From the NCBI GenBank assembly GCA_030568195.1, contig JAJLTO010000018.1, positions 165,733 through 229,732 of the forward strand: a stretch of DNA of 64,000 nucleotides, in the 5' to 3' direction. This document shows positions 1 to 64,000 of the stretch, one piece after another; the first letter of the stretch is position 1, and each line of letters starts with the position of its first letter. The position numbers and the translations under genes are program-made. This stretch comes from Dipodascopsis uninucleata var. uninucleata (taxonomy: Eukaryota; Ascomycota; Lipomycetes; Lipomycetales; Lipomycetaceae). The notes under the pieces are model-generated. The model made no database searches and had not been told where the DNA came from. It saw nothing but the letters and a program-made list of their open reading frames with translations.

Positions 1-588
1 TATTTGCACTACATTGCATATATTTGCATTTCAGTCCCTTTTTCCTCACTTTCATTATTTTCGCCAACTATTGTATCTGGACTAAATTATAATGGGCTTA
101 GAGCTCAACTTTTTACTGTCCCGCCTTATGCGTGTGCATTTGTTACTACCGTTGTTGTCGCTTTTACTGCTGATCATTATAATGAGCGTTCATTACACTC
201 AATGGGAGGATTAATTGTCGGTGGTATTTGCTTTGTTATTCAAGCGTGTTTGGCAGACGATGCTTTTAAAGCTAGATATGCTATGTTATGTATTGGAGCA
301 ATGGGCTCATTCGCATGCATTCCTCCTCTACTTGGATGGCTTTCTAGCAACCTATTTAGTACTGGATCGATAGGACTTGCGGTTGCTATGAATGTTTCCT
401 TCGGGGGACCAGGTCAAATTATTGGTGTGTGGATTTATAAAGCTAGCGAGGCTCCGGGCTATGTTACAGGACACTCTGTTAATGCTGCATTTTTGTTTTT
501 CGGTGCGATATTAGTTTTGATATTGCGATTCATGTATGTAAGACGAAACAAGTCTATTCCAGATGGTCAGCGTAAATGGGTTCTTTAA
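1..588 (+). CDS. MFS transporter, anion:cation symporter (Dal5/Tna1-like), C-terminal part
   Basis: This is the C-terminal 195 codons of a major facilitator superfamily transporter; the frame is open from base 1, so the N-terminal half lies outside the window. About six hydrophobic segments are separated by short polar loops, matching the second half of a 12-helix carrier. The stretch LFSPTIV...AQLFTVPPY followed by the loop ADHYNER, and the late GPGQIIGVWIYKASEAPGY segment, resemble the allantoate/nicotinate/pantothenate permease group (ACS family). The protein ends in a short basic tail with IPDGQRKWVL, typical of this group. It would import a small organic anion across the plasma membrane; the substrate cannot be told from this part. 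It lies upstream of a Zn2Cys6 regulator on the same strand. The family call is firm and the substrate class is inferred. Confidence 0.85.
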   Translation, partial: YLHYIAYICISVPFSSLSLFSPTIVSGLNYNGLRAQLFTVPPYACAFVTTVVVAFTADHYNERSLHSMGGLIVGGICFVIQACLADDAFKARYAMLCIGAMGSFACIPPLLGWLSSNLFSTGSIGLAVAMNVSFGGPGQIIGVWIYKASEAPGYVTGHSVNAAFLFFGAILVLILRFMYVRRNKSIPDGQRKWVL

Positions 589-1482
589 ATATGATGATTT
601 ATGGCGCTATTTGTTTTGGGATTGGGATCTGTTCCAGTAAGACTAGCTAGCGCATCATTATAGACTCGTGCTTTGAAATTTATTGTATAGATATTGCGAG
701 TTATTTGTGTGGCCTTTCGTAACGGTAAGGATGAGACCGTGCGTATATCGCGCTGATATTAAGGAATTGTGGACCATGTTGTAAATAATTAGTTTCTAAG
801 ATAATATTGTTACTGTATTGCTTCTAACGAAAATTCCATAAGGTAGAAGATTATAGTATCTGTCTGACACGAGACTGAACTATAAATGGCATCAATCCTG
901 AAAGTAAATAACTAGTCCCTGAAAAGGTCCTACAGATTATCATTGCCATGCTTCCCCGCAGCAACCATAAGAATCTTAATGATAAATCTTAGTACCACGC
1001 TGTTAGATTATAACTTTATAATATATGGTACCTTTGACAACTATCTTCCTGAACGTAAATAAATATTGTCAACCCAAACCTCATAACAAGAAAAAGCGCT
1101 TTCTAATTGCATGCCAGCTTCTAGACAGATACTCGACAAAGCAATTCAACTACTAATTTGTTTGCTATAACGAGTAGATCATGAGATAAAAGAAAACGCT
1201 TGGACTCACACTTTTCGTTTTAAAGCTCCATTAACAGGAAGTGCATCATCTAATATCTAAATGAGTTATTAGTTTAGTCCACTCTGAATATATCGTAAGA
1301 ATTCAAAGAAGCTCTAAACGATATCGAACACAGGTTGCAGATGGCGTCGAGGTCCGCTATTGAGAACCGAATCAATATACATAGTACTTTATCCTGAACT
1401 AGCAAGTCAATCAGTTGCTTTGCTGGCCATTTGGCGATTGTGCAGTTATAACGATACGTAGAGAAAGTTTTAGTGGCGACAA
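589..1482. other. intergenic, no gene seen
   Basis: About 0.9 kb of AT-rich sequence between the transporter and the zinc-cluster regulator. I see no convincing ORF, tRNA or repeat. The 3' part must hold the promoter of the regulator. An ATGCAG just before the first zinc-cluster codons could alternatively serve as an intron acceptor. Confidence 0.6.
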
Positions 1483-3984
1483 ATGCAGGCGTGCGATAGA
1501 TGTCATACCCGTAAAATAAAATGCGATCGTCGACTGCCAGCATGCGGGCCATGCCTGAAAGCCGGGAAGACGTGTCAGCATACAGACAGGGTGAAGCAAA
1601 GGACGTATCCTCGAGGGTATATAGAACGTCTAGAGGATAAAATCAAGGCGCTTGAACTTTTAAACGGCTCACTTCAGAAACAATTATTACAGAATCAGCC
1701 TACTGAAGCAGATACAGCTTCTGGCTGTACTGCTAAGACAAAGCAGTCAATGGAGTACTGGTCTGACGATAGAAATAATCAAAATACTTCTCATAATTGC
1801 CAATCTGAACATGAGGACGACAGAAGTGACCGAAAAAAACAGACTTTTGAGGATGAAATAGACGAAGTTACTTCTGTGGCAAGTTACCTCTCTTTAACAG
1901 CAGCTGGAGATACGCGGTATCTAGGTTCAAGCTCAGGAGTACTATTTGCGCAGATTGTTAGTTCGATGATAATATCGTCAGCTAGGCGTCGTGGCCGTAG
2001 TCATACAGATCATATACTAGCTCCCCAGTTCGCTCCATTAGGATCAAGTACGGAAGATGAAGATGAGGACGCCGACGGCAAATTAATGGATATCACGAAT
2101 GATATCACCAATACTGATAGTGATGTCGGGAAATGTATTACTCCAGAACTTCCTCGTCGCTCTGTTGTCCAGCATCTTTTAAAAATATATTTCACGCACA
2201 TACACATTTCTTTCCCTTTTCTCTCTGAACATGAAACTTTGGAAGCTATCGATAGAATCTATAACGATACCGGATATTATCGCAAAAACGTTTTTTGGTC
2301 TTTTGTTTTTGATATGATTTTGGCTATAGCTACGTCTACGGTCCAAAAATATGAATGGAATCTAGTTGCATCACCAGAGTCATACAGTCAGAGAGCAACT
2401 CAAAAGCTCAATCGAGTGCTTTGTCTAAAGGGCACTAAGCCTCTTATTGCTGTACTACTTCTGTCCGTTTATTCACTGATGCATGATACGTCAGCTAGTG
2501 TATGGCATCTTGTTGGCATTGCTGTTCGTTTATGTATGGAACTGGGATTGCATCGCGACTCTGGTCGCGAACAAGTAAGTTTCTTTGAAACTGAAATGCG
2601 AAGACGCTGCTTTTGGTGTGTTTTTGCGCTCGATCGAATGGTCAGTGTCACTTTAGGCCGTCCACTAGGAATAAACGACAACGATATTGATGTTTCGTTA
2701 CCTACATCGCATACAGATGAATGCTTATGGTCTCGTAAGGAGATGCATAAAGGCGATATATTCGTCTGCACTTGTCCATCGTTGTCACCTTTTGTGCATA
2801 TTCTTGGTATGCGCGATTTATCTGGAAAAATACTCTGTGGATTATATTCCAACTGTCCAGAAAAGGTTTTATCTTCTCACGAAGAACTTAGGAAGCGGTT
2901 AGACAGATTGCTAGAGAGTTGGAACGAAAACATCTCAATGCTAAATCTTTTAAAACCAATATCAAGTACAGATATACATGACAATCCTGGTCCACCAGTC
3001 TCTTGTTTCGCTGACGAAAGCTGGTATCATTTGATATATTTTAATAATAAACTACTACTTCATCGTCCATCGTTGGTGTTTAAGCATGCGAGTGACGAAA
3101 CTATTTTCACAATTCTGGAGGCATCTCGGGGTTCTTTGAATATTTATTCGTCTCTACATCGCTCTCGAAGATTGAACTATTCTTGGTTAACTTTACATGC
3201 CGTATTCATGGCAGGTCTTTCCTACCTATACAGTATTGCAAAGTTGATGTATAACCCCAAAAATATGAAAAAGCTTCCTAGGAATCTTACCATCATAGAT
3301 GAAACTAGATCATGTTCAAATGTCCTCACAGCAATTTGTGAGAGATGGAATTCTTCAAGAGATTGCCAGATTATCTTCGACAGACTCTCAGGACTTATCT
3401 TGGCGGAGGTTCTAGAGCGACAGGCAGCATATCAGCGTCAGTTCGGATCTAGCTCTTTTGAAGCAGCATCGTCACCACCGTTTGATGGATTTTCTATGTC
3501 TGGAGACAATCTAGGGTCGTCAACCATATCTGACTTTAGCAAAGATACAGCCGCTGATTCAACTTCAGATGTGCGCAGTCAAGAGCTACGCGACTGTCTG
3601 GGAGATCTACAGACTATATTTTCCAATGACTCGTTCTTCTCAGGATCTGGGGTTGTGATGTCAATGAACAATGACTGGCTTGGTTTACAGTCGAACTATA
3701 CTTCCAATAAATTCTCTCCGGAATGTAGTTCGCAGACATTAAATAATGTTGATACAGCAGTTATACAACAGTCACACTCATTAGACTCATCTAATAGTCC
3801 CACTACGACCGCTTCGTCTGCGTCTATAAGAGCTGATAGTCGTGATGCGCAGAATTTGCCTTTTACTATGCAGAATGCTGCAACTTCTTTCAACTACGAT
3901 CCGCAGATGCTCAATACTGACATTGATGGTATTTTCAGTTCAGCGTTTGTAGGTGATTGGAAGTTCGATATACTTGAAAAGTAA
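1483..3984 (+). CDS. Zn2Cys6 fungal-specific transcription factor
   Basis: A nuclear DNA-binding regulator of 833 residues in one exon. Residues 4-31 form a Gal4-type binuclear zinc cluster with six cysteines (spacings 2, 6, 6, 2 and 6; core ACDRCHTRKIKCD). A basic linker follows, then a leucine-heptad segment (YIERLEDKIKALELLNGSL, about residues 46-64) for dimerisation. The middle homology region (fungal_trans) runs roughly from residue 230 to 500, with recognisable blocks such as LLKIYFTHIHISFPF, MELGLHRDSGRE and RRRCFWCVFALDR. The last 190 residues are Ser/Thr/Asp-rich and may be an activation domain. The start leaves only three residues before the first cysteine, which is unusually short. 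The bases before GCGTGCGAT end in CAG and could be a splice acceptor, so an upstream exon is possible. Targets are unknown; it sits next to a transporter gene. Confidence 0.9.
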   Translation: MQACDRCHTRKIKCDRRLPACGPCLKAGKTCQHTDRVKQRTYPRGYIERLEDKIKALELLNGSLQKQLLQNQPTEADTASGCTAKTKQSMEYWSDDRNNQNTSHNCQSEHEDDRSDRKKQTFEDEIDEVTSVASYLSLTAAGDTRYLGSSSGVLFAQIVSSMIISSARRRGRSHTDHILAPQFAPLGSSTEDEDEDADGKLMDITNDITNTDSDVGKCITPELPRRSVVQHLLKIYFTHIHISFPFLSEHETLEAIDRIYNDTGYYRKNVFWSFVFDMILAIATSTVQKYEWNLVASPESYSQRATQKLNRVLCLKGTKPLIAVLLLSVYSLMHDTSASVWHLVGIAVRLCMELGLHRDSGREQVSFFETEMRRRCFWCVFALDRMVSVTLGRPLGINDNDIDVSLPTSHTDECLWSRKEMHKGDIFVCTCPSLSPFVHILGMRDLSGKILCGLYSNCPEKVLSSHEELRKRLDRLLESWNENISMLNLLKPISSTDIHDNPGPPVSCFADESWYHLIYFNNKLLLHRPSLVFKHASDETIFTILEASRGSLNIYSSLHRSRRLNYSWLTLHAVFMAGLSYLYSIAKLMYNPKNMKKLPRNLTIIDETRSCSNVLTAICERWNSSRDCQIIFDRLSGLILAEVLERQAAYQRQFGSSSFEAASSPPFDGFSMSGDNLGSSTISDFSKDTAADSTSDVRSQELRDCLGDLQTIFSNDSFFSGSGVVMSMNNDWLGLQSNYTSNKFSPECSSQTLNNVDTAVIQQSHSLDSSNSPTTTASSASIRADSRDAQNLPFTMQNAATSFNYDPQMLNTDIDGIFSSAFVGDWKFDILEK

Positions 3985-5241
3985 TCAGCTTTCTGTAACT
4001 AAAAATGGCAAGATAGGTCATACACGAAAGTCTCGTGATGTAATAAATTTTTAAGGTCTCGATATATAGATATGTTCCCTATTTGAATACAAGTTCACAC
4101 ATATATACGCATTGTATGTGTCTGTATACAATAACTCGTATAAATTAAAAATATTTTGTCCAGGTTCGCTATTCTATAAAGAGCAGCAGCTGAAGCTTGT
4201 TGTCCTACTCCCAATGAACTGGATCAATTAGAGAATTTGCTATGCGTTATTATCAAGGCATTATTTAGATATGGCGCACTCTGGTATTTCTTGAAGTAAA
4301 TTACTCACTAGATTATATGGTATCTCTTTCTACTACATCGTCAATCTGATATCGCATAATAATTACCCGTACATATTAAAAGATTAACTTTGGGATCTCG
4401 CTGGTACTACGTAAACCTAATGGGCATCAGGCATATCACGTGACTGATAATACAACGTCGTGTAACAACACTGTTATTTCTGATTAACGTATTATAAGTT
4501 TAGGGTATTTCCAAGTACTCTCTCGTCTAAGAAAGGAACTGCGGCGATTTTTAAGTCTTACGCCAGCGAAAAGCAGCCTTTTCAGAGTCTTTAATTATTA
4601 AATTACGCACTATTGGCTCGCAGGTGTTTAGATATCTCTTTCGGATTATCATATCTGTTATAAGAGCATAAATACGCCGAGAGCAGATCTTATATAATAG
4701 AATATAGAACGAATTGATCTAAACTAGCTCTAAGCCATCTTTGACAGGTAGATCTCTAGTTTATAATACGTATATATATATATCGCTGCTTGTGAAGACT
4801 GCATTGTCTGAAGATCTTTAAGTGAATTTTATGTGCACTCAATCCAGAGATATATTTGTTCTTAACTATATCTATCAACAGTAGGTCCAAATACTTTTTA
4901 GTTTGGCATTACCTGGCTGATTACTGGAGTCGTGGAAGAGCAATCTACCGGGTCAACTCGAGACAGACCCTTATAGTGGTTGGGGTCTTTTTTCTACCGT
5001 GTACACAGATAGACTGGCTCTCACTTCTTCTCAGCTGTCTTTAGTGGAGACTTTCTTTCTCTGAAGCTGATATCGAAGCTGAATCTGCTCTTCGTTTAGT
5101 CTATCTTCTAGATATTAGTAGAGTATATTAAAGAAATTCCTGAAGGTTAGCTTTAACGAGCCTAACAAGTCTTCGCTGATCAGTGGTGGAGACATTACAT
5201 CTTTCGGATTAGTTTTAAAAGTAAAGATTTCGCACATAACA
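3985..5241. other. intergenic / long 5' region of the kinase gene
   Basis: About 1.26 kb without a convincing gene. It holds a TCACGTGAC E-box near 4437, a short TA run near 4771-4784, and a hairpin with a T-tract at 4965-4993. The long gap upstream of a kinase with an 18-nt first exon suggests a long regulatory leader, but no transcript boundaries can be seen. Confidence 0.5.
4965..4993 (+). other. hairpin followed by a T-tract
   Basis: AGACCC (4965-4970) pairs with GGGTCT (4983-4988) across a 12-nt loop, and the 3' arm runs straight into six T residues. It looks like an RNA polymerase III style stop or a leader hairpin. No A-box or B-box, tRNA fold or known small RNA was recognised around it, so chance is possible. 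Confidence 0.3.
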
Positions 5242-7057
5242 ATGATGCCTGTCATTGAGGTAAGTAATTTCGTCATTAGAACATTTTATGTAGAAGTTGC
5301 AGATTAGTATATAAGGATGGCTACGATAAGTAGCTTGATAATAGCATTGTGGGGCTCCGTGATATGCAGGTGCTAACTAAGCACAACAGAATATTAGAAA
5401 TTTTATTCGACATGGAAAGCAAGCGCAAACTCCTCTAGAGGATGACATGTACAGTAATGGTGAAAGTGCATTTGGAAATAGTGCTACATCTCAGGTGCAG
5501 ATCAGTGCAACCGAGTTGATCGACAGCAAAGACAATTACGATGCAATTGTTCGTATAGTTGCAGAAGAGAGCGAGGAGAAATCAAAATTGCCTCTCTATC
5601 CTGGACTAGAGCGATGGAGGTTATTGGAGAAGATGGGCGATGGTGCTTTTTCAAATGTCTACAAGGCTCAAAATCGAGATACAAAGGAACTGGCAGCTAT
5701 CAAAGTTGTTCGTAAGTACGACATGAAGGCTGAAACGCGAGGTAGACACCGGTTGGCAGAAGAAGCCAAGAAGCAGCAGAAAACTGTGGAGAGATCTAGT
5801 ATTTTAAAGGAAGTCTCTTTGCTAAGACAGATTAATCATCCAAATATTGTATCTTTGCTCGACTTCTTTGAAAGTGAAGATTACTATTACATTATTATGG
5901 AGCTTCTTCCAGGCGGTGAGCTTTTCCACCAAATTGTCCGTTTAACTTACTTCTCTGAAGATCTAGCACGTCACGTAATTGTACAGGTCGCGGAAGCTCT
6001 CCGGTATTTGCATGAGGAATGTGGCATTGTTCATCGTGATATTAAGCCGGAGAATATCCTTTTCTATCCAATACCATACATTCCTTCAAAAGAGATTAAG
6101 TTTCGTCCAGGAGATGAAGACAAAGCTGACGAGGGCGAATTTATCCCTGGCGTTGGTGGTGGTGGTATTGGTAAAATAAAAATTGCTGATTTTGGCTTGT
6201 CCAAAGTTGTTTGGGACTCAAAGACCATGACGCCTTGCGGAACTGTCGGATACACAGCTCCCGAGATCGTGAAAGATGAACGCTATTCAAAGTCTGTGGA
6301 TATGTGGGCACTTGGCTGTGTTCTGTATACATTGCTTTGTGGTTTCCCTCCTTTCTACGATGAATCAATACAATCGCTAACAGAGAAAGTGGCTAGGGGA
6401 CAGTATACTTTTCTTAGTCCATGGTGGGACCCTATAAGTAAAGGTGCAAAGGATTTGGTTTCTCACTTGCTCACTGTCGATCCTGAGAGACGTTATACCA
6501 TAGAACAATTTCTTGAGCATCCTTGGGTCACGCAATCTAATGCTCCTACGGTTCCAGCTCATGACGCTCCTCCCATGACGTCTTATTCTGTTGATCTGCC
6601 AAGTCCAATGATTATGGACATTCTTGATACTCCTTTGGCAACTACAAGAGGTAACCGATCTCCAGTTGCAAATACACTTAAGGAAGTTTTTGATGTTTCT
6701 TATGCTGTACACCGTATGGAAGAAGAGGGTGCTCGAAAACTAGGTGGTGCTCAGAATCTGGGTCTTCTAAATGAAGAGGATGAGGACGAGGATGACGATG
6801 AATTTTCACTCTCAGTAGGTGCTGAGAGAATGAAGCAGGTCGAGGCAGGCTTGCTCAGCGTTCACATGAGTAATAATCATGGCCAAGTTCCTCTAGGTCA
6901 AGCTACTAATCGTCAGACCGTTGGTAAACATATCAGCAAGGCCCCAATCAATAAGCGAAAAGGTGGGTTTGAGCTATCTCTTGATGGAGCTACTCTTTTG
7001 GAACGACGACGAGCGAAAGGGGCACATATCGCTAAATCTCCGATAGCTGTTTCTTAG
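5242..7057 (+). CDS. Srk1/Rck2-like MAPK-activated Ser/Thr protein kinase (CAMK group)
   Basis: The exons are 5242-5259 (MMPVIE) and 5390-7057, giving 542 residues. The intron starts GTAAGT and ends with branch TGCTAACT and acceptor ACAACAG, and the frame is kept. The start is chosen because the first in-frame ATG of the large exon (5447) would drop the segment NIRNFIRHGKQAQTP, which is in frame right up to the acceptor. The kinase domain covers roughly residues 85-390: glycine loop GDGAFSNVYKA, ATP-binding lysine in AAIKVV, catalytic HRDIKPEN (D223), DFG, and GTVGYTAPE. A roughly 45-residue insert between HRD and DFG is typical of the Rck1/Rck2/Srk1 branch. These kinases are phosphorylated by stress MAPKs (Hog1/Sty1) and act in osmotic and oxidative stress. 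The C-terminal tail holds an acidic stretch (EEDEDEDDDEF). The family call is strong; the pathway role is by analogy. Confidence 0.85.
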
Positions 7058-7392
7058 TTTAAGGAATTGCATTTGAAAATTTGCATCGGTTCATTTATCA
7101 TATATCTATATATTTTTCATATTTTTTCTTAAGTTGCGTTATTTGATTTAAGATATACAAATTATGTTTATTTTCTTGGCTTTTAGTTTGTTTGATTCTT
7201 CTTGTATCTCTTACCAAACTGTTCGCACATCTAATACTTTTTGATGAAATGATTTACTCTTTATATTTAAATTTTCGTATTTATTTTGGACTCCGATTAC
7301 TTTAGTACATTGATTTTTCGATTCGATTATTGAAGAGTATTGGCACATTAATTCGGAATAATGTAATCAGATGCTAATAAGTCGATCTGAAG
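7058..7392. other. convergent intergenic region
   Basis: T-rich 3' regions of the kinase (plus strand) and the esterase (minus strand). No gene seen. Confidence 0.6.
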
Positions 7393-8993
7393 TTATCTAC
7401 ATTCAAAACTTTCATGTAAATTGATATCTCCGCTCCCTTTGTATGTAGGAATATTTGGCCACGCACAGTATGGACGTGTACGTTTAATACCGTTAGAGAC
7501 TATGTTGTTGTGATATTGGGTTGCTATCAGTTTATCTGGTGCTCGACCCTTCTCAAACCATTCGACAACAGCCTCTACAGGGTCAAAAACGTTTGGCCCA
7601 TATCCTCCTCCACAATGCCGCACACCAGGCTGAAAAAATATTCTCATACTATCACTCAGCTCTTGATATGACATAGAGATGATTTTACTTACCTTGTCAA
7701 AGTACTCTATAACGAAGTCTTGAGCGTTGTACTCATCAGACCAGCCTTGATGAATAAGCAGCTTACCCCCATTGAGAATAAACGTAGAAATGTCAGGGTT
7801 TATATTGTCAATTTGACGTCCAACTATCGAATCATAGTTTGGAACGTCACTATGAAAATCAAATGAGTCTATGCCGTTGTAGTCTAATCCCTTTCCCCAT
7901 AAATTTTGCATCAAGACTTCTGTGAAAGCTCTGTCTAGAACACCTTCTTGTACAACAAGTGCACCTTCACACCCTGGAAAAAAACGGTTGTACAATCTGT
8001 CTCCCGTTATTGAGTCCATAGCCCCCTGATATATCTTCCACATGGCCTCTGCTTGGTTAATGCTGATACAGGGTAATACCCGAGCGGAACTGTTATGTTT
8101 GCCTGTACTCGTATCACATACAAGATCGTAAGGGTTGAAGTCACAAGCTTCGGGATCTGATATAAGGCCGTCCTCGATTCCATCATACGAGTCGCACTTG
8201 GATATTGCCGCCATTTCTATGCCCTCAAGCTCTTTAGTAGTAAGGTACGCGGAGCCTTTTGTGACGATAGTATTATAAAGGAAACTAAGGGCTAAATGAG
8301 AATAGTGTGCTCCAGGAGCTCCAGCTACTATACCATTAAAATCGTGCGGGTAATTTTGAACGAGGGCGAACCCTTGTGCTCCACCAGTAGAGCATCCTCT
8401 ATAATAGCTTGTTCGTGGAGCAAGATTATAGTATTTCTCTATGAGATACTTTGATGCTAGTGCAGTAAAGTGAATCGAATTTTTGATCCAATCCGCAGTC
8501 TGAACTGAGTTGTGTAGGAAGTCAACCTGCACGCCCGCGACAGCAGAGAAGTTAGAAGGTAAATAATGACCGCTATCACATTGAGATGTTGCATATCCAT
8601 GATTAACACCATATGCCAATACTCCTGGGGTCACAGAGCCCGCTAAACCACCATTGCCCATCGCCAAGTATCGTTCATTCCAAGATGTACGATCTACCAG
8701 CCAAAGTTCGAATGTAATGTTCTGTGATGGAAGGTTGGATATAGAGCCAAACAGTCGACAAAACGCGTTCTGATTAAGCTCCCTTTCTCCTAAAGGAAAA
8801 TTTGCATGATCAAGTTCTGTCATATTATGAGTCATAGCAGGATAGTACTCCGTTGAATGTACGGTCAAGTTGTGCATAAGAACGACATTCTTCACAAAAT
8901 CTAAACAGTAAGATCTCTCGGTCCCCGCGATCGCCGTATCAACGTCAAAAACATAGAACGTAAAAAATAATTGGAAGACTATCAATATGAGTA
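7393..8993 (-). CDS. secreted tannase / feruloyl esterase family hydrolase (5' end incomplete)
   Basis: An alpha/beta hydrolase of the fungal tannase/feruloyl esterase B family (about 530 residues), expected to be secreted and to cleave phenolic esters such as feruloyl or galloyl groups. The nucleophile elbow is YYRGCSTGGAQG (about residue 195-205). The acid lies in GWSDEYNAQ and the histidine in VRHCGGG. DPEACDFNP matches the calcium-binding lid segment of the family. Several N-glycosylation sequons are present. No ATG lies between the frame's upstream stop (9019-9021) and a hydrophobic signal-like stretch (LILIVFQLFFTFYVF), so the start codon must be in an upstream exon. One unproven option is ATG at 9039 (MLI...) spliced to the acceptor CAAATAG at 8994, but its donor GTTGGC is poor. 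A GTAAGT...TTTTTTCAG pair inside the gene is treated as coding (see rejected list). Confidence 0.85.
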
Positions 8994-10079
8994 CTATTTG
9001 AGGTCTATATAAAACTTCTTAGTTCAGCCAACTGAGCATCTTTCGTTTGCCTGCCTAAAATCAAGAATAAATCCCAACTTGTCATTCTTTGGCTGTGGTC
9101 CGAATACAGGATTGGAATTTCAAATTTGAGATTTACTTACAGATAAAGAATCAACCGGAGTATTTTATAATTTCTAGGAGACAGTACTTCCAGTTCTGCG
9201 TGTAAATTAAAATACACTCTTTCCTGTTCATTATTTACATCCACTTCTCCCGGGATCAGATCACAGTAAGTCGTCTCCAGGGACATCCCGCATTTCACTT
9301 TAGAAAATACTAGGAAACTTTTCTCCTACCAAAAATCTTTCTTCTAGTTCTTCCTTTATTAGATCTGATAGTCCAGTTTGGATAATCTAAGCAATATTAT
9401 TGATAATTCAAAGCTTCTGAAAAGTAAGCCAGCATGAAGCAATCTTCTTGTTCTATCTCTCCGGTAACTGTAAGATAAATAAACTCTAAATGTGGTAGGG
9501 AGTTTACATATTGTTTATCCTGCATAATTTCTGAGTTAATACTTGTTTAAGCTTACCTGGTATAAAACCATCTACCATACATTTACATCTCAATATTATA
9601 CTAATGCTATATATACGTTATACATTATATATAACTCCTCGGATAAGACTAATGATATCTATAGAGAGTATGCTTGTTTTGATACGAAGCGAAATGATTT
9701 GATTTCCGTTCTGCTTTCTCTTTCTAAAACATACTAAGCAGTTAAGAATTATTAGTTTACTAATGGTTAATTTTCTTGGTCGATTGACTTAAATAAAGAA
9801 CGTTTCTAACGCGAATCTCCACTGAGAGCCAAGTCTTTTAATAATAAGGCCTAATTGAGCAGCTAGCTTCAAATTCATATCTAAGAAGCTACATAAAATC
9901 AAGAAAGTCCCTTTTTGTGGAGTTACTGAATACAATAGCATCTAATTTATATGCTAATCGAACTATATAGGGTTATTGTTCACGCGACTTGAATATAGCA
10001 CAGCTGAATGTGATCGTAAGGTCAAAAATATTTGAGCGTATACGAGTATCGCATTACCCGGCAATTGATTCTAAGATTT
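8994..10079. other. intergenic, no gene seen
   Basis: Upstream region of the esterase followed by AT-rich sequence. It contains a GTAAGT donor on the minus strand near 9133-9138 that could belong to a 5' exon of the esterase. Otherwise no ORF of note. It leads into a decayed LTR. Confidence 0.5.
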
Positions 10080-10478
10080 TGCACCAGTAACTCTAGAATC
10101 TAAAAAAGATTGTCGAGATATGATGAGGATGTCCTCTACTTCTGTGGACTTTCGATCTGACTGATCTGACGGCTGGCACCGTGTGTTCTGAACTCTGCAC
10201 CTTTTACTACTAGATGGTATTTATATTGGCCGTGTAGTCTGCATTGTTTCCAACTACTTCACAAGCAATTGTCTTTCTTTTATTGTAGCGCTTTGCGTTG
10301 TTTGTGTAACCATCACACAAAGTATGCCTGTACCATATTCAACGTTTGACTTTCAGCTCATTTGCAATGTTCAATTAACTTAAGTAATTCTTGTTTCTTC
10401 TAAATATTACAACTTGAATATCCAACTTTTGACAGCTACCAAACAATAAATTTCCCTTCTCAAATTCATATTCCGCTG
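10080..10478 (-). repeat. degenerate copia LTR (family shared with 62866-63277)
   Basis: About 399 bp. It shares diverged blocks with the LTRs near 63 kb. On the plus strand these include GTTTGTGTAACC followed by ATATTC(T)ATTCAAC..., then GAATATCCAACTTTTGA, then AGTTACCAAAC/AGCTACCAAAC with AAATTT, then TTCTCAAATTCAT. The end that should read TCCAACA is mutated to TTCCGCTG. The outer boundaries are approximate. Confidence 0.6.
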
Positions 10479-10569
10479 TTTTCAGGTGCATAGACGGTTG
10501 TAAACTATTGAATCATTCCTGTTTCTGTACATAGTTTGCTAAGCAACGCATTCTTTCTCATTTGACTTA

Positions 10570-10776
10570 TTATCCAGGTTTATCTTGAGTATCTCTTCCT
10601 ACTCTATATTCTTTCTCTTCTAGCTTTGACATCGATATGACGTTTGACTCTTCTTTGGTACATGATAAACATTCCGTATAGCCAGCTGGTTTTTTCAAGT
10701 GTAGCTCAGCTATTCCATTTCTATCTACTTTGGGGCTAAAGCTACCAAGTATCTGTACTCTTTGGCGGTCTTTCAC
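10570..10776 (-). pseudogene. copia pol protease-region fragment
   Basis: A 68-codon open fragment with the motif ISMSKLEEKEYRV, which in intact copia polyproteins follows the aspartic protease. The expected DSGA active-site block just upstream is replaced by a sequence with an in-frame stop. There is no ATG in the correct frame. It is part of relic A. Confidence 0.7.
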
Positions 10777-11150
10777 AAATATGCTTTATCTTTAATTCTA
10801 GTATTTAGTTATTCTATTATTATGGTATGCTAGCAAAGCAATTTAATATATAATTTCATAAATAACAAATCATAAGCATACAATACGATTATTTTTATTT
10901 CCTAATTTGAAAGCTAGTATCATTTCAAACTGAAACTTCATATGACCACAGTAAATGGTATTGGCTAACGTAATGCAAAAAATCTACTTGTCCATACGTT
11001 AGGAACATTTCCATATCCGATGCTACATGTACTTCTTCTCCCGCATCCATCTCCCGTTTTGATATACTGCTTTTGAACTTCATATCTGCTCGCCTGAGAT
11101 GCACCTTAGACTCATTCGCAAGCGTCCCGGTTGATTACACTTGTAACACC

Positions 11151-12239
11151 GCATCAACTTCTTTTGAGTTGACTCTGATTTTGAATGCATTTTCTTATCT
11201 TTATTTTGCCGTTCTGATTTCCTCGCTTCTTTCCACTTGCCAGATCTTTCTTGTGATCATGCATGTTCTACGCTCAGCACATCCATCTCAAGTAGTCACA
11301 ATGGTCAGGAAATTAGCGCGCATTGTCTTTATGCGATGTAGTAGCTTCCTATCGTCAGTCCTGTTACCAGCTGATAGTTTGCTCTCATCCGTTCTACGCA
11401 ACAATAACCAATTTGTGGTAGATACACTAACAGAGTATTCACCACTGGTATTTAAAAACATTCAGATATTTATTAAATAGATCAACTATGTTATGTCTCG
11501 TCATTTGCGACCCGCTGGCGTTGTAATAGACAAATGATCGCCAAAAATACTCCAACCATGACCGCGAGCCGCTTAGCTACATTGCTATATCCGTGAAAAT
11601 TATTCTGAGTGCAAACAGCTTTCTGAACCTCTTTGAAAGATATGTTCGGTTAATATTTTAAGCACTGCAAGTGCTATGATTGCCGGAGCATATATATAAA
11701 TGATTGTCAATCTTATAGGGTCGCTATGCATATATACGTGATTGTATGTCACATATACGTCACATAAATGTAATTATTGAATAGTCCTTATGGCACATAT
11801 CACTGGTATGTGTGAAATATATGTATTGCGGGGGGGAGTGGAAGCATGTGATATATAACGTCATGCTGCATTTATATTGAATGACCGGATTCGCCGCCCA
11901 CTATAAAAGCCAACTCCCGAAATGAACTTCCTCGGCAATAGCTGATGTCTCGTGAAGTAAAAAATAGTGAACAGCAATCTTACAGCATCTGACAGATCCG
12001 TAATAACCTCATCGATCAACACTCTCTCACCTGATCTAAGTACCGATGAGAAAGAGGGACTCAAAAACTGTAACAAAGCAAATCGTATTGCCCGCATTTC
12101 AAATAGCCATATACAACAGCATATATTTTTGATATATCAATCACCATTTCTCTCTCCGATTTTACTTTCAATCTGCTTTAAACATCTCGTTTCGAACTTA
12201 CTTCTTTTTCTCTAAGATCTTATAATATCAAGTCCTCCT
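11151..12239. other. intergenic; relic upstream sequence and promoter of the acyl-CoA dehydrogenase
   Basis: The plus-strand open frame of 135 codons at 11073-11480 overlaps the copia gag remnant on the other strand and is not taken as a gene. The G-run near 11829-11835 is notable in an AT-rich context. No other gene seen. Confidence 0.5.
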
Positions 12240-13901
12240 ATGTCGACTCAACATAATAATAATCAGACGTTTACGGCAGATGATGTCGCTAAGCACAATA
12301 CAGAAGACTCACTTTGGATAACAATAGATGGTGCGGTTTTTGATCTTTCAAAATTCCAGGATGAGCATCCAGGTGGAAAAAAGATTTTGAAGCGTGTTGC
12401 TGGTAAAGATGCTTCTAAGATGTTTTGGAAATACCACAATGAAAGAATTCTAAAAAAATATAAACCAAAACTTCAGATCGGTGCGGTAGCTGGCACTGAA
12501 GCTGCGGCTGCAGCATCTTCTGGCTCTTCTAGTTCTGCAGGCACTGTTGCTCCTGTGGCCGCAACCACGAAAGCTAATAGCGGCGAGGTTTCTGGACATA
12601 TTTCTAGAACATTTGAGCCATTCGGTGATATGATCCCATATGCCGATCCCTCATGGTATCAGGGATATGCTACTGCTTACTACGATGATTCACATGTAGC
12701 TCTTCGAAATGAAGTTCGCGCTTGGGTGGATTCTGACCTTGAGCCAAATGCAGAGGAATGGGAAGAAAACAAAGAGGTTCCTCCGGAAGTATTTAAAGAA
12801 ATGGGTCGACGTGGTTATCTTGCAGGAATGCTGGGTGTCAAATATCCTGTGGAGTACACCGATGTTCGACCAAAATGCGTTGCTGCTGAGAAATGGGATC
12901 ATTTCCATGAAATGATTGTGGTCGACGAGATCTCGCGAGCTGGCTCTGGAGGTTTAGTTTGGAACTTGATCGGTGGATATTCAATAGGCGGCCCTCCTTT
13001 AGTGAAATTTGCAAAGCCAGAGGTAAAAAAGCGGATTTTGCCAGGTCTTTTGTGTGGCGATAAACGCGTTTGCCTCTGTATTACTGAACCTGACGCTGGG
13101 AGTGATGTGGCCAATATTACAACTACTGCCAAACTAACGGAAGATGGCAAGCACTTCGTTGTAAATGGTGAGAAAAAATGGATTACAAATGGTATTTGGA
13201 GCGACTACTTCACAGTCGCAGTGCGTACTGGCGGTGAAGGTATGGGTGGTATCTCATTGCTACTTCTCGAGAAGGATATGCCCGGTCTTAATGTCAGACG
13301 AATGGATTGCTCTGGCATGAGAAGCTCTGGAACAACATATGTGACTTTTGAAGATGTCAAGGTTCCCGTCGAGAATCTCATTGGAAAGGAAAATCAAGGA
13401 TTTAAGGTGATCATGACAAATTTCAATCACGAGCGCATGGGCATTATTATACAAGCCAATAGATTTGCTCGTGTCTGTTATGAGGAATCGGTCAAGTATG
13501 CTCACAAGCGACGAACATTTGGAAAACGACTTATCGATCATCCAGTCATTCGAGCTAAGCTTGCAAACATGGCTATACGAATCGAAGGAACTCATAACTG
13601 GCTCGAGAACTTGATGTTTCAAACTGGTGCGATGTCTGAACAAGAAGCTATGTACCGCTTAGGTGGAGCGATTGCGGGCCTAAAGGCTCTTTCTACACAA
13701 ACATTCGAGTACTGTGCACGCGAAGCTTCCCAGATTTTCGGTGGGCTTGCCTATTCACGGGGCGGACAGGGTGGTAAAGTCGAGCGTCTCTATCGTGAGG
13801 TCCGTGCATATGCCATTCCTGGAGGGTCTGAAGAAATCATGTTGGATCTCTCTATTCGTCAGGCATTAAAGGTTCACCAAGCACTTGGTGCCAGATTATA
13901 A
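12240..13901 (+). CDS. cytochrome b5-acyl-CoA dehydrogenase fusion with C-terminal PTS1-like ARL
   Basis: A single-exon protein of 553 residues. Residues about 10-80 form a cytochrome b5 haem-binding domain with the axial-histidine motif EHPGGKK and second histidine in KYHNERI. An Ala/Ser-rich linker (about 83-112) joins it to an acyl-CoA dehydrogenase (about 145-545). That domain has the FAD/substrate signature CITEPDAGSDVANI, the loop GEKKWITNG, NHERMGI, RRTFGKRLIDHPV, and the C-terminal QIFGGLAYSRGG and AIPGGSEEIM, where the Glu of SEE is a candidate catalytic base. The flavoprotein would carry out alpha,beta-desaturation of an acyl-CoA, with the b5 domain perhaps handling electrons. The protein ends in ARL, fitting the PTS1 consensus [SAC][KRH][LM], so a peroxisomal site is predicted. 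This domain fusion is known in filamentous fungi; the substrate is unknown. Confidence 0.9.
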   Translation: MSTQHNNNQTFTADDVAKHNTEDSLWITIDGAVFDLSKFQDEHPGGKKILKRVAGKDASKMFWKYHNERILKKYKPKLQIGAVAGTEAAAAASSGSSSSAGTVAPVAATTKANSGEVSGHISRTFEPFGDMIPYADPSWYQGYATAYYDDSHVALRNEVRAWVDSDLEPNAEEWEENKEVPPEVFKEMGRRGYLAGMLGVKYPVEYTDVRPKCVAAEKWDHFHEMIVVDEISRAGSGGLVWNLIGGYSIGGPPLVKFAKPEVKKRILPGLLCGDKRVCLCITEPDAGSDVANITTTAKLTEDGKHFVVNGEKKWITNGIWSDYFTVAVRTGGEGMGGISLLLLEKDMPGLNVRRMDCSGMRSSGTTYVTFEDVKVPVENLIGKENQGFKVIMTNFNHERMGIIIQANRFARVCYEESVKYAHKRRTFGKRLIDHPVIRAKLANMAIRIEGTHNWLENLMFQTGAMSEQEAMYRLGGAIAGLKALSTQTFEYCAREASQIFGGLAYSRGGQGGKVERLYREVRAYAIPGGSEEIMLDLSIRQALKVHQALGARL

Positions 13902-14387
13902 ACTGATTTAGCTGGATATTCCCTGAAATTAATTATTGGATAATAACATACTTTCATTACATATAACAATTAATTTATGAGTAAATATATTACATTAATC
14001 AAGCCACTGAATTAAGACTGTACTCTTCTCCTTTATGTTAAAAGAAACTCTGCAGAGCGATTGCAAAATTCCATTAAATTACATTACATATATTAATCAT
14101 TATCACCTTTCCTCGCTCATTAACACTTCCTCCTGTCATTTCACACCCTATGAATTTAATAATAATTCATTGTGAAAATCATTACTGATGGTATTTATAA
14201 ATTTAGTCCAAGTTATGTCATATTATCATTACTTCTCGTGAAAAGGTCATAAAATTGTCATGAGAAATCATTAAAACCAGATATAAATGCAACAGTGCAA
14301 AAGAAAAACAAAAAACGAAATCAAAGACAGCAAATAAGAATAAAGCTCCAGTCTGCAAGAATTACTCAGTATTCCGTACACCATGAC
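13902..14387. other. convergent intergenic region
   Basis: AT-rich 3' regions of two convergent genes. No ORF, repeat or RNA gene seen. Confidence 0.6.
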
Positions 14388-15026
14388 CTATACCATATAT
14401 TCAGGACAAGGTATGCTTTTTAAAAATATTGATGATTTCAGTCCATTATTATCAATGCTTGACTTCTCTTCTGCATTGTCACGGTATTGTATTAACATCG
14501 AACGATAAAGACAGTCATTGTCAACTAAGAGCTGCTCTTCAGTATAGAATCTAGCCTGTGGATCGAATACGGAATCAGTATCATTTGAAGATGAGATAAC
14601 TAATATTATAAACGAAGCCAAAATAATGACTAAAATAAAGATAATCAACCGCGCTTCTGTATCCAGATTTTTCATGACGATGCCAATAATTTCAATCAGT
14701 TTGTTTCTTAGCCTATCATGTATTTGTTAGAACTCTCTATCTATAATAATTTTTATTCTCCTATTCTACATAGTTTAGCATTCTTACATATACATAAAAT
14801 TCATCAACATATGCACAATATGAATCTGAATCTGAGATGTCTTCGAGAGGCTTGTTGCGAATGCAACAGACAGTCCCTCTGAACTGGTGAAAGAACTTTG
14901 CTTTGCCATGGTCGTCCCGATGATCAACGGCTCCATTGTGTCCGTCGAGTCAAATCCAAGTATAACTGACATATTCTGGTACACATTCACCAGTAAATCA
15001 CTAGAAATGTAGTCCTTGAGCTGCAT
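14388..15026 (-). CDS. small single-pass membrane protein, unknown function
   Basis: The exons are 14788-15026 and 14388-14712 on the minus strand, giving 187 residues. The intron begins GTAAGA, has a CTAAC branch and ends GATAG. Joining keeps the frame and connects two ORFs that both start with plausible ATGs (MQLKDYISSD and MKNLDTEAR). One strong transmembrane segment (LIIFILVIILASFIILVI, about residues 101-120) is preceded by a short basic/acidic stretch. The remainder is polar on both sides. I do not recognise the family. The alternative is two separate short ORFs arising by chance. Frame continuity across a well-formed intron makes a real gene more likely. Confidence 0.5.
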
Positions 15027-15696
15027 TTTATATACTGATTTTATCCAAAAGCGATCTAAACAAAATAAGCCAAATCACTTCAGCCAACTATTGAACCTTT
15101 CATAAGCTTTTAATAGATCTTCTGGTGACAGATGTAATTGACTACTATGAACACTTATATTTGTAAATAACAGATGACAGCTGAGATAATCAAGAAGTCA
15201 CTTTCCAAACGTCTCGCGTGTATTTATTTATTGATCCGCGGTAACGCGCCAGGTAAACAATCACATAAGTCGTCACAGATCTTACACTTCCATCTAATGG
15301 TAATATTGGGTGAGATCCACTTAATCCATAGAAAATAGCTAACGAGATTTTCTATAGGTATGAGAATCTCGCTTCAGCAGCGTTGATTACTCTCCCCCGT
15401 TTTGCTTTATGCTTTGTATTGTGTAACACGCGTGCGAATCAAGCTATTTTACATTGAGGCATCACAAACAAGAGACATTAAATTTCGTGACATTGCTCAT
15501 TCTGAAGCTAAACTTATGCATATATAACGTAGTCTCCATTATTTATAATGACCAACATTCATATATATTTATACCTTACAGATTAGATTATATCCAATGC
15601 GCCGAACATGAGTTGTAAACACAGTTAATGAAAACCAAACAATAAACTAAGGATCAGAAAACTCTTTATAGAGAATATTTAGATCTTACCTACCAT
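15027..15696. other. intergenic, no gene seen
   Basis: Upstream region of the small membrane protein and downstream region of the next minus-strand gene. Nothing recognised. Confidence 0.6.
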
Positions 15697-18069
15697 TTAG
15701 CACCAAATAAACCATTTAAAAACGGAATAAACTGAAACTACGATCCATCGGACAAGTCTAAAAACAGTAACTACTCCCCAAACGCCCCATAGCATGCACG
15801 TAACAAACTTCTCCAGCATAGCATAGCCAACACGCTCCAGTGCACTCTTCATGCGCTCCTTTCGACTAAACAGTGCGCCGCGTTTCTCAAGAGCTTCCAA
15901 ACTCTCACTAATTTTACGTGCTTGAAGACTAAGAGTTGCGCTCACATCAGCAGCTAATTGATCTGCTGTTGAGATAGCAAAGTCAAATCTGTTTCCAATA
16001 TCTGTCGATAACGTAGATGAGATATTATCGGCTCTTGACGATAACATAGCTAGTGTTTTATGACGGGTAGCAATAGTGGAATTGTTAATCTCATCTGCAA
16101 CTACTAAAAAAGAATCGCCCAACGCCTTGAAACAATCGTTTTCTATATCACTCTCAGCAGGACAATTTTCACTTATAAGCCGCCTGTAGCGTTGAGTGTA
16201 AGAGTTACTAAGCATGTTGGCACGTACGCCACAAACGAGATAAGTGGTCTCGAGAGATTTCAGCTCAGACATCAATTCATTTATATACTTGTTCGACGAG
16301 CAAACAGGAGGTATTATTTTATCGCTTTCCTGTGATATACTTTGAGCTGGTAGCTGCGGTTTCAATTTCGCTGACTTAGCGGACTCAGATGAGAGCTCCG
16401 AATAGCTTGAGGTACGACTTAAATAACTATTATCGCTTTGCTTGCGAGATTCATTCGTGTCTTTACCTGGGGACGGACCAGTAGCGGCAATAATTGGCAC
16501 ATCCAGCAAAGCTGAGTGGTTACTTGCAATATGAGTTAAATTCTGTTCGTCAGAAGGGAGAGGTGACAGGCGTCTGGACCTTGCCGGTGATATATTAGAC
16601 GATACTGAGCTAGTATCTGTGATTACGGTCGGATTTCCCACGGTAAGCAAACGATCATCTTGAGCATCAACGTCCAGAGAGCCTACCTGTCTGCCAGAAT
16701 GATGAACATGAATATCTGGATCAGACAGAGAAGAAGTACTATCAGAATCAGAGGCATCCTTAGGATTAGATAAATCAATCGTAATCGGTCGATCGTTAGA
16801 AATTAAATCATCATCATCTTTTTCATTCTGTTGTCCTACAAAGCGCTTTTTACGGCGAGGACGAGAGAAACGGTGTCTGTGGCCTCCAGAACTAGTTATA
16901 ATTGATGTTTCAAATTCATTACCTATATCTTTCAAGTCCTTACTTTGCCCTTTCTTTGACCTGTAGCTATGAAAGCGATCTCGGAGATGATGCTTTCGTC
17001 TTGAAGTTTGACTCAGAGAATCTTCTTCTTGCCCTTCTTCATCGTCATCCTCTGCAGAGCTCTCAAACTCGTCGCTGTCATATTGCTCGTTCATACCACT
17101 TGTTCGAATACGAACATTTCGAAGTTCAGGATACAGAGGGTTACGATTGCGATCTACCATGAGTGGGCGATTCCGTTCTCGCCAAGCCCAATCGGCATAG
17201 AGTTCATTTATATCAATTTCCCACGCAATCCTTGCATTCGGAGACTGTTTACAGACAGTTGATGCTGGAATTATCATTGAAAGCTCCGGAATTTCAAGCT
17301 TGTGGTTGAGCTTGAGTCTGACTTCACGATTTCGCAGACTTTGTAAAGGATTATATACTCCATCCACGCCTGGATGGTAGGCTAAAGAAGTCGAACCGGA
17401 GTGAGGAACTCTTTGACACTGTATAATAAAAGCTGCATGGAGATCAAACCAGGCCTTTGTCCGGATAATTCGTCGACGAGTTAGGGGAGAGATCACGTAG
17501 CGCTTGCCATCGATGACGAGTATTTCCTTGCCGTGATTCGAAATAGAACCTTTACTTTTTGCAATTATTTGTGTATCATTATTCCTTGAATCTTTTAAGT
17601 GCATGACCATATTCGCAACTCTAGCAACTTCAGAGTCACTAACCGGTATGGATAATTTCTTACTTTGAACGCCACTACTTCTTCGACTCTCAGATTGTGT
17701 CGCAGAGGATGATGTTGTCGCAGGTGAATTCTCCTCGCTAGGTAAAATATCATCCGAAATTAATTTTCCCGGAAATTCTTGATAATCATTATGGTTTCCA
17801 ACAGTATCGCCTAGTGAAACGTTTGTGGTCTGCTTATATCTAGGACTGTTCACAAAAAAGGCTGATGACTTATGTGCATCACTATTATGCCTTTGACGTG
17901 GTGAGAACAGCCCACTTGTCCTAAGACCGTTTCTGCTACCCTGTCTATTTATAGACTTATCAATGCCGTCTAAAGAGTCTACCGATCGCTCACGTTCAGA
18001 GGCATCATCATTGCTATGCTCGAAATTGGCGCTATCGCGAATGCTAGAGGCCGTTGATATTGGTGCCAT
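15697..18069 (-). CDS. conserved ascomycete protein with C-terminal membrane segments, uncharacterised
   Basis: A single exon of 790 residues starting at ATG (MAPISTASS). The first 180 residues are low-complexity and serine-rich. A conserved block at about 185-325 contains KRYVISPLTRRRIIRTKAW, VYNPLQSLRNREVR and DLN-like INELYADWAWRERNRP...DRNRNPLYPELR. From memory, similar NPLQ-LRNR plus EDR-N-(I/L)YP blocks occur in uncharacterised proteins across filamentous fungi. Acidic (SSAEDDDEEGQEE) and basic (RPRRKKRF) patches follow, then a helical region (about 610-745) and a C-terminal hydrophobic stretch (LWGVWGVVTVFRLVRWIVVSVYSVF), so it is probably tail-anchored or hairpin-anchored. No enzyme motif is visible. 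The function is unknown and I do not assign a name. Confidence 0.75.
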   Translation of the reverse strand: MAPISTASSIRDSANFEHSNDDASERERSVDSLDGIDKSINRQGSRNGLRTSGLFSPRQRHNSDAHKSSAFFVNSPRYKQTTNVSLGDTVGNHNDYQEFPGKLISDDILPSEENSPATTSSSATQSESRRSSGVQSKKLSIPVSDSEVARVANMVMHLKDSRNNDTQIIAKSKGSISNHGKEILVIDGKRYVISPLTRRRIIRTKAWFDLHAAFIIQCQRVPHSGSTSLAYHPGVDGVYNPLQSLRNREVRLKLNHKLEIPELSMIIPASTVCKQSPNARIAWEIDINELYADWAWRERNRPLMVDRNRNPLYPELRNVRIRTSGMNEQYDSDEFESSAEDDDEEGQEEDSLSQTSRRKHHLRDRFHSYRSKKGQSKDLKDIGNEFETSIITSSGGHRHRFSRPRRKKRFVGQQNEKDDDDLISNDRPITIDLSNPKDASDSDSTSSLSDPDIHVHHSGRQVGSLDVDAQDDRLLTVGNPTVITDTSSVSSNISPARSRRLSPLPSDEQNLTHIASNHSALLDVPIIAATGPSPGKDTNESRKQSDNSYLSRTSSYSELSSESAKSAKLKPQLPAQSISQESDKIIPPVCSSNKYINELMSELKSLETTYLVCGVRANMLSNSYTQRYRRLISENCPAESDIENDCFKALGDSFLVVADEINNSTIATRHKTLAMLSSRADNISSTLSTDIGNRFDFAISTADQLAADVSATLSLQARKISESLEALEKRGALFSRKERMKSALERVGYAMLEKFVTCMLWGVWGVVTVFRLVRWIVVSVYSVFKWFIWC

Positions 18070-18587
18070 TTGACTCTACTTCTGGAGCAACTAAAGCACA
18101 TAAACCAAGCCGCTTGCTCACTCTGTCAAAGTGATACAAGTAGATCGCTCTATTATAATTATGCTTAAAGATCCTGATGCTGGTACTTCGTAAACTATGT
18201 AAAACTATTATATTTATCATAAGTGCATCTGCCCAGGGTCTTCTATAATGATGAATTGGAAAATAGGTCTTTTATTATGGTCACTGAGGGGTTTGTAGCA
18301 ACTGGGAGTCAAAAACTTTCCGATACAGCTCACCGTTTAGCTGCAGACACAATGGGTTCAGAAATGTAAACAAGCAGTAGTAATTACATGAGATTTTGCA
18401 TTTCATTCTCTAATAAAACACAAAAGGAAAACTCATAGATTGATATGGCATATAAAGGTCTAAGCTATATATTAAGAAGCTTTCTAAGGATTCTGTTCCT
18501 AAGACTTGGAACTAGACAGGCAAATAGTACATTTGTAATTGGACAATTACGTTCATACATAACTAAATTTAAAGGGCCAACGATGCT
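18070..18587. other. intergenic, no gene seen
   Basis: Between two minus-strand genes: the promoter of the 790-residue protein and the 3' end region of the WD40 gene. Nothing else recognised. Confidence 0.6.
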
Positions 18588-19879
18588 TTAAAGTCTAACT
18601 GCTTGCACACCACGACCAGCGACAGCGGCAAGCCAATCACCGGTAGTGCTCCATGCTATATTGTTGACTTCTGCCTGTTCCGTATATGCCAACGCAATCT
18701 CCGTCCGATTCATAGATACATCCCAAACTAAAACTTGGCAGTCATCCGCAGCCGTTGCGATAATATTCCGTTGCTGCGGGGCCCATTCTACTGCGTTGAC
18801 ATTAGATACGTGAGCATCTAGCTCTACTACAGGTGTTCCAGGAGATCTGATGTCAAGTACATGCACAACACTTGAATCAGCCGCGAATGTAGCAAGAAGA
18901 TTCGCATCTCTACTATTGGTGCTAATCCTGAGAAGAGGTGGCGGTGATACTGGTTCATATATGATAGTAGAGTGTTCGAGGCTTCGAAGGTCAAATACCC
19001 GAACTGAACCATCTGCACCAACAGAAGCAAAAACATCCACATTTCCCGCTGTAAATCTAGCGTCAAATACTTCTTTGTCATGTGCGATTAATTGCGTCTT
19101 CGCTACCGAAGTGTTCAGATCCCATATCGTACAAGTGGTATCTATGGATGAAGTAATCACTAACGAGTTGTCTGTGGAATTCCAATCCAGACTCGTCAGT
19201 GGTGCAGTATAGTCCGACTTCGTTTTCTTAAAAAATAATCTTATTAGTACTTTAAAACATAAATTCCAGCATCTACATACATTAGCCAATAGAGATCTTT
19301 GCCGTAAAATAGTCGAATCTGGATCGTATTCCCATATTCGGAGGAAGTCGCCAGCTGTTGCCAAGCGTTCAACACTTCCAGGCGACAACCCTCGCCTGGC
19401 TGGGTCCCACAATATTCTTGTACAAGGATAGGGATGGCCAGCCTCGGAAACCTGCCGCAGCTCAAGAGATGGCACCTGTTGTCCAGAAGCATGCTGTTCG
19501 GAAACAGGTGTCGTTTGTAAAATTTGAATCTATGTTGTAAGTTCTGGTAAGTAAAATCTTACTTGCGCTCTTGACATCATCAACTGACCTTATTTCCCGA
19601 GTTCTCAGTACATGTAGCTACAGCTATCCTTCCACTATCACGCCCATAAGAAGATCTAGACCAGTCAATGGAGTACAATGGCCAATGTGACTCAAAATAT
19701 GCCGACCTACGGCTATGGTATGCTGGTCCCTTGTCCTCGTTCGTTGTGCTGTTGCGTGCTGTGTGGTAATAGCCCGGAGACGATTGACCTGCATTTCCTG
19801 CAAAATTCTGACCCCCCTGTTGCGATTCCTCAGTGAGGATCGAAAATGAACTGCGCTTCGTTAAAGTCGGATATGCCAT
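18588..19879 (-). CDS. WD40-repeat protein, DCAF7/WDR68 (HAN11/TTG1) family
   Basis: The exons are 19589-19879, 19281-19529 and 18588-19226 (minus strand), giving 392 residues. The second intron is only 54 nt and stays open in frame; it is recognised by GTATGT, a TACTAAT branch and TTTTTAAG, and by its absence from the family. WD repeats are clear: SHWPLYSIDWS, LTSLDWN...SSIDTTCTIWD, FASVGADGSVRVFDLR, LEHSTIIYE, NAVEWAPQ...TAADDCQVLVWD and AEVNNIAWS, the diagnostic order of DCAF7/WDR68. In animals this adaptor binds DYRK kinases and DDB1-Cul4 ligases. In plants the family (TTG1/LWD) supports transcription complexes. The fungal members are scaffold proteins with less known partners. The N-terminal 55 residues are low-complexity. 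Confidence 0.9.
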
Positions 19880-21306
19880 ATGTTTGATCTATTATTGATA
19901 CGACGTCTTTGAAGATCTTATTGCGATTTATCTCTCTGCAGATCTGTTATACTATAATATAAAACTTATATTCACTTTGTTACAGGAAAGGCTGATCTGT
20001 CTTGCTATCTTTTAATTTAATTATTTCAGTTTATATTTTTTCGTAGTATCTTTTCGTAAGACAGCTTTGATGACTCCTGATTTTTCTATTAAGTACTGTT
20101 TTATTCAAACTTGACCTGTGATCTATTATCCAAATATGATTCCAATCAGTTCCTTCTAGATTAATTATCGCTTTCTCATCACTCTTGACTGAAGCATAAA
20201 TAATATCCTTGTATCCACTTCTTGTTTCAGTGCTCTCTACTAAGTACCGAGAGAAGCTAAGTGATGTATCAAGTTCATCTATATCTACTTTTCTTGATCT
20301 AGAAGAGGCCCTGATCAATTCGGTCAGAATTTTGACTATAATTAGGGTTCATAGAACACATGTCTATTTCACTATTTTATAGGAATTCTGGTCTAACTGT
20401 AGCTTTTCTTGCTATGTACATGGGATGCTTCCAAGCTACCAATGGATTAGCTATTATATTCACTGTGTTTTTTTAATAAAAAAAAGTTTTAAATGTAATT
20501 CGATAGCGCAAAAATATCACGATCATGAAGGGATTACTCGTAGACCTGACTGCCTGGAGCTACTGATATCTTCATTGATTATCTTAAGAACTTACATAAC
20601 TCAATAGATGTCATATATCCTGAGATACATCCACAAGACTAAGCATATATTTCTCGTTTCCCTGTTTAGTCTTTCAGTGTGATCACAGTAACTCAAGTCT
20701 AATACTTGCTATCTGTTGTCCGTCTATCTACTCTTGGTGATCTCGATATCTCTTTTTAATACATTTGCGTATTCACGTATGCATGTCGTCATTTTCATGA
20801 TTGCTTGTCGAACGTATTATAGCATTCTATCTAATGGCATATCACAGTTATACTAGAATCTTACTAGGTTAACAATGCGAACTTTGGTTTGTTTACTGGA
20901 TAAGCTGGTGCTCAAATTTAAATCTCGTTTCTCTTAGTTTGGGTCTAATTCAGTTGTAAAAGAGATTTGAGATAACTATACATGATCATGTAAGTACTGT
21001 AGATAGTATATTATTTTCTATTACTTCGTTCTGATTAGTATCGGTTTCTTCCCAAAAACAGTCTGCTAAATGGTATAATCTTTCCTTAGGTCAGAAATAT
21101 AGTTAAAAGTGTTCATAGCATCTCGAGCCGCACTATGTTTGGAATAGCCAATTTTTGCAGCAGCGTCCCCATTTCTTGTAAAACAATTTGTTCTATGCTT
21201 CTTTATATATATTTGTGGGGCCTAAAGTCCAGTCCATGGTCCAAATAGACGAATACAATTACATAGGACTAGTAAAGGGATTAGGACAGGCAAAAAATAT
21301 AAAGTC
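19880..21306. other. intergenic; possible worn retroelement trace on the minus strand
   Basis: 1.4 kb between divergent genes. A 95-codon minus-strand open stretch (20031-20318, no ATG start) contains WNHIWIIDHRSS, faintly like a copia protease WIIDSGAS block, but this is too weak to call. No other ORF, RNA gene or clear repeat seen. Both promoters must lie here. Confidence 0.4.
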
Positions 21307-24300
21307 ATGACGGATAGGCAAGGAAAAGTAACCTTTTCGCTATTCAATCAGTCGGAAAATGATTTCAATGGTCATACATCTATCGGTGCACGAAATGGAA
21401 AGACTATTTGGGCACCATTAGGTTCATATTCACCTTCTGCTAAAGGCAGTTCAAAGTTACTGTTACCTGATGAATCATCTGTAGATCATATTGAAAGTCA
21501 GGCTCATGCGATACTCTATGCTTATCTTGATATTGTCATGGCCGTGCCGTTTCCAGCAGCGCTTTGCTATGGGCCAGAGCTTCAATTAACATGGTAAGAT
21601 ATAGATCTTTTTTTTGGGAAAGATGTGAGATGATGCGATAAATTATGCGCTCATTATTGATGGCTGGCTAGTGAGGATATGAAAGTGGTATTAACTTCTA
21701 AATTCTTTTTCTTTACAGCAATCAAATGTTTACAGAACTTGCGGGAATCAATGACAACTTTGTCGACTCTTCTGCGCTTACATTTTCAGACGTCGTAAGT
21801 TGTCATGAGTCTGAGTTTGAACTTTCAGAAGCTGTGACGAACTGTATGACCAGGGGTATGCCAGTAGTGACTGATAATCTACTTGCATTTGTTTATAATA
21901 CGAAGCGTGAAGATGAACTGTCGCATAAATCTGAATCTTATTTCACGTGGAAGATGGTGCCAATAATGGAGGAGAATGGAGATGTTTCTGGTGTTTTCAT
22001 CACAGTGACAGAGACTACTGATACGGTTCTATACGAACGTCGAATGCAGGTTCTCAAGGAATTGTATGACGCTACTGCATCAGCACTTATATTACCCGTC
22101 TTTTTCGTCCAGTCAGTGTCAGTACTACACAATCACTGCGCAGAAGATGTGGCTCTATTTGGTCTGTACGTATATGAAAACTCCAGATCAAAAACGCTTC
22201 TGCATCGATGCGGATTCGGGCTTGTGGATTTCCCAGAAAGAGTAGCGTTCGATCCTAATCCTGCATTGTTCGAACAAACTATTCTTGATACCAGTAGCTC
22301 AGCTGTTTATATTAAGTCTGACGCTGATGGCTTCAGGAACTATATTCAATATGATCCAACTCGGGGTTGGAGTGATGAAATCCGACAGCTTGTTTTCCTG
22401 CCTGTCATGCGAGATAACAAGTCTGTTGTCGGTGTTGCGGTTATCGGATTAAATCCCAGACGATCTTTTGATGAGCCTTACGAACTTTTCTTAGAACTCT
22501 TAGGTCGACAATTGGCTACCGGTATTGACAATTTGAAGCACATTGAAGAAGCATCAGCCAAGTTGAACTGGGAGGTCGCTATGAATATGAGAGAAAAGGA
22601 AGAATTGGAAGTCCTTTTGATGGAAAAGACGAAGCAACTCAAGGTTAGTGAGAACAGATTCACTAGCATGGCGCAAATTCTTCCCGCTGGTCTGTTTCTT
22701 GGTTCACCTGAAGGTGAGATAGTGTGGGCGAATGATGCGTGGTATAAACTTGCTGCGTATCCAAAAGACAATAATCCGTCATTCTGGATTAAATCTGTAC
22801 ATCCTGGAGATCGAACGTTAGTTCGTGATAGCTGGCGACGTGTAATGCAAGGTCATACCGTTCAATGCGAATTTCGATGGGCTAACAAGCGAGGTGATCC
22901 ATCAAATTTTGAAAGATGGTGTTCCAGTACGACCTCAGTTGAAATAGATCCAGAAACAGAAAAAATATTATATATAACAGGTGTTTTGACGGATATTACT
23001 GAAAGAAAACGTGCAGAAGCTCTACAGAGACAGAGAGCGGATGAAGCGGTAGAGCGACGACGTCAGCAGGAGTATTTCATAGATGCCATTTCGCATGAGA
23101 TGCGCAATCCACTTAGCGCAATTATCCAAAGTTGTGATGTTGTCTCTCAGAAAGTTGATACAGTTATCAAAAATATAGCTGCAAAGTATGGAGAGAATCA
23201 AAAACTCGAGAAAGACGAATTGACGGAAAGTGCAGAATGTCTATCGACTATACAGCTCTGTACGTCTCATATGCTCAGAATTATTGGTGACACAATTAAT
23301 CTCAGCAAAATGGAGTCCGGGCTGTTTCCTATTAATCCTAAACCTTGTAAGCCAGTCGAGGTAGCTAGAGAAGTTTTAAAGATGTATGAAAACGAGTTCA
23401 AAAACCTTTCGATTACTTTCGATCTTGAGATTGGTGAAAACTACAAAATGCTTGGTTTAGAAGTTGTCAAAATGGATTCTAGAAGAGTTATGCAAGTCCT
23501 GATTAATTTGGTTTCAAACTCGATAAAGATATTGACAAGCACGGAAAATAAACACATTCTTATACGAGTCGATGCTTCTGTCGTCAAACCTGCGCTCTGT
23601 CAAAATTCTACGTCATTTTATTTCCCTCAGAAACGAAACTGCTTGACTCGTTTCTCTAGTTTGTCAAGTTCGCCATCAAAGAGCGTTCCCTTAACAAGTT
23701 CTGCTTCTAGTGCAGCGTTAACTGCTCTTTCTGTTAACACACAGAGTGTTGCTGCTATTGATAGTGTTCTTCCCCGGGTTAAATCCTATGCTTCTCTAGC
23801 AGCGTCTCGATCATCGTCTGTTTCATCGTCTACTGGTGTCACACAGGATCCTTTAATGGTTGAAGATAGAACTAGTATATATATAATGTTCTCTGTGAAA
23901 GACTCGGGACCAGGAATGGATGAGGAGCAATTATCTACGGCGTTTCAGCGGTTCACTTCTCATTTCACCCCTCGAACCCATGTTAATTACGGCGGGACTG
24001 GACTTGGTCTTTTTATATGCCGGAAGCTTGTCGAGAACCAAGGTGGTGAGATAACTGCGGAGTCTAAAAAAGATGAAGGTTCGGAATTTGCTTTCTATAT
24101 AAAGGCTGGTAGATGTAATACCAACTCAAACACCGAATCTGAAGGGTCAGGCGATGAGCGATCGCTGATTTCTGGTTCTGTTGATGGGAAGCCGCTGGCT
24201 ACTTTCGATATCTCTCAGAAGAAAATACTTATTGTGGAAGACAACGTTATTAACCAAAAACTCTTGGAACGTCAACTAAAGAATACTGGATTCAAGACCA

Positions 24301-24617
24301 TTGTTGCAAATCATGGCCAAGAAGCCCTCGATATTATTTTGTCTGGAATAAAACCGGACTGCTGTGTAATGGATTGTGAAATGCCTGTTATGGATGGCTT
24401 CTCGGCAGTCAGGAAAATACGAGAATTAGAAAATGATGGGAAGGTTGAAAGTCGTCTTCCAATAATTGCGCTCTCAGCAAATGCCAGACAAGTGCATTTT
24501 GACCGAATGTTTGAGGCTGGCTCTGATCGTTATATAACCAAGCCGTTTAATTTCTCTCATTTGATCGAGGTTGTTAAAGAGCTTCTACAATCTACATCTA
24601 GCCCTTGCCTTCGATAG
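21307..24617 (+). CDS. hybrid sensor histidine kinase (PAS-like, GAF, PAS, HisKA, HATPase, receiver)
   Basis: The exons are 21307-21593 and 21719-24617, giving 1061 residues. The intron is GTAAGA...TTTACAG, and splicing joins LQLT to CNQMFTELAG. An N-terminal PAS-like region (PAALCYGPELQL) is followed by a GAF-like domain (about 213-370) and a PAS/PAC domain (about 410-530, ending TGVLTDITERKRAE). HisKA has the phospho-acceptor H555 in ISHEMRNPLSAI. The HATPase N-box is DSRRVMQVLINLVSNSIKI. The G1 and G2 boxes are DSGPGMDEEQL and GGTGLGLFICRKL. A receiver domain (from about 930) has D981 in VMDCEMPVMDG and a conserved lysine in YITKPF. About 90 mostly serine-rich residues are inserted between the N-box and G1. 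The build resembles the fission-yeast Mak/Phk peroxide-sensing kinases that feed a stress MAPK phosphorelay. The signal sensed is unknown. Confidence 0.9.
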
Positions 24618-25024
24618 ACTTTGTCAAATCATATGGTATTCTTCGCAGAAGTTCATTTGACGTCTCCTTTTCAAATTACATTTAGATACTCCTGCTCTAT
24701 AGATTTATATAGACTCGTGTTTATTAAGGCATGTCTACGCAGAGACCTGATTAGATAATGAATTATATACGGATTTTGACTTGCCTTTTACTGTATTTTA
24801 TTTTAATTTTGTTTAGTTTTATGCTCTTATTGTAATGAGATCTTGTCTGATGAAGGGGAAGGGATCACGGAGGAATCGTATTCTGTATTTTTGGTGGGTG
24901 CCTTAATGAATTATTTTATCTACAGGGTTATGGCAGAGTACAAGCCCCTTGTCCTTCTTTTTGCTAATTATGATTAGTTTCTATGTATTACTATTATTAT
25001 CTTTGAGCGTACGAATTGTTATTC

Positions 25025-25058
<34 letters not shown>

Positions 25059-25541
25059 CCTATTTCATTATCGTATAAACCACTTGCCGACTTCTGACCT
25101 TTCGCATAATTATGCAGGTTGTAAATGCTCTTGATTGAATAAATTTCCGTAGTTTACAATAAATCCGTAAAGATAACACATCATATTCTTGTGCCATAAG
25201 CCTCTAATATGTTTAACATTTAAAATACTTCCGGTCTGGTATTCTCCGAGGAATAAGCGAGGAATCCCAACTAAATATCCACTTGCAAGCCAGCTCCAAA
25301 TGATAGCTTATAACCGACTGACATTCGGGTATGTATTTTTTTGGTTCTCGGTTTTCAGGAAGGTATAATACAGAAATTAACGATTTTGTGTAGGCTACAT
25401 AAATCAATAAAAGTTGCTAGCAAGCTTGGACTCAGAAAGTATTCCACTGGTAGTACTTTCAGCAGCCGAGATTCAATACATAGACTCTCTAAAATACTTT
25501 TGGCGAGACGAATAGTAAGAGACGAAGTAAAGCCTAGGAAA
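24618..25541. other. intergenic with TA microsatellite
   Basis: 3' region of the histidine kinase and 5' region of ribose-5-phosphate isomerase, with a TA repeat near 25029-25055. The frame upstream of the isomerase ATG is open back to about 25341 without an ATG. Intron-like signals (GTATGT...TTTTCAG at about 25330-25360; GTATAA...TTGTGTAG) occur there, so an untranslated intron or an N-terminal extension cannot be excluded. Confidence 0.5.
25029..25055. repeat. (TA)n microsatellite
   Basis: An uninterrupted run of about 13 TA units in the 3' intergenic region of the histidine kinase gene. Length variation is likely between strains. Confidence 0.9.
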
Positions 25542-26436
25542 ATGTCTACAGCTATTCTTTCTGTCGAATCTGCTAAGAAATTAGCTGCGTATACGGCAAT
25601 TGACTCTCATTTCCCTTTAGATGCAAAGGTCGTTGGAATCGGGTCAGGTTCGACAGTCGTCTATTGCGTCGAGAGATTGGTCCAAATGAAGAAAATGGGA
25701 CAAATTCCGTCAGACTGCGTATTTATTCCTACTGGATTTCAGAGCAAAGAATTGATCATTAATGGAGGTCTTCGTCTCGGAGCGATTGACGGGTAAGTGC
25801 CATATACTTAGAAGGGATGATTGCAGAAGAATGGTTTATTGTGGGATTAGTGATGAAGTCGATACAGAGAGCGCAATAAAGTAGGACTTTAACTTTGTTA
25901 CTATGGCTTACACAATTACGCCGCCTATATTTAGATATCCTATCCTCGACGTGGCTTTTGATGGTGCTGATGAGGTTGATCCTCAATTAAACTGTATTAA
26001 AGGAGGCGGAGCTTGCTTGTTTCAGGAGAAGCTCGTTGCCCAATGTGCACAGAAATTTATTGTGGTCGCTGATTACAGAAAGAACTCAACTAATTTAGGC
26101 GTCCAGTGGCTCCAAGGGGTTCCCATTGAGGTTGTTCCTCTAGCACATGCTCGGGTTCGACAAGATTTACTCGCTATGGGAGCCAAGACTGCTGTTTTGC
26201 GTCTTGGAGGTAAGGCAAAGGCTGGTCCAGTCATTACTGACAACTGCAATGTTATTATCGATGCTCACTTTGGCGAAATTGCTGATCCTGTCAATCTCGC
26301 GCAAAATATTAAGATGTTGGTTGGGGTTGTTGAGGTCGGTCTATTCATTAATATGGCTGATGCATCATACTTCGGGAATGAAAATGGTAGTGTAACTGCT
26401 AAATTCAAAGATGGTTCTATCAAAACCATCGAGTAA
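25542..26436 (+). CDS. RKI1: ribose-5-phosphate isomerase (RpiA type)
   Basis: The exons are 25542-25792 and 25935-26436, giving 250 residues. The intron starts GTAAGT and ends ATATTTAG, and the junction rebuilds [19 protein letters not shown]. The enzyme interconverts ribose-5-phosphate and ribulose-5-phosphate in the non-oxidative pentose phosphate pathway, in the cytosol. The family motifs are [20 protein letters not shown], the active-site block [20 protein letters not shown] and GVVEVGLF. The ATG at 25542 ([17 protein letters not shown]) gives a normal family length. The open frame upstream lacks an ATG and is treated as leader. The 3' end converges on XAP5 with a gap of about 170 bp. 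Confidence 0.93.
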
Positions 26437-26604
26437 CTTGCTAGTTTATGGTTGTTCAGTTCTACTTTGTATGGTCTTTCCTGTAGAATATTTTTTTCCA
26501 GACTAAAATTTTAATGCATAATACCAACATTATACTGCGAATTTCTCTTTAAGACTTATCATTCAATACGTAGAGAGTTATTCATATATATATCTTTTAC
26601 TCTC

Positions 26605-27603
26605 TTAACGCTGCTTATAATATACAAATCCATGTTGATCCCGCAGTATCAGGTCCGTGTAGTTGGTTTCTGGGTCGAATTCCTGCCACAAACTAGCCGG
26701 ATATATATGCTTATTCTTCTCATACCATGGTCTATGAACTACTTTAGTTCGCTTTACATCTTCATCTTGGTTGTCAAAATCAAACAAGAGTCCTTCTTTA
26801 GTCTTGACTTTATTCAAAATGAAATAATAAAATTCGTAGTTATGTGGTATAATGATATTGTCTTTCACAAGCATTATATCGTCTACCGTCCCTCGATGAA
26901 ATTCTTTTCTGTCTTTTCTTGTTCTATCCAGCATAGCCCAAACGGGATCACCTTTCTTAATTGTCACCATCCCCGGTGTAGATGTGCCATCAAAATAAAC
27001 AAATCTCAGATTCACAGTCTCATCCTTGACTTGCAATTGCCTTTTGAGAAATTCCTTTCTCAATTCTTCGCGCTGTTTTCGATCCCATTCTTCTTCCTCT
27101 TTAGTTTTCAAAAAAGAGGTATCCACTGATTGATCAACCTTTCGCTTCTTACGGACAACCGCATTATCAGATTCCTCATTATTCTCCGTTTCTTCATCCT
27201 CAAAAGACAGCTTTGACCTTTGACTTTTGGTAGGCTTTTTCTTTTTCTGCTTTAATTTAGAGCTTGACTCGTTTTCGATCACCTTAGTCTCTAGTGCATC
27301 ACTAAAGTTTGCTTCCATCTCGTCGTCCGCGCCGCCTTCCAGTGCTTTCTGCCTCTTTTCTAAGGCTTCTTCGCGTAATTTTTTTAGTGATTCATAATCT
27401 ACCAACCCGACTGCTCCATTATCTTTCATCATATCTTCTACTACCATCGACATCGGCGTTGTGAACTCTCGTATACCGGCAGAGGAATTCATAGCAGCTT
27501 TGAATAGCTCGCCGGCTTGCTTCTTCTTCTCCATCTCTTGCCTCGTCATACTTGATGAAGCTCCTCCTCTCCTGGTATTTCTGAGTTTTCCACGACCACT
27601 CAT
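26605..27603 (-). CDS. xap5: XAP5/FAM50 family nuclear protein
   Basis: A single exon of 332 residues. The C-terminal half (about 190-332) carries the XAP5 domain: LRFVYFDGTSTPG, KKGDPVWAMLDRTRKDR, FHRGTVDDIMLVKDNIIIPHNYEFYYFI and the ending HIYPASLWQEFDP...YYKQR. The N-terminal half is charged, with nuclear-localisation-like stretches (KQKKKKPTKSQR, RKKRKVD) and a coiled-coil-like EEEEWDRKQREELRKEF. XAP5 proteins in fission yeast, plants and animals act in chromatin and transcription or splicing quality control; the family is missing from baker's yeast. The start ATG gives MSGRGKLRNTRRGG, a basic N-terminus typical of the family. Confidence 0.92.
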   Translation of the reverse strand: MSGRGKLRNTRRGGASSSMTRQEMEKKKQAGELFKAAMNSSAGIREFTTPMSMVVEDMMKDNGAVGLVDYESLKKLREEALEKRQKALEGGADDEMEANFSDALETKVIENESSSKLKQKKKKPTKSQRSKLSFEDEETENNEESDNAVVRKKRKVDQSVDTSFLKTKEEEEWDRKQREELRKEFLKRQLQVKDETVNLRFVYFDGTSTPGMVTIKKGDPVWAMLDRTRKDRKEFHRGTVDDIMLVKDNIIIPHNYEFYYFILNKVKTKEGLLFDFDNQDEDVKRTKVVHRPWYEKNKHIYPASLWQEFDPETNYTDLILRDQHGFVYYKQR

Positions 27604-28374
27604 ATTGAAAGCTACATACGAACTTAGTCCTTAACAATCCAGATAACCGTAACTATCTAGAATCAATTTATCCAGGAAAAGACTTTCTGGTGTAAGTGAG
27701 AGACGGGAGAGGAAAATAGTCATTTGGTCGCAAGAACTTATCAAATAACCCTAAACCAAAGAATTGAACTAGTTTAAGCATGCATAAAGAACCTTAGAAG
27801 ATAAAGTCGAGAAAACATTGGATGAAAACAATAACTTAATGATTCTTCCAGTAGACTGAATCAGACTTGAAATATAAAATAAATTGTAAGAGTAAGGATT
27901 GGTACAAGTCATAATGCGAAAGCCCTGAGGAAACTAGATAGCAGAATAAGGTACTTAGAACAAAGTCTAGTAACCAAACGTATATAGTCAAGAAGAGGCT
28001 ATGGATATAAATACGAATCAAGCATAAGTATATGAAATGTAGATATTATATAGACATGTAGATACGAGGAAAACTTAGAACCGATCGATATAAGAAAGAA
28101 AATAAAAGATATATGGAACACTCTTAATAATAAGAATTACACACGAATCAAAACATAAATACGTATGGCGAAACAATAGTATAAGGAAGAGCTAATATTT
28201 GCGACCTTTAATTGTGTGATCAATTCAGTTGGACGCATGCAAATATGTAACACAAAATTTATATCCAATATAAGAAATAAGGTCAAACATTAGTTCCCTC
28301 ACTATCGTATCAATCATTATACAATCTTGCCCAATAAACAAAAGTATGCAAATTTACAACAATCTGTCAAGAGA
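27604..28374. other. intergenic, no gene seen
   Basis: About 770 bp between two minus-strand genes, with purine-biased AT-rich plus strand. It must contain the XAP5 promoter and the 3' UTR of the phosphatase-subunit gene. Only short hydrophobic chance ORFs seen. Confidence 0.55.
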
Positions 28375-31346
28375 CTACTCGCCAATGTCCTGATCAGCTA
28401 TTTGGTTAGTTTTACCTGAAGAGCTCATATCTTCCTCTTCCTGTTCTTCATCTTCGTCATCTTCGTCAGATGATCCAAATCTATCTGGAGTCATTTGCTG
28501 CGACATGTATCGTGACCACTAAATTAGACAATATAAAAGCTATTGTTAGCTATTACTCATCTATCTATTCCATCTTCAGCATACCTGGTTATTGCTCTGC
28601 CCAAGGCCCAATTGATTTAACGTTCGGTCGGAGGTTTCGTCGTCATCTTTGTCATCTACTAGCAAACCATCTTCATTACTATATTCCGCAGCTACATCAT
28701 TATCATCTTCATCTTCATCTTCGTCCACTCCAGAGCTAGTGAAAGTATCCATGGTACTCATGCTCAAGAGATGGTGTGAAGGAATTTCGGAATTAGGTCG
28801 TTGACCACCTAAGATTGAATTGTCGCGGATTCTAATTTGCATTAGCGTCTCATTAACATAGTAATTCCAACGTTCGTTACCAATGGTAGCTTCAACAACA
28901 TCTTGTGACAATGTTTCGGGTGGATATCTCTGAAGGAATTTTACTATTTCCTCTGATATTAGAGTCAAATGACCCATATATCCCAGACGCATTCTTGTCG
29001 AGGCTTCATGTTCATTGGATGCATTGGTACCATCAATAATTTGATCAGTAATTCTATCAGTTTTGAAGAGCTCAATGGCTAAGTACCTATTATAGCCTCT
29101 ATCCATTGGTCCGTTAAATATCTGTTGAATGACATCAAATACGACATTATGTAAGAAATTGTTCCAAGGAAACTTGAAAAACAATTTAACGATTGTTGAG
29201 ACAACACGATATTTGATAAGCTGGTATTTCAAAAAGTCACCGATAACTAGCTCATTAGGATCTTCAGAGAATTCGCTCGTGTCGCGCATCTCAACATAGT
29301 CTAGATCCCCTTGAGTGGCCACTTCTTGCGACTGGGCGCTTGTATTACATGCAGCATCTGAAGCAGCATATAGCTCTCTGGTAGATGGCAAATCTGCATC
29401 TACTCCTTCTTCTTTCGATAGATCTCGAGAGTGCTCTGCTCCCGTATTTAAATCCATTGCAGCAGATGTATTATCTTGAGAAAGCTCGCTAGAGGCTAGT
29501 GGTTGATCAGCTATAATAGGAAGATTTGACTCACCCGAATCGGTAGATGAGGTACCTGAGTCCTTTCTCTTTCCAAACCAGCTGCTACTGGAACCTGCCG
29601 AAACCTCGCTTATCTGATCAGTAACAGAGAGATGTCCGACAGAACGTCGTAAGTCACTTACACACTCTTCGTTATCCAAAAAGCTTATCTCATTATCTTC
29701 ATCAACTTTTAAAAGTCGTTGCTGCTTTCGGACACGATCGCGCTCAGTAGCTATCTCTTCACCATGAGGATCATTCAAAAGAACCATGTTGCTACAATGT
29801 AAGAGTTCCGCTATGAGCTCACAGATCTTAAATCTCTCGAATCCTAGAGGTTCAATAACTCCAAATGAGGTGGCCATACGTACATCCCTTTTCTTGACCA
29901 AGAGACCCTGAAATTTAGGTATATTTTGAGCTAAAATCTTCAAGAGATAGCCTAAATAAATAGGATCCCGGGTACTAGGAGGGTGCGACTCAAGTGTCAT
30001 ATTCATCATCTGCTCAAGATCATAGTCCGAATTATTCTTTCGAATGAGCTCAATGATTACACCAACAGCTGCTGCCAAAGCCATACCACCTCCCGTGACC
30101 ATTTGATTAGCCAACTGAGTCATAATCTCAGGACTCACTAATTCTCGAGTGAGCTCATTAGGTCCAATTGAAGTGAAATCGTTACTAGCGTTCGCGGAAA
30201 TCGTGATCAAAGCCTTCAAAAAGTCACCGGCGGCTGATTGTGTATTAGAAGTTGTATCAGCAGACAGGAAAGATATCAATCGAGGTATTAGTTGCTGCTC
30301 CTGCAAAGTTTCAATAATTCCGACCTCAGAATCAGGCTTATCAGTACATAGAATCTTCAGCAAAAGATCCATGATAGCTGGAGTATCAATATGCTTCATG
30401 AACTTCTCGACTAAATTGGGTAGTGTTTTCAAAAATTCTATCATCTGTTCCGTCTTTCGGTCCAAAAATTGTTCATTTGTTTTGGCAAAATACCCAGCAT
30501 AAACCGGGTCAAGAGGTTCAGTACTATCAAGGAATGTCCAGAATTCCTCCAAAAGAGCTGTCTCCCTCATAACAGTCTCATATATCGACCAAATCTCCGC
30601 TGAAAATATCTCCGTTGAGAGTCGGGCGCATCTGCGTTTTAAATACCAACCGATTAGCATTACAATCACCAATTTCTTCATATCTTAAGCATCATTGCTA
30701 TCATATATATCATCTAAACATACCTCCAGGCTTTCTCTTCATCAAAGAGGCCGGAAGAGTCGGGCTCTGGCGATGCTGCTATACGTGTTAAACCAAGATC
30801 TTCGTCATCATCAAGAGTGTCTAAGTCGTCAGCACCATCCTCTCTGTCCTTTGCAAAGGGATTAGAGGGAACGTAGCCATCTTGCGTCGCATTTTCACTA
30901 CCATCTATCGTCTGCTTATCTTTATCCTCAGAACCTTCTTCCTTAACAACTTCATTTTGTCCAGCTTTGACAATCTCAGCCATCCGGTCTCCCGTAGACT
31001 CCTCATTATTATTATCATCCTCTCTTCCACTCAGACCCCCACTACCGCCTTCACCTCCCTCGCTGTTACTACTTTCACTGATACTGCCATTACTACTATT
31101 GCTACTGCTGATCTCACTGGCATTATCTTTTTGAGACCAGTGACTAATATATCGCAATAGTTGTTGAAGGTTTCGAGGTTCCCGTAAAAACTCGATAAGC
31201 TTTGCGTTGTGCTCTCGCAGTTCTTGTAGGATATCATCTTCCTCAAACAGTTCAGCTAGAGTACAATCCGGTTTCTCCAGCAGTTTATTTATTCCTGAAA
31301 CAGCATTCAAGGACGCAAAGTTTGCGCCTACACGCCAAAAGGCCAT
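28375..31346 (-). CDS. ekc1: SAPS-family Sit4/PP6 phosphatase-associated subunit (Ekc1/Sap185/190-like)
   Basis: The exons are 30724-31346, 28585-30631 and 28375-28518 (minus strand), giving 937 residues. The junctions rebuild KAWRCARLSTEIFSAEIW and GQSNNQWSRYMSQQMTPDRF. The N-terminus (MAFWRVGANF...INKLLEKPDCTLAELFEEDDILQELREHNAKLIEFL) and the helical repeat region with FLDSTEPLDPVYAGYFAKTNE and FLHNVVFDVIQQIFNGPMDRGYN are hallmarks of SAPS proteins. These regulate the type-2A-like phosphatase Sit4/Ppe1/PP6 in cell-cycle and TOR-linked signalling. An acidic/serine insert sits at about residues 85-200 and another in the middle (about 445-555). The C-terminus is strongly acidic (SSDEDDEDEEQEEED). 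The length is close to other family members. Confidence 0.93.
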
Positions 31347-31618
31347 CTTATAACAAGGATTAAACGATGATGTATAGATACCTGGAAGATGGTCGTGTGG
31401 GGATTATTCATTCAGCTCAAATTTTGCTTTTGGCTCTTTTTTGGTAGCTGAAGCGTTTTCCTAAAGTACAAATCAACTAAATTTGCACCAACCTTACGCA
31501 CTTTATTATGCTTTTTTGACGGATGGCACCAGTGATAGTCCCGTCTAATACCACATAAGGTTTAGCTCCGATTCTAATTTAAGAGTTTCCGAGGAGACAA
31601 TACATTCTTAATGGACTT

Positions 31619-31876
31619 TCAATATGTAGGCATTTTATTTATTTTATTCTTCATGTATCTGCTAAGACATCTTCCAATAAAATAAGTTGTCTTTATTTTG
31701 TACTGAAAATCCTTCATTGTAAACAGTCCTTGGAGCAATGAAGTTTTCTGCCTCACAATAATAACAGAAAGCAATACTATGGAAAAATAGTGATATGCAC
31801 CACTCATACCAAACAATGAAGTTGTAAGCACATTATTAAGATCAATATCAAAGTAGTGGTTGAATACAGTGGACAT
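31619..31876 (-). CDS. possible 85-residue hydrophobic protein
   Basis: A small ORF starting with ATG (MSTVFNHYFDIDLNNV) that lies 48 bp downstream of the Nup49 stop and 272 bp upstream of the phosphatase-subunit start, on the same strand. It has one candidate membrane segment (YHYFSIVLLSVIIV) and a basic C-terminus (RYMKNKINKM). No family recognised. In DNA this AT-rich a chance ORF is quite possible, and it could simply be 3' UTR. The rest of 31347-31923 shows nothing else. Confidence 0.25.
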   Translation of the reverse strand: MSTVFNHYFDIDLNNVLTTSLFGMSGAYHYFSIVLLSVIIVRQKTSLLQGLFTMKDFQYKIKTTYFIGRCLSRYMKNKINKMPTY

Positions 31877-31923
31877 GGTAGTATTAGAACAAGAATTCAA
31901 CTTTAATAATGTATATTCATACT

Positions 31924-33322
31924 CTACTTCTCTCTGCTCTCCAGACGAGCAACATTGTGGTGTAATTCAGCTACTTTGTTTCCAAGAGCCATAAATACAA
32001 CATACTCCTCATGTAACGCTCGCAATACACCTTCAGCAGTGTTGCTAGGCGCAGCTTGTCCTTTCACAATCTCGCTTTCAATTCCATCAACTGCACGATC
32101 AACCTCAGCAAGAACTCCACGATAGTCATATATCTTTCTTTCGAGCTCCTGAGCGTGTCTTTCGAAGTAATTAAGTAATGGATCGCCAAGAGGTAGACGT
32201 GCACCTGGAATCCGTAATTGTTGGATCAATTGTATACATAGTTGTACGTCCTGTGAAGCGACGTCAACGATCTGCTTTTGCGATGTCATTGAAGCCATGT
32301 CATTGGAAAGGGCTTGGTTTGTAGTGGCCAGTTTCTGTGATATACTAACAGTTAACATTAAAGCCCTATGTTATTATAAGAACATGAACTTACTCTCATT
32401 AACACTTCCACATCCCGTGGAACGCTCTGCATAAATTCTACTCGTGACTGCTTTCGTGCTTTGAGGTCGTCGGATATCTCTATTTGCTTGATAATATAGT
32501 TGCTATAAATATACAATTGTCAATAGTTGCCACAGGACCTAGAGCGTCCACACTAAACAATCCCTTTACGGGTAATTAAATACTTACTCTATTTCATCTA
32601 GCTCTTTCTGAGCTGATTCTGCTAAATCGCTGTGTCGTGTCAAAGACGTGATTTGAACATGAGGATGCTGGGCATTGCTCTGTAGCTGAGCTGTTAATGT
32701 ATTTCCACTCAGCGCTGGTTTTGCAAACATTGTCCCGCTAGAATTTGCGTTAACCCCAAAACCTCCGTTATTATTTATGCTCGTTGTTGTTGGATTTGCG
32801 AACAGGTTAGATCCTGAAACTGAGGCACCTGCGCCTGTACTTCCAAAGAGTCCAGGCGCAGTTCCACTCCCTACACCTCCGGCCGGTTTAGCGCCAAAAA
32901 TACCACCATTATTCGCAACTGAGGATCCAAATAAACCACTGCTGCCATTTGAAGCACCGCTGATCACATTGTTGTTAGATCCAGATGTAACTACGTTTGG
33001 CGTTGGCGCATTAGTAACTGCTGCACCGAACAGACCTCCGCTGGTGTTCGATCCGAACCTGTTTCCAAGCTGCTGGCTGCTATTTTGACCTCCGAACATC
33101 CCTATATTCGCTTGATTGCTTTGCTGATTGGTATTATTTCCGAATGAACCGCCGCCACTAGTAGGCGTATTTCCAAAACTTGGTGTGCTTGGCTTAGAGG
33201 CACCAAAAAGTCCTCCGCTTTGTTGGTTCTGCTGTGTAGATCCACCGCTATAAAATTTACAAACAGATAAGCATCCTCCCACTCAACAATGAAAATACTC
33301 AAACTCACAATGAAAAGGACAT
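31924..33322 (-). CDS. NUP49: FG-nucleoporin Nup49 (NUP58 homologue)
   Basis: The exons are 33309-33322 (14 nt, MSFS plus two bases), 32588-33247, 32394-32502 and 31924-32334, giving 397 residues. The tiny first exon is supported by GTGAGT, acceptor TTATAG and the joined start MSFSFGGSTQQNQQSGGLFG. Residues 1-205 are a Gly/Asn/Ser-rich FG domain with about nine GLFG/FG repeats. Residues 215-397 are helical coiled coil (DEIDNYIIKQIEISDDLKA, then QQLRIPGARLPLGDPLLNYF). Nup49 forms the central channel complex with Nsp1 and Nup57 in the nuclear pore, where the FG repeats bind transport receptors. It is transcribed divergently from the parvulin gene, with 229 bp between the start codons. Confidence 0.9.
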
Positions 33323-33551
33323 TTTTAACTTTTATCTATAAATATGGGTCACTATTATATTCTTATGCAATCATTTCCAGTCTGGAATAATAAATTGACT
33401 GTACTCGCGATCTTCCCTTTTTTCTCATTTTTGTTACGCGTGAATACAAGGTTTAGGGTAATTGTTTGGCGCCTGTGCGGCTCTGCGTTATAATGGAATC
33501 TCTGTCCAGTGCCAGCTAGAAAACTAATATATTCATCTACGTAATAGAGTA
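33323..33551. promoter_or_regulatory. shared divergent promoter, Nup49 / Par14
   Basis: 229 bp separate two divergent start codons. No TATA box or named operator is obvious. It contains TTTAGGGTAATTG, resembling a plain GC-poor fungal promoter. The assignment rests only on gene arrangement. Confidence 0.5.
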
Positions 33552-34210
33552 ATGGTGCCTAAAAGCAAAGGGAAGATTTCAAATAAAGTACTAACAAAAG
33601 GGGAGAAAGAAGATATAAAACTGAAACCTGCAAATGCATTGAAAGTAAATGCTTTCTACGTTAGATACAACAAGTCTGGTTTGCCATGGCTAACACTGTA
33701 GTGCGACAGGTCAGGCATATTTTATGTGAGAAATACTCGAAAGCTACGGAAGCAGTAGAAAAACTAAAGCAGGGAGCAAAATTTGATGCTGTAGTATGTT
33801 AAGTACAATTTTTTTTTCTTTAGTCATTTAGCTATATGTACTAACATATCAATGATCTTTGAGGCTCGAGAGTATTCCGAAGATAAAGCAAGATCTGGAG
33901 GGGATCTAGGATGGAAACCACGAGGCAGCCTAACGAGAGTGTTCGAAGATGCTGCATATGCGCTGCAGCCAAGTACAGTTGATAAGGTAATATGCTGTAT
34001 CCTACTATTTGTATCTTTTTAGATAATTTATAGAGGCAAGCTGACGATCTATAATAAGCCAATATACACTTTTCCTCCAGTGAAATCTTCCTTTGGATAT
34101 CATATTATAATGGTAGTATATTAATATTATTTGTTATTTGGACGCAAAGAGATATACATTTAGATAAAGATATATTTTAACATGAATACCAGGTTGAAGC
34201 GAGACGTTAA
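33552..34210 (+). CDS. PIN4: parvulin-type peptidyl-prolyl isomerase, Par14/PIN4 family
   Basis: Five exons: 33552-33644, 33710-33793, 33864-33986, 34059-34112 and 34193-34210, all phase 0, giving 123 residues. Branch sites (GCTAACACTG, GTACTAACAT) support the first two introns. A basic N-terminal tail ([21 protein letters not shown]) precedes the parvulin domain from residue 32: [53 protein letters not shown], ending VEARR. The active-site histidines and SGGDLGW match human Par14, and the Pin1-type WW domain is absent. Par14 enzymes act in ribosome biogenesis and chromatin. Note that the unrelated budding-yeast gene also called PIN4 is an RNA-binding protein. The last coding exon is only 18 nt. 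Confidence 0.93.
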
Positions 34211-34526
34211 GAGACATTTGTTACGACAGCTTTGAGCACTCAAGACTCGTGTACAGCACTGTTAACTTAATAAAGAGAGATTGGTTGGTTTATTATGCTT
34301 GAATAAAATTTCTACTTGTATGATTTCACTGTTGTGCTTATTATAAGGTGAATAAGACGAACGATTTATCAAAATATTGAAACAACCAGAATCAGATTGC
34401 CAATCAAATAAATCTTCATTTCTTCTCATTGTGGTAATGCGCACAGTAAATTACTATTAACGTAACGAATATGTAAATTTATTTCTCACGATATTAAAAT
34501 GCCATAATCAATATTGACAGTGTTCA
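34211..34526. other. convergent intergenic region
   Basis: 3' regions of the parvulin (plus) and F-box (minus) genes. No gene seen. Confidence 0.6.
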
Positions 34527-36522
34527 TTACATAATAGAACACGACTGTCTAGTAGCTGATCGGCTAGATCCTCTTGCACTCATGAGTCTCTGCGGAAACA
34601 AGTTATCATCGTCACCGGCACTCACTGACAGTTCCTCTAGTAATGCAGCTCGTCTCACTCTACTCATCGGTCTACGTGCCGGTAATATAGACCCTATAAG
34701 AAAGCCTACCGCTCCATTTGGACCAATCTCAGAAAGCACCTCAGAGTCCATGGCCTTGGCAGCGTTCTTATTACCAATTATAATTCCTGTTGGAAGCACC
34801 TTCTGTGCATACTCTTGCAACTTATAATCAGGATCATCCGTCATAAACTCTGCCCAATCCTGCTCTAGATCTACTGCATGATCAAATTGACCCTTCAGCA
34901 ATCGAGTCATATGATGATCTACAATCCTCTGCCATCCAAAGTAACATTTAAGCTCTATGAATCCAGAAGGAAACAGAACCTGTTCATCGGAAATCTCCAG
35001 TTCCTTAGTTCCATCGACTTCATCCTGTGGTCCATTCTTGCTTACAGTCATCTCATTCAGCTTGAATTTACGAGAGTCTGATTCTGCATTAAGCTTAGAT
35101 TCATTGAGCTCTTTCTTGATTTCAATGGCAATCCGCTCCGAATTTCGTCGCATAACATTTAATACACTTTCCCATGTTATTTCCGGGCAATCGTAAACAG
35201 TCATACGAAGAATGACCCCAGAAAAATCTTCCTGCTTTGGCATAGCTATCAAATTTCGGTTGATCAGAGGTACAAGCTTTTTAAATAAGCCTAACACTCT
35301 GTCTCTTGTGATTTCAACTGCGTAATCGAGGACTTTATCAGATACTCTTGTATTATCAATTTCCAGATTTTGTAAAAGAGGACATTCCTTGATAAGCTTT
35401 ATAGCACCTTCGTCTGTCAAATTCCTGCAATTTGAGAATTGGCCATGTTTGAATGAGCGCCTGCAATCAAAATTGCAAATATACTCTAAAGTACGATCAG
35501 ATATCTCAAAACAGTCTTCACAGTCAAGAAAACTCAACTGCGGGGTAGACTGGAGTAAGTGTCGAAAGCCATCATCAGTGATTGCAGGAAGACCTGCTAG
35601 CTCGATTTCTCTCAAGTTTGGCATTACATAAGCTAAATCTATTAGAGACTGTGAGGTAAGTGCAAAACAGTAAGATAAGTTCAAGTATTCAAGTCTCTTC
35701 GGCTTGACTCTCGGTCTATTGGTTGCAAAATCATTTCGTATAGGCTCAGTCGAACCGTGAACGAATATCCTAATGCATTCATCACGTAACGACGAGCAAG
35801 ATGCCAAAGAAAGCCGTTTTAAACAGTTAAGATCATGTAGCTCTTTCATAAAGCTACCATTATCAACACCTCGGCAACCTGCAATACGCAGATCGTTTAG
35901 CTGACGACAATTGCGTAGAATGTGAACTAAGCCTGTAGCATCCATACCACAGCACCACGAAAGATCCAAAAACTGCAAATTGTGGCAGTACATACCCATA
36001 GTTAGACATCCTGTATTATTAAATGTAGAAAGGCTTGAGAAGTCGGAATATATAAGATTTTGGTTTTCTGTTAATAGTCGGCTCAGTGCAGTTTGGTCAA
36101 ACTGTCGGCACCCATCCAGACTGATATATTCAAGGTTTTTCAAGGATTTCGAAATCGTCATCGCGTCATAACTATTCAGTTGCGAACAGCCTCTCAAATT
36201 AAGATCCTTTATGAAAGGTGATGTCAATTTGATAAGCTTTACAAGCTCTTGTGAGGAGATCCTGCGATAGAATGTCGACGTATCGAATGATCTCCATAGA
36301 GATCCATCAAAGCAAAGATCGTGCCATTGCTTGGATACCTATATCTTATCAGCGATCGATCAGATCAAACTAAGTAGCAATCCCTTTTCTAATAGCACCT
36401 ACATTTGAACACTGAACTAATGTAAGAGGTGCGAGATATCTCAAGATTCGAAGCTGGATTTCACGCGGGAGATGATCTATAGACCCAGGATGAGCTTGCA
36501 TGTTAAAGTTATTTGACTCCAT
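34527..36522 (-). CDS. F-box/leucine-rich-repeat protein (SCF substrate adaptor)
   Basis: The exons are 36403-36522 and 34527-36338 (minus strand), giving 643 residues. The intron (GTAGGT...GATATAG) joins TLVQCSN to VSKQWHDLCFDGSLWRSFD, completing an F-box at about residues 17-60 (LPREIQLRILRYL). Cysteine-containing LRRs follow to about residue 330 (DLNLRGCSQL, YISLDGCRQF, FLDLSWCCGM, DLRIAGCRGV, YLNLSYCFAL, EIELAGLPAITDDGF, LEIDNTRVSD). The arrangement matches fission yeast Pof2 and Grr1-type adaptors, which recruit substrates to the SCF ubiquitin ligase through Skp1. The C-terminal 300 residues have no repeats: they include FIELKCYFGWQRIVDHHMTR and a tail with Arg/Ser patches. The substrate is unknown. 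Confidence 0.9.
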
Positions 36523-36937
36523 GGTAGCGGCAGATTCTCTATCCTACTAAGGCACTAAGTCTCTATTCCCTTCCACATAGTCTTTACTATAGCGGACTTA
36601 ACTACATTAGATTCCTTGTAAAGAAGCCTCGATTACGCTGTAATGCTCCTGATGTATGCTCTGGCACAAAATTTAAATTTACTCTTCTGTTGGGAAGTAC
36701 TGAAGTTAAATAAATCTACAGAGTAATAATTGAAAAATGCCAATGTGTACGGCAATGCAATAAACCAAGGATAAAATAAGTATCACACAATGAATTACTG
36801 TTTTGTGAAAACTCGAAATTGAGCAAAGCTTCTAGCTATACAATGTAATTAAGATATACCAAAATTTAATACGTGAAAGATCCAAACAAATACCTAGCTT
36901 AGTTTCAGAATCGAAATCCAATGACATAAACTTGGTT
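36523..36937. other. intergenic, no gene seen
   Basis: Promoter side of the F-box gene and 3' end of the lipase gene. Nothing recognised. Confidence 0.6.
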
Positions 36938-39900
36938 CTAAAGACTCGCCTTTCTCAAACGTCCACGCGCTGACACTGCAGATTGGTAGCGGGACCTAGA
37001 TGGCGATGCCACAGTTGAAGATAGAAACTTTCGGTTGGACGTAGCTAATTGGACACTAGTAGTAACACCAGAAGGTAAGCGAGCGATTCCTGGCACTATG
37101 ATAGACGATGAGTCACCGTCGTAACGTAGTGGCCAATAACTTTCTTTAAGTACAGCCGTTTGTCCTGTTCTTCCAGTTTCGGAGACTGCCGCAGTTTCGC
37201 AGACTGATGACGAGTTTTCACCAGATCCACTGTCCACGCGCAAAGTAGGCTTACTCTTGAAAGGTTCAAGAGATTGCTCTTGCTCTACACTAGGCGGCAG
37301 CGTCAAGTTGCTGATGCTGGAGCCCAGCTGGAGCATCGCTTGTTCTCCTTTATAATGGCTAGGTACATAACTGAAGGGGTATTCCAATTTGATATCGGAA
37401 GATGATTTCAGTCTTGTCCGTGGACTATCCATGTGAGAAGCAGCATTATTCTCTGAGAGGTCACCTATGCCATAGGGAAATTCTGAGAATGATCCAGGAG
37501 TCGCTGGTTGAGATTGCGTGTATCTCTTATTCCAAGAACGACGCTGCGAATAATTGAAGTAATTATATAAATGGCCATCATATCCACTACTAGAACGCCG
37601 AGAGTATGGTATCGGAGGCGAAGTTGGCATGCTACGCAGCAGCGGCATACTGCGCTTATGTGAAAAATTCGCTTGACCAAATTTTGAATCACTCAGAGTT
37701 AAAGCAGGGCTCCCAATATCGAAATCAGTATCATCCGGTAATTTTCCCATTGCATATGGGCTCTGTACATCATTTTCGTCTGAGAAGTCAAAATAGTCTT
37801 TGCGTGATGATTCTACGTTGCCATTACTCGACTCGGTTGGTTGAGCACATAAGGATTCACTCAGATCAAGATCAGAAACCTTTAGCGTCTCTTTGTTTTT
37901 TGTGTCAGTATCTATCTCATTATGCAAACGATTTAGCTCATAGTTCTGCTTCAGCGTAGGATCTTCTCTGTTTTCAAGATAGCAACATGAATTTGGAGAG
38001 TGTATCCTAACTTTGCCTTTTGACTTTTTGGACGCTGTGTTAAGAAATGTACTATTATCGTTTAAATCAGAATTAATATCCGTAGCGACCAATTTCGGTT
38101 TCGGAAAATATGTAGCTGCTTCCAGTAGAGGATTTGTATATCCTTGTTGATCTGTTGAAACTATATGATTATGAGGATTTTGCTTCGAAGTATCACTATT
38201 GTAAGATGCTCTAATACTCTGAAAATTGTTAGAAAAGTTTTGAAGTTGCGGTACTGAAGGATTTCCGTGGGCGTATAGCTCCCTTCCATTTCCGAGAGTC
38301 GCGCTGAATAGCGTGCGAGATCTCAATTCCAGTATAGCAGCATCAAGAGCTAATTCCACAGCACAATGGTTTCGGATGATAGAAATCTTCGGAAAGGTTG
38401 CTCTTTGACCACGCACTTTCGTATTCTCCAAAAACTGAGGAGTAGGGTTCTTCAAAATCTTAGACAGCTCAGAAATGTAAACTTCTGGCAAAATAGTTAT
38501 ATCACCAGAGTATGTCTGTGCTAATACCGACCGGAGTCTAGTGCATAGGCTTGGTAAAATGCCCATTTCAGAGCACATAAGAAGTCTATGCATAGTTTCG
38601 GAAAGTGCTAACTTTAGAACCTTGTCTCTGTAAGTCACTGAAGTACTAATAGCACTTGCACTGCGACCCGCTGCTGACTTCTTTTTACTGCCACCATCTT
38701 CATAGTCCGAGCAATTACTAAATGAAAACAATGAAGCAGACTTTCGATTGACGATATTTTCGTATTGTGAGTCATCAGGTGTTAGTACCGCAGTTCTCAG
38801 GAATGGAATTACATGCGGATTTACTTGCGATACAATGAAATGATTAACATTAAACATTTCATTCAGTCGTGACATTGGCAAATCATTAGCAACTGATCCA
38901 TCAATCCATCTTAGAGGTGAGGGATGCCATGGAATGGGCTTGTTGGTCTTCGGATCTTTCGCCAGCAAAGTATGGGATGAAAACACGAGGGGAACAGAGC
39001 AGGAAGCACAGACAGCAGACCATATATAGACGTTTGGAGATGTAATATAGTTCAATAATCGAGCAGTCTCGTAAAGACTAGCACTTGAAACAGGAATATT
39101 CAGGACACGCCTTGTTCTGTTGTATGCTTCTTGAAAGGTCAATTCACCCAAAATCTCTTGCATTGATTTTACAAGATAAGATATGTCGGTCCAAGCACCA
39201 TGCTTCAGAAAACGAGCAATACGAGTCCAGGATGATTCCTCATGACCAGTTATTTCAAAAACATCTAGATTAAATTTAGAGAAGTCTTCGAGAAGAGTTG
39301 GCAATTCTGCATCAGTCCTTGTACATACTATGGCAGCAATAATACCACCGGCAGAAGATCCAGAAATTATCATGGGTAGCAGGTTGCATTCCAACAAGAC
39401 CTGAACCACACCAGAATGTAGCATTCCCATAGTACCTCCACCCGACAGAAGAAGTGCTGTCCGGCCATAAGCATGTCGAGTTCTTAAAAGCTCATCGAGC
39501 TTCGTATAGTCATTAACATTATTTATACCATTATTAAGGACCGTTTTCAACGATATTTCGCACTCGCTGATATAGTCATCAATAAGCGACTTTGTGCCAA
39601 TGTGTGAATGTAGATATAACTGAGAATTACCAATATCTGCAAAATTGCGACTTAAAGTTGTCCGCAACAAAAAAAGCAGTTTCAGAAAATTTCCACTGGT
39701 CCTTGTTTCTCTCAATTCTTTCAGTCTTTTAGCCACTAGCTTATAGTCATATTTATCTGAAATGGGATTCGATTTCCATTTATCATTACCACAGAGTAGA
39801 TCAAGCTCCTGTGATGCTCGAGCCCATTCATCATAGGAGGTCGCATTCTGTTGCATAACTAGCGCGACTTCCATACGCTTAGCTTCAGAATATCCAACAC

Positions 39901-40129
39901 CACCTGTATCTTCATTGCTCATGCGATCCTTGATTCGCCTTTTCATTTTCCGGGCTATGTCCTCGAAATACTTATAGGCCAGTATCTGGCCTTGCTGAAA
40001 AAACGACATCTCAGAATCAGTTTCTGGGAGATCACTGCACTTAGCACTCTTAACAATATAATTTATATAACTATTCATTTGCACTGACTTATCTCCAGAG
40101 TGATATTTTCTATCTATCAGGAATTTCAT
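36938..40129 (-). CDS. patatin-domain triacylglycerol lipase (Tgl4/Tgl5-like)
   Basis: A single exon of 1063 residues. An N-terminal DUF3336-type block (SYDEWARASQELDLLCGNDKWK, about 98-120) precedes a patatin domain (about 225-430). That domain has the oxyanion loop LSGGGTMGMLHSG, the nucleophile GSSAGG (Ser in SGSSAGGI) and the catalytic Asp in IDGSVANDLPM. The segment NHFIVSQVNPHVIPF after the dyad is standard for fungal Tgl3/4/5 lipases, which hydrolyse triacylglycerol at lipid droplets and also have lysophospholipid acyltransferase activity. The last 450 residues are low-complexity, rich in Ser, Asn and Pro, with many possible phosphosites (SRRSSS, RRSWNKRY), as in Tgl4, whose tail is a target of Cdk1. 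The start ATG is at 40129. There is no clear membrane helix. Confidence 0.9.
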   Translation of the reverse strand: MKFLIDRKYHSGDKSVQMNSYINYIVKSAKCSDLPETDSEMSFFQQGQILAYKYFEDIARKMKRRIKDRMSNEDTGGVGYSEAKRMEVALVMQQNATSYDEWARASQELDLLCGNDKWKSNPISDKYDYKLVAKRLKELRETRTSGNFLKLLFLLRTTLSRNFADIGNSQLYLHSHIGTKSLIDDYISECEISLKTVLNNGINNVNDYTKLDELLRTRHAYGRTALLLSGGGTMGMLHSGVVQVLLECNLLPMIISGSSAGGIIAAIVCTRTDAELPTLLEDFSKFNLDVFEITGHEESSWTRIARFLKHGAWTDISYLVKSMQEILGELTFQEAYNRTRRVLNIPVSSASLYETARLLNYITSPNVYIWSAVCASCSVPLVFSSHTLLAKDPKTNKPIPWHPSPLRWIDGSVANDLPMSRLNEMFNVNHFIVSQVNPHVIPFLRTAVLTPDDSQYENIVNRKSASLFSFSNCSDYEDGGSKKKSAAGRSASAISTSVTYRDKVLKLALSETMHRLLMCSEMGILPSLCTRLRSVLAQTYSGDITILPEVYISELSKILKNPTPQFLENTKVRGQRATFPKISIIRNHCAVELALDAAILELRSRTLFSATLGNGRELYAHGNPSVPQLQNFSNNFQSIRASYNSDTSKQNPHNHIVSTDQQGYTNPLLEAATYFPKPKLVATDINSDLNDNSTFLNTASKKSKGKVRIHSPNSCCYLENREDPTLKQNYELNRLHNEIDTDTKNKETLKVSDLDLSESLCAQPTESSNGNVESSRKDYFDFSDENDVQSPYAMGKLPDDTDFDIGSPALTLSDSKFGQANFSHKRSMPLLRSMPTSPPIPYSRRSSSGYDGHLYNYFNYSQRRSWNKRYTQSQPATPGSFSEFPYGIGDLSENNAASHMDSPRTRLKSSSDIKLEYPFSYVPSHYKGEQAMLQLGSSISNLTLPPSVEQEQSLEPFKSKPTLRVDSGSGENSSSVCETAAVSETGRTGQTAVLKESYWPLRYDGDSSSIIVPGIARLPSGVTTSVQLATSNRKFLSSTVASPSRSRYQSAVSARGRLRKASL

Positions 40130-40868
40130 ATGATGTACTCATAGCATACATAGAGAGGGCGTATACGAGTTTGTGTGTAGAGCCTTATGCAGCGTGTCGC
40201 CGTAAATGTGAAAACGTGCGATCACGCTCTTCTACAGAGATACACTGGGATCATCCAGTTTGCGATACACCTGAGTTAGTTGTAACGTGCGTTTGCCAGG
40301 TGACATCTATTTGTTTTGAAGTGTTTCTTCTGTTAAGCATCAGTCTGCTTGTCTCGTTACTAACGAACAAATTAGACCTAAAAAGCCGGACGTCGTCATA
40401 AGTCGTGTTTCCCTACTATTTGCCTTTTGCGGGGTTCTGCAAATGGCAGCCGTAACAAGAATACCTTAAATGCATAAGATTTGTCAAATCGCCTACTTCC
40501 AGCAAAGTCGGAAGGACCACACGGCCCACAAATTTCTACGATGAACAGTGACTGTTTTTGTAATATAGAGGTTGGTCGCAGAGTACACGACTTCATAGAG
40601 CGTTGCTATAAATGTAAAGCTTCCTAATCATTTTGCTATTTGATTATGATTCGCGTATACTACGAGTAATAACTATGATGACGTAAAACTTAACATTCAG
40701 CCCTAAACTGATGGCGTTCGATTCTGTGTATCTTGCTCCAATCTATAATTTCTGTCTGCTGACTACATATTTTCTATAGGTATTGTAGTTTTCGCTAGAA
40801 AATAGGGTATTTGCACTCATTATCTGGACTAGCAATTGGAAATCTCCTTATATTGTGGAGTTGATGAA
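40130..40868. other. divergent intergenic region, no gene seen
   Basis: About 740 bp between the lipase (minus) and the antiporter (plus). It contains a CRE-like TGATGACGTAAAA near 40676. No gene recognised. Confidence 0.55.
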
Positions 40869-42653
40869 ATGGGAAGGGTTACAGATTATCTTCCCTACGA
40901 AGAACCTACAGTAAGTACAGTACTAATCCAAGGAAGTTTCATATTACTGCTTGTTGTCGTAAACAAAATATTCGATGATATAATACATTGCGGGCTTGTA
41001 GGTCAGATTTTCGTCGGAATCTTCTGGGGAATGCCTCTAGGAAATTTCTTAGAAGTATACTTCCAGAAAGCTATCATGAATCTTGGCTATCTCGGTTTGA
41101 TACTATTAGTCTATGAAGGTAAGTTGTACTAAAGATGAGAGGGAGCGTATATCCTTTGGCATTGGTAAGACTGGAATGTGGATATATTAACGAAAATTGT
41201 TGACTTGTTAATCATCGCAGGTGGTCTAAATGTATCTTTAGCTGGTATGCAGACAAACATGGCTATTTCTTTTATGATTGCCTTTACTGGTGTCTTTTGC
41301 CCAATGGGTTTATCATTTTTGTTGAGGTTTCTCTGCAACGCATCATGGTTACAATGCTTTGCTGCTGGATCAGCTCTATCGTCTACGTCTCTCGGTACCA
41401 CATTCTCAATTTTAGCATCTGCTAATTTTAGCAAATGCAAGCTAGGGAGTGTTATCACGACTGCTGCTGTGATTGATGACGTCTTAGGTTTGGTGTTTTT
41501 GGAGATCGTGTCGACAATTGGAAATAACCAAGGTAGTTTAAACCCGAGCGTTATTGCTAGACCCATTGGTGCTTGTTTTGCTTTGCTCGTTTTAGCAGTT
41601 GTATTTTGCTTGTTTATTGCAAAGCCCTTTCAAAGGTTGGCGATATATCAAGGTGCCTGGAAAATATGGGAACATTTTTGTCTGAAATCCAATGGACTCA
41701 TAAAACTAGAATCCGGCTCATTTGTAATGCAAAATTTATTTTTACTTGGAGTTCTTGCTGCTGCTGGATACTCAGGAACTTCAATTTTGTATGCTGCTTT
41801 TTTGGCAGGACTGATTGTTACTTGGTGGAACAATTCGGTCTCGGAAAGCACAGATCTTCCTTTGTATTCTGGATCATCACTGTTTAAAAAATACTTCTCT
41901 CCAGTACTCAATGCAATACTTACTCCTTTTTTTTTTGGCTCACTTGGATTTTCGATCCCTTTAAAGAGCATGTTTGAAGGAACTATTCTGTGGAAAGGTT
42001 TCGTTTATTTTATCCTTATGACACTTGCAAAGATGTTCACAGGTTTGTGGCTTTTGGATCCTGGTCTATCAGAGTTTCTAGAGAATCCGAAGAAGTCGTT
42101 TTTAATATGGTTCACAAAGTGGTACTGCGCTTTTAGGATATTAGCAGGATCACCTAGCATGCTTATTCAGAGAGCAAGGGATACAGTCGAAATGGGCCGA
42201 TATCTATCTTATTCTGGTGCTTCAGACTTAAGAAATAGTAGCAACAACATAAATACTAATACCCACGAAAGAGGAAACCCCATTTTCATATATAATAACG
42301 AAAGAAGTGATAACGGAAGTGAAGATAGCAAAGCCCTATCAAATGCGGCTATAATTTATCCATCGTTACTACTTTCGACTGCAATGGTCGCTAGAGGAGA
42401 AATTGGTCTATTGGTTGCTTCCGTCGCTATGAGCTCTGGAATTTTTGATAATAATGAAGATATCTTCTTAATAGTTATCTGGTCTATCTTACTTTGTACT
42501 ATAGTGGCGCCCATTTGTGTTGGCTATTTGATTGCTCGTATCAAAAAAGGATCTATCGAAGTGGTGGAAATGGAGTCATCAACTACTCCACAAGATGAAT
42601 TCTCGAGCCGTTCTGAATGGCAAATATTAGGTATATGGGGTAGATCAGAATAA
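40869..42653 (+). CDS. monovalent cation/H+ antiporter, CPA2 family
   Basis: The exons are 40869-41118 and 41221-42653, giving 560 residues. The junction restores LVYEGGLNVSLAGMQ. The upstream TTG at 40836 is not used; ATG gives MGRVTDYLPYEEPTV, matching the usual fungal start. About 12-13 membrane helices are visible. Family blocks include CGLVGQIFVGIFWGMPLG, FAAGSALSSTSLGTTFSIL and the ion-binding region TTAAVIDDVLGLVF, with two adjacent aspartates as in electrogenic CPA2 exchangers, and later TAMVARGEIGLLVAS. The protein would exchange K+ or Na+ for H+ across a plasma or internal membrane. A hydrophilic loop (about 340-395) holds a Ser/Asn-rich stretch. Confidence 0.88.
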
Positions 42654-43579
42654 ATATCTCGAACACTTTTAATTCAAATTGTTTGTTTTGGAATAATTTA
42701 GCGGTTATATTTTCTTTTTTTTAAATAATAAACTAATAATAAAATAATAGAAGAATACCTTTATTTTGACTGGAGAAGTCTATAGTATAGTGAAATGCCT
42801 AGTTTATATTACTACCGCCATGTGACATCTGCTGTACAAGATTGATACAGTGATTACATGACACTTTTTCTGTTCACCAGTATTGGAATACAAGCTGCCA
42901 GTTTTTATAGTGACAGACAACCGAATCATAAAAATTTTGTATATGCATACTCAGAATGATTGTTGTATATCCTCTACTGGGATGTTGCGTATCTGTTAGC
43001 TCTTCGTTGTGTCGTATATTAATATCTCAATAATACATGCATTGTACCTGATCTACGACAGCTATATTATATATATTTATCTTCGTTGTCATTCAAATAT
43101 CAACATATGCATTCAGAGAAATCAAGCAACGTAACTTTTAAGAGATTGCTCACTTAAAGATTCTCAAATATGCTATGCTACTCAAATTTTTACAAACTCC
43201 GAGTACTACTATGGTTGGATTTTTGAATCCCGCAAGCGGTATCACATGAGATCAGTAGAGTTCACTTTTGACGCATGCCGCTATGCTATCCAACGGATCA
43301 AGAGAGACTTGAGATGTCCTAATTTCAATACCGATTGCAATTTTTATTCCTTCTAGACATGGTAACAAGAGTAGTAGCATTTGGCAAAAAGTGATAGTAG
43401 CATCCAGAAAGATGATAGCTAGTATCAAAAAGGCACCTTGTATTATTTCCTCCTTCAATTCCGCGCTATCTCTTTTCTTTTTCTCTACATGAGTTTGATC
43501 TTTAACAGTTGATATGAATACTTGAATACCAGTTTGACACTAATGATATCTTATTCGGAACCATAGCTAATTCGATATA
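42654..43579. other. intergenic, no confident gene
   Basis: About 0.9 kb. A minus-strand open stretch (43252-43458) with a hydrophobic core (AFLILAIIFLDATITF) has no ATG and runs into the promoter of the next gene, so it is not called. AT-rich with poly-T runs. Confidence 0.5.
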
Positions 43580-44929
43580 ATGCCATTTATTTTCGACTCC
43601 ATCACATCTACAGACTCGAGTTCTGTGGATCAATTTGGTAAGCCAATAGAATATCAAGGATTCCTAGATCAATCGTTTGATTCTGCAGTGCAGCTCAATC
43701 TGGAAAATACAAATGATCTGAGCTCGACATTCAAGCCTGAAGCAAGTATCAATGATTTCTCAGATTTACTGAACCAACAAAGTGACTTCTGTGGTCCGCT
43801 ATCTTCCAGCATTGGCGATAACGGTACAGATGTATTCTCTCATCAATATCATGATATCTCTGATGTCATTTTTGCCGACATGGATTTGAATCCTTTGGAG
43901 GCCTGCATGAGTTCCAATGGCTCGTTGTCTTCTAGTGTAGATTCACTAATGGAATCATCAAAGAGATCCTCCAGCTTAACAGACGATTCTGAGATTTTGA
44001 AAAGTAGCGAAGATTCAAAGTTTCTTATGAGCGAATCAGTATTTACTCCGGAGCTTGGAAGAAATGATGAGGGCTTTAAAGTAACCGTCCAGCCAAGTAT
44101 GCTTTCCTCTCGTCTTAGTACGACTGGATCAAGTAGTGGTATGTGGAGTATTGAAGACATCAAGAGTATTCCATCCTTTTCAACACCAGAGTCACTTGAT
44201 GGTTACGTGAACTCCTCGTCATCCTCTGCACCGTCGTCACCTTCGCACATGACACTCGATCGCAAACATATGGACTCTATCCATACCACAGAATTATTGT
44301 CTCACAATGTTCATCGTCCACTCTTCTCACAAAAAAGCGATAACAGCCAAGGATTTACTACTCCAAGTACAACGGCAAATCAGAACACAATGCTTCACTC
44401 ATATTTGCAGAGCAAGCGCCAATCTGGGAGCCCTAACAATGCTAATGTTGTAGGATCAATAAATCCTCAGCAGGTTTTTGCTTGGATGAACTCGGTGTCT
44501 GGAAAGTGCCGTGACTCCTATCATACTGGTGCAGAATTCAAAAATTTTGCAGTCATGGACTCGTTATCGAAGACAGCTTCCGTCAGGATAAATAGCCAGG
44601 CAAGCCAGACCTCTACCCGAGGCAGAAGATCTTCCAGACAAAAGAATTATGAAAATATGAAAGATCTCATACCACCACCACCAAAATCATTGAGCTATAT
44701 GAAACTGGAATATATGTATTCCGTATTTCAGGCGGATGATGATAAAATGATGGATGTTGCCGAAGATCTATATGTAATGTATAATCCTGTATCTATGTCA
44801 TTCAATAATTCAGCGATATATAGTGCTTATAACCAGCGTCCTGTTGAGTTCGAACATGCTACTTGGAACGACTGGATCAAGATCAAGAATGGGGTTGCGA
44901 AATCTGGATCAAGCAAGTACAAGGACTAG
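43580..44929 (+). CDS. serine-rich protein of unknown function
   Basis: A single exon of 449 residues from ATG (MPFIFDSITSTDSSS). Most of it (1-320) is low-complexity Ser/Asp/Asn-rich sequence, resembling an activation or disordered regulatory domain. The C-terminal third is better ordered: a basic patch (TRGRRSSRQKNYENM), the run IPPPPKSLSY, then MKLEYMYSVFQADDDKMMDVAEDLYVMYNP and FEHATWNDWIKIKNG. I do not recognise any domain. No signal peptide or membrane segment. It could be a nuclear regulatory or adaptor protein, but that is a guess. Confidence 0.6.
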   Translation: MPFIFDSITSTDSSSVDQFGKPIEYQGFLDQSFDSAVQLNLENTNDLSSTFKPEASINDFSDLLNQQSDFCGPLSSSIGDNGTDVFSHQYHDISDVIFADMDLNPLEACMSSNGSLSSSVDSLMESSKRSSSLTDDSEILKSSEDSKFLMSESVFTPELGRNDEGFKVTVQPSMLSSRLSTTGSSSGMWSIEDIKSIPSFSTPESLDGYVNSSSSSAPSSPSHMTLDRKHMDSIHTTELLSHNVHRPLFSQKSDNSQGFTTPSTTANQNTMLHSYLQSKRQSGSPNNANVVGSINPQQVFAWMNSVSGKCRDSYHTGAEFKNFAVMDSLSKTASVRINSQASQTSTRGRRSSRQKNYENMKDLIPPPPKSLSYMKLEYMYSVFQADDDKMMDVAEDLYVMYNPVSMSFNNSAIYSAYNQRPVEFEHATWNDWIKIKNGVAKSGSSKYKD

Positions 44930-45466
44930 CCTTTCAATTATCGCACGCAATTTTTATCGTTCATATGATATACTGATTCCCTTATATGAGACGCTATAAT
45001 ATTGTATATAATGCAAGATTAAAAAAACATTAACTTCATTGTAGTGACGTCATAAGTGACTCACGTGACAAATTTGTTACTTCTACCGATTAGTTATTCT
45101 AGACCATTATTGAGCTCCAGTTAATTTCATAAGTCAATTTTATTTTTATTCAAGCCTTAATATCTTGTGTTCAAAGAGCTGAAAGCTGTCGATTGAAAGT
45201 GTCTAAGCGCGGTATTCCTTCGTCATTATTTCGTCGTTGTAGTGTAGCCATTTATCAATTCAGGGGTAACCGATCCTCCCTCCTTTTAGAAGTAACTGCG
45301 CAGTTTGCAGCCTCTGTGAAAACTCGCCTCTCTCGCACTTTCGAGATATCTGTGTATATTAAACACTATGTCAATATATCTCTTAATATTTGAATATATG
45401 TATACGAGATTTTGAGATATTATTGCCCGGATCTATTAAAGAAGTGACAGAATACGATAAATAAGC
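44930..45466. other. intergenic with CRE/AP-1/E-box cluster
   Basis: Promoter region of the alpha/beta hydrolase gene. It contains a cluster of three transcription-factor sites listed separately. No gene seen. Confidence 0.55.
45045..45068. promoter_or_regulatory. CRE, AP-1 and E-box sites in 24 bp
   Basis: TGACGTCA (45045-45052, ATF/CRE palindrome), TGACTCA (45057-45063, Gcn4/Pap1-type AP-1 site) and TCACGTGA (45061-45068, bHLH E-box) lie next to one another, the last two overlapping. They are about 400 bp upstream of the hydrolase start. Such sites are bound by stress bZIP factors (Atf1/Pcr1, Pap1) and bHLH factors in fungi. Binding here is inferred. Confidence 0.55.
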
Positions 45467-46321
45467 ATGGGTCAGTATGTTAACGTAAGCTATACTACTG
45501 TGCCAGTGGCCGATGAATCGTCTATTGTATTAGCAACAGATATATACACATATAACTCTCCGCTGAAATCTTTTGCAAACTCGAACAAGACTTTCGAACC
45601 AAAGGTGGGAGCTGTTTTTGCTCATCCATATCCTCCACTAGGTGGTAGTAAAGCAGATAATGTGATAAAATATCTTGCTTCGTCGTTTGCAGCAGAGTGT
45701 TGTGGAGTCGCCTACACATTCAACTTTCGAGGTGTAGTGTCGAGGACAAGTTGGTCATCCAAAAAAGAACAGGCAGATATGATAACCGTTACTCAGAACC
45801 TTTTAAACAATTATCCAACGGTGAAAACGGTAATGTTAGGCGGATATAGCTATGGTGCATTGATTGCTGCGAAACTTGATATTTCTCTTCTTCCTAGAAG
45901 CGTTGCTGTATGTTATTTTCTCTTGTCGCCTCCGCTGTGGCCAATATCGTCAATACTTACGATGTCTCTATCTAAAAAAAGTGAGCCAAACTTCACTGAT
46001 AATTTCAAGGATAAAATTTCGGAAAAAGAAACTACTAGTTCTATGAATGGAAGGGTTTTACTCGTATATGGAACAAAGGACATATTCACTCGACCTAGCA
46101 GATACCAGTCATGGGCGAAACAACACCAAAACTCAGACTGTGGTGGAAAGCTGACGGTGGTAGAGATACCAGACGGTCCCCATTTTTGGAGCCGACAGGA
46201 TATTGAAAGTGTATGGGAGAATAATGAAGTATGCTCTTTCTTTAACTCCCTAGTTGACGACAATGACTCCGACAGTTCCTTAACCGAAGGCGATAACATG
46301 ACTAAGAAAAATTCAATATAA
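45467..46321 (+). CDS. alpha/beta hydrolase of unknown substrate
   Basis: A single exon of 284 residues from ATG (MGQYVNVSYTT). The fold is shown by HPYPPLGGSKADN (oxyanion strand loop), NFRGVVSRTSW, the nucleophile elbow GGYSYGALIA and a late histidine in DGPHFW; VYGTKDIFTRP likely gives the acid. Similar small HPYPPLGG-type hydrolases occur widely in fungi without a known substrate. No signal peptide. The C-terminal tail is acidic, ending TKKNSI. A CRE/AP-1/E-box cluster upstream may link expression to stress. Confidence 0.85.
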   Translation: MGQYVNVSYTTVPVADESSIVLATDIYTYNSPLKSFANSNKTFEPKVGAVFAHPYPPLGGSKADNVIKYLASSFAAECCGVAYTFNFRGVVSRTSWSSKKEQADMITVTQNLLNNYPTVKTVMLGGYSYGALIAAKLDISLLPRSVAVCYFLLSPPLWPISSILTMSLSKKSEPNFTDNFKDKISEKETTSSMNGRVLLVYGTKDIFTRPSRYQSWAKQHQNSDCGGKLTVVEIPDGPHFWSRQDIESVWENNEVCSFFNSLVDDNDSDSSLTEGDNMTKKNSI

Positions 46322-46659
46322 TTACTACAAGATTTTGTTAGTTCCCTTACTGTAAATTACATAGAGAATGACAGATTAACTCTTGAAATTATTATACGAG
46401 TGCAAATACCTGTATTATATATATGCGTGTAAACTATGACTACGAGAGTGAAAGTTAACATAAATACAATATTTTTCATATCCGCATAAAAAATTGATTT
46501 TCGTTTAAATAACTCGTTTATAAATCCTTACAATTCTGATTCTAAATAGAATGTTATACAGACCCGGTAAAAACTACTCCAAAATACCATAAACAAATAA
46601 TAAGCCAACAAATAAAAAAATGCCATAATTGCTATCAATAATCATGCTTTTTGCACACT
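46322..46659. other. convergent intergenic region
   Basis: AT-rich 3' regions of the hydrolase (plus) and SUR7-family (minus) genes. No gene seen. Confidence 0.6.
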
Positions 46660-47523
46660 TTAACGGGTGGAGTAAGCTGGCTCAACAGGACTGTATACAA
46701 ATTGCTTCTCAGATCTGGACGATCTAGTAGAACCGCAGCAAATAGAAAAGAGCCAGAAAATTGTCGCCAATGCACTAGCGACAACAGCGCCCCACATTAT
46801 ACCAAACATGGTCCTACCAATAGTGGCAGTAACACCAATAGAATCAGTGCTATCGTTAATAGCTTTGTATTCGATTACGAACATAGCAGATGCTATAACA
46901 GTAGAAGCGAACAAGCAGACAGTCGCGAGGGCTGCAAGAATCATGCTGCAAAGCGAACCTCCTCGAGATCGGAACGAAAAGAACCCAGAAAAAACTTCTA
47001 TGAAAGCCAGAATAGTTCCTGCACAAAACAGGATGACCATAGCCTTTGACAAAGGTTCAACATCATCAAGAATTTTCTGCAGACTTCCGGAAATAACGGA
47101 AGTAGGAATAGTATAACCAGTTTGCGACTCTATGATCTTTACAGGGTTGAAAGAAAAGATTCCGTCAACTTTCGAACAATTTGTAACAGTATAAGTACTA
47201 CCGCTAATAGTTCCCTGACAATAATCCCATAAACCAGTTTGGTAAAAATCAGCAATCGTTGAAGGCTTCGTAAAGGTTGCACCGTCAACTGTGACACTTA
47301 GATCTTCCACATTTATTCTCAAAAAATACAATTTTGAAAGAACCCCGAAGTCTTTCAAGCTACCAATGAGAACAAAAATCATCAACACAATCGAGGCCAC
47401 AGTTGCCTATAGAATAGAATTAGCGCTTGCACGATTCATCTCATATACAGAGGTGGATCAGATGAGTTAATTACTTACCAAGAAAGGGAACGAAATAATC
47501 AAACAATCACGTCCAGCTGCCAT
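46660..47523 (-). CDS. SUR7/PalI-family four-helix membrane protein
   Basis: The exons are 47479-47523 (15 codons, MAAGRDCLIISFPFL) and 46660-47406, giving 263 residues. The intron is GTAAGT...GCTAATTCTATTCTATAG. The joined N-terminus forms the first membrane helix (LIISFPFLATVASIVLMIFVLIG). A large outer loop carries the family pattern DFYQTGLWDYCQG followed by a spaced cysteine (TNCSKVDGIFSFNP). Three further helices follow (AMVILFCAGTILAFIEVF, LAALATVCLFASTVIASAMF, MWGAVVASALATIFWLFSICC). SUR7-family proteins sit in plasma-membrane eisosome domains or act in pH sensing (PalI/Rim9). Which subgroup this is cannot be settled. Confidence 0.88.
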
Positions 47524-48553
47524 TTTAATAATAATTATAACAGAATATGAAGCCTCCTATTGAATTATAAATATATGTACTATTGTAGGAAATAAACAGT
47601 TCTGGATCTCTGCTAGTTACTGACACTGTTGATTGTGACCAAAAAAGTGAAACGATATAGAGCCATATATATATTGTAGTTACAAGGCTGGTATTCTCCA
47701 GGGACGGATGATATTTACTTGCATGATAAAAATAGATGTACCTGCGCCTTAATTTTAAGCGCGAATTTAACGCGTAATCCGCATTTTAAAACATGAAGAT
47801 AAAAAGTTAAACTTCTCTTACACAGCCAGTAGTGCTTCGCCACTATTTATTATACTCGATAATTTTCTTTGAAAAAACACCAGCCACGCGCAGCCAAGCT
47901 TGACATGGCTCAGACTATTTATCTAATCGGGTAAGAGTGTGTGCACAGTCTTGAAGTATGTATTTTTGGAAGTAACAAGTTGTCTGACTCTACGTAAAAG
48001 TGCATGTTTGGTGTCTGTTACATCCATTATTATATAATAATAGCGATTTTTTCTCGTGAGCAATTCACATTTAGCGCATCTGATATAATAGTAGCTTTCT
48101 CTTGGCCATAAACTAGATTTGCCAGCAGCTTCTCTAATGAAAATGTTCTATTGTTGTTACGAAATAGTTGCTAAAGAGCATTCCGTCATCCTTATGAATG
48201 CACTAGAAATGAAAACCACATGCGGCTATTAAACATTGTTTAGTCATACTGTAACGTTCTTCTCTACAGGATTGAAAACTATTGCTACTTACTTTCTCAT
48301 TGCTAGCACTAAAATATTCCTATTGAAATCGCCATAACTTACACTTGGGTAATATACAAAAAAAGAAAACCAAGAACATTAGTGACACCAAACTCCAGCA
48401 AATGTTCTTTCTATGTAATAAATGAAGCTAACCCTTGCTGTTAAGTTCAGTTGTCGTAATCACGTCGAATCTTTCCCACATCCATAGAGAGAAAACAAAC
48501 AAAATCTGCACGAAAATCTGCAGAAACGATTTAATCTTAATAGAACCCGTGTA
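47524..48553. other. intergenic, no confident gene
   Basis: About 1 kb. A short ATG frame ending in a GTAAGA-like donor (near 47905-47932) could be a first exon on the plus strand, but no downstream exon was found. Nothing else recognised. Confidence 0.45.
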
Positions 48554-50629
48554 TTAATCGCTCCCATTTGACGATTTTGTTGTAGACGTCACACAAGATT
48601 TCAAAGAACGTAACGACGGAGGAAAGCCCATTGACTTCACTTTTTTCTCAACATGGTTCTCGTCATCAACGATAACACTTTTGGCTAGTAGAGGCTTAGG
48701 AATAACATCCTGACTACTAGTAGAACTCCGTGAGGGCGTATATGCTGGAGGTTTCGGGGTCGCCAAATTAGCGAAATGTGCAGGTAAGAAAGGTTCTCGA
48801 AGACGCGGTATTACCGTTGAAGAAGCCCTCGCAATATCTTTGTCGGCTACATCCATTGGCTGTCGAGGTGTCCTGAAGCGTGGCCGATTAACGATCGTGT
48901 TGATCTCATCATTTTGGCGCTTCTTAGACCCCGCAACATAACTATCATTTTTTTCATTTTGTTTAGCGCCCTCACTTTGAAGTATTTCAGTATTAGCATC
49001 GCTAGCATCTACTACCGTTGACTCTTCTACTGCCTCAATCTGAGTAAGCGTACCATTGCCTGAGGTCAAGGAGCCAATCAGAGATTCGACAAGATCACCG
49101 AGATCTCCAGCTTCACCTCGTCCCATAGATGTCGTCAGCGACAAAACTTGTTCAGTAACGGCCTCAGCTGTCTGCTGATCAAGATTAGCACTGTCCAAAG
49201 CGGCAGCAAGTGCGGCAGTAAGCTCGGACATCTGATTTTCATCCAAGGGTAGTCGTTCTTCTTCTCCTACTGATGGACCATCTATTAAACTGTCATCCTC
49301 GCGATTCATATCAAGCTCGTGTATAGGAGAAAACTGATTCTTGTCATTGTCACCGCCATCAAATGATGGATCCATGTTATCAACTCGCAAGTTTACGTTG
49401 GATTCATTCCTCTCCTTCTCGATATTAGTTTCTGTAGAATGATCTATATTTGGATACTCTAATCGATTTTCTACCACCACTGCTTCACCAGTATTGATTT
49501 CCGCGTCCAATTCCTGATCAATTCCACTATCTAATTTATCAGAATGATCCAAGTGATTTCGGCCACGAGACTCGTCGAATGCTACAGAACTTGCATTATT
49601 GGACATATTCTTTATAGCATCCATCATAGCAGAAGAGAACGACAATTCGTTGTTCTCCATTAAAATAGGCTCCTGTTCGATTGTGTTAATACTAGGCGCA
49701 TCATCCGATCCATTATTTTGTATAAGTTGTGTTAAGTTTTTTATAAGATTTGGATCTCTCGCAAGCTGAAGCAAAGTATTATTGAGAACCTCGACGTCTG
49801 TGCCATCGCCAATAAGTTCTGCGAGGGCCTGTTGAAGTTCTTCTCCAATTATGGCTTGAGTAGCAGCATTTCCTTGGTTCTTTTGAAAACGCTGTATGCG
49901 CTTCTCTTTTCTCTTCACAAATTCCGCATCCATCCAAGCTTGCTTCTCTGACGATTCCTGTTTTCCAAACAATAAGTCTGCTCTTCGGTTTACGCGTCCC
50001 CTGAGATCATTATCTTTATTCCTGTCCTCGTTTAACTCTCTCCATTTTCTCTTTCGTGCTCGGTTCTCTAGTTTTATTCTCTCCCTCTCTTCTTCTGTAC
50101 GTGGTGGAGGGCGCCGTCTTAATGGTATATTTTGTAAACTACTCAATTTACGCTCCAGATCTTCTTCTTCCAGACCTTCGTGCTGATCTAACAATGAAGA
50201 TAGAGCAGTAGTAACAGCCTGCAGGAGAATAGTAGAATCAATTCCAGTAGCATGTTGCAGTTCACTGATGGCAGCAATTGGATCGGTAAGATCCATACCC
50301 ATAAGCAGTTCTGCTATATTGCTGTTTTCCAACAAACCGCTACCATCTTCAATATGATCTATACTATGATCATCTACAGAAGTGATGCTTAAACTGCTGT
50401 CTTCAGTATCTGCATTTCGAGACAGTTCTGCTCCAGTCGTCTGCGATGACATGCTGTTGATCATTGGATCGATAACGGCTTCCTCAATCTCAGCGCGATC
50501 CTCCTCTCTAGATGCATTCTTCGCGCCTTCGCCATCTATAATTTGAACTGCGCCGCCTTGGCATGTATTATGATCTGCTCGTTCTTCATCTAATGATTCG
50601 CCAACAAAATCATCTTGTAGGGGTTCCAT
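48554..50629 (-). CDS. DUF3020-domain nuclear protein
   Basis: A single exon of 691 residues from ATG at 50629 (MEPLQDDFVGES). The longer open frame to 50683 starts with TTG right after a stop and is not used. The recognisable part is a basic helical block at about residues 175-250: RTEEERERIKLENRARKRKW, NDLRGRVNRRADLLFG and FVKRKEKRIQRF, typical of the fungal DUF3020 family (KRKWRE...N-DLR-RVN-RA). Flanking regions are acidic and low-complexity, with two short helical repeats (ALAAALDSANLDQQTAEAVTEQVLSL). The basic block suggests nucleic-acid or chromatin contact, but no function is established. Confidence 0.75.
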   Translation of the reverse strand: MEPLQDDFVGESLDEERADHNTCQGGAVQIIDGEGAKNASREEDRAEIEEAVIDPMINSMSSQTTGAELSRNADTEDSSLSITSVDDHSIDHIEDGSGLLENSNIAELLMGMDLTDPIAAISELQHATGIDSTILLQAVTTALSSLLDQHEGLEEEDLERKLSSLQNIPLRRRPPPRTEEERERIKLENRARKRKWRELNEDRNKDNDLRGRVNRRADLLFGKQESSEKQAWMDAEFVKRKEKRIQRFQKNQGNAATQAIIGEELQQALAELIGDGTDVEVLNNTLLQLARDPNLIKNLTQLIQNNGSDDAPSINTIEQEPILMENNELSFSSAMMDAIKNMSNNASSVAFDESRGRNHLDHSDKLDSGIDQELDAEINTGEAVVVENRLEYPNIDHSTETNIEKERNESNVNLRVDNMDPSFDGGDNDKNQFSPIHELDMNREDDSLIDGPSVGEEERLPLDENQMSELTAALAAALDSANLDQQTAEAVTEQVLSLTTSMGRGEAGDLGDLVESLIGSLTSGNGTLTQIEAVEESTVVDASDANTEILQSEGAKQNEKNDSYVAGSKKRQNDEINTIVNRPRFRTPRQPMDVADKDIARASSTVIPRLREPFLPAHFANLATPKPPAYTPSRSSTSSQDVIPKPLLAKSVIVDDENHVEKKVKSMGFPPSLRSLKSCVTSTTKSSNGSD

Positions 50630-51172
50630 AATAACTGTCTCAGGATCCAACTGTGCAGATGAGCGCGTCGTACCAGTCTCCAAAAGTCACCGCCGCCGTT
50701 GATGCGGCGCCAACAGTTCGATTATATAAGCTCAGATGAGCCTGTAGGTTTGCGATAGTCTATTGTATCTTAATGGGCCACTTTCTTGCTCAGTAGAACC
50801 TCTTTTCGTAGACCTATAGCGCTTTGAAAGTAGGACTGTTTTGTGACTTCTTTCAGGACATGAAAGAAAATTTTCTCTTGGATTTTAGGGTAGTGTGAAT
50901 CGAGAGCCCTGTATTAGCCTAACCCAAAATGGCCCTAGCCATATACGGCAACTTTTACAGTACAAAATCAAGGGATGCGGACCTTAATTAGATTGTGATT
51001 TGGGGATGATGATTAATTACAAGATAATGATTTAACTTGTTCAAAGAAATATTGTTGTCACTGAATGTTTCTAGGAAAATATTCAGATTGGGTATGGTAG
51101 CTTGATAAATTGTAGTAATAAATAAATAAATACAGTATATAATCTCTAATGTCATCATCAGCCAATTTATGT
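50630..51172. other. intergenic, no gene seen
   Basis: Promoter of the DUF3020 gene and 3' region of the homeodomain gene. Nothing recognised apart from AT-rich runs. Confidence 0.6.
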
Positions 51173-53068
51173 TTACTTAAAGAGATTGTCCAATGCACCA
51201 TATCCGTATATGCCTAAGTCTTCAACTTGTCGAGCGATTTGCATTACTCTAACATTTTCCTCTAGTGATTGTAAATTTTGTGTTGAGAGCCCAAAATTGT
51301 CTGAAAAGATCAGGCCATCCGAAACTTTGCTTTCTGTTAGTATTGTAGGAATATTATTTTCTGCATTCAAATCACGAAAACTTTTGCCAGCATTGCAGTC
51401 ATAAGCAGGTCCCTTCAGTTCATTAAAAAAAACAGGCCGGATACTCGAAGGTACTGCTAACTCAATAGTTGATGCCTTATTAATTATTCTTTGCTGATTC
51501 CAAGTAGGCGATATTTCTGTCTGTACTACATTTGACGGCTGAGTTACAGATGAAGTTGATGACTCAAAAATATAAGCTTGATCTGCCATTATAGATGCTG
51601 AATGAAGAGAGCTATCAGATAAATATTTTTCTTCAAAATGACTGAGCTGTAGTTCAGCCTTAGCTGGCAATTCCGACTGCGACGATTGGATATTGATACC
51701 TCCCTCATATCGTGGCTTCTTTGAACCTCTATCTGCCTTGTAAGATTTCTGGGTAGTACTAGGTATATCCCCAGTACTTACCAGTTCTTGGCTACTTTGA
51801 AAAGCGGAAGATAGTTGTCCATACGACAAAGATAGTGAATAAAGAGCTTTCGGATCAGCTGAACTAAAGCTTAACTTTCTAGAATACATCTCGTTATCTC
51901 GCGTAACTACATTAGAAGTGTAGGTAGGTGCAATGGATACGCTTTTTGATCGCCTGACACCAGAACTAACTGGTTGAATGCGTAAAGGATCTGGACTAAA
52001 TGTATGTTTCTGCGGCAGAGGGGCAGTCGATGGAGTAGATGGTACTGATGATGTACCCCTTAGGCTTCTTGTTCTCCGTAGCCTCATAGGAGAAGGTATT
52101 TGCCGTCGCCGCCGTGTCGCAATACTAGGCTTACTGGCAAATAGCTTTAACGATAAATCTATAGGAGACTGCGGATGATTAAGTTCCTGTAAATCCCAGC
52201 TATCTGGAGAAGAGTAAGAGTTGAGCATGTGATTTCCAGGACTCCTCGCAACTGGCGATTGAAATTGATTCACGTATGTAGCAAGCATGGACGGTGCCAT
52301 CCTTACAGAAAATGATTCTGCTGGTGAATAAGGCGATCTACCATAATGCTCTGGTGCACTGGGTGACGAAATTACGGGTGGAGGCGTTGTAGTGCCATAG
52401 AGACCTCCAACACTATTGCTGTGCATGGCATAAGGTGAGTGAACATATGCCGCTCTCGCTGCTGCTACGGACCTTTCTAGTGACGCATATGAAGCCTCAG
52501 AAGGTGATAAATACTTAGTCGACGATTGATTCATGCTTTGACCAGTAACCGGAGTAGACGGTGTTTCTATACTAGCTTGCCATGAATGTACCGGACCATC
52601 TTGGTTTCCAGAAACCGACATACAAGATTGCCTGATACCCGACTCAATACTGTTATTACACCGGCTTGAAGGTGGAGTAGAAGGACTAGCAATTTCTGGA
52701 GATTTTGCTGCACCTAGATCGGACTCTGAAACTATTTTCTGTCCTGCTTGTGCCAAGATCATCTCCACTCTACTCGATTCCTCAAGTTTTTTGCTTTTAG
52801 CTAGTTTTCTTCTTTCTTGAAACCACAACTTTTTGCATAAAATTAGTACTTGAACCTATTTCTTAAAAGAACAGATATTAGGTAAGGTTTCCATCTAGAC
52901 ACTTACTTGGACTACTCTATTTGATGTTCCAATCTGTCGGGCTAATATCTCCTTTGACCCATTAGTTATTCGAGGGTTTTCGATGAACACATTTTCCAGA
53001 GTAATTATTTGACCTTCGTTGAGTCCAAGTTGAGATGAAAATTGATCCACGGTTGTAACAAACGACAT
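51173..53068 (-). CDS. homeodomain protein with altered recognition helix (Asn51 to Glu)
   Basis: The exons are 52907-53068 and 51173-52828 (minus strand), giving 605 residues. The intron has GTAAGT, a TACTAAT branch and acceptor AAAAAG, which restores exact homeodomain spacing (SNRVVQ joined to LWFQERR). Residues about 11-68 form the homeodomain: GQIITLENVFIENPRI (helix 1), SKEILARQIG (helix 2) and NRVVQLWFQERRKLAKSKK (helix 3). Trp48, Phe49, Gln50, Arg52 and Arg53 are kept, but position 51, almost always Asn, is Glu. The basic N-terminal arm is missing from this start; an in-frame stretch upstream ending in a TTTATAG acceptor could come from another exon. The long C-terminal region is Ser/Pro-rich with an Arg-rich patch (TRRRRQIPSPMRLRRTRSLR). 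It may bind DNA weakly, differently or not at all. Confidence 0.8.
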
Positions 53069-54299
53069 TGTAATTGAATCTTCCTATAAACAAGCCAAAC
53101 TACGAGCACTTTCTTAGACATTCGGGTAAGCGAATTACTATCAACGCAGGCTATTGCTGATGTTAGATTTCCAAGCTGTAACTTCAATTCCTACCAAATT
53201 GCTTTCAATACTATAGGTGCTATATATAAACAACCGACTATACTTCCTGTAATGCGATATGGACTTAAAACACGATAGCTTATGTACTGCCCTCCTGTGC
53301 AAAGAGCACACTAAGCGTGCAACATAGAAATGTTTTGCTATAGACAGAATCCGATAAATGTACTTATTTGATTCTTGAAAGTAGTATATATAGAGTAAAT
53401 ATCTAAAAGTCAGTGAATAAGAAAAAATAAAGACTGTACATAAATTATTGTAAATTTTCTTGTTTGATCAGCTTGTGTCAAATTGGCTGGGAACGGAAAT
53501 ATGTAGGAGATCGAAGAAAGGGATGAGCGCGTAGCTCTCAGAAGAATATTAAAACTACGCTACACAATTTCCAGCTTTTACTAATATTTATTCATTCTAT
53601 TTGAATTAAGAATATTTGTTTGACTATACAAACTTATATAGAATATTGGAAGCATTATAACTAGCATCGTCTTACATATTTGCAATATGATTATATGATG
53701 ACGTAGTGCTTACCATTTTTTCGCTGTTCATCCCAAATTTTATTTGCTATCAATCCTGAATATTAGGCATTTCTAGAATGATAACTAGATAAACAGTTGC
53801 CCGTAGGGTCTAAATAAATTACGATACCCTGTGATATTAATACCATATAAATCTTGATTATTCGCACTTTTCTCACACAAGCACACTTTTCGCCGTCTAG
53901 AAAAGTGTGTTTGTTCACCGCGCGTAAACCTTGATTAGCTTTTGCAGACGATTCTTCCATTCTAGTTTAGATAGATGACAACAATATGTCAGAACTTTCA
54001 ATGATAGCTGTCAGATCAAGAAAACAGCATCAAAAGGTAGCGGGTATTCACAATCCTAACTTTGGATTACAGACATGTGCAAAACTTATCTACTGCAAGG
54101 GCAAACTGAACTCAGTACAACATTTATCTTTAAACTACTGGTATCACTCAGCTTCAAAATAAAAAGAAATCCAGAAAGTTCACGAATTCAAAAAATAATA
54201 GTTTTATTAGAATAACTAGTAGCAGGCTGTAATAAGGCCTAAAATCATGTTCACATAATATACAAAACTTGTTTGCAAGTTTGCTGTTTGTTACGTAAC
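53069..54299. other. intergenic, upstream of the homeodomain gene, with a perfect hairpin
   Basis: About 1.2 kb. It holds the perfect inverted repeat at 53882-53909. A 65-codon minus-strand ORF (53763-53960, ATG start, MEESSAKANQG) covers the hairpin. It resembles no known family and is not called. Confidence 0.5.
53882..53909. repeat. perfect 10-bp inverted repeat (hairpin)
   Basis: CACACTTTTC (53882-53891) and GAAAAGTGTG (53900-53909) are exact complements across an 8-nt loop. A partial third copy (GCACTTTTCTCACA) lies about 15 bp to the left. Such a palindrome can be a dimeric protein-binding site or an RNA hairpin. Confidence 0.7.
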
Positions 54300-56297
54300 T
54301 TAATCTTCGCTCACTGAAGTCACGTGCTCATCTTGTGCCATTGAGTCTTTAGCCAAGTCAGCATTTTCTTCAGCATTTTCCGCGGTTGATTGAACAGCCC
54401 GCGGAGTTGGCGTCCAGAATTGCTTCCAATCCTGCTCTCTTAGACGGCGTTTAGAGTTCAAAAAAGAGTTGAACTCCATCACCGCCATAGAGGTTTCGAC
54501 CATAGCATGTACTGGTGCACGCTTTGTAGTGTCCGCCTTGATTCCCTTTGATGGTGTAGTAGCATACTTCGCCGGTCGGTCCTGAGGGTCCAAAAAGGTA
54601 TTCGACGAAGCAGTAAAAATCCTAAATATTCTATCTACTGGAACATTGCTGAACTTTGAGACGAGTGAACCTCTTGTACCAAATATAATCTGGCCACTAG
54701 AATCGCTCCTGGAAGAATAAGATGAACTTCCTTTCAGACCGTCGTATTGCATAAAATTTCTTTCTGGTGGTACATACTGCGAGTTTGGATTATTGTTTGT
54801 AATTGGGGCCACTCCCTGGTTTGAGGTGGACATAGACTGGTGATATACTACTGGTCTTTTCTCAAGAGCAAAGTCATTTTCAGTGAAGCCATCATCACGC
54901 GCCTTCTGCTCCCAGTAGTCATCTTTCACTCTGCGGCCATCAACGATCACTAAGCTACCAAATTGTCGGTATATACTTCTTGCAGAGACCAATGCAATTT
55001 GCCGTGATCTGTACGCATATGGCAAATAACTTAGTTCAATTAAAGCTTCTTTATCACTCTGCGTAGCAATTAACTTATATAGAGATCGATTCTTGTTGAA
55101 CAATAAATATGAATCCCTGTAATTCAGCTCTTTTGCACATTCTGTTGCAAGCATAAAAAGCTTGCCACCCCTCTTCGGAAGACTGAAAGTACGCATTCGA
55201 TATTCCCTTCCGCCTAGTAAAACACCGTCTTTATCAACCTTCTTCTCTCCATTAGGATCAGTCTCAGCATCAATATACTCATCTCCTTCGGCATTGAGTT
55301 TTTCGGTAGTATGGTCACTAGACATCTGTGGTTGCGGGAAAACTCGTCCTCTACCACCCGGGCCCACTCTTGGGACACTTGCAGAATAACCGCCACGACC
55401 ACCAGGTGTAAGTGGGACTAATCCGCGCCTTCCTCGTCCTCGGCCAACCCATCGAGATGGTGTAGACGGTGTGCCTCGTCGTCCTCGAGGAATTACGACT
55501 GTCGCATCTTCTTCATCTTCATCATCGTCTTCATCATCGTCTTCATCATCGTCTTCATCTTGATCGTCATCGTCATCTTCATCTTCTTCATTTTGATCGT
55601 GCTCATCTACAGCATCGTCATCGTCATCGTCGTCATTCCCATTCCCATTCTCATTATCAATCTTCTCAGATTGTTTAGAACCATTCCTGTTTCCCAGATC
55701 ATCGTCTGAATCTTTCATATCTGATATAATTGACTCTTCTCTGACTTCATTTTGTCTAGTGTCATCCTTACCGGCGATATAAGATTCATCTATTTCACCT
55801 TCTTCTTTGTCGTCATCATTTTCATCTTTCTCTGACACGTTGCCTCGATCCAGTTTCTCATTATTTGGAAGCTCATCAATTTCACCATCTTCCATATTTT
55901 TTATATAATCATTTTCGCCAATCAGCTCTGAATTCTTCTCGTAGTGATTTATATCATTACTAACATTAATATCATCCGAAAATATATCTATTATCAAAAT
56001 AATTAGACCTGAGACACAGTATTCCCATAGAATAGTAATGATTCACATACCATCTGCATTTACAATAGAGCTTGGGCTTCCAAAATGTTCCTCTAATGCG
56101 TCATCTTCCTCTGCCATAACTTTACTGATTGTTAGTTCTCCATCATCTTCATCCTGTATTATAGGAGTATATGAATGAGAGCGTGATCTTGGGTGCATCG
56201 TCTTCGATCTCTTGCTAGGAGATGAAGCTCCACTTGAGCCCTGCGATCTCTTTAACGGGCTTGCACTACCCCGCGTATCGTCGTTGTCCTCCACCAT
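54300..56297 (-). CDS. RSC7: chromatin-remodelling complex subunit, Rsc7/Swp82 family
   Basis: The exons are 56051-56297 and 54300-55987 (minus strand), giving 644 residues. The intron begins GTATGT and ends GATAATAG; the frame is kept (IVNAD joined to DIFSDD). ATG at 56297 (MVEDNDDTRG) is used, since the open frame further up starts with GTG. The N-terminal 270 residues are low-complexity, with basic Ser/Arg patches, a very long Asp/Glu tract and an RGG-like region (RGRRGTPSTPSRWVGRGRGR). The CRC-subunit domain follows (about 285-400): DKDGVLLGGREYRMRTFSLP, KLFMLATECAKELNYRDSYL, LYKLIATQSDKEAL and VDGRRVKDDYWE. This domain defines Rsc7/Npl6 and Swp82 in the RSC and SWI/SNF remodelling complexes. 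Which complex it joins is not clear. Confidence 0.88.
55499..55640 (-). repeat. trinucleotide-rich tract encoding Asp/Glu
   Basis: Imperfect tandem CATCGT/CTTCAT units inside the Rsc7-like gene, read on the minus strand as GAT, GAC and GAA codons, encode a run of about 45 mostly Asp/Glu residues. Such tracts change length easily. Confidence 0.75.
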
Positions 56298-56901
56298 TGG
56301 AAAAACCACGGCACCTGATACTTTCTTAGTATTATTTATATACTACGGCAGTTGTAAGCGTAACACATGCCATAAAAGGTCATCGTTGACTGTATAAGGA
56401 GCATTCTCAGGAAAATGGTTATTGCATGTAGGTTTTATAATTATGCCCTAATGACTTTATTAACGAGATTGAGCTTATTAGGCATATATGTCTTAAAGTT
56501 TTGCCTAATATCACTGAGTAGCATTGCATATGCTGTGTACTTTCATGTCATCTAATTATACTCCTGTTATCTGGGAGTGACATTCAGAATTGCCGCATAT
56601 TTATTGCGCTCATATGATATTTGTGCCAGATATGCGTAATTATACACTATGGAGATATAGATGTAAGAAATAATGCCAGCTGATAACCAGATTGCAAATT
56701 TTTCTTAACCGGATGTAGCAACCTAACCACAAAAAGCTAGTAAGCTTTCTCCAGCGTGTCGCCAATAGAATTTCACCATGAAAACAATCTCGCCTCTTCC
56801 TCTATCCTATTCTTCAGTGCATATCCACTGATACTTATTTCACTCTTTTTTATCGATATCTAAGGAAATTTCAACAATTTGTTCTCGTTGAAACAGTAAT
56901 C
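56298..56901. other. divergent intergenic region, no gene seen
   Basis: Promoters of the Rsc7-like gene (minus) and the Voa1/Big1 gene (plus). Nothing else recognised. Confidence 0.6.
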
Positions 56902-58143
56902 ATGCTGTTCTCTACTTCTTTCAAGAGTGCTCTTGTAGCATTTGCTTCGTTAAGCTCTGTGTTCGCTTTTGAGGATACGTCTCCTTTGATGCTGTTGTCT
57001 TCAAAGATGTGAGTAGAACTGAATTATAATGATAGAGATATGAAGTTCGGTGATAGATGAAGTATTGCAGTTTTATAGTATTATATTATACATAAGCATT
57101 AATTGCATCTATATTATATTTGGTTATCTTCAGAATTTTTATTATGGACTGTTATTGTTTACGAGCTATCGATATCATGAGAAGAATATGGATGTAGTGT
57201 GGTGGTTGCAGGGATAGCACAAATGTGCACGACTTCTGATAGCGTGTTCGAATATTCATGTTTCATACTATAGATTTATTTGTTTGTCATTGCTTTGTTA
57301 AGTTTCTAATACTGTTTATATAGGACGCCTGAAGTGCATAACCATTTATCGTCCGTTTCCATCTCTTCTGCCGAGCATTTCCATGACTTGGCTAAAAAGT
57401 TGGTTTCTAACTGTCAGGCAGATGCGTACATTGTTGTCTCTCAGCCTGGACTTCATGCTTCTGACTTCTCTGCTACTTCTGAGCACACCACTCCTAACCT
57501 TCGAAAGCTCTTCGATCAAGCTTCTACGTCTTATGCTGTCCGTAATGCTCATGGTGTTTTCGATATTGACAACCTTGAGAAGCATATTGTGGATACCTGG
57601 GGTGCAGACACTGTCGTTGTCGATGCTGCTTCTGATGCCTTTTCCATTTCAGAGTCAAAGCCTCAACTTGTTCACGTGGATTTCCCAGCACTTCCTGTTG
57701 ATTTCACTCGTGCTAATGTTTTGGCTGAAAATGATGCTATGTTGTATTCTATCATGTCTCTTTTGAAGACTGAGAATTATGCTGTCGTCTATGCTTCTTC
57801 TCCTATATCTCGCCCATATATTTCTAAGAGAAGTCCAGTTCCTTACGTTTCTGACTCTGCTTCACCAACTAACACATCTGACTATTACTATCCAACTGGA
57901 ACCATGGGTTATCCAACTGGGTCTATGTATCCTACTATGATTCCGGAAGGTGCTAGAACTGATGGTTCTATTTTTACTAGATATCAGTTTTTTACCCCAG
58001 GAATGTTTATGTCAATTATTGCCTCTGTTATTTTGATCATCATTCTTGGTGTGGCTCTCAAGTCTATCGCCAGCGTTAAGATCTCTTATGATGCATTTGA
58101 GAAAGAGATGGGCCCTCACACTTTGCAGCCAATTAAGAAGTAA
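56902..58143 (+). CDS. ER type I membrane protein, Voa1/Big1 (Ac45-like) family
   Basis: The exons are 56902-57008 and 57324-58143, giving 308 residues. The intron (GTGAGT...TATATAG) is 315 nt, the longest here. A signal peptide (MLFSTSFKSALVAFASLSSVFA) starts the protein. The lumenal part has the Rossmann-like pattern HFHDLAKKLVSNCQADAYIVVSQPGLHASDF. A C-terminal membrane segment (MFMSIIASVILIIILGVALKSI) is followed by the family hallmark VKISYDAFEKEMGPHTLQ and a tail ending in two lysines. In yeast, Voa1 helps assemble the V-ATPase Vo sector in the ER, and Big1 is needed for beta-1,6-glucan synthesis. The C-terminal hallmark is shared by both branches, so I do not choose. Confidence 0.85.
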
Positions 58144-58449
58144 GCTGCATTTTTATGCAAAAAGTTTTAAATCCTACTTCTATTGTGCAGCGGAAGATTC
58201 ATATGCGAATTTATTTATATTATTTTCTGTTTTTGGTTGGTGGTTCACACATAAATACTATACTATTTTTGTTTAATGTTTTCTTATCGTTTTATACATT
58301 TTTCATGGTTTGGGAAAGGGGAGTAGAATAGATTTATTTAAGAGATATTACGAATAGACTTGTTCATGTTAGATGAAGTTGAAATTACATGCATTTTAGT
58401 TCTGTTGTAGCGTTTTAGTATACATTATGTTGACCATCGTTTTCTCATT
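58144..58449. other. convergent intergenic region
   Basis: 3' regions of the Voa1/Big1 and Fip1 genes. No gene seen. Confidence 0.6.
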
Positions 58450-59475
58450 TTAGTAGTTCGAATTTGAGCCACTGTTGTTGCCATAATAATTTCCAGAATT
58501 TCCACTACCATTCATATTCATAGCTTGAGGATAATAACCACCAGCTCCTGTCCCTGTTCCGTAAGCGTTATTATAAGCATTTTGCTGCATGAATGGCATC
58601 GCCATTTGTAGTTGCATCATTTCTTGTATCATTTTATTAGCATCATATTCTTGGCGAAATTTATCCTGGCGCAGACAATATGTAGTCCAAGTAAATTCAT
58701 CGAATCCATAATTGAAATAATCAGTAATATCCGCACCAGGCTTTCGCCATGGTTTATCTTCAAAATTTTCTAGATCAACAGATGTGAGAGGCTTGCCATC
58801 AAGCTCTGGCACTTTACTCAAATCAACGCCTACTTTCTGCGAGGTGCTGAAGTCATTGTTCGCTTCCTCTTCTGCTTCTTTAGGAGCTGTTAGTCAAATT
58901 AAAAGATTGCAGTTCAAATGTCAATAATTACCATTTATATTGGACTGCCCAGTAGCTTTGGCGCTTGATTTGGGTGCCAATCGCATAGAGGAATATGGTG
59001 TTTTCCCAGCTGGAGGATCCACACTTTGGCCAGGTTTAGCCTCTATCACAAACTCAATATCCTACATTTGTCATTAATTAAATCACATCATATAAAATAT
59101 ACGCTGTTGAATTCTGCATACCGAATCTTCGTCGTCATCGTCGTCATTGTCAAAATCATATGCCTTGGATTGATCCTTTTCTGCTGCTGCATCGGCAGCT
59201 TCAGAAAATCCCGGATTATTAACGACACTTGATCTCGGTATATCGATACCAGATCCTAATTGGTCTTCTTCTCCTCCATGGCCTATTTCCATGTTAACTC
59301 TCTAAGATAATCGCAAATATTCATTAAAATCAAGTTTTACCACTGTTGTCATCTGTAGCTTTTCCAAATCGTTAGCTATGAGTAGAAGATAGAGTATTAG
59401 TTGATACGCACCGTCGAGTTTTACTTTCTTAGACGAAGATCCATACAGAAACTCGTCGTCTTCGTCTTCATACAT
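58450..59475 (-). CDS. FIP1: pre-mRNA polyadenylation factor Fip1
   Basis: Five exons on the minus strand: 59412-59475, 59341-59375 (35 nt), 59122-59301, 58932-59061 and 58450-58886, giving 281 residues with the frame kept throughout. The N-terminus is acidic ([21 protein letters not shown]). The Fip1 motif at about residues 175-205 is diagnostic: [20 protein letters not shown]. The C-terminus is Asn/Gly/Tyr-rich ([20 protein letters not shown]). Fip1 links poly(A) polymerase to the cleavage and polyadenylation factor in the nucleus. The Arg-rich tail of metazoan FIP1 is missing, as in yeasts. Exons 1 and 2 rest on splice signals (GTGCGT...CTCATAG and GTAAAA...TCTTAG) and are less certain than the last three. 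Confidence 0.88.
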
Positions 59476-59696
59476 TACTGATTACTTGTTATCAGAGCAG
59501 GTTAGTTCAAAATAACATACTTGGAAGTGGCAAAAACTTCAATAAATATTCTGCTGAGCGTAAGCTATCGGGTCCTTTCGTAAATTTACCCGGTTCAATT
59601 AAATTCTACATATGCTATCAATTGTTTTGCATTTTAACTTCATTATGCTAAAAGACCAAATGTTACAAAATAATGCAATAACGAAATGAGATGACT

Positions 59697-62268
59697 TCAA
59701 ATTTTCGACAACTGAGGGTTTTTTCTCGGCCTACTAACGGTGACTAAGGCATCTCCCTGAGGTCGCATTGCTTGCTCCATTGTCTGCACTTTACTCTTTT
59801 TTAATTTTTTCCCTGCGTCATCTGCTAAAGCCAAAACTCGTACACTAACTGATGAACTGTCTCGCCTGTTCTTACCTTCCCTACGGAAAATTGATATTCT
59901 TTCTACATAATCCCACAGTCTCCCTTCAGGTTTAATTCTAGAAGCTCGAGAAAATCCTCTAGATCTATTACTAGGTTCAGTATCATCATATCTCTTCGGA
60001 AGCCAGTCAGGAGCTAAGGACATCACATCAGGTAGTCTGCCTGACTTTGATCTTCTTATAACTATGATTCCTTCAGCTTCAAACTCTTGGAAGGCAGATC
60101 TAAGCATTTCTTTATTTACAGCCTCAAAATACGACAGATCACCCTGGGCAAAAAAAGTCTTTCCAAGGAGTTGAGCAACGTTCAAGAATTCTTTGATTTC
60201 GACCCATAATGTCTCGGTGTCGTCAATCTGCTGCTTCGTAGAATTACTTGATGCCATCGGAGTCAAAGCGAAAAGTACAACTGATGCAAGCCAGTATCCA
60301 TCGCAAAATGGCCATAATAAAAAGCAATAGAAGTCGAAAAACTCTCTGCCTCTCTTGCGCTCTTCTAGGCTCAGTTCGACAAAACCGTCTTGAGAAAGAC
60401 TGATGACACCCTGGTCTCTGAGAAGCTGAATACTTTCCCAGAAGTTTGCTCGAGTACCACCGGGTTGTTGGCTATAAACAAATTCGCCTGCAAGTAATTT
60501 TGATAGCCAGCGAGCTTTCTCAAAGAGATATTTGATAGGAACTCTTTGCATTACTGGACCTCCTCCTTGTTTTATTTTTGTGTACATTGCGACTGCTATA
60601 ATGGCATCAGAAACAAATAAATGTATTACCATGTTCCTATAATAGCTGAGCTGAAACCTGTCTGCAGCAAAAAACGTTGTCTCCAAAAGAATTCCATTCT
60701 CTCCTGATCTTCCTACTAAGTTACCAAGAACATCTAAAGCGCGGTCCACAACTTGTCTCGTAGTCAACTTTCCAAAATCTGCCACTCTTCCACCTCTCTC
60801 GCGAATGCGAAGACATAGCCATTCAACTCTACTAATCAGTTCGGAATGGCCCACACCTCGACCTCGAAGAGTCAGTAATACCGTTCCTATAAGAGCAGTG
60901 GGCATTACCACAGAGGCCGCATTTATATTTGATAACACCTCGTATCCAAGAGAGCGTAATATACGGATGCGAAGTTCATCGTTTTGAGATACTTTCTCCA
61001 TAGTCAACAAATCACCATTAGCAGGGGTGTATCTCTCCATTTGGAACTGTATAAAAGATTTTAAACTCCAAGAATCGTAAAATCGTACGTCAACTCTCCC
61101 CATACGCAAGGAAAGAACTTCACGTGCACTGAAAAAGTCCTGTAAGTTTTCTTTCTTCTTATCAGATCCTAATAATTCATTCACGTAACTCTCAGTCTCA
61201 ATAACTTTGTCATATTGAGTTGAAACTGGTACTATCCAACAATCGTCTGTTCTTCCTGAAAGTATCGAATCAAAGATAAACTTCAAGATTCCAAATTTTG
61301 GAGGCAGTAACTTTCCTAACCTGGACCTTCCACCTTCGATAAAGCATTCGAAGTTATAACCATTAGATAGTAAAGTGTCTATATATGCCTGTATTAACGC
61401 GCTATATAGCTGATCGTCGCCAAATGATCGTCTAATCCACATAGCACCCAGTTGCTTATCGAGTGAGGTTAGTAAAGGCCCTCAGCTCAAGATTAAATTG
61501 TTTTGATATACTTACATTTAATGCAGAACCTATTACTGCAAAATTGAGATTATCTCCTGCTACCACGGTTGGAAGTGATATTCCCACCTGAAAGCAAATT
61601 GCCTGTATACAGACATAGTCTATATGAGATCTATGGCAAGGTAGAAATATTAAACTTTGATTCTTTTTAGCTGCCTCTGATGCTATGGTCTTCAGCTTTA
61701 CTATCTCTTCAGCATTCACATGAACGCCTTGATTGTATGTACGTCCTAAGATTTGCATTACTATATAGTATGCGATACGAAGTATATGTTTATGTTCAAA
61801 TTTGCAGATCATATTATCTGTTTGCTTTGCTGCAATACCTTGAAGCCAGTGAATTATCTGGGTCTTCCTATGTTCCCGTGTATCCTGATCCAGATAGCAC
61901 CAAGGCGCGATCTCATTGACGTATTTCTCAGCTAGACTTGTTATCCTGTTCTGTAGTAACAAGTTCGATAGTACCTTTTTTTTCATATCTTCGGTGAATC
62001 CATGATAGCATATCTCTTTACCAACATAGTTTTCATATGATCGATACGAAAGACCAACTATATGCTTTCCTATATCTCTCAGAAAAGTCACAGGAGCTTC
62101 ACGAAAATGTGTCACGCTGGACGTAAGATTTCTAGTAGAAGTTTCAGTTTCAGGCGATTGATCGGCCATGGTAGGATCTAACTTAATCGACCCCTCTCGA
62201 ATACCTTCCAATATATTCAAGTCATCTTGCTGTAGTAGATCGACATCTAGTGGATTCTTACGAGGCAT
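59697..62268 (-). CDS. PlsB/GNPAT-like glycerol-3-phosphate or DHAP acyltransferase, C-terminal SKI
   Basis: The exons are 61516-62268 and 59697-61454 (minus strand), giving 836 residues. The intron (GTAAGT...CGATAAG) joins GSALN to QLGAMWIRRSFGDD. The acyltransferase blocks are in order: block I CHRSHIDY (HX4D, about residue 212), LPTVVAGDNLNF, block II GAMWIRRSFGDD, block III FIEGGRSRLGK, and block IV WIVPVSTQYD. This is the arrangement of bacterial PlsB and animal GNPAT, not of the yeast Gat1/Gat2 enzymes. It would acylate glycerol-3-phosphate or dihydroxyacetone phosphate, the first step of glycerolipid or ether-lipid synthesis. The protein ends in SKI, a near-match to PTS1; animal GNPAT is peroxisomal. 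The C-terminal 350 residues are helical and end in a basic patch. Confidence 0.87.
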
Positions 62269-62865
62269 TTCGTTTTCTTCGGAGCTATAGAGTGTTCAAA
62301 ATTGCGTTGATTGTAAGTAAATCAGATTGGTTAGGCAATAGTTATCTGGGGAAGTAGATCATCTTTTTTACCCTAATCCATACTACTGGGAGTTTACTTA
62401 TAAAATTACAAAGCTTTTAGATGCAACCCATCTTACATTATTATCGAAATATAAAATTATAACCATTTTTATAATACATTAATTTACCGTTATACATAAT
62501 TTGAGAAAGTTTTATAATCGGTTTCCTGCAGCTGAGAAGTAGGATTTTATAGATTGATATGATATTTTTATCGTTTATGTAAGAACTGACTTGTAGAGTA
62601 GCAAAACTTTCCAAAAGCTTATTTCTAAGTGGATAAATTTATTGTTTGGTAACTCTGAAAGTACGATATTCAGGCTCGCTTTATTTAGTATGCAAACAGT
62701 AGTGCAATATTCATTTCTAAGGCACCGGTTCAATTTTAGTGCTTTTCTTCTAATGTACTAGGTGGTGTGATAGATGTTTAGTTTGAACTTATTTAACCGT
62801 TGTGGCACTCTATTTAGTAGTTTTTGCTTATTTCCGATTATATCTTGAGCAATTTCTGCCACTTA
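62269..62865. other. intergenic, no gene seen
   Basis: Promoter of the acyltransferase gene, then AT-rich sequence up to the copia relic. Nothing recognised. Confidence 0.6.
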
Positions 62866-63277
62866 TGTTTTAACCTTTTAACTCCAGCGCACAGCTCGTT
62901 TTCGAGATAGGACAGAGATCAATCATCCTCTTTAGATCTAACGGTTGGCATGATGAACTTTGGAATGAGTCTACTCTACTAATTGTGCTGTTTATTAGTC
63001 GTGTATTCAGCTATTTTACTCTAACTGCCTCATAGGAAGTTATCTTCCTTTTTTTATATGTAAGAAAGACTGTGTTTTGTTTGTGTAACAGTTACATAAA
63101 CAACGCCTGCCTCATATTCTATTCAACATTTGAGTTTAGTTTCATCTTAATAACAACGCTTAATTATCCTAAGCGATCTCTCTAGCACTTAGCCGCTTCT
63201 GTATCATACAGCTGAATATCCAACTTTTGAGAGTTACCAAACACAAAATTTGTCTTTTCAAATTTATGTCTCCAACA
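62866..63277 (-). repeat. copia LTR (3' LTR of relic B)
   Basis: 412 bp, TGTTTTAACC...TCTCCAACA on the plus strand. It shares long blocks with 63543-63918 (ACTCCAGCGCAC..CTCGTTTTC, AGATCTAACGG.(A)GGCATGA.GAACTTTGG, TGTTTATTAGTCGT.TATTCAGC, CTTTTCAAATTTATG). Confidence 0.8.
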
Positions 63278-63354
63278 CGCATCATAACTTGAAAAGGTGA
63301 ACAGGATGTTAAGCATAATCCAAATATAGTTGCTCTAACCTAAGAAATAGACAT

Positions 63355-63540
63355 TAACATACACTAATCATTTTGTTCAATTCACTGAATCTTTGGTGAG
63401 GTAATGCCTTCGTCAGCATGTCTGCTGCCATATTCTCTGAAGGCATATATTCAACCTTAATTGTTCATTCCAGTATTCTATCTCTTATTAGTAAATCATT
63501 TGCATGAATGTGTTTGGTTCTACGATTAATGACGTCAGTT
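63355..63540 (-). pseudogene. copia RNase H C-terminal fragment
   Basis: The minus-strand frame reads NRRTKHIHANDLLIRDRILE, a stop, then TIKVEYMPSENMAADMLTKA and LPHQRFSELN before the natural stop at 63355. The KHI...IRDR...VEYMPSENMAADMLTKALP pattern is the hallmark end of Ty1/copia pol. The internal stop (TGA) and the missing upstream part make it a pseudogene. Confidence 0.85.
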
Positions 63541-63542
63541 TC

Positions 63543-63918
63543 TGTTTTAATCTCTTGACTCCAGCGCACGTCTCGTTTTCAAAATAGGACAGAGACCCAT
63601 CTTCCTCTTCAATAGCCTTAGATCTAACGGTAGGCATGACGAACTTTGGGATGAGCCTTTACTACTAATTGTACTGTTTATTAGTCGTATATTCAGCTTC
63701 TAACTACCTCACAGAAATTTTTCTACTCCTTTATATATCTAGGGTTCCACACTCATACCCTTTTCACTACAGAGATTACACAGAGACATCTTATATTGTC
63801 AACGTTAAATATCCCTACCCTTCAAGCTTAAGCCACTCTACTCCACATCATTTAATATTCACTTTGAGAGTTACTGAAAAAAAAATAAAATTGTCTTTTC
63901 AAATTTATGTTTCCAACA
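63543..63918 (-). repeat. copia LTR (5' LTR of relic B or a nested solo LTR)
   Basis: 376 bp, TGTTTTAATC...TTTCCAACA on the plus strand. It is shorter than its partner through an internal deletion. It abuts the RNase H fragment within two bases, with no primer-binding site between. Confidence 0.75.
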
Positions 63919-64000
63919 CCAACACTTTCACTCTCCAGTATATCTATTATATGTAATTTAGAAAGTTACCCGAATACCAAATTATCTTCCATAATTGTAT

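Follow-up and report, generated by a model that had tools for sequence, protein, structure and literature searches.

A Dipodascopsis homeodomain protein with Glu51 and no basic arm that probably does not recognise the usual homeodomain site autonomously

The stretch of Dipodascopsis uninucleata var. uninucleata DNA analysed here (the window, 64,000 nucleotides) carries a homeodomain gene with an unbroken reading frame in which the near-invariant Asn51 is replaced by Glu and Arg5 by Gln, and judging from this sequence the homeodomain probably does not read the usual homeodomain DNA site autonomously. Established homeodomain chemistry leads one to expect that DNA binding is either abolished or altered, and the loss of Arg5 strengthens the expectation. 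The joint loss of both base anchors favours a partner role over a new specificity, and on balance we lean towards an intact protein that no longer recognises TAAT-type sites autonomously and that serves as a co-regulator of transcription or as a dimer partner.

Table 1. Position of the homeodomain gene and its parts in the window
Feature	Coordinates	Strand	Description
Homeodomain gene	51173-53068	minus	Two exons, 605-residue product
Exon 1	52907-53068	minus	Residues 1-54: N-terminal arm lacking basic residues, the first two helices, beginning of helix 3
Intron	52829-52906	minus	78 nt, phase 0, separating homeodomain position 46 from 47
Exon 2	51173-52828	minus	Residues 55-605: rest of helix 3 and Ser-rich region; stop codon at 51173-51175
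Glu51 codon (GAA)	52814-52816	minus	Protein residue 59
Basic stretch RRRRQIPSPMRLRRTRSLR	52058-52114	minus	Residues 293-311

Gene structure, splicing and neighbourhood

The coding parts of the gene are listed in Table 1. The start ATG at 53068 is closely preceded by an in-frame stop codon (TAG at 53086-53084), and the intron has a GTAAGT donor, a branch-like TACTAAT and a final AAAAAG, so placed that the spliced text reads NRVVQ/LWFQERRKLAK. The junction between 52907 and 52828 is supported by a second homeodomain gene of the same genome, L004, whose intron interrupts the homeodomain at the identical position (VQ/IWFQNRR, with GTACGT, CTAAC and TTTAG as the corresponding signals). When the 3′ splice site was varied over ten AG sites, only those at 52828 and 52855 kept the frame open, Glu51 being retained with both, and retention of the intron leads to a stop codon. 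Use of the second in-frame site, with exon 2 beginning at 52855, adds nine residues (VQVLILCKK) within helix 3, directly before Leu-Trp-Phe.

The open frame of exon 2 extends over 551 codons, for which the chance expectation is about 2e-16 at the stop frequency that the training frames' base composition predicts. Codon usage exceeds that of shuffled sequences with a z of 8.0 for exon 2 and, weakly, with a z of 2.2 for exon 1; an antisense frame of exon 2, however, scores no lower than the sense frame (0.083 vs 0.079). In the protein the homeodomain is N-terminal and a long Ser-rich region follows; the basic stretch within the latter, RRRRQIPSPMRLRRTRSLR, is possibly a nuclear localisation signal or a phosphate-binding patch. 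We also sought an upstream exon with a basic arm in the sequence upstream of 53068, where TATAG at 53084 could serve as a 3′ splice site and a donor, though a poor one, might be GTAGGAAT at 53194; neither a branch site nor a basic arm was convincing there.

A preliminary description of this region, made from the sequence alone, had proposed the same splice form, and the L004 intron agrees with it. Its interval for the homeodomain (52740-53068) does cover the domain, but the gene continues beyond it to 51173. Asn51, whose presence in the true splice form it had named as an objection to its own reading, is absent from both open splice forms, and a pseudogene, the other objection that it anticipated, is unlikely, the frame being intact.

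The gene is flanked by an SPP41-like (DUF3020) frame at 48557-50686 and by a frame for an RSC7/Swp82 chromatin remodelling subunit at 54303-56042, both on the minus strand, and no mating-locus gene is named among the 20 frames scanned, which are a part of those in the window. Elsewhere in the window there are a hybrid histidine kinase with PAS, GAF, HisKA, ATPase and receiver domains (21702-24614, plus strand), an acyl-CoA dehydrogenase with a cytochrome b5 domain at its N-terminus (12216-13898, plus strand), and a glycerol-3-phosphate acyltransferase (59700-62295, minus strand) whose acyltransferase domain is divided by an intron or a frameshift between two frames that overlap, 59700-61481 and 61459-62295. 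Two conserved proteins place the genome near the budding yeasts, probably on an early branch. Compared with solved structures, 976 residues of the second subunit of RNA polymerase II score highest with 5x4z (Komagataella; 1866 bits), followed by 3h0g (fission yeast; 1828) and 1i3q (S. cerevisiae; 1789), and the 51 kDa subunit of complex I scores highest with 6gcs (Yarrowia; 914 bits), followed by 9ihp (874) and 7zm7 (Chaetomium; 858).

The homeodomain and its relatives in the genome

Residues 18-65 match the Pfam Homeodomain family (PF00046) with 34.8 bits (E 1.4e-8), which exceeds the curated cut-off of 22.9 bits, and this is the sole domain matched in a Pfam search of the whole protein. With the numbering anchored on Phe20 and Trp48, the residues present include Leu16, Glu17, Phe20, Trp48, Phe49, Gln50, Glu51, Arg52, Arg53, Lys54, Leu55 and Lys57. 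Retained among these are the fold residues Leu16, Phe20, Trp48, Phe49 and Arg53, which we take to be the core set that identifies a homeodomain, together with the Glu17/Arg52 pair. The features of canonical DNA binding are altered, with Glu in place of Asn51, Gln in place of Arg5, and an arm (Ser3, Gln5, Leu6, Gly7) in which neither Lys nor Arg occurs at positions 1-9. The net charge of the homeodomain is +5, compared with +8 to +13 in the other five homeodomains of the genome.

These five (L001-L005) were found by searching the 16.2 Mb genome, in 25 contigs, with PF00046, and there are at least that many, the count being a lower bound because exons were searched singly and the window gene itself was missed; the one match to PF05920 is already among them. 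All five have Asn51. L001 to L004 are typical, each with Arg5, and have 4, 4, 5 and 6 basic residues in positions 1-9. L005 is TALE-like and was left out of the arm and Arg5 comparison, its Asn51 being read from WFINARRR. The PF00046 scores are 60.7 to 70.6 bits for L001-L003, 41.4 for the first exon of L004 alone, and 33.4 for L005. Searching the genome with the whole window protein revealed no paralogue except for a weak match to L001 (38% identity, E 0.07), a HOY1/TRF2-type homeodomain protein with PF24818 (G000:C13:201810-204974). In solved structures the residue aligned with Glu51 is Asn in the best 5 of 48 matches. The preliminary description had held that residues 48-50, 52 and 53 are normal, that Glu occupies position 51, where other residues than Asn are rare, and that the basic arm is missing, and on each of these points the comparisons here agree with it.

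The protein was not placed in any of three classes considered. TALE homeodomains carry a three-residue insertion after helix 1, before helix 2, and here there is no insertion, Phe20 and Trp48 being the standard 28 apart. A HOY1/TRF2 assignment was rejected because the protein has no match to the PF24818 PH-like domain up to E 10. The Pho2/RfeB interaction region, in which Asp, Glu and Gln are spaced three apart according to the residue numbers in an excerpt of PMC11508405, is likewise not recognised, there being no match to D..E..Q in the 605 residues.

Further copies with Glu51 were sought throughout the genome with a helix 3 codon pattern for Trp-Phe-(Gln/Lys)-(Asn/Lys/Asp/Glu)-Arg-Arg, which some Ser codons also fit. 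It occurs at 12 places, compared with one in a reversed control, and five of these are homeodomains: the window gene, the only one with Glu, and L014, L017, L021 and L022, which are the same loci as L003, L004, L002 and L001. The other seven include WFQERR on C6 and WFQDRR on C15, and as stops directly ahead of the motif are also expected in a split gene, all six frames at these loci were searched with a helices 1-2 profile built from five homeodomains of this genome. The best E value was 0.18, compared with about 1e-22 or better at three loci holding members of the profile, so that none was accepted as a homeodomain, and the seven look like chance occurrences. With a less strict Asn pattern there were 18 places, compared with 22 in the control; three of the 18 are L001, L005 and L016; seven of the 18 were read, and four of the 18 (L026-L029) gave no match to the helices 1-2 profile up to E 10. 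No relative was found when viral_contigs was searched with the whole protein, and a pattern made from residues 1-85 matched 133 stretches in the prokaryotic genome_contigs, none of them encoding a relative.

Known homeodomains and possible roles of the protein

Structures of homeodomains on DNA show two hydrogen bonds from Asn51 to an adenine, with the N-terminal arm inserted in the minor groove (PMC11832328). An early set of 346 homeodomains had Asn51 without exception (PMC2211742), and mutation of this residue has been described as abolishing DNA binding by homeobox proteins, while NUP98-HOXA9 with N51S still activated one promoter without significant binding (PMC2725295); these statements, like those on published proteins below, come from excerpts of the papers cited. 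Loss of Asn51 and homeodomains that do not bind DNA are kinds that are already known. Human SEBOX is a natural example of the former in a homeodomain that is otherwise recognisable, but it has Lys51 and Trp53 where the window protein has Glu51 and Arg53, and its authors raise the possibility of a pseudogene (PMC2211742). HOPX does not bind DNA and works via other proteins (PMC9179269), and the window homeodomain can be likened to it by analogy, through its proposed non-binding; HOPX is, however, described as the smallest homeodomain protein, whereas the window protein has more than 500 further residues. Among fungal proteins, the homeodomain of a basidiomycete HD1 mating protein can be dispensable, as it is for sexual development in Coprinopsis cinerea (PMC4915694), but HD1 genes are found next to HD2 genes at mating loci, and the frames that neighbour the window gene are SPP41-like and RSC7-like. 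L001 resembles the window protein in having a homeodomain followed by a long Ser-rich remainder and is its only other match in the genome, but it has Asn51, Arg5 and PF24818, all of which the window protein lacks. The literature matches listed, which represent their sources in part, contain no description of Glu51 combined with loss of Arg5 in an ascomycete.

We propose that the three-helix fold would be retained, with the acidic side chain of Glu51 in the major groove replacing the Asn51-adenine contact and with the minor-groove contact of Arg5 and the basic arm lost. The homeodomain, in a gene presumed to be expressed, would then be used for protein contact, or for weak phosphate contact, with Arg52, Arg53 and Lys57 remaining; the long Ser-rich remainder and the basic patch may provide for nuclear import and regulation, and the protein might act through a partner in the manner of HOPX. 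Loss of autonomous TAAT reading in a domain kept for protein contact is the best fit because both anchors are gone and the fold residues stay. Some DNA binding by the domain, weak or assisted, is possible, since Gln50, Arg52, Arg53, Lys54 and Lys57 are kept and the net charge is still positive, and the arm loss alone proves little, since PROS-class homeodomains also have no basic arm (PMC4901127).

The main rival to a partner role is a changed specificity, which we regard as doubtful, with Glu51 reading another base at the core position of a non-TAAT site. Glu is able to accept a hydrogen bond from the amino group of cytosine or adenine, and the retention of the rest of helix 3 in a domain that is still basic would suit such a reader, but the second base anchor, which one would expect such a reader to retain, has gone with Arg5 and the basic arm. 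Nor does a Glu51 reader appear among the literature matches listed, where the text WFQERR has no match. Somewhat less probable again is ordinary DNA binding with assistance, in which Glu51 would be tolerated and a heterodimer partner or basic stretches would help, the partner giving the specificity. The basic stretch at residues 293-311 would suit this reading, and mushroom HD1/HD2 proteins offer a heterodimer precedent (PMC4915694, in excerpt), although Pfam recognises nothing in the protein besides the homeodomain.

It is also conceivable that the homeodomain is under relaxed constraint in a decaying gene, its residues drifting, and the simultaneous alteration of two of the most conserved positions and a PF00046 score below those of L001-L004, though near that of L005, could be taken as signs of this. 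We consider it improbable, as the 605-codon frame is intact, the splice signals are clean and the fold residues are preserved, and the codon usage of exon 2 points the same way, with the reservation that one antisense frame scores as high. An error of sequencing or assembly at the codon, or a wrong splice form, seems scarcely credible: a single assembly is the source, but the step from Asn (AAY) to Glu (GAR) takes two base changes by the genetic code, the frame is intact on both sides, either open splice form keeps Glu, and the intron position is common to L004. These two base changes and the 551 open codons of exon 2 make error or pseudogene unlikely, and we treat the gene as intact.

We suggest, tentatively, that the protein could represent a conserved fungal subfamily with Glu51 fixed and Arg5 absent, its members being either dedicated partners of another homeodomain protein that do not bind DNA or readers of a non-TAAT core via Glu51. 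Given the near-invariance of Asn51, an intact natural protein with Glu51 and without Arg5 is a ready test case, and it would offer a test of whether the homeodomain fold may be kept for uses beyond the reading of TAAT, or whether another residue at position 51 may give a working new specificity.
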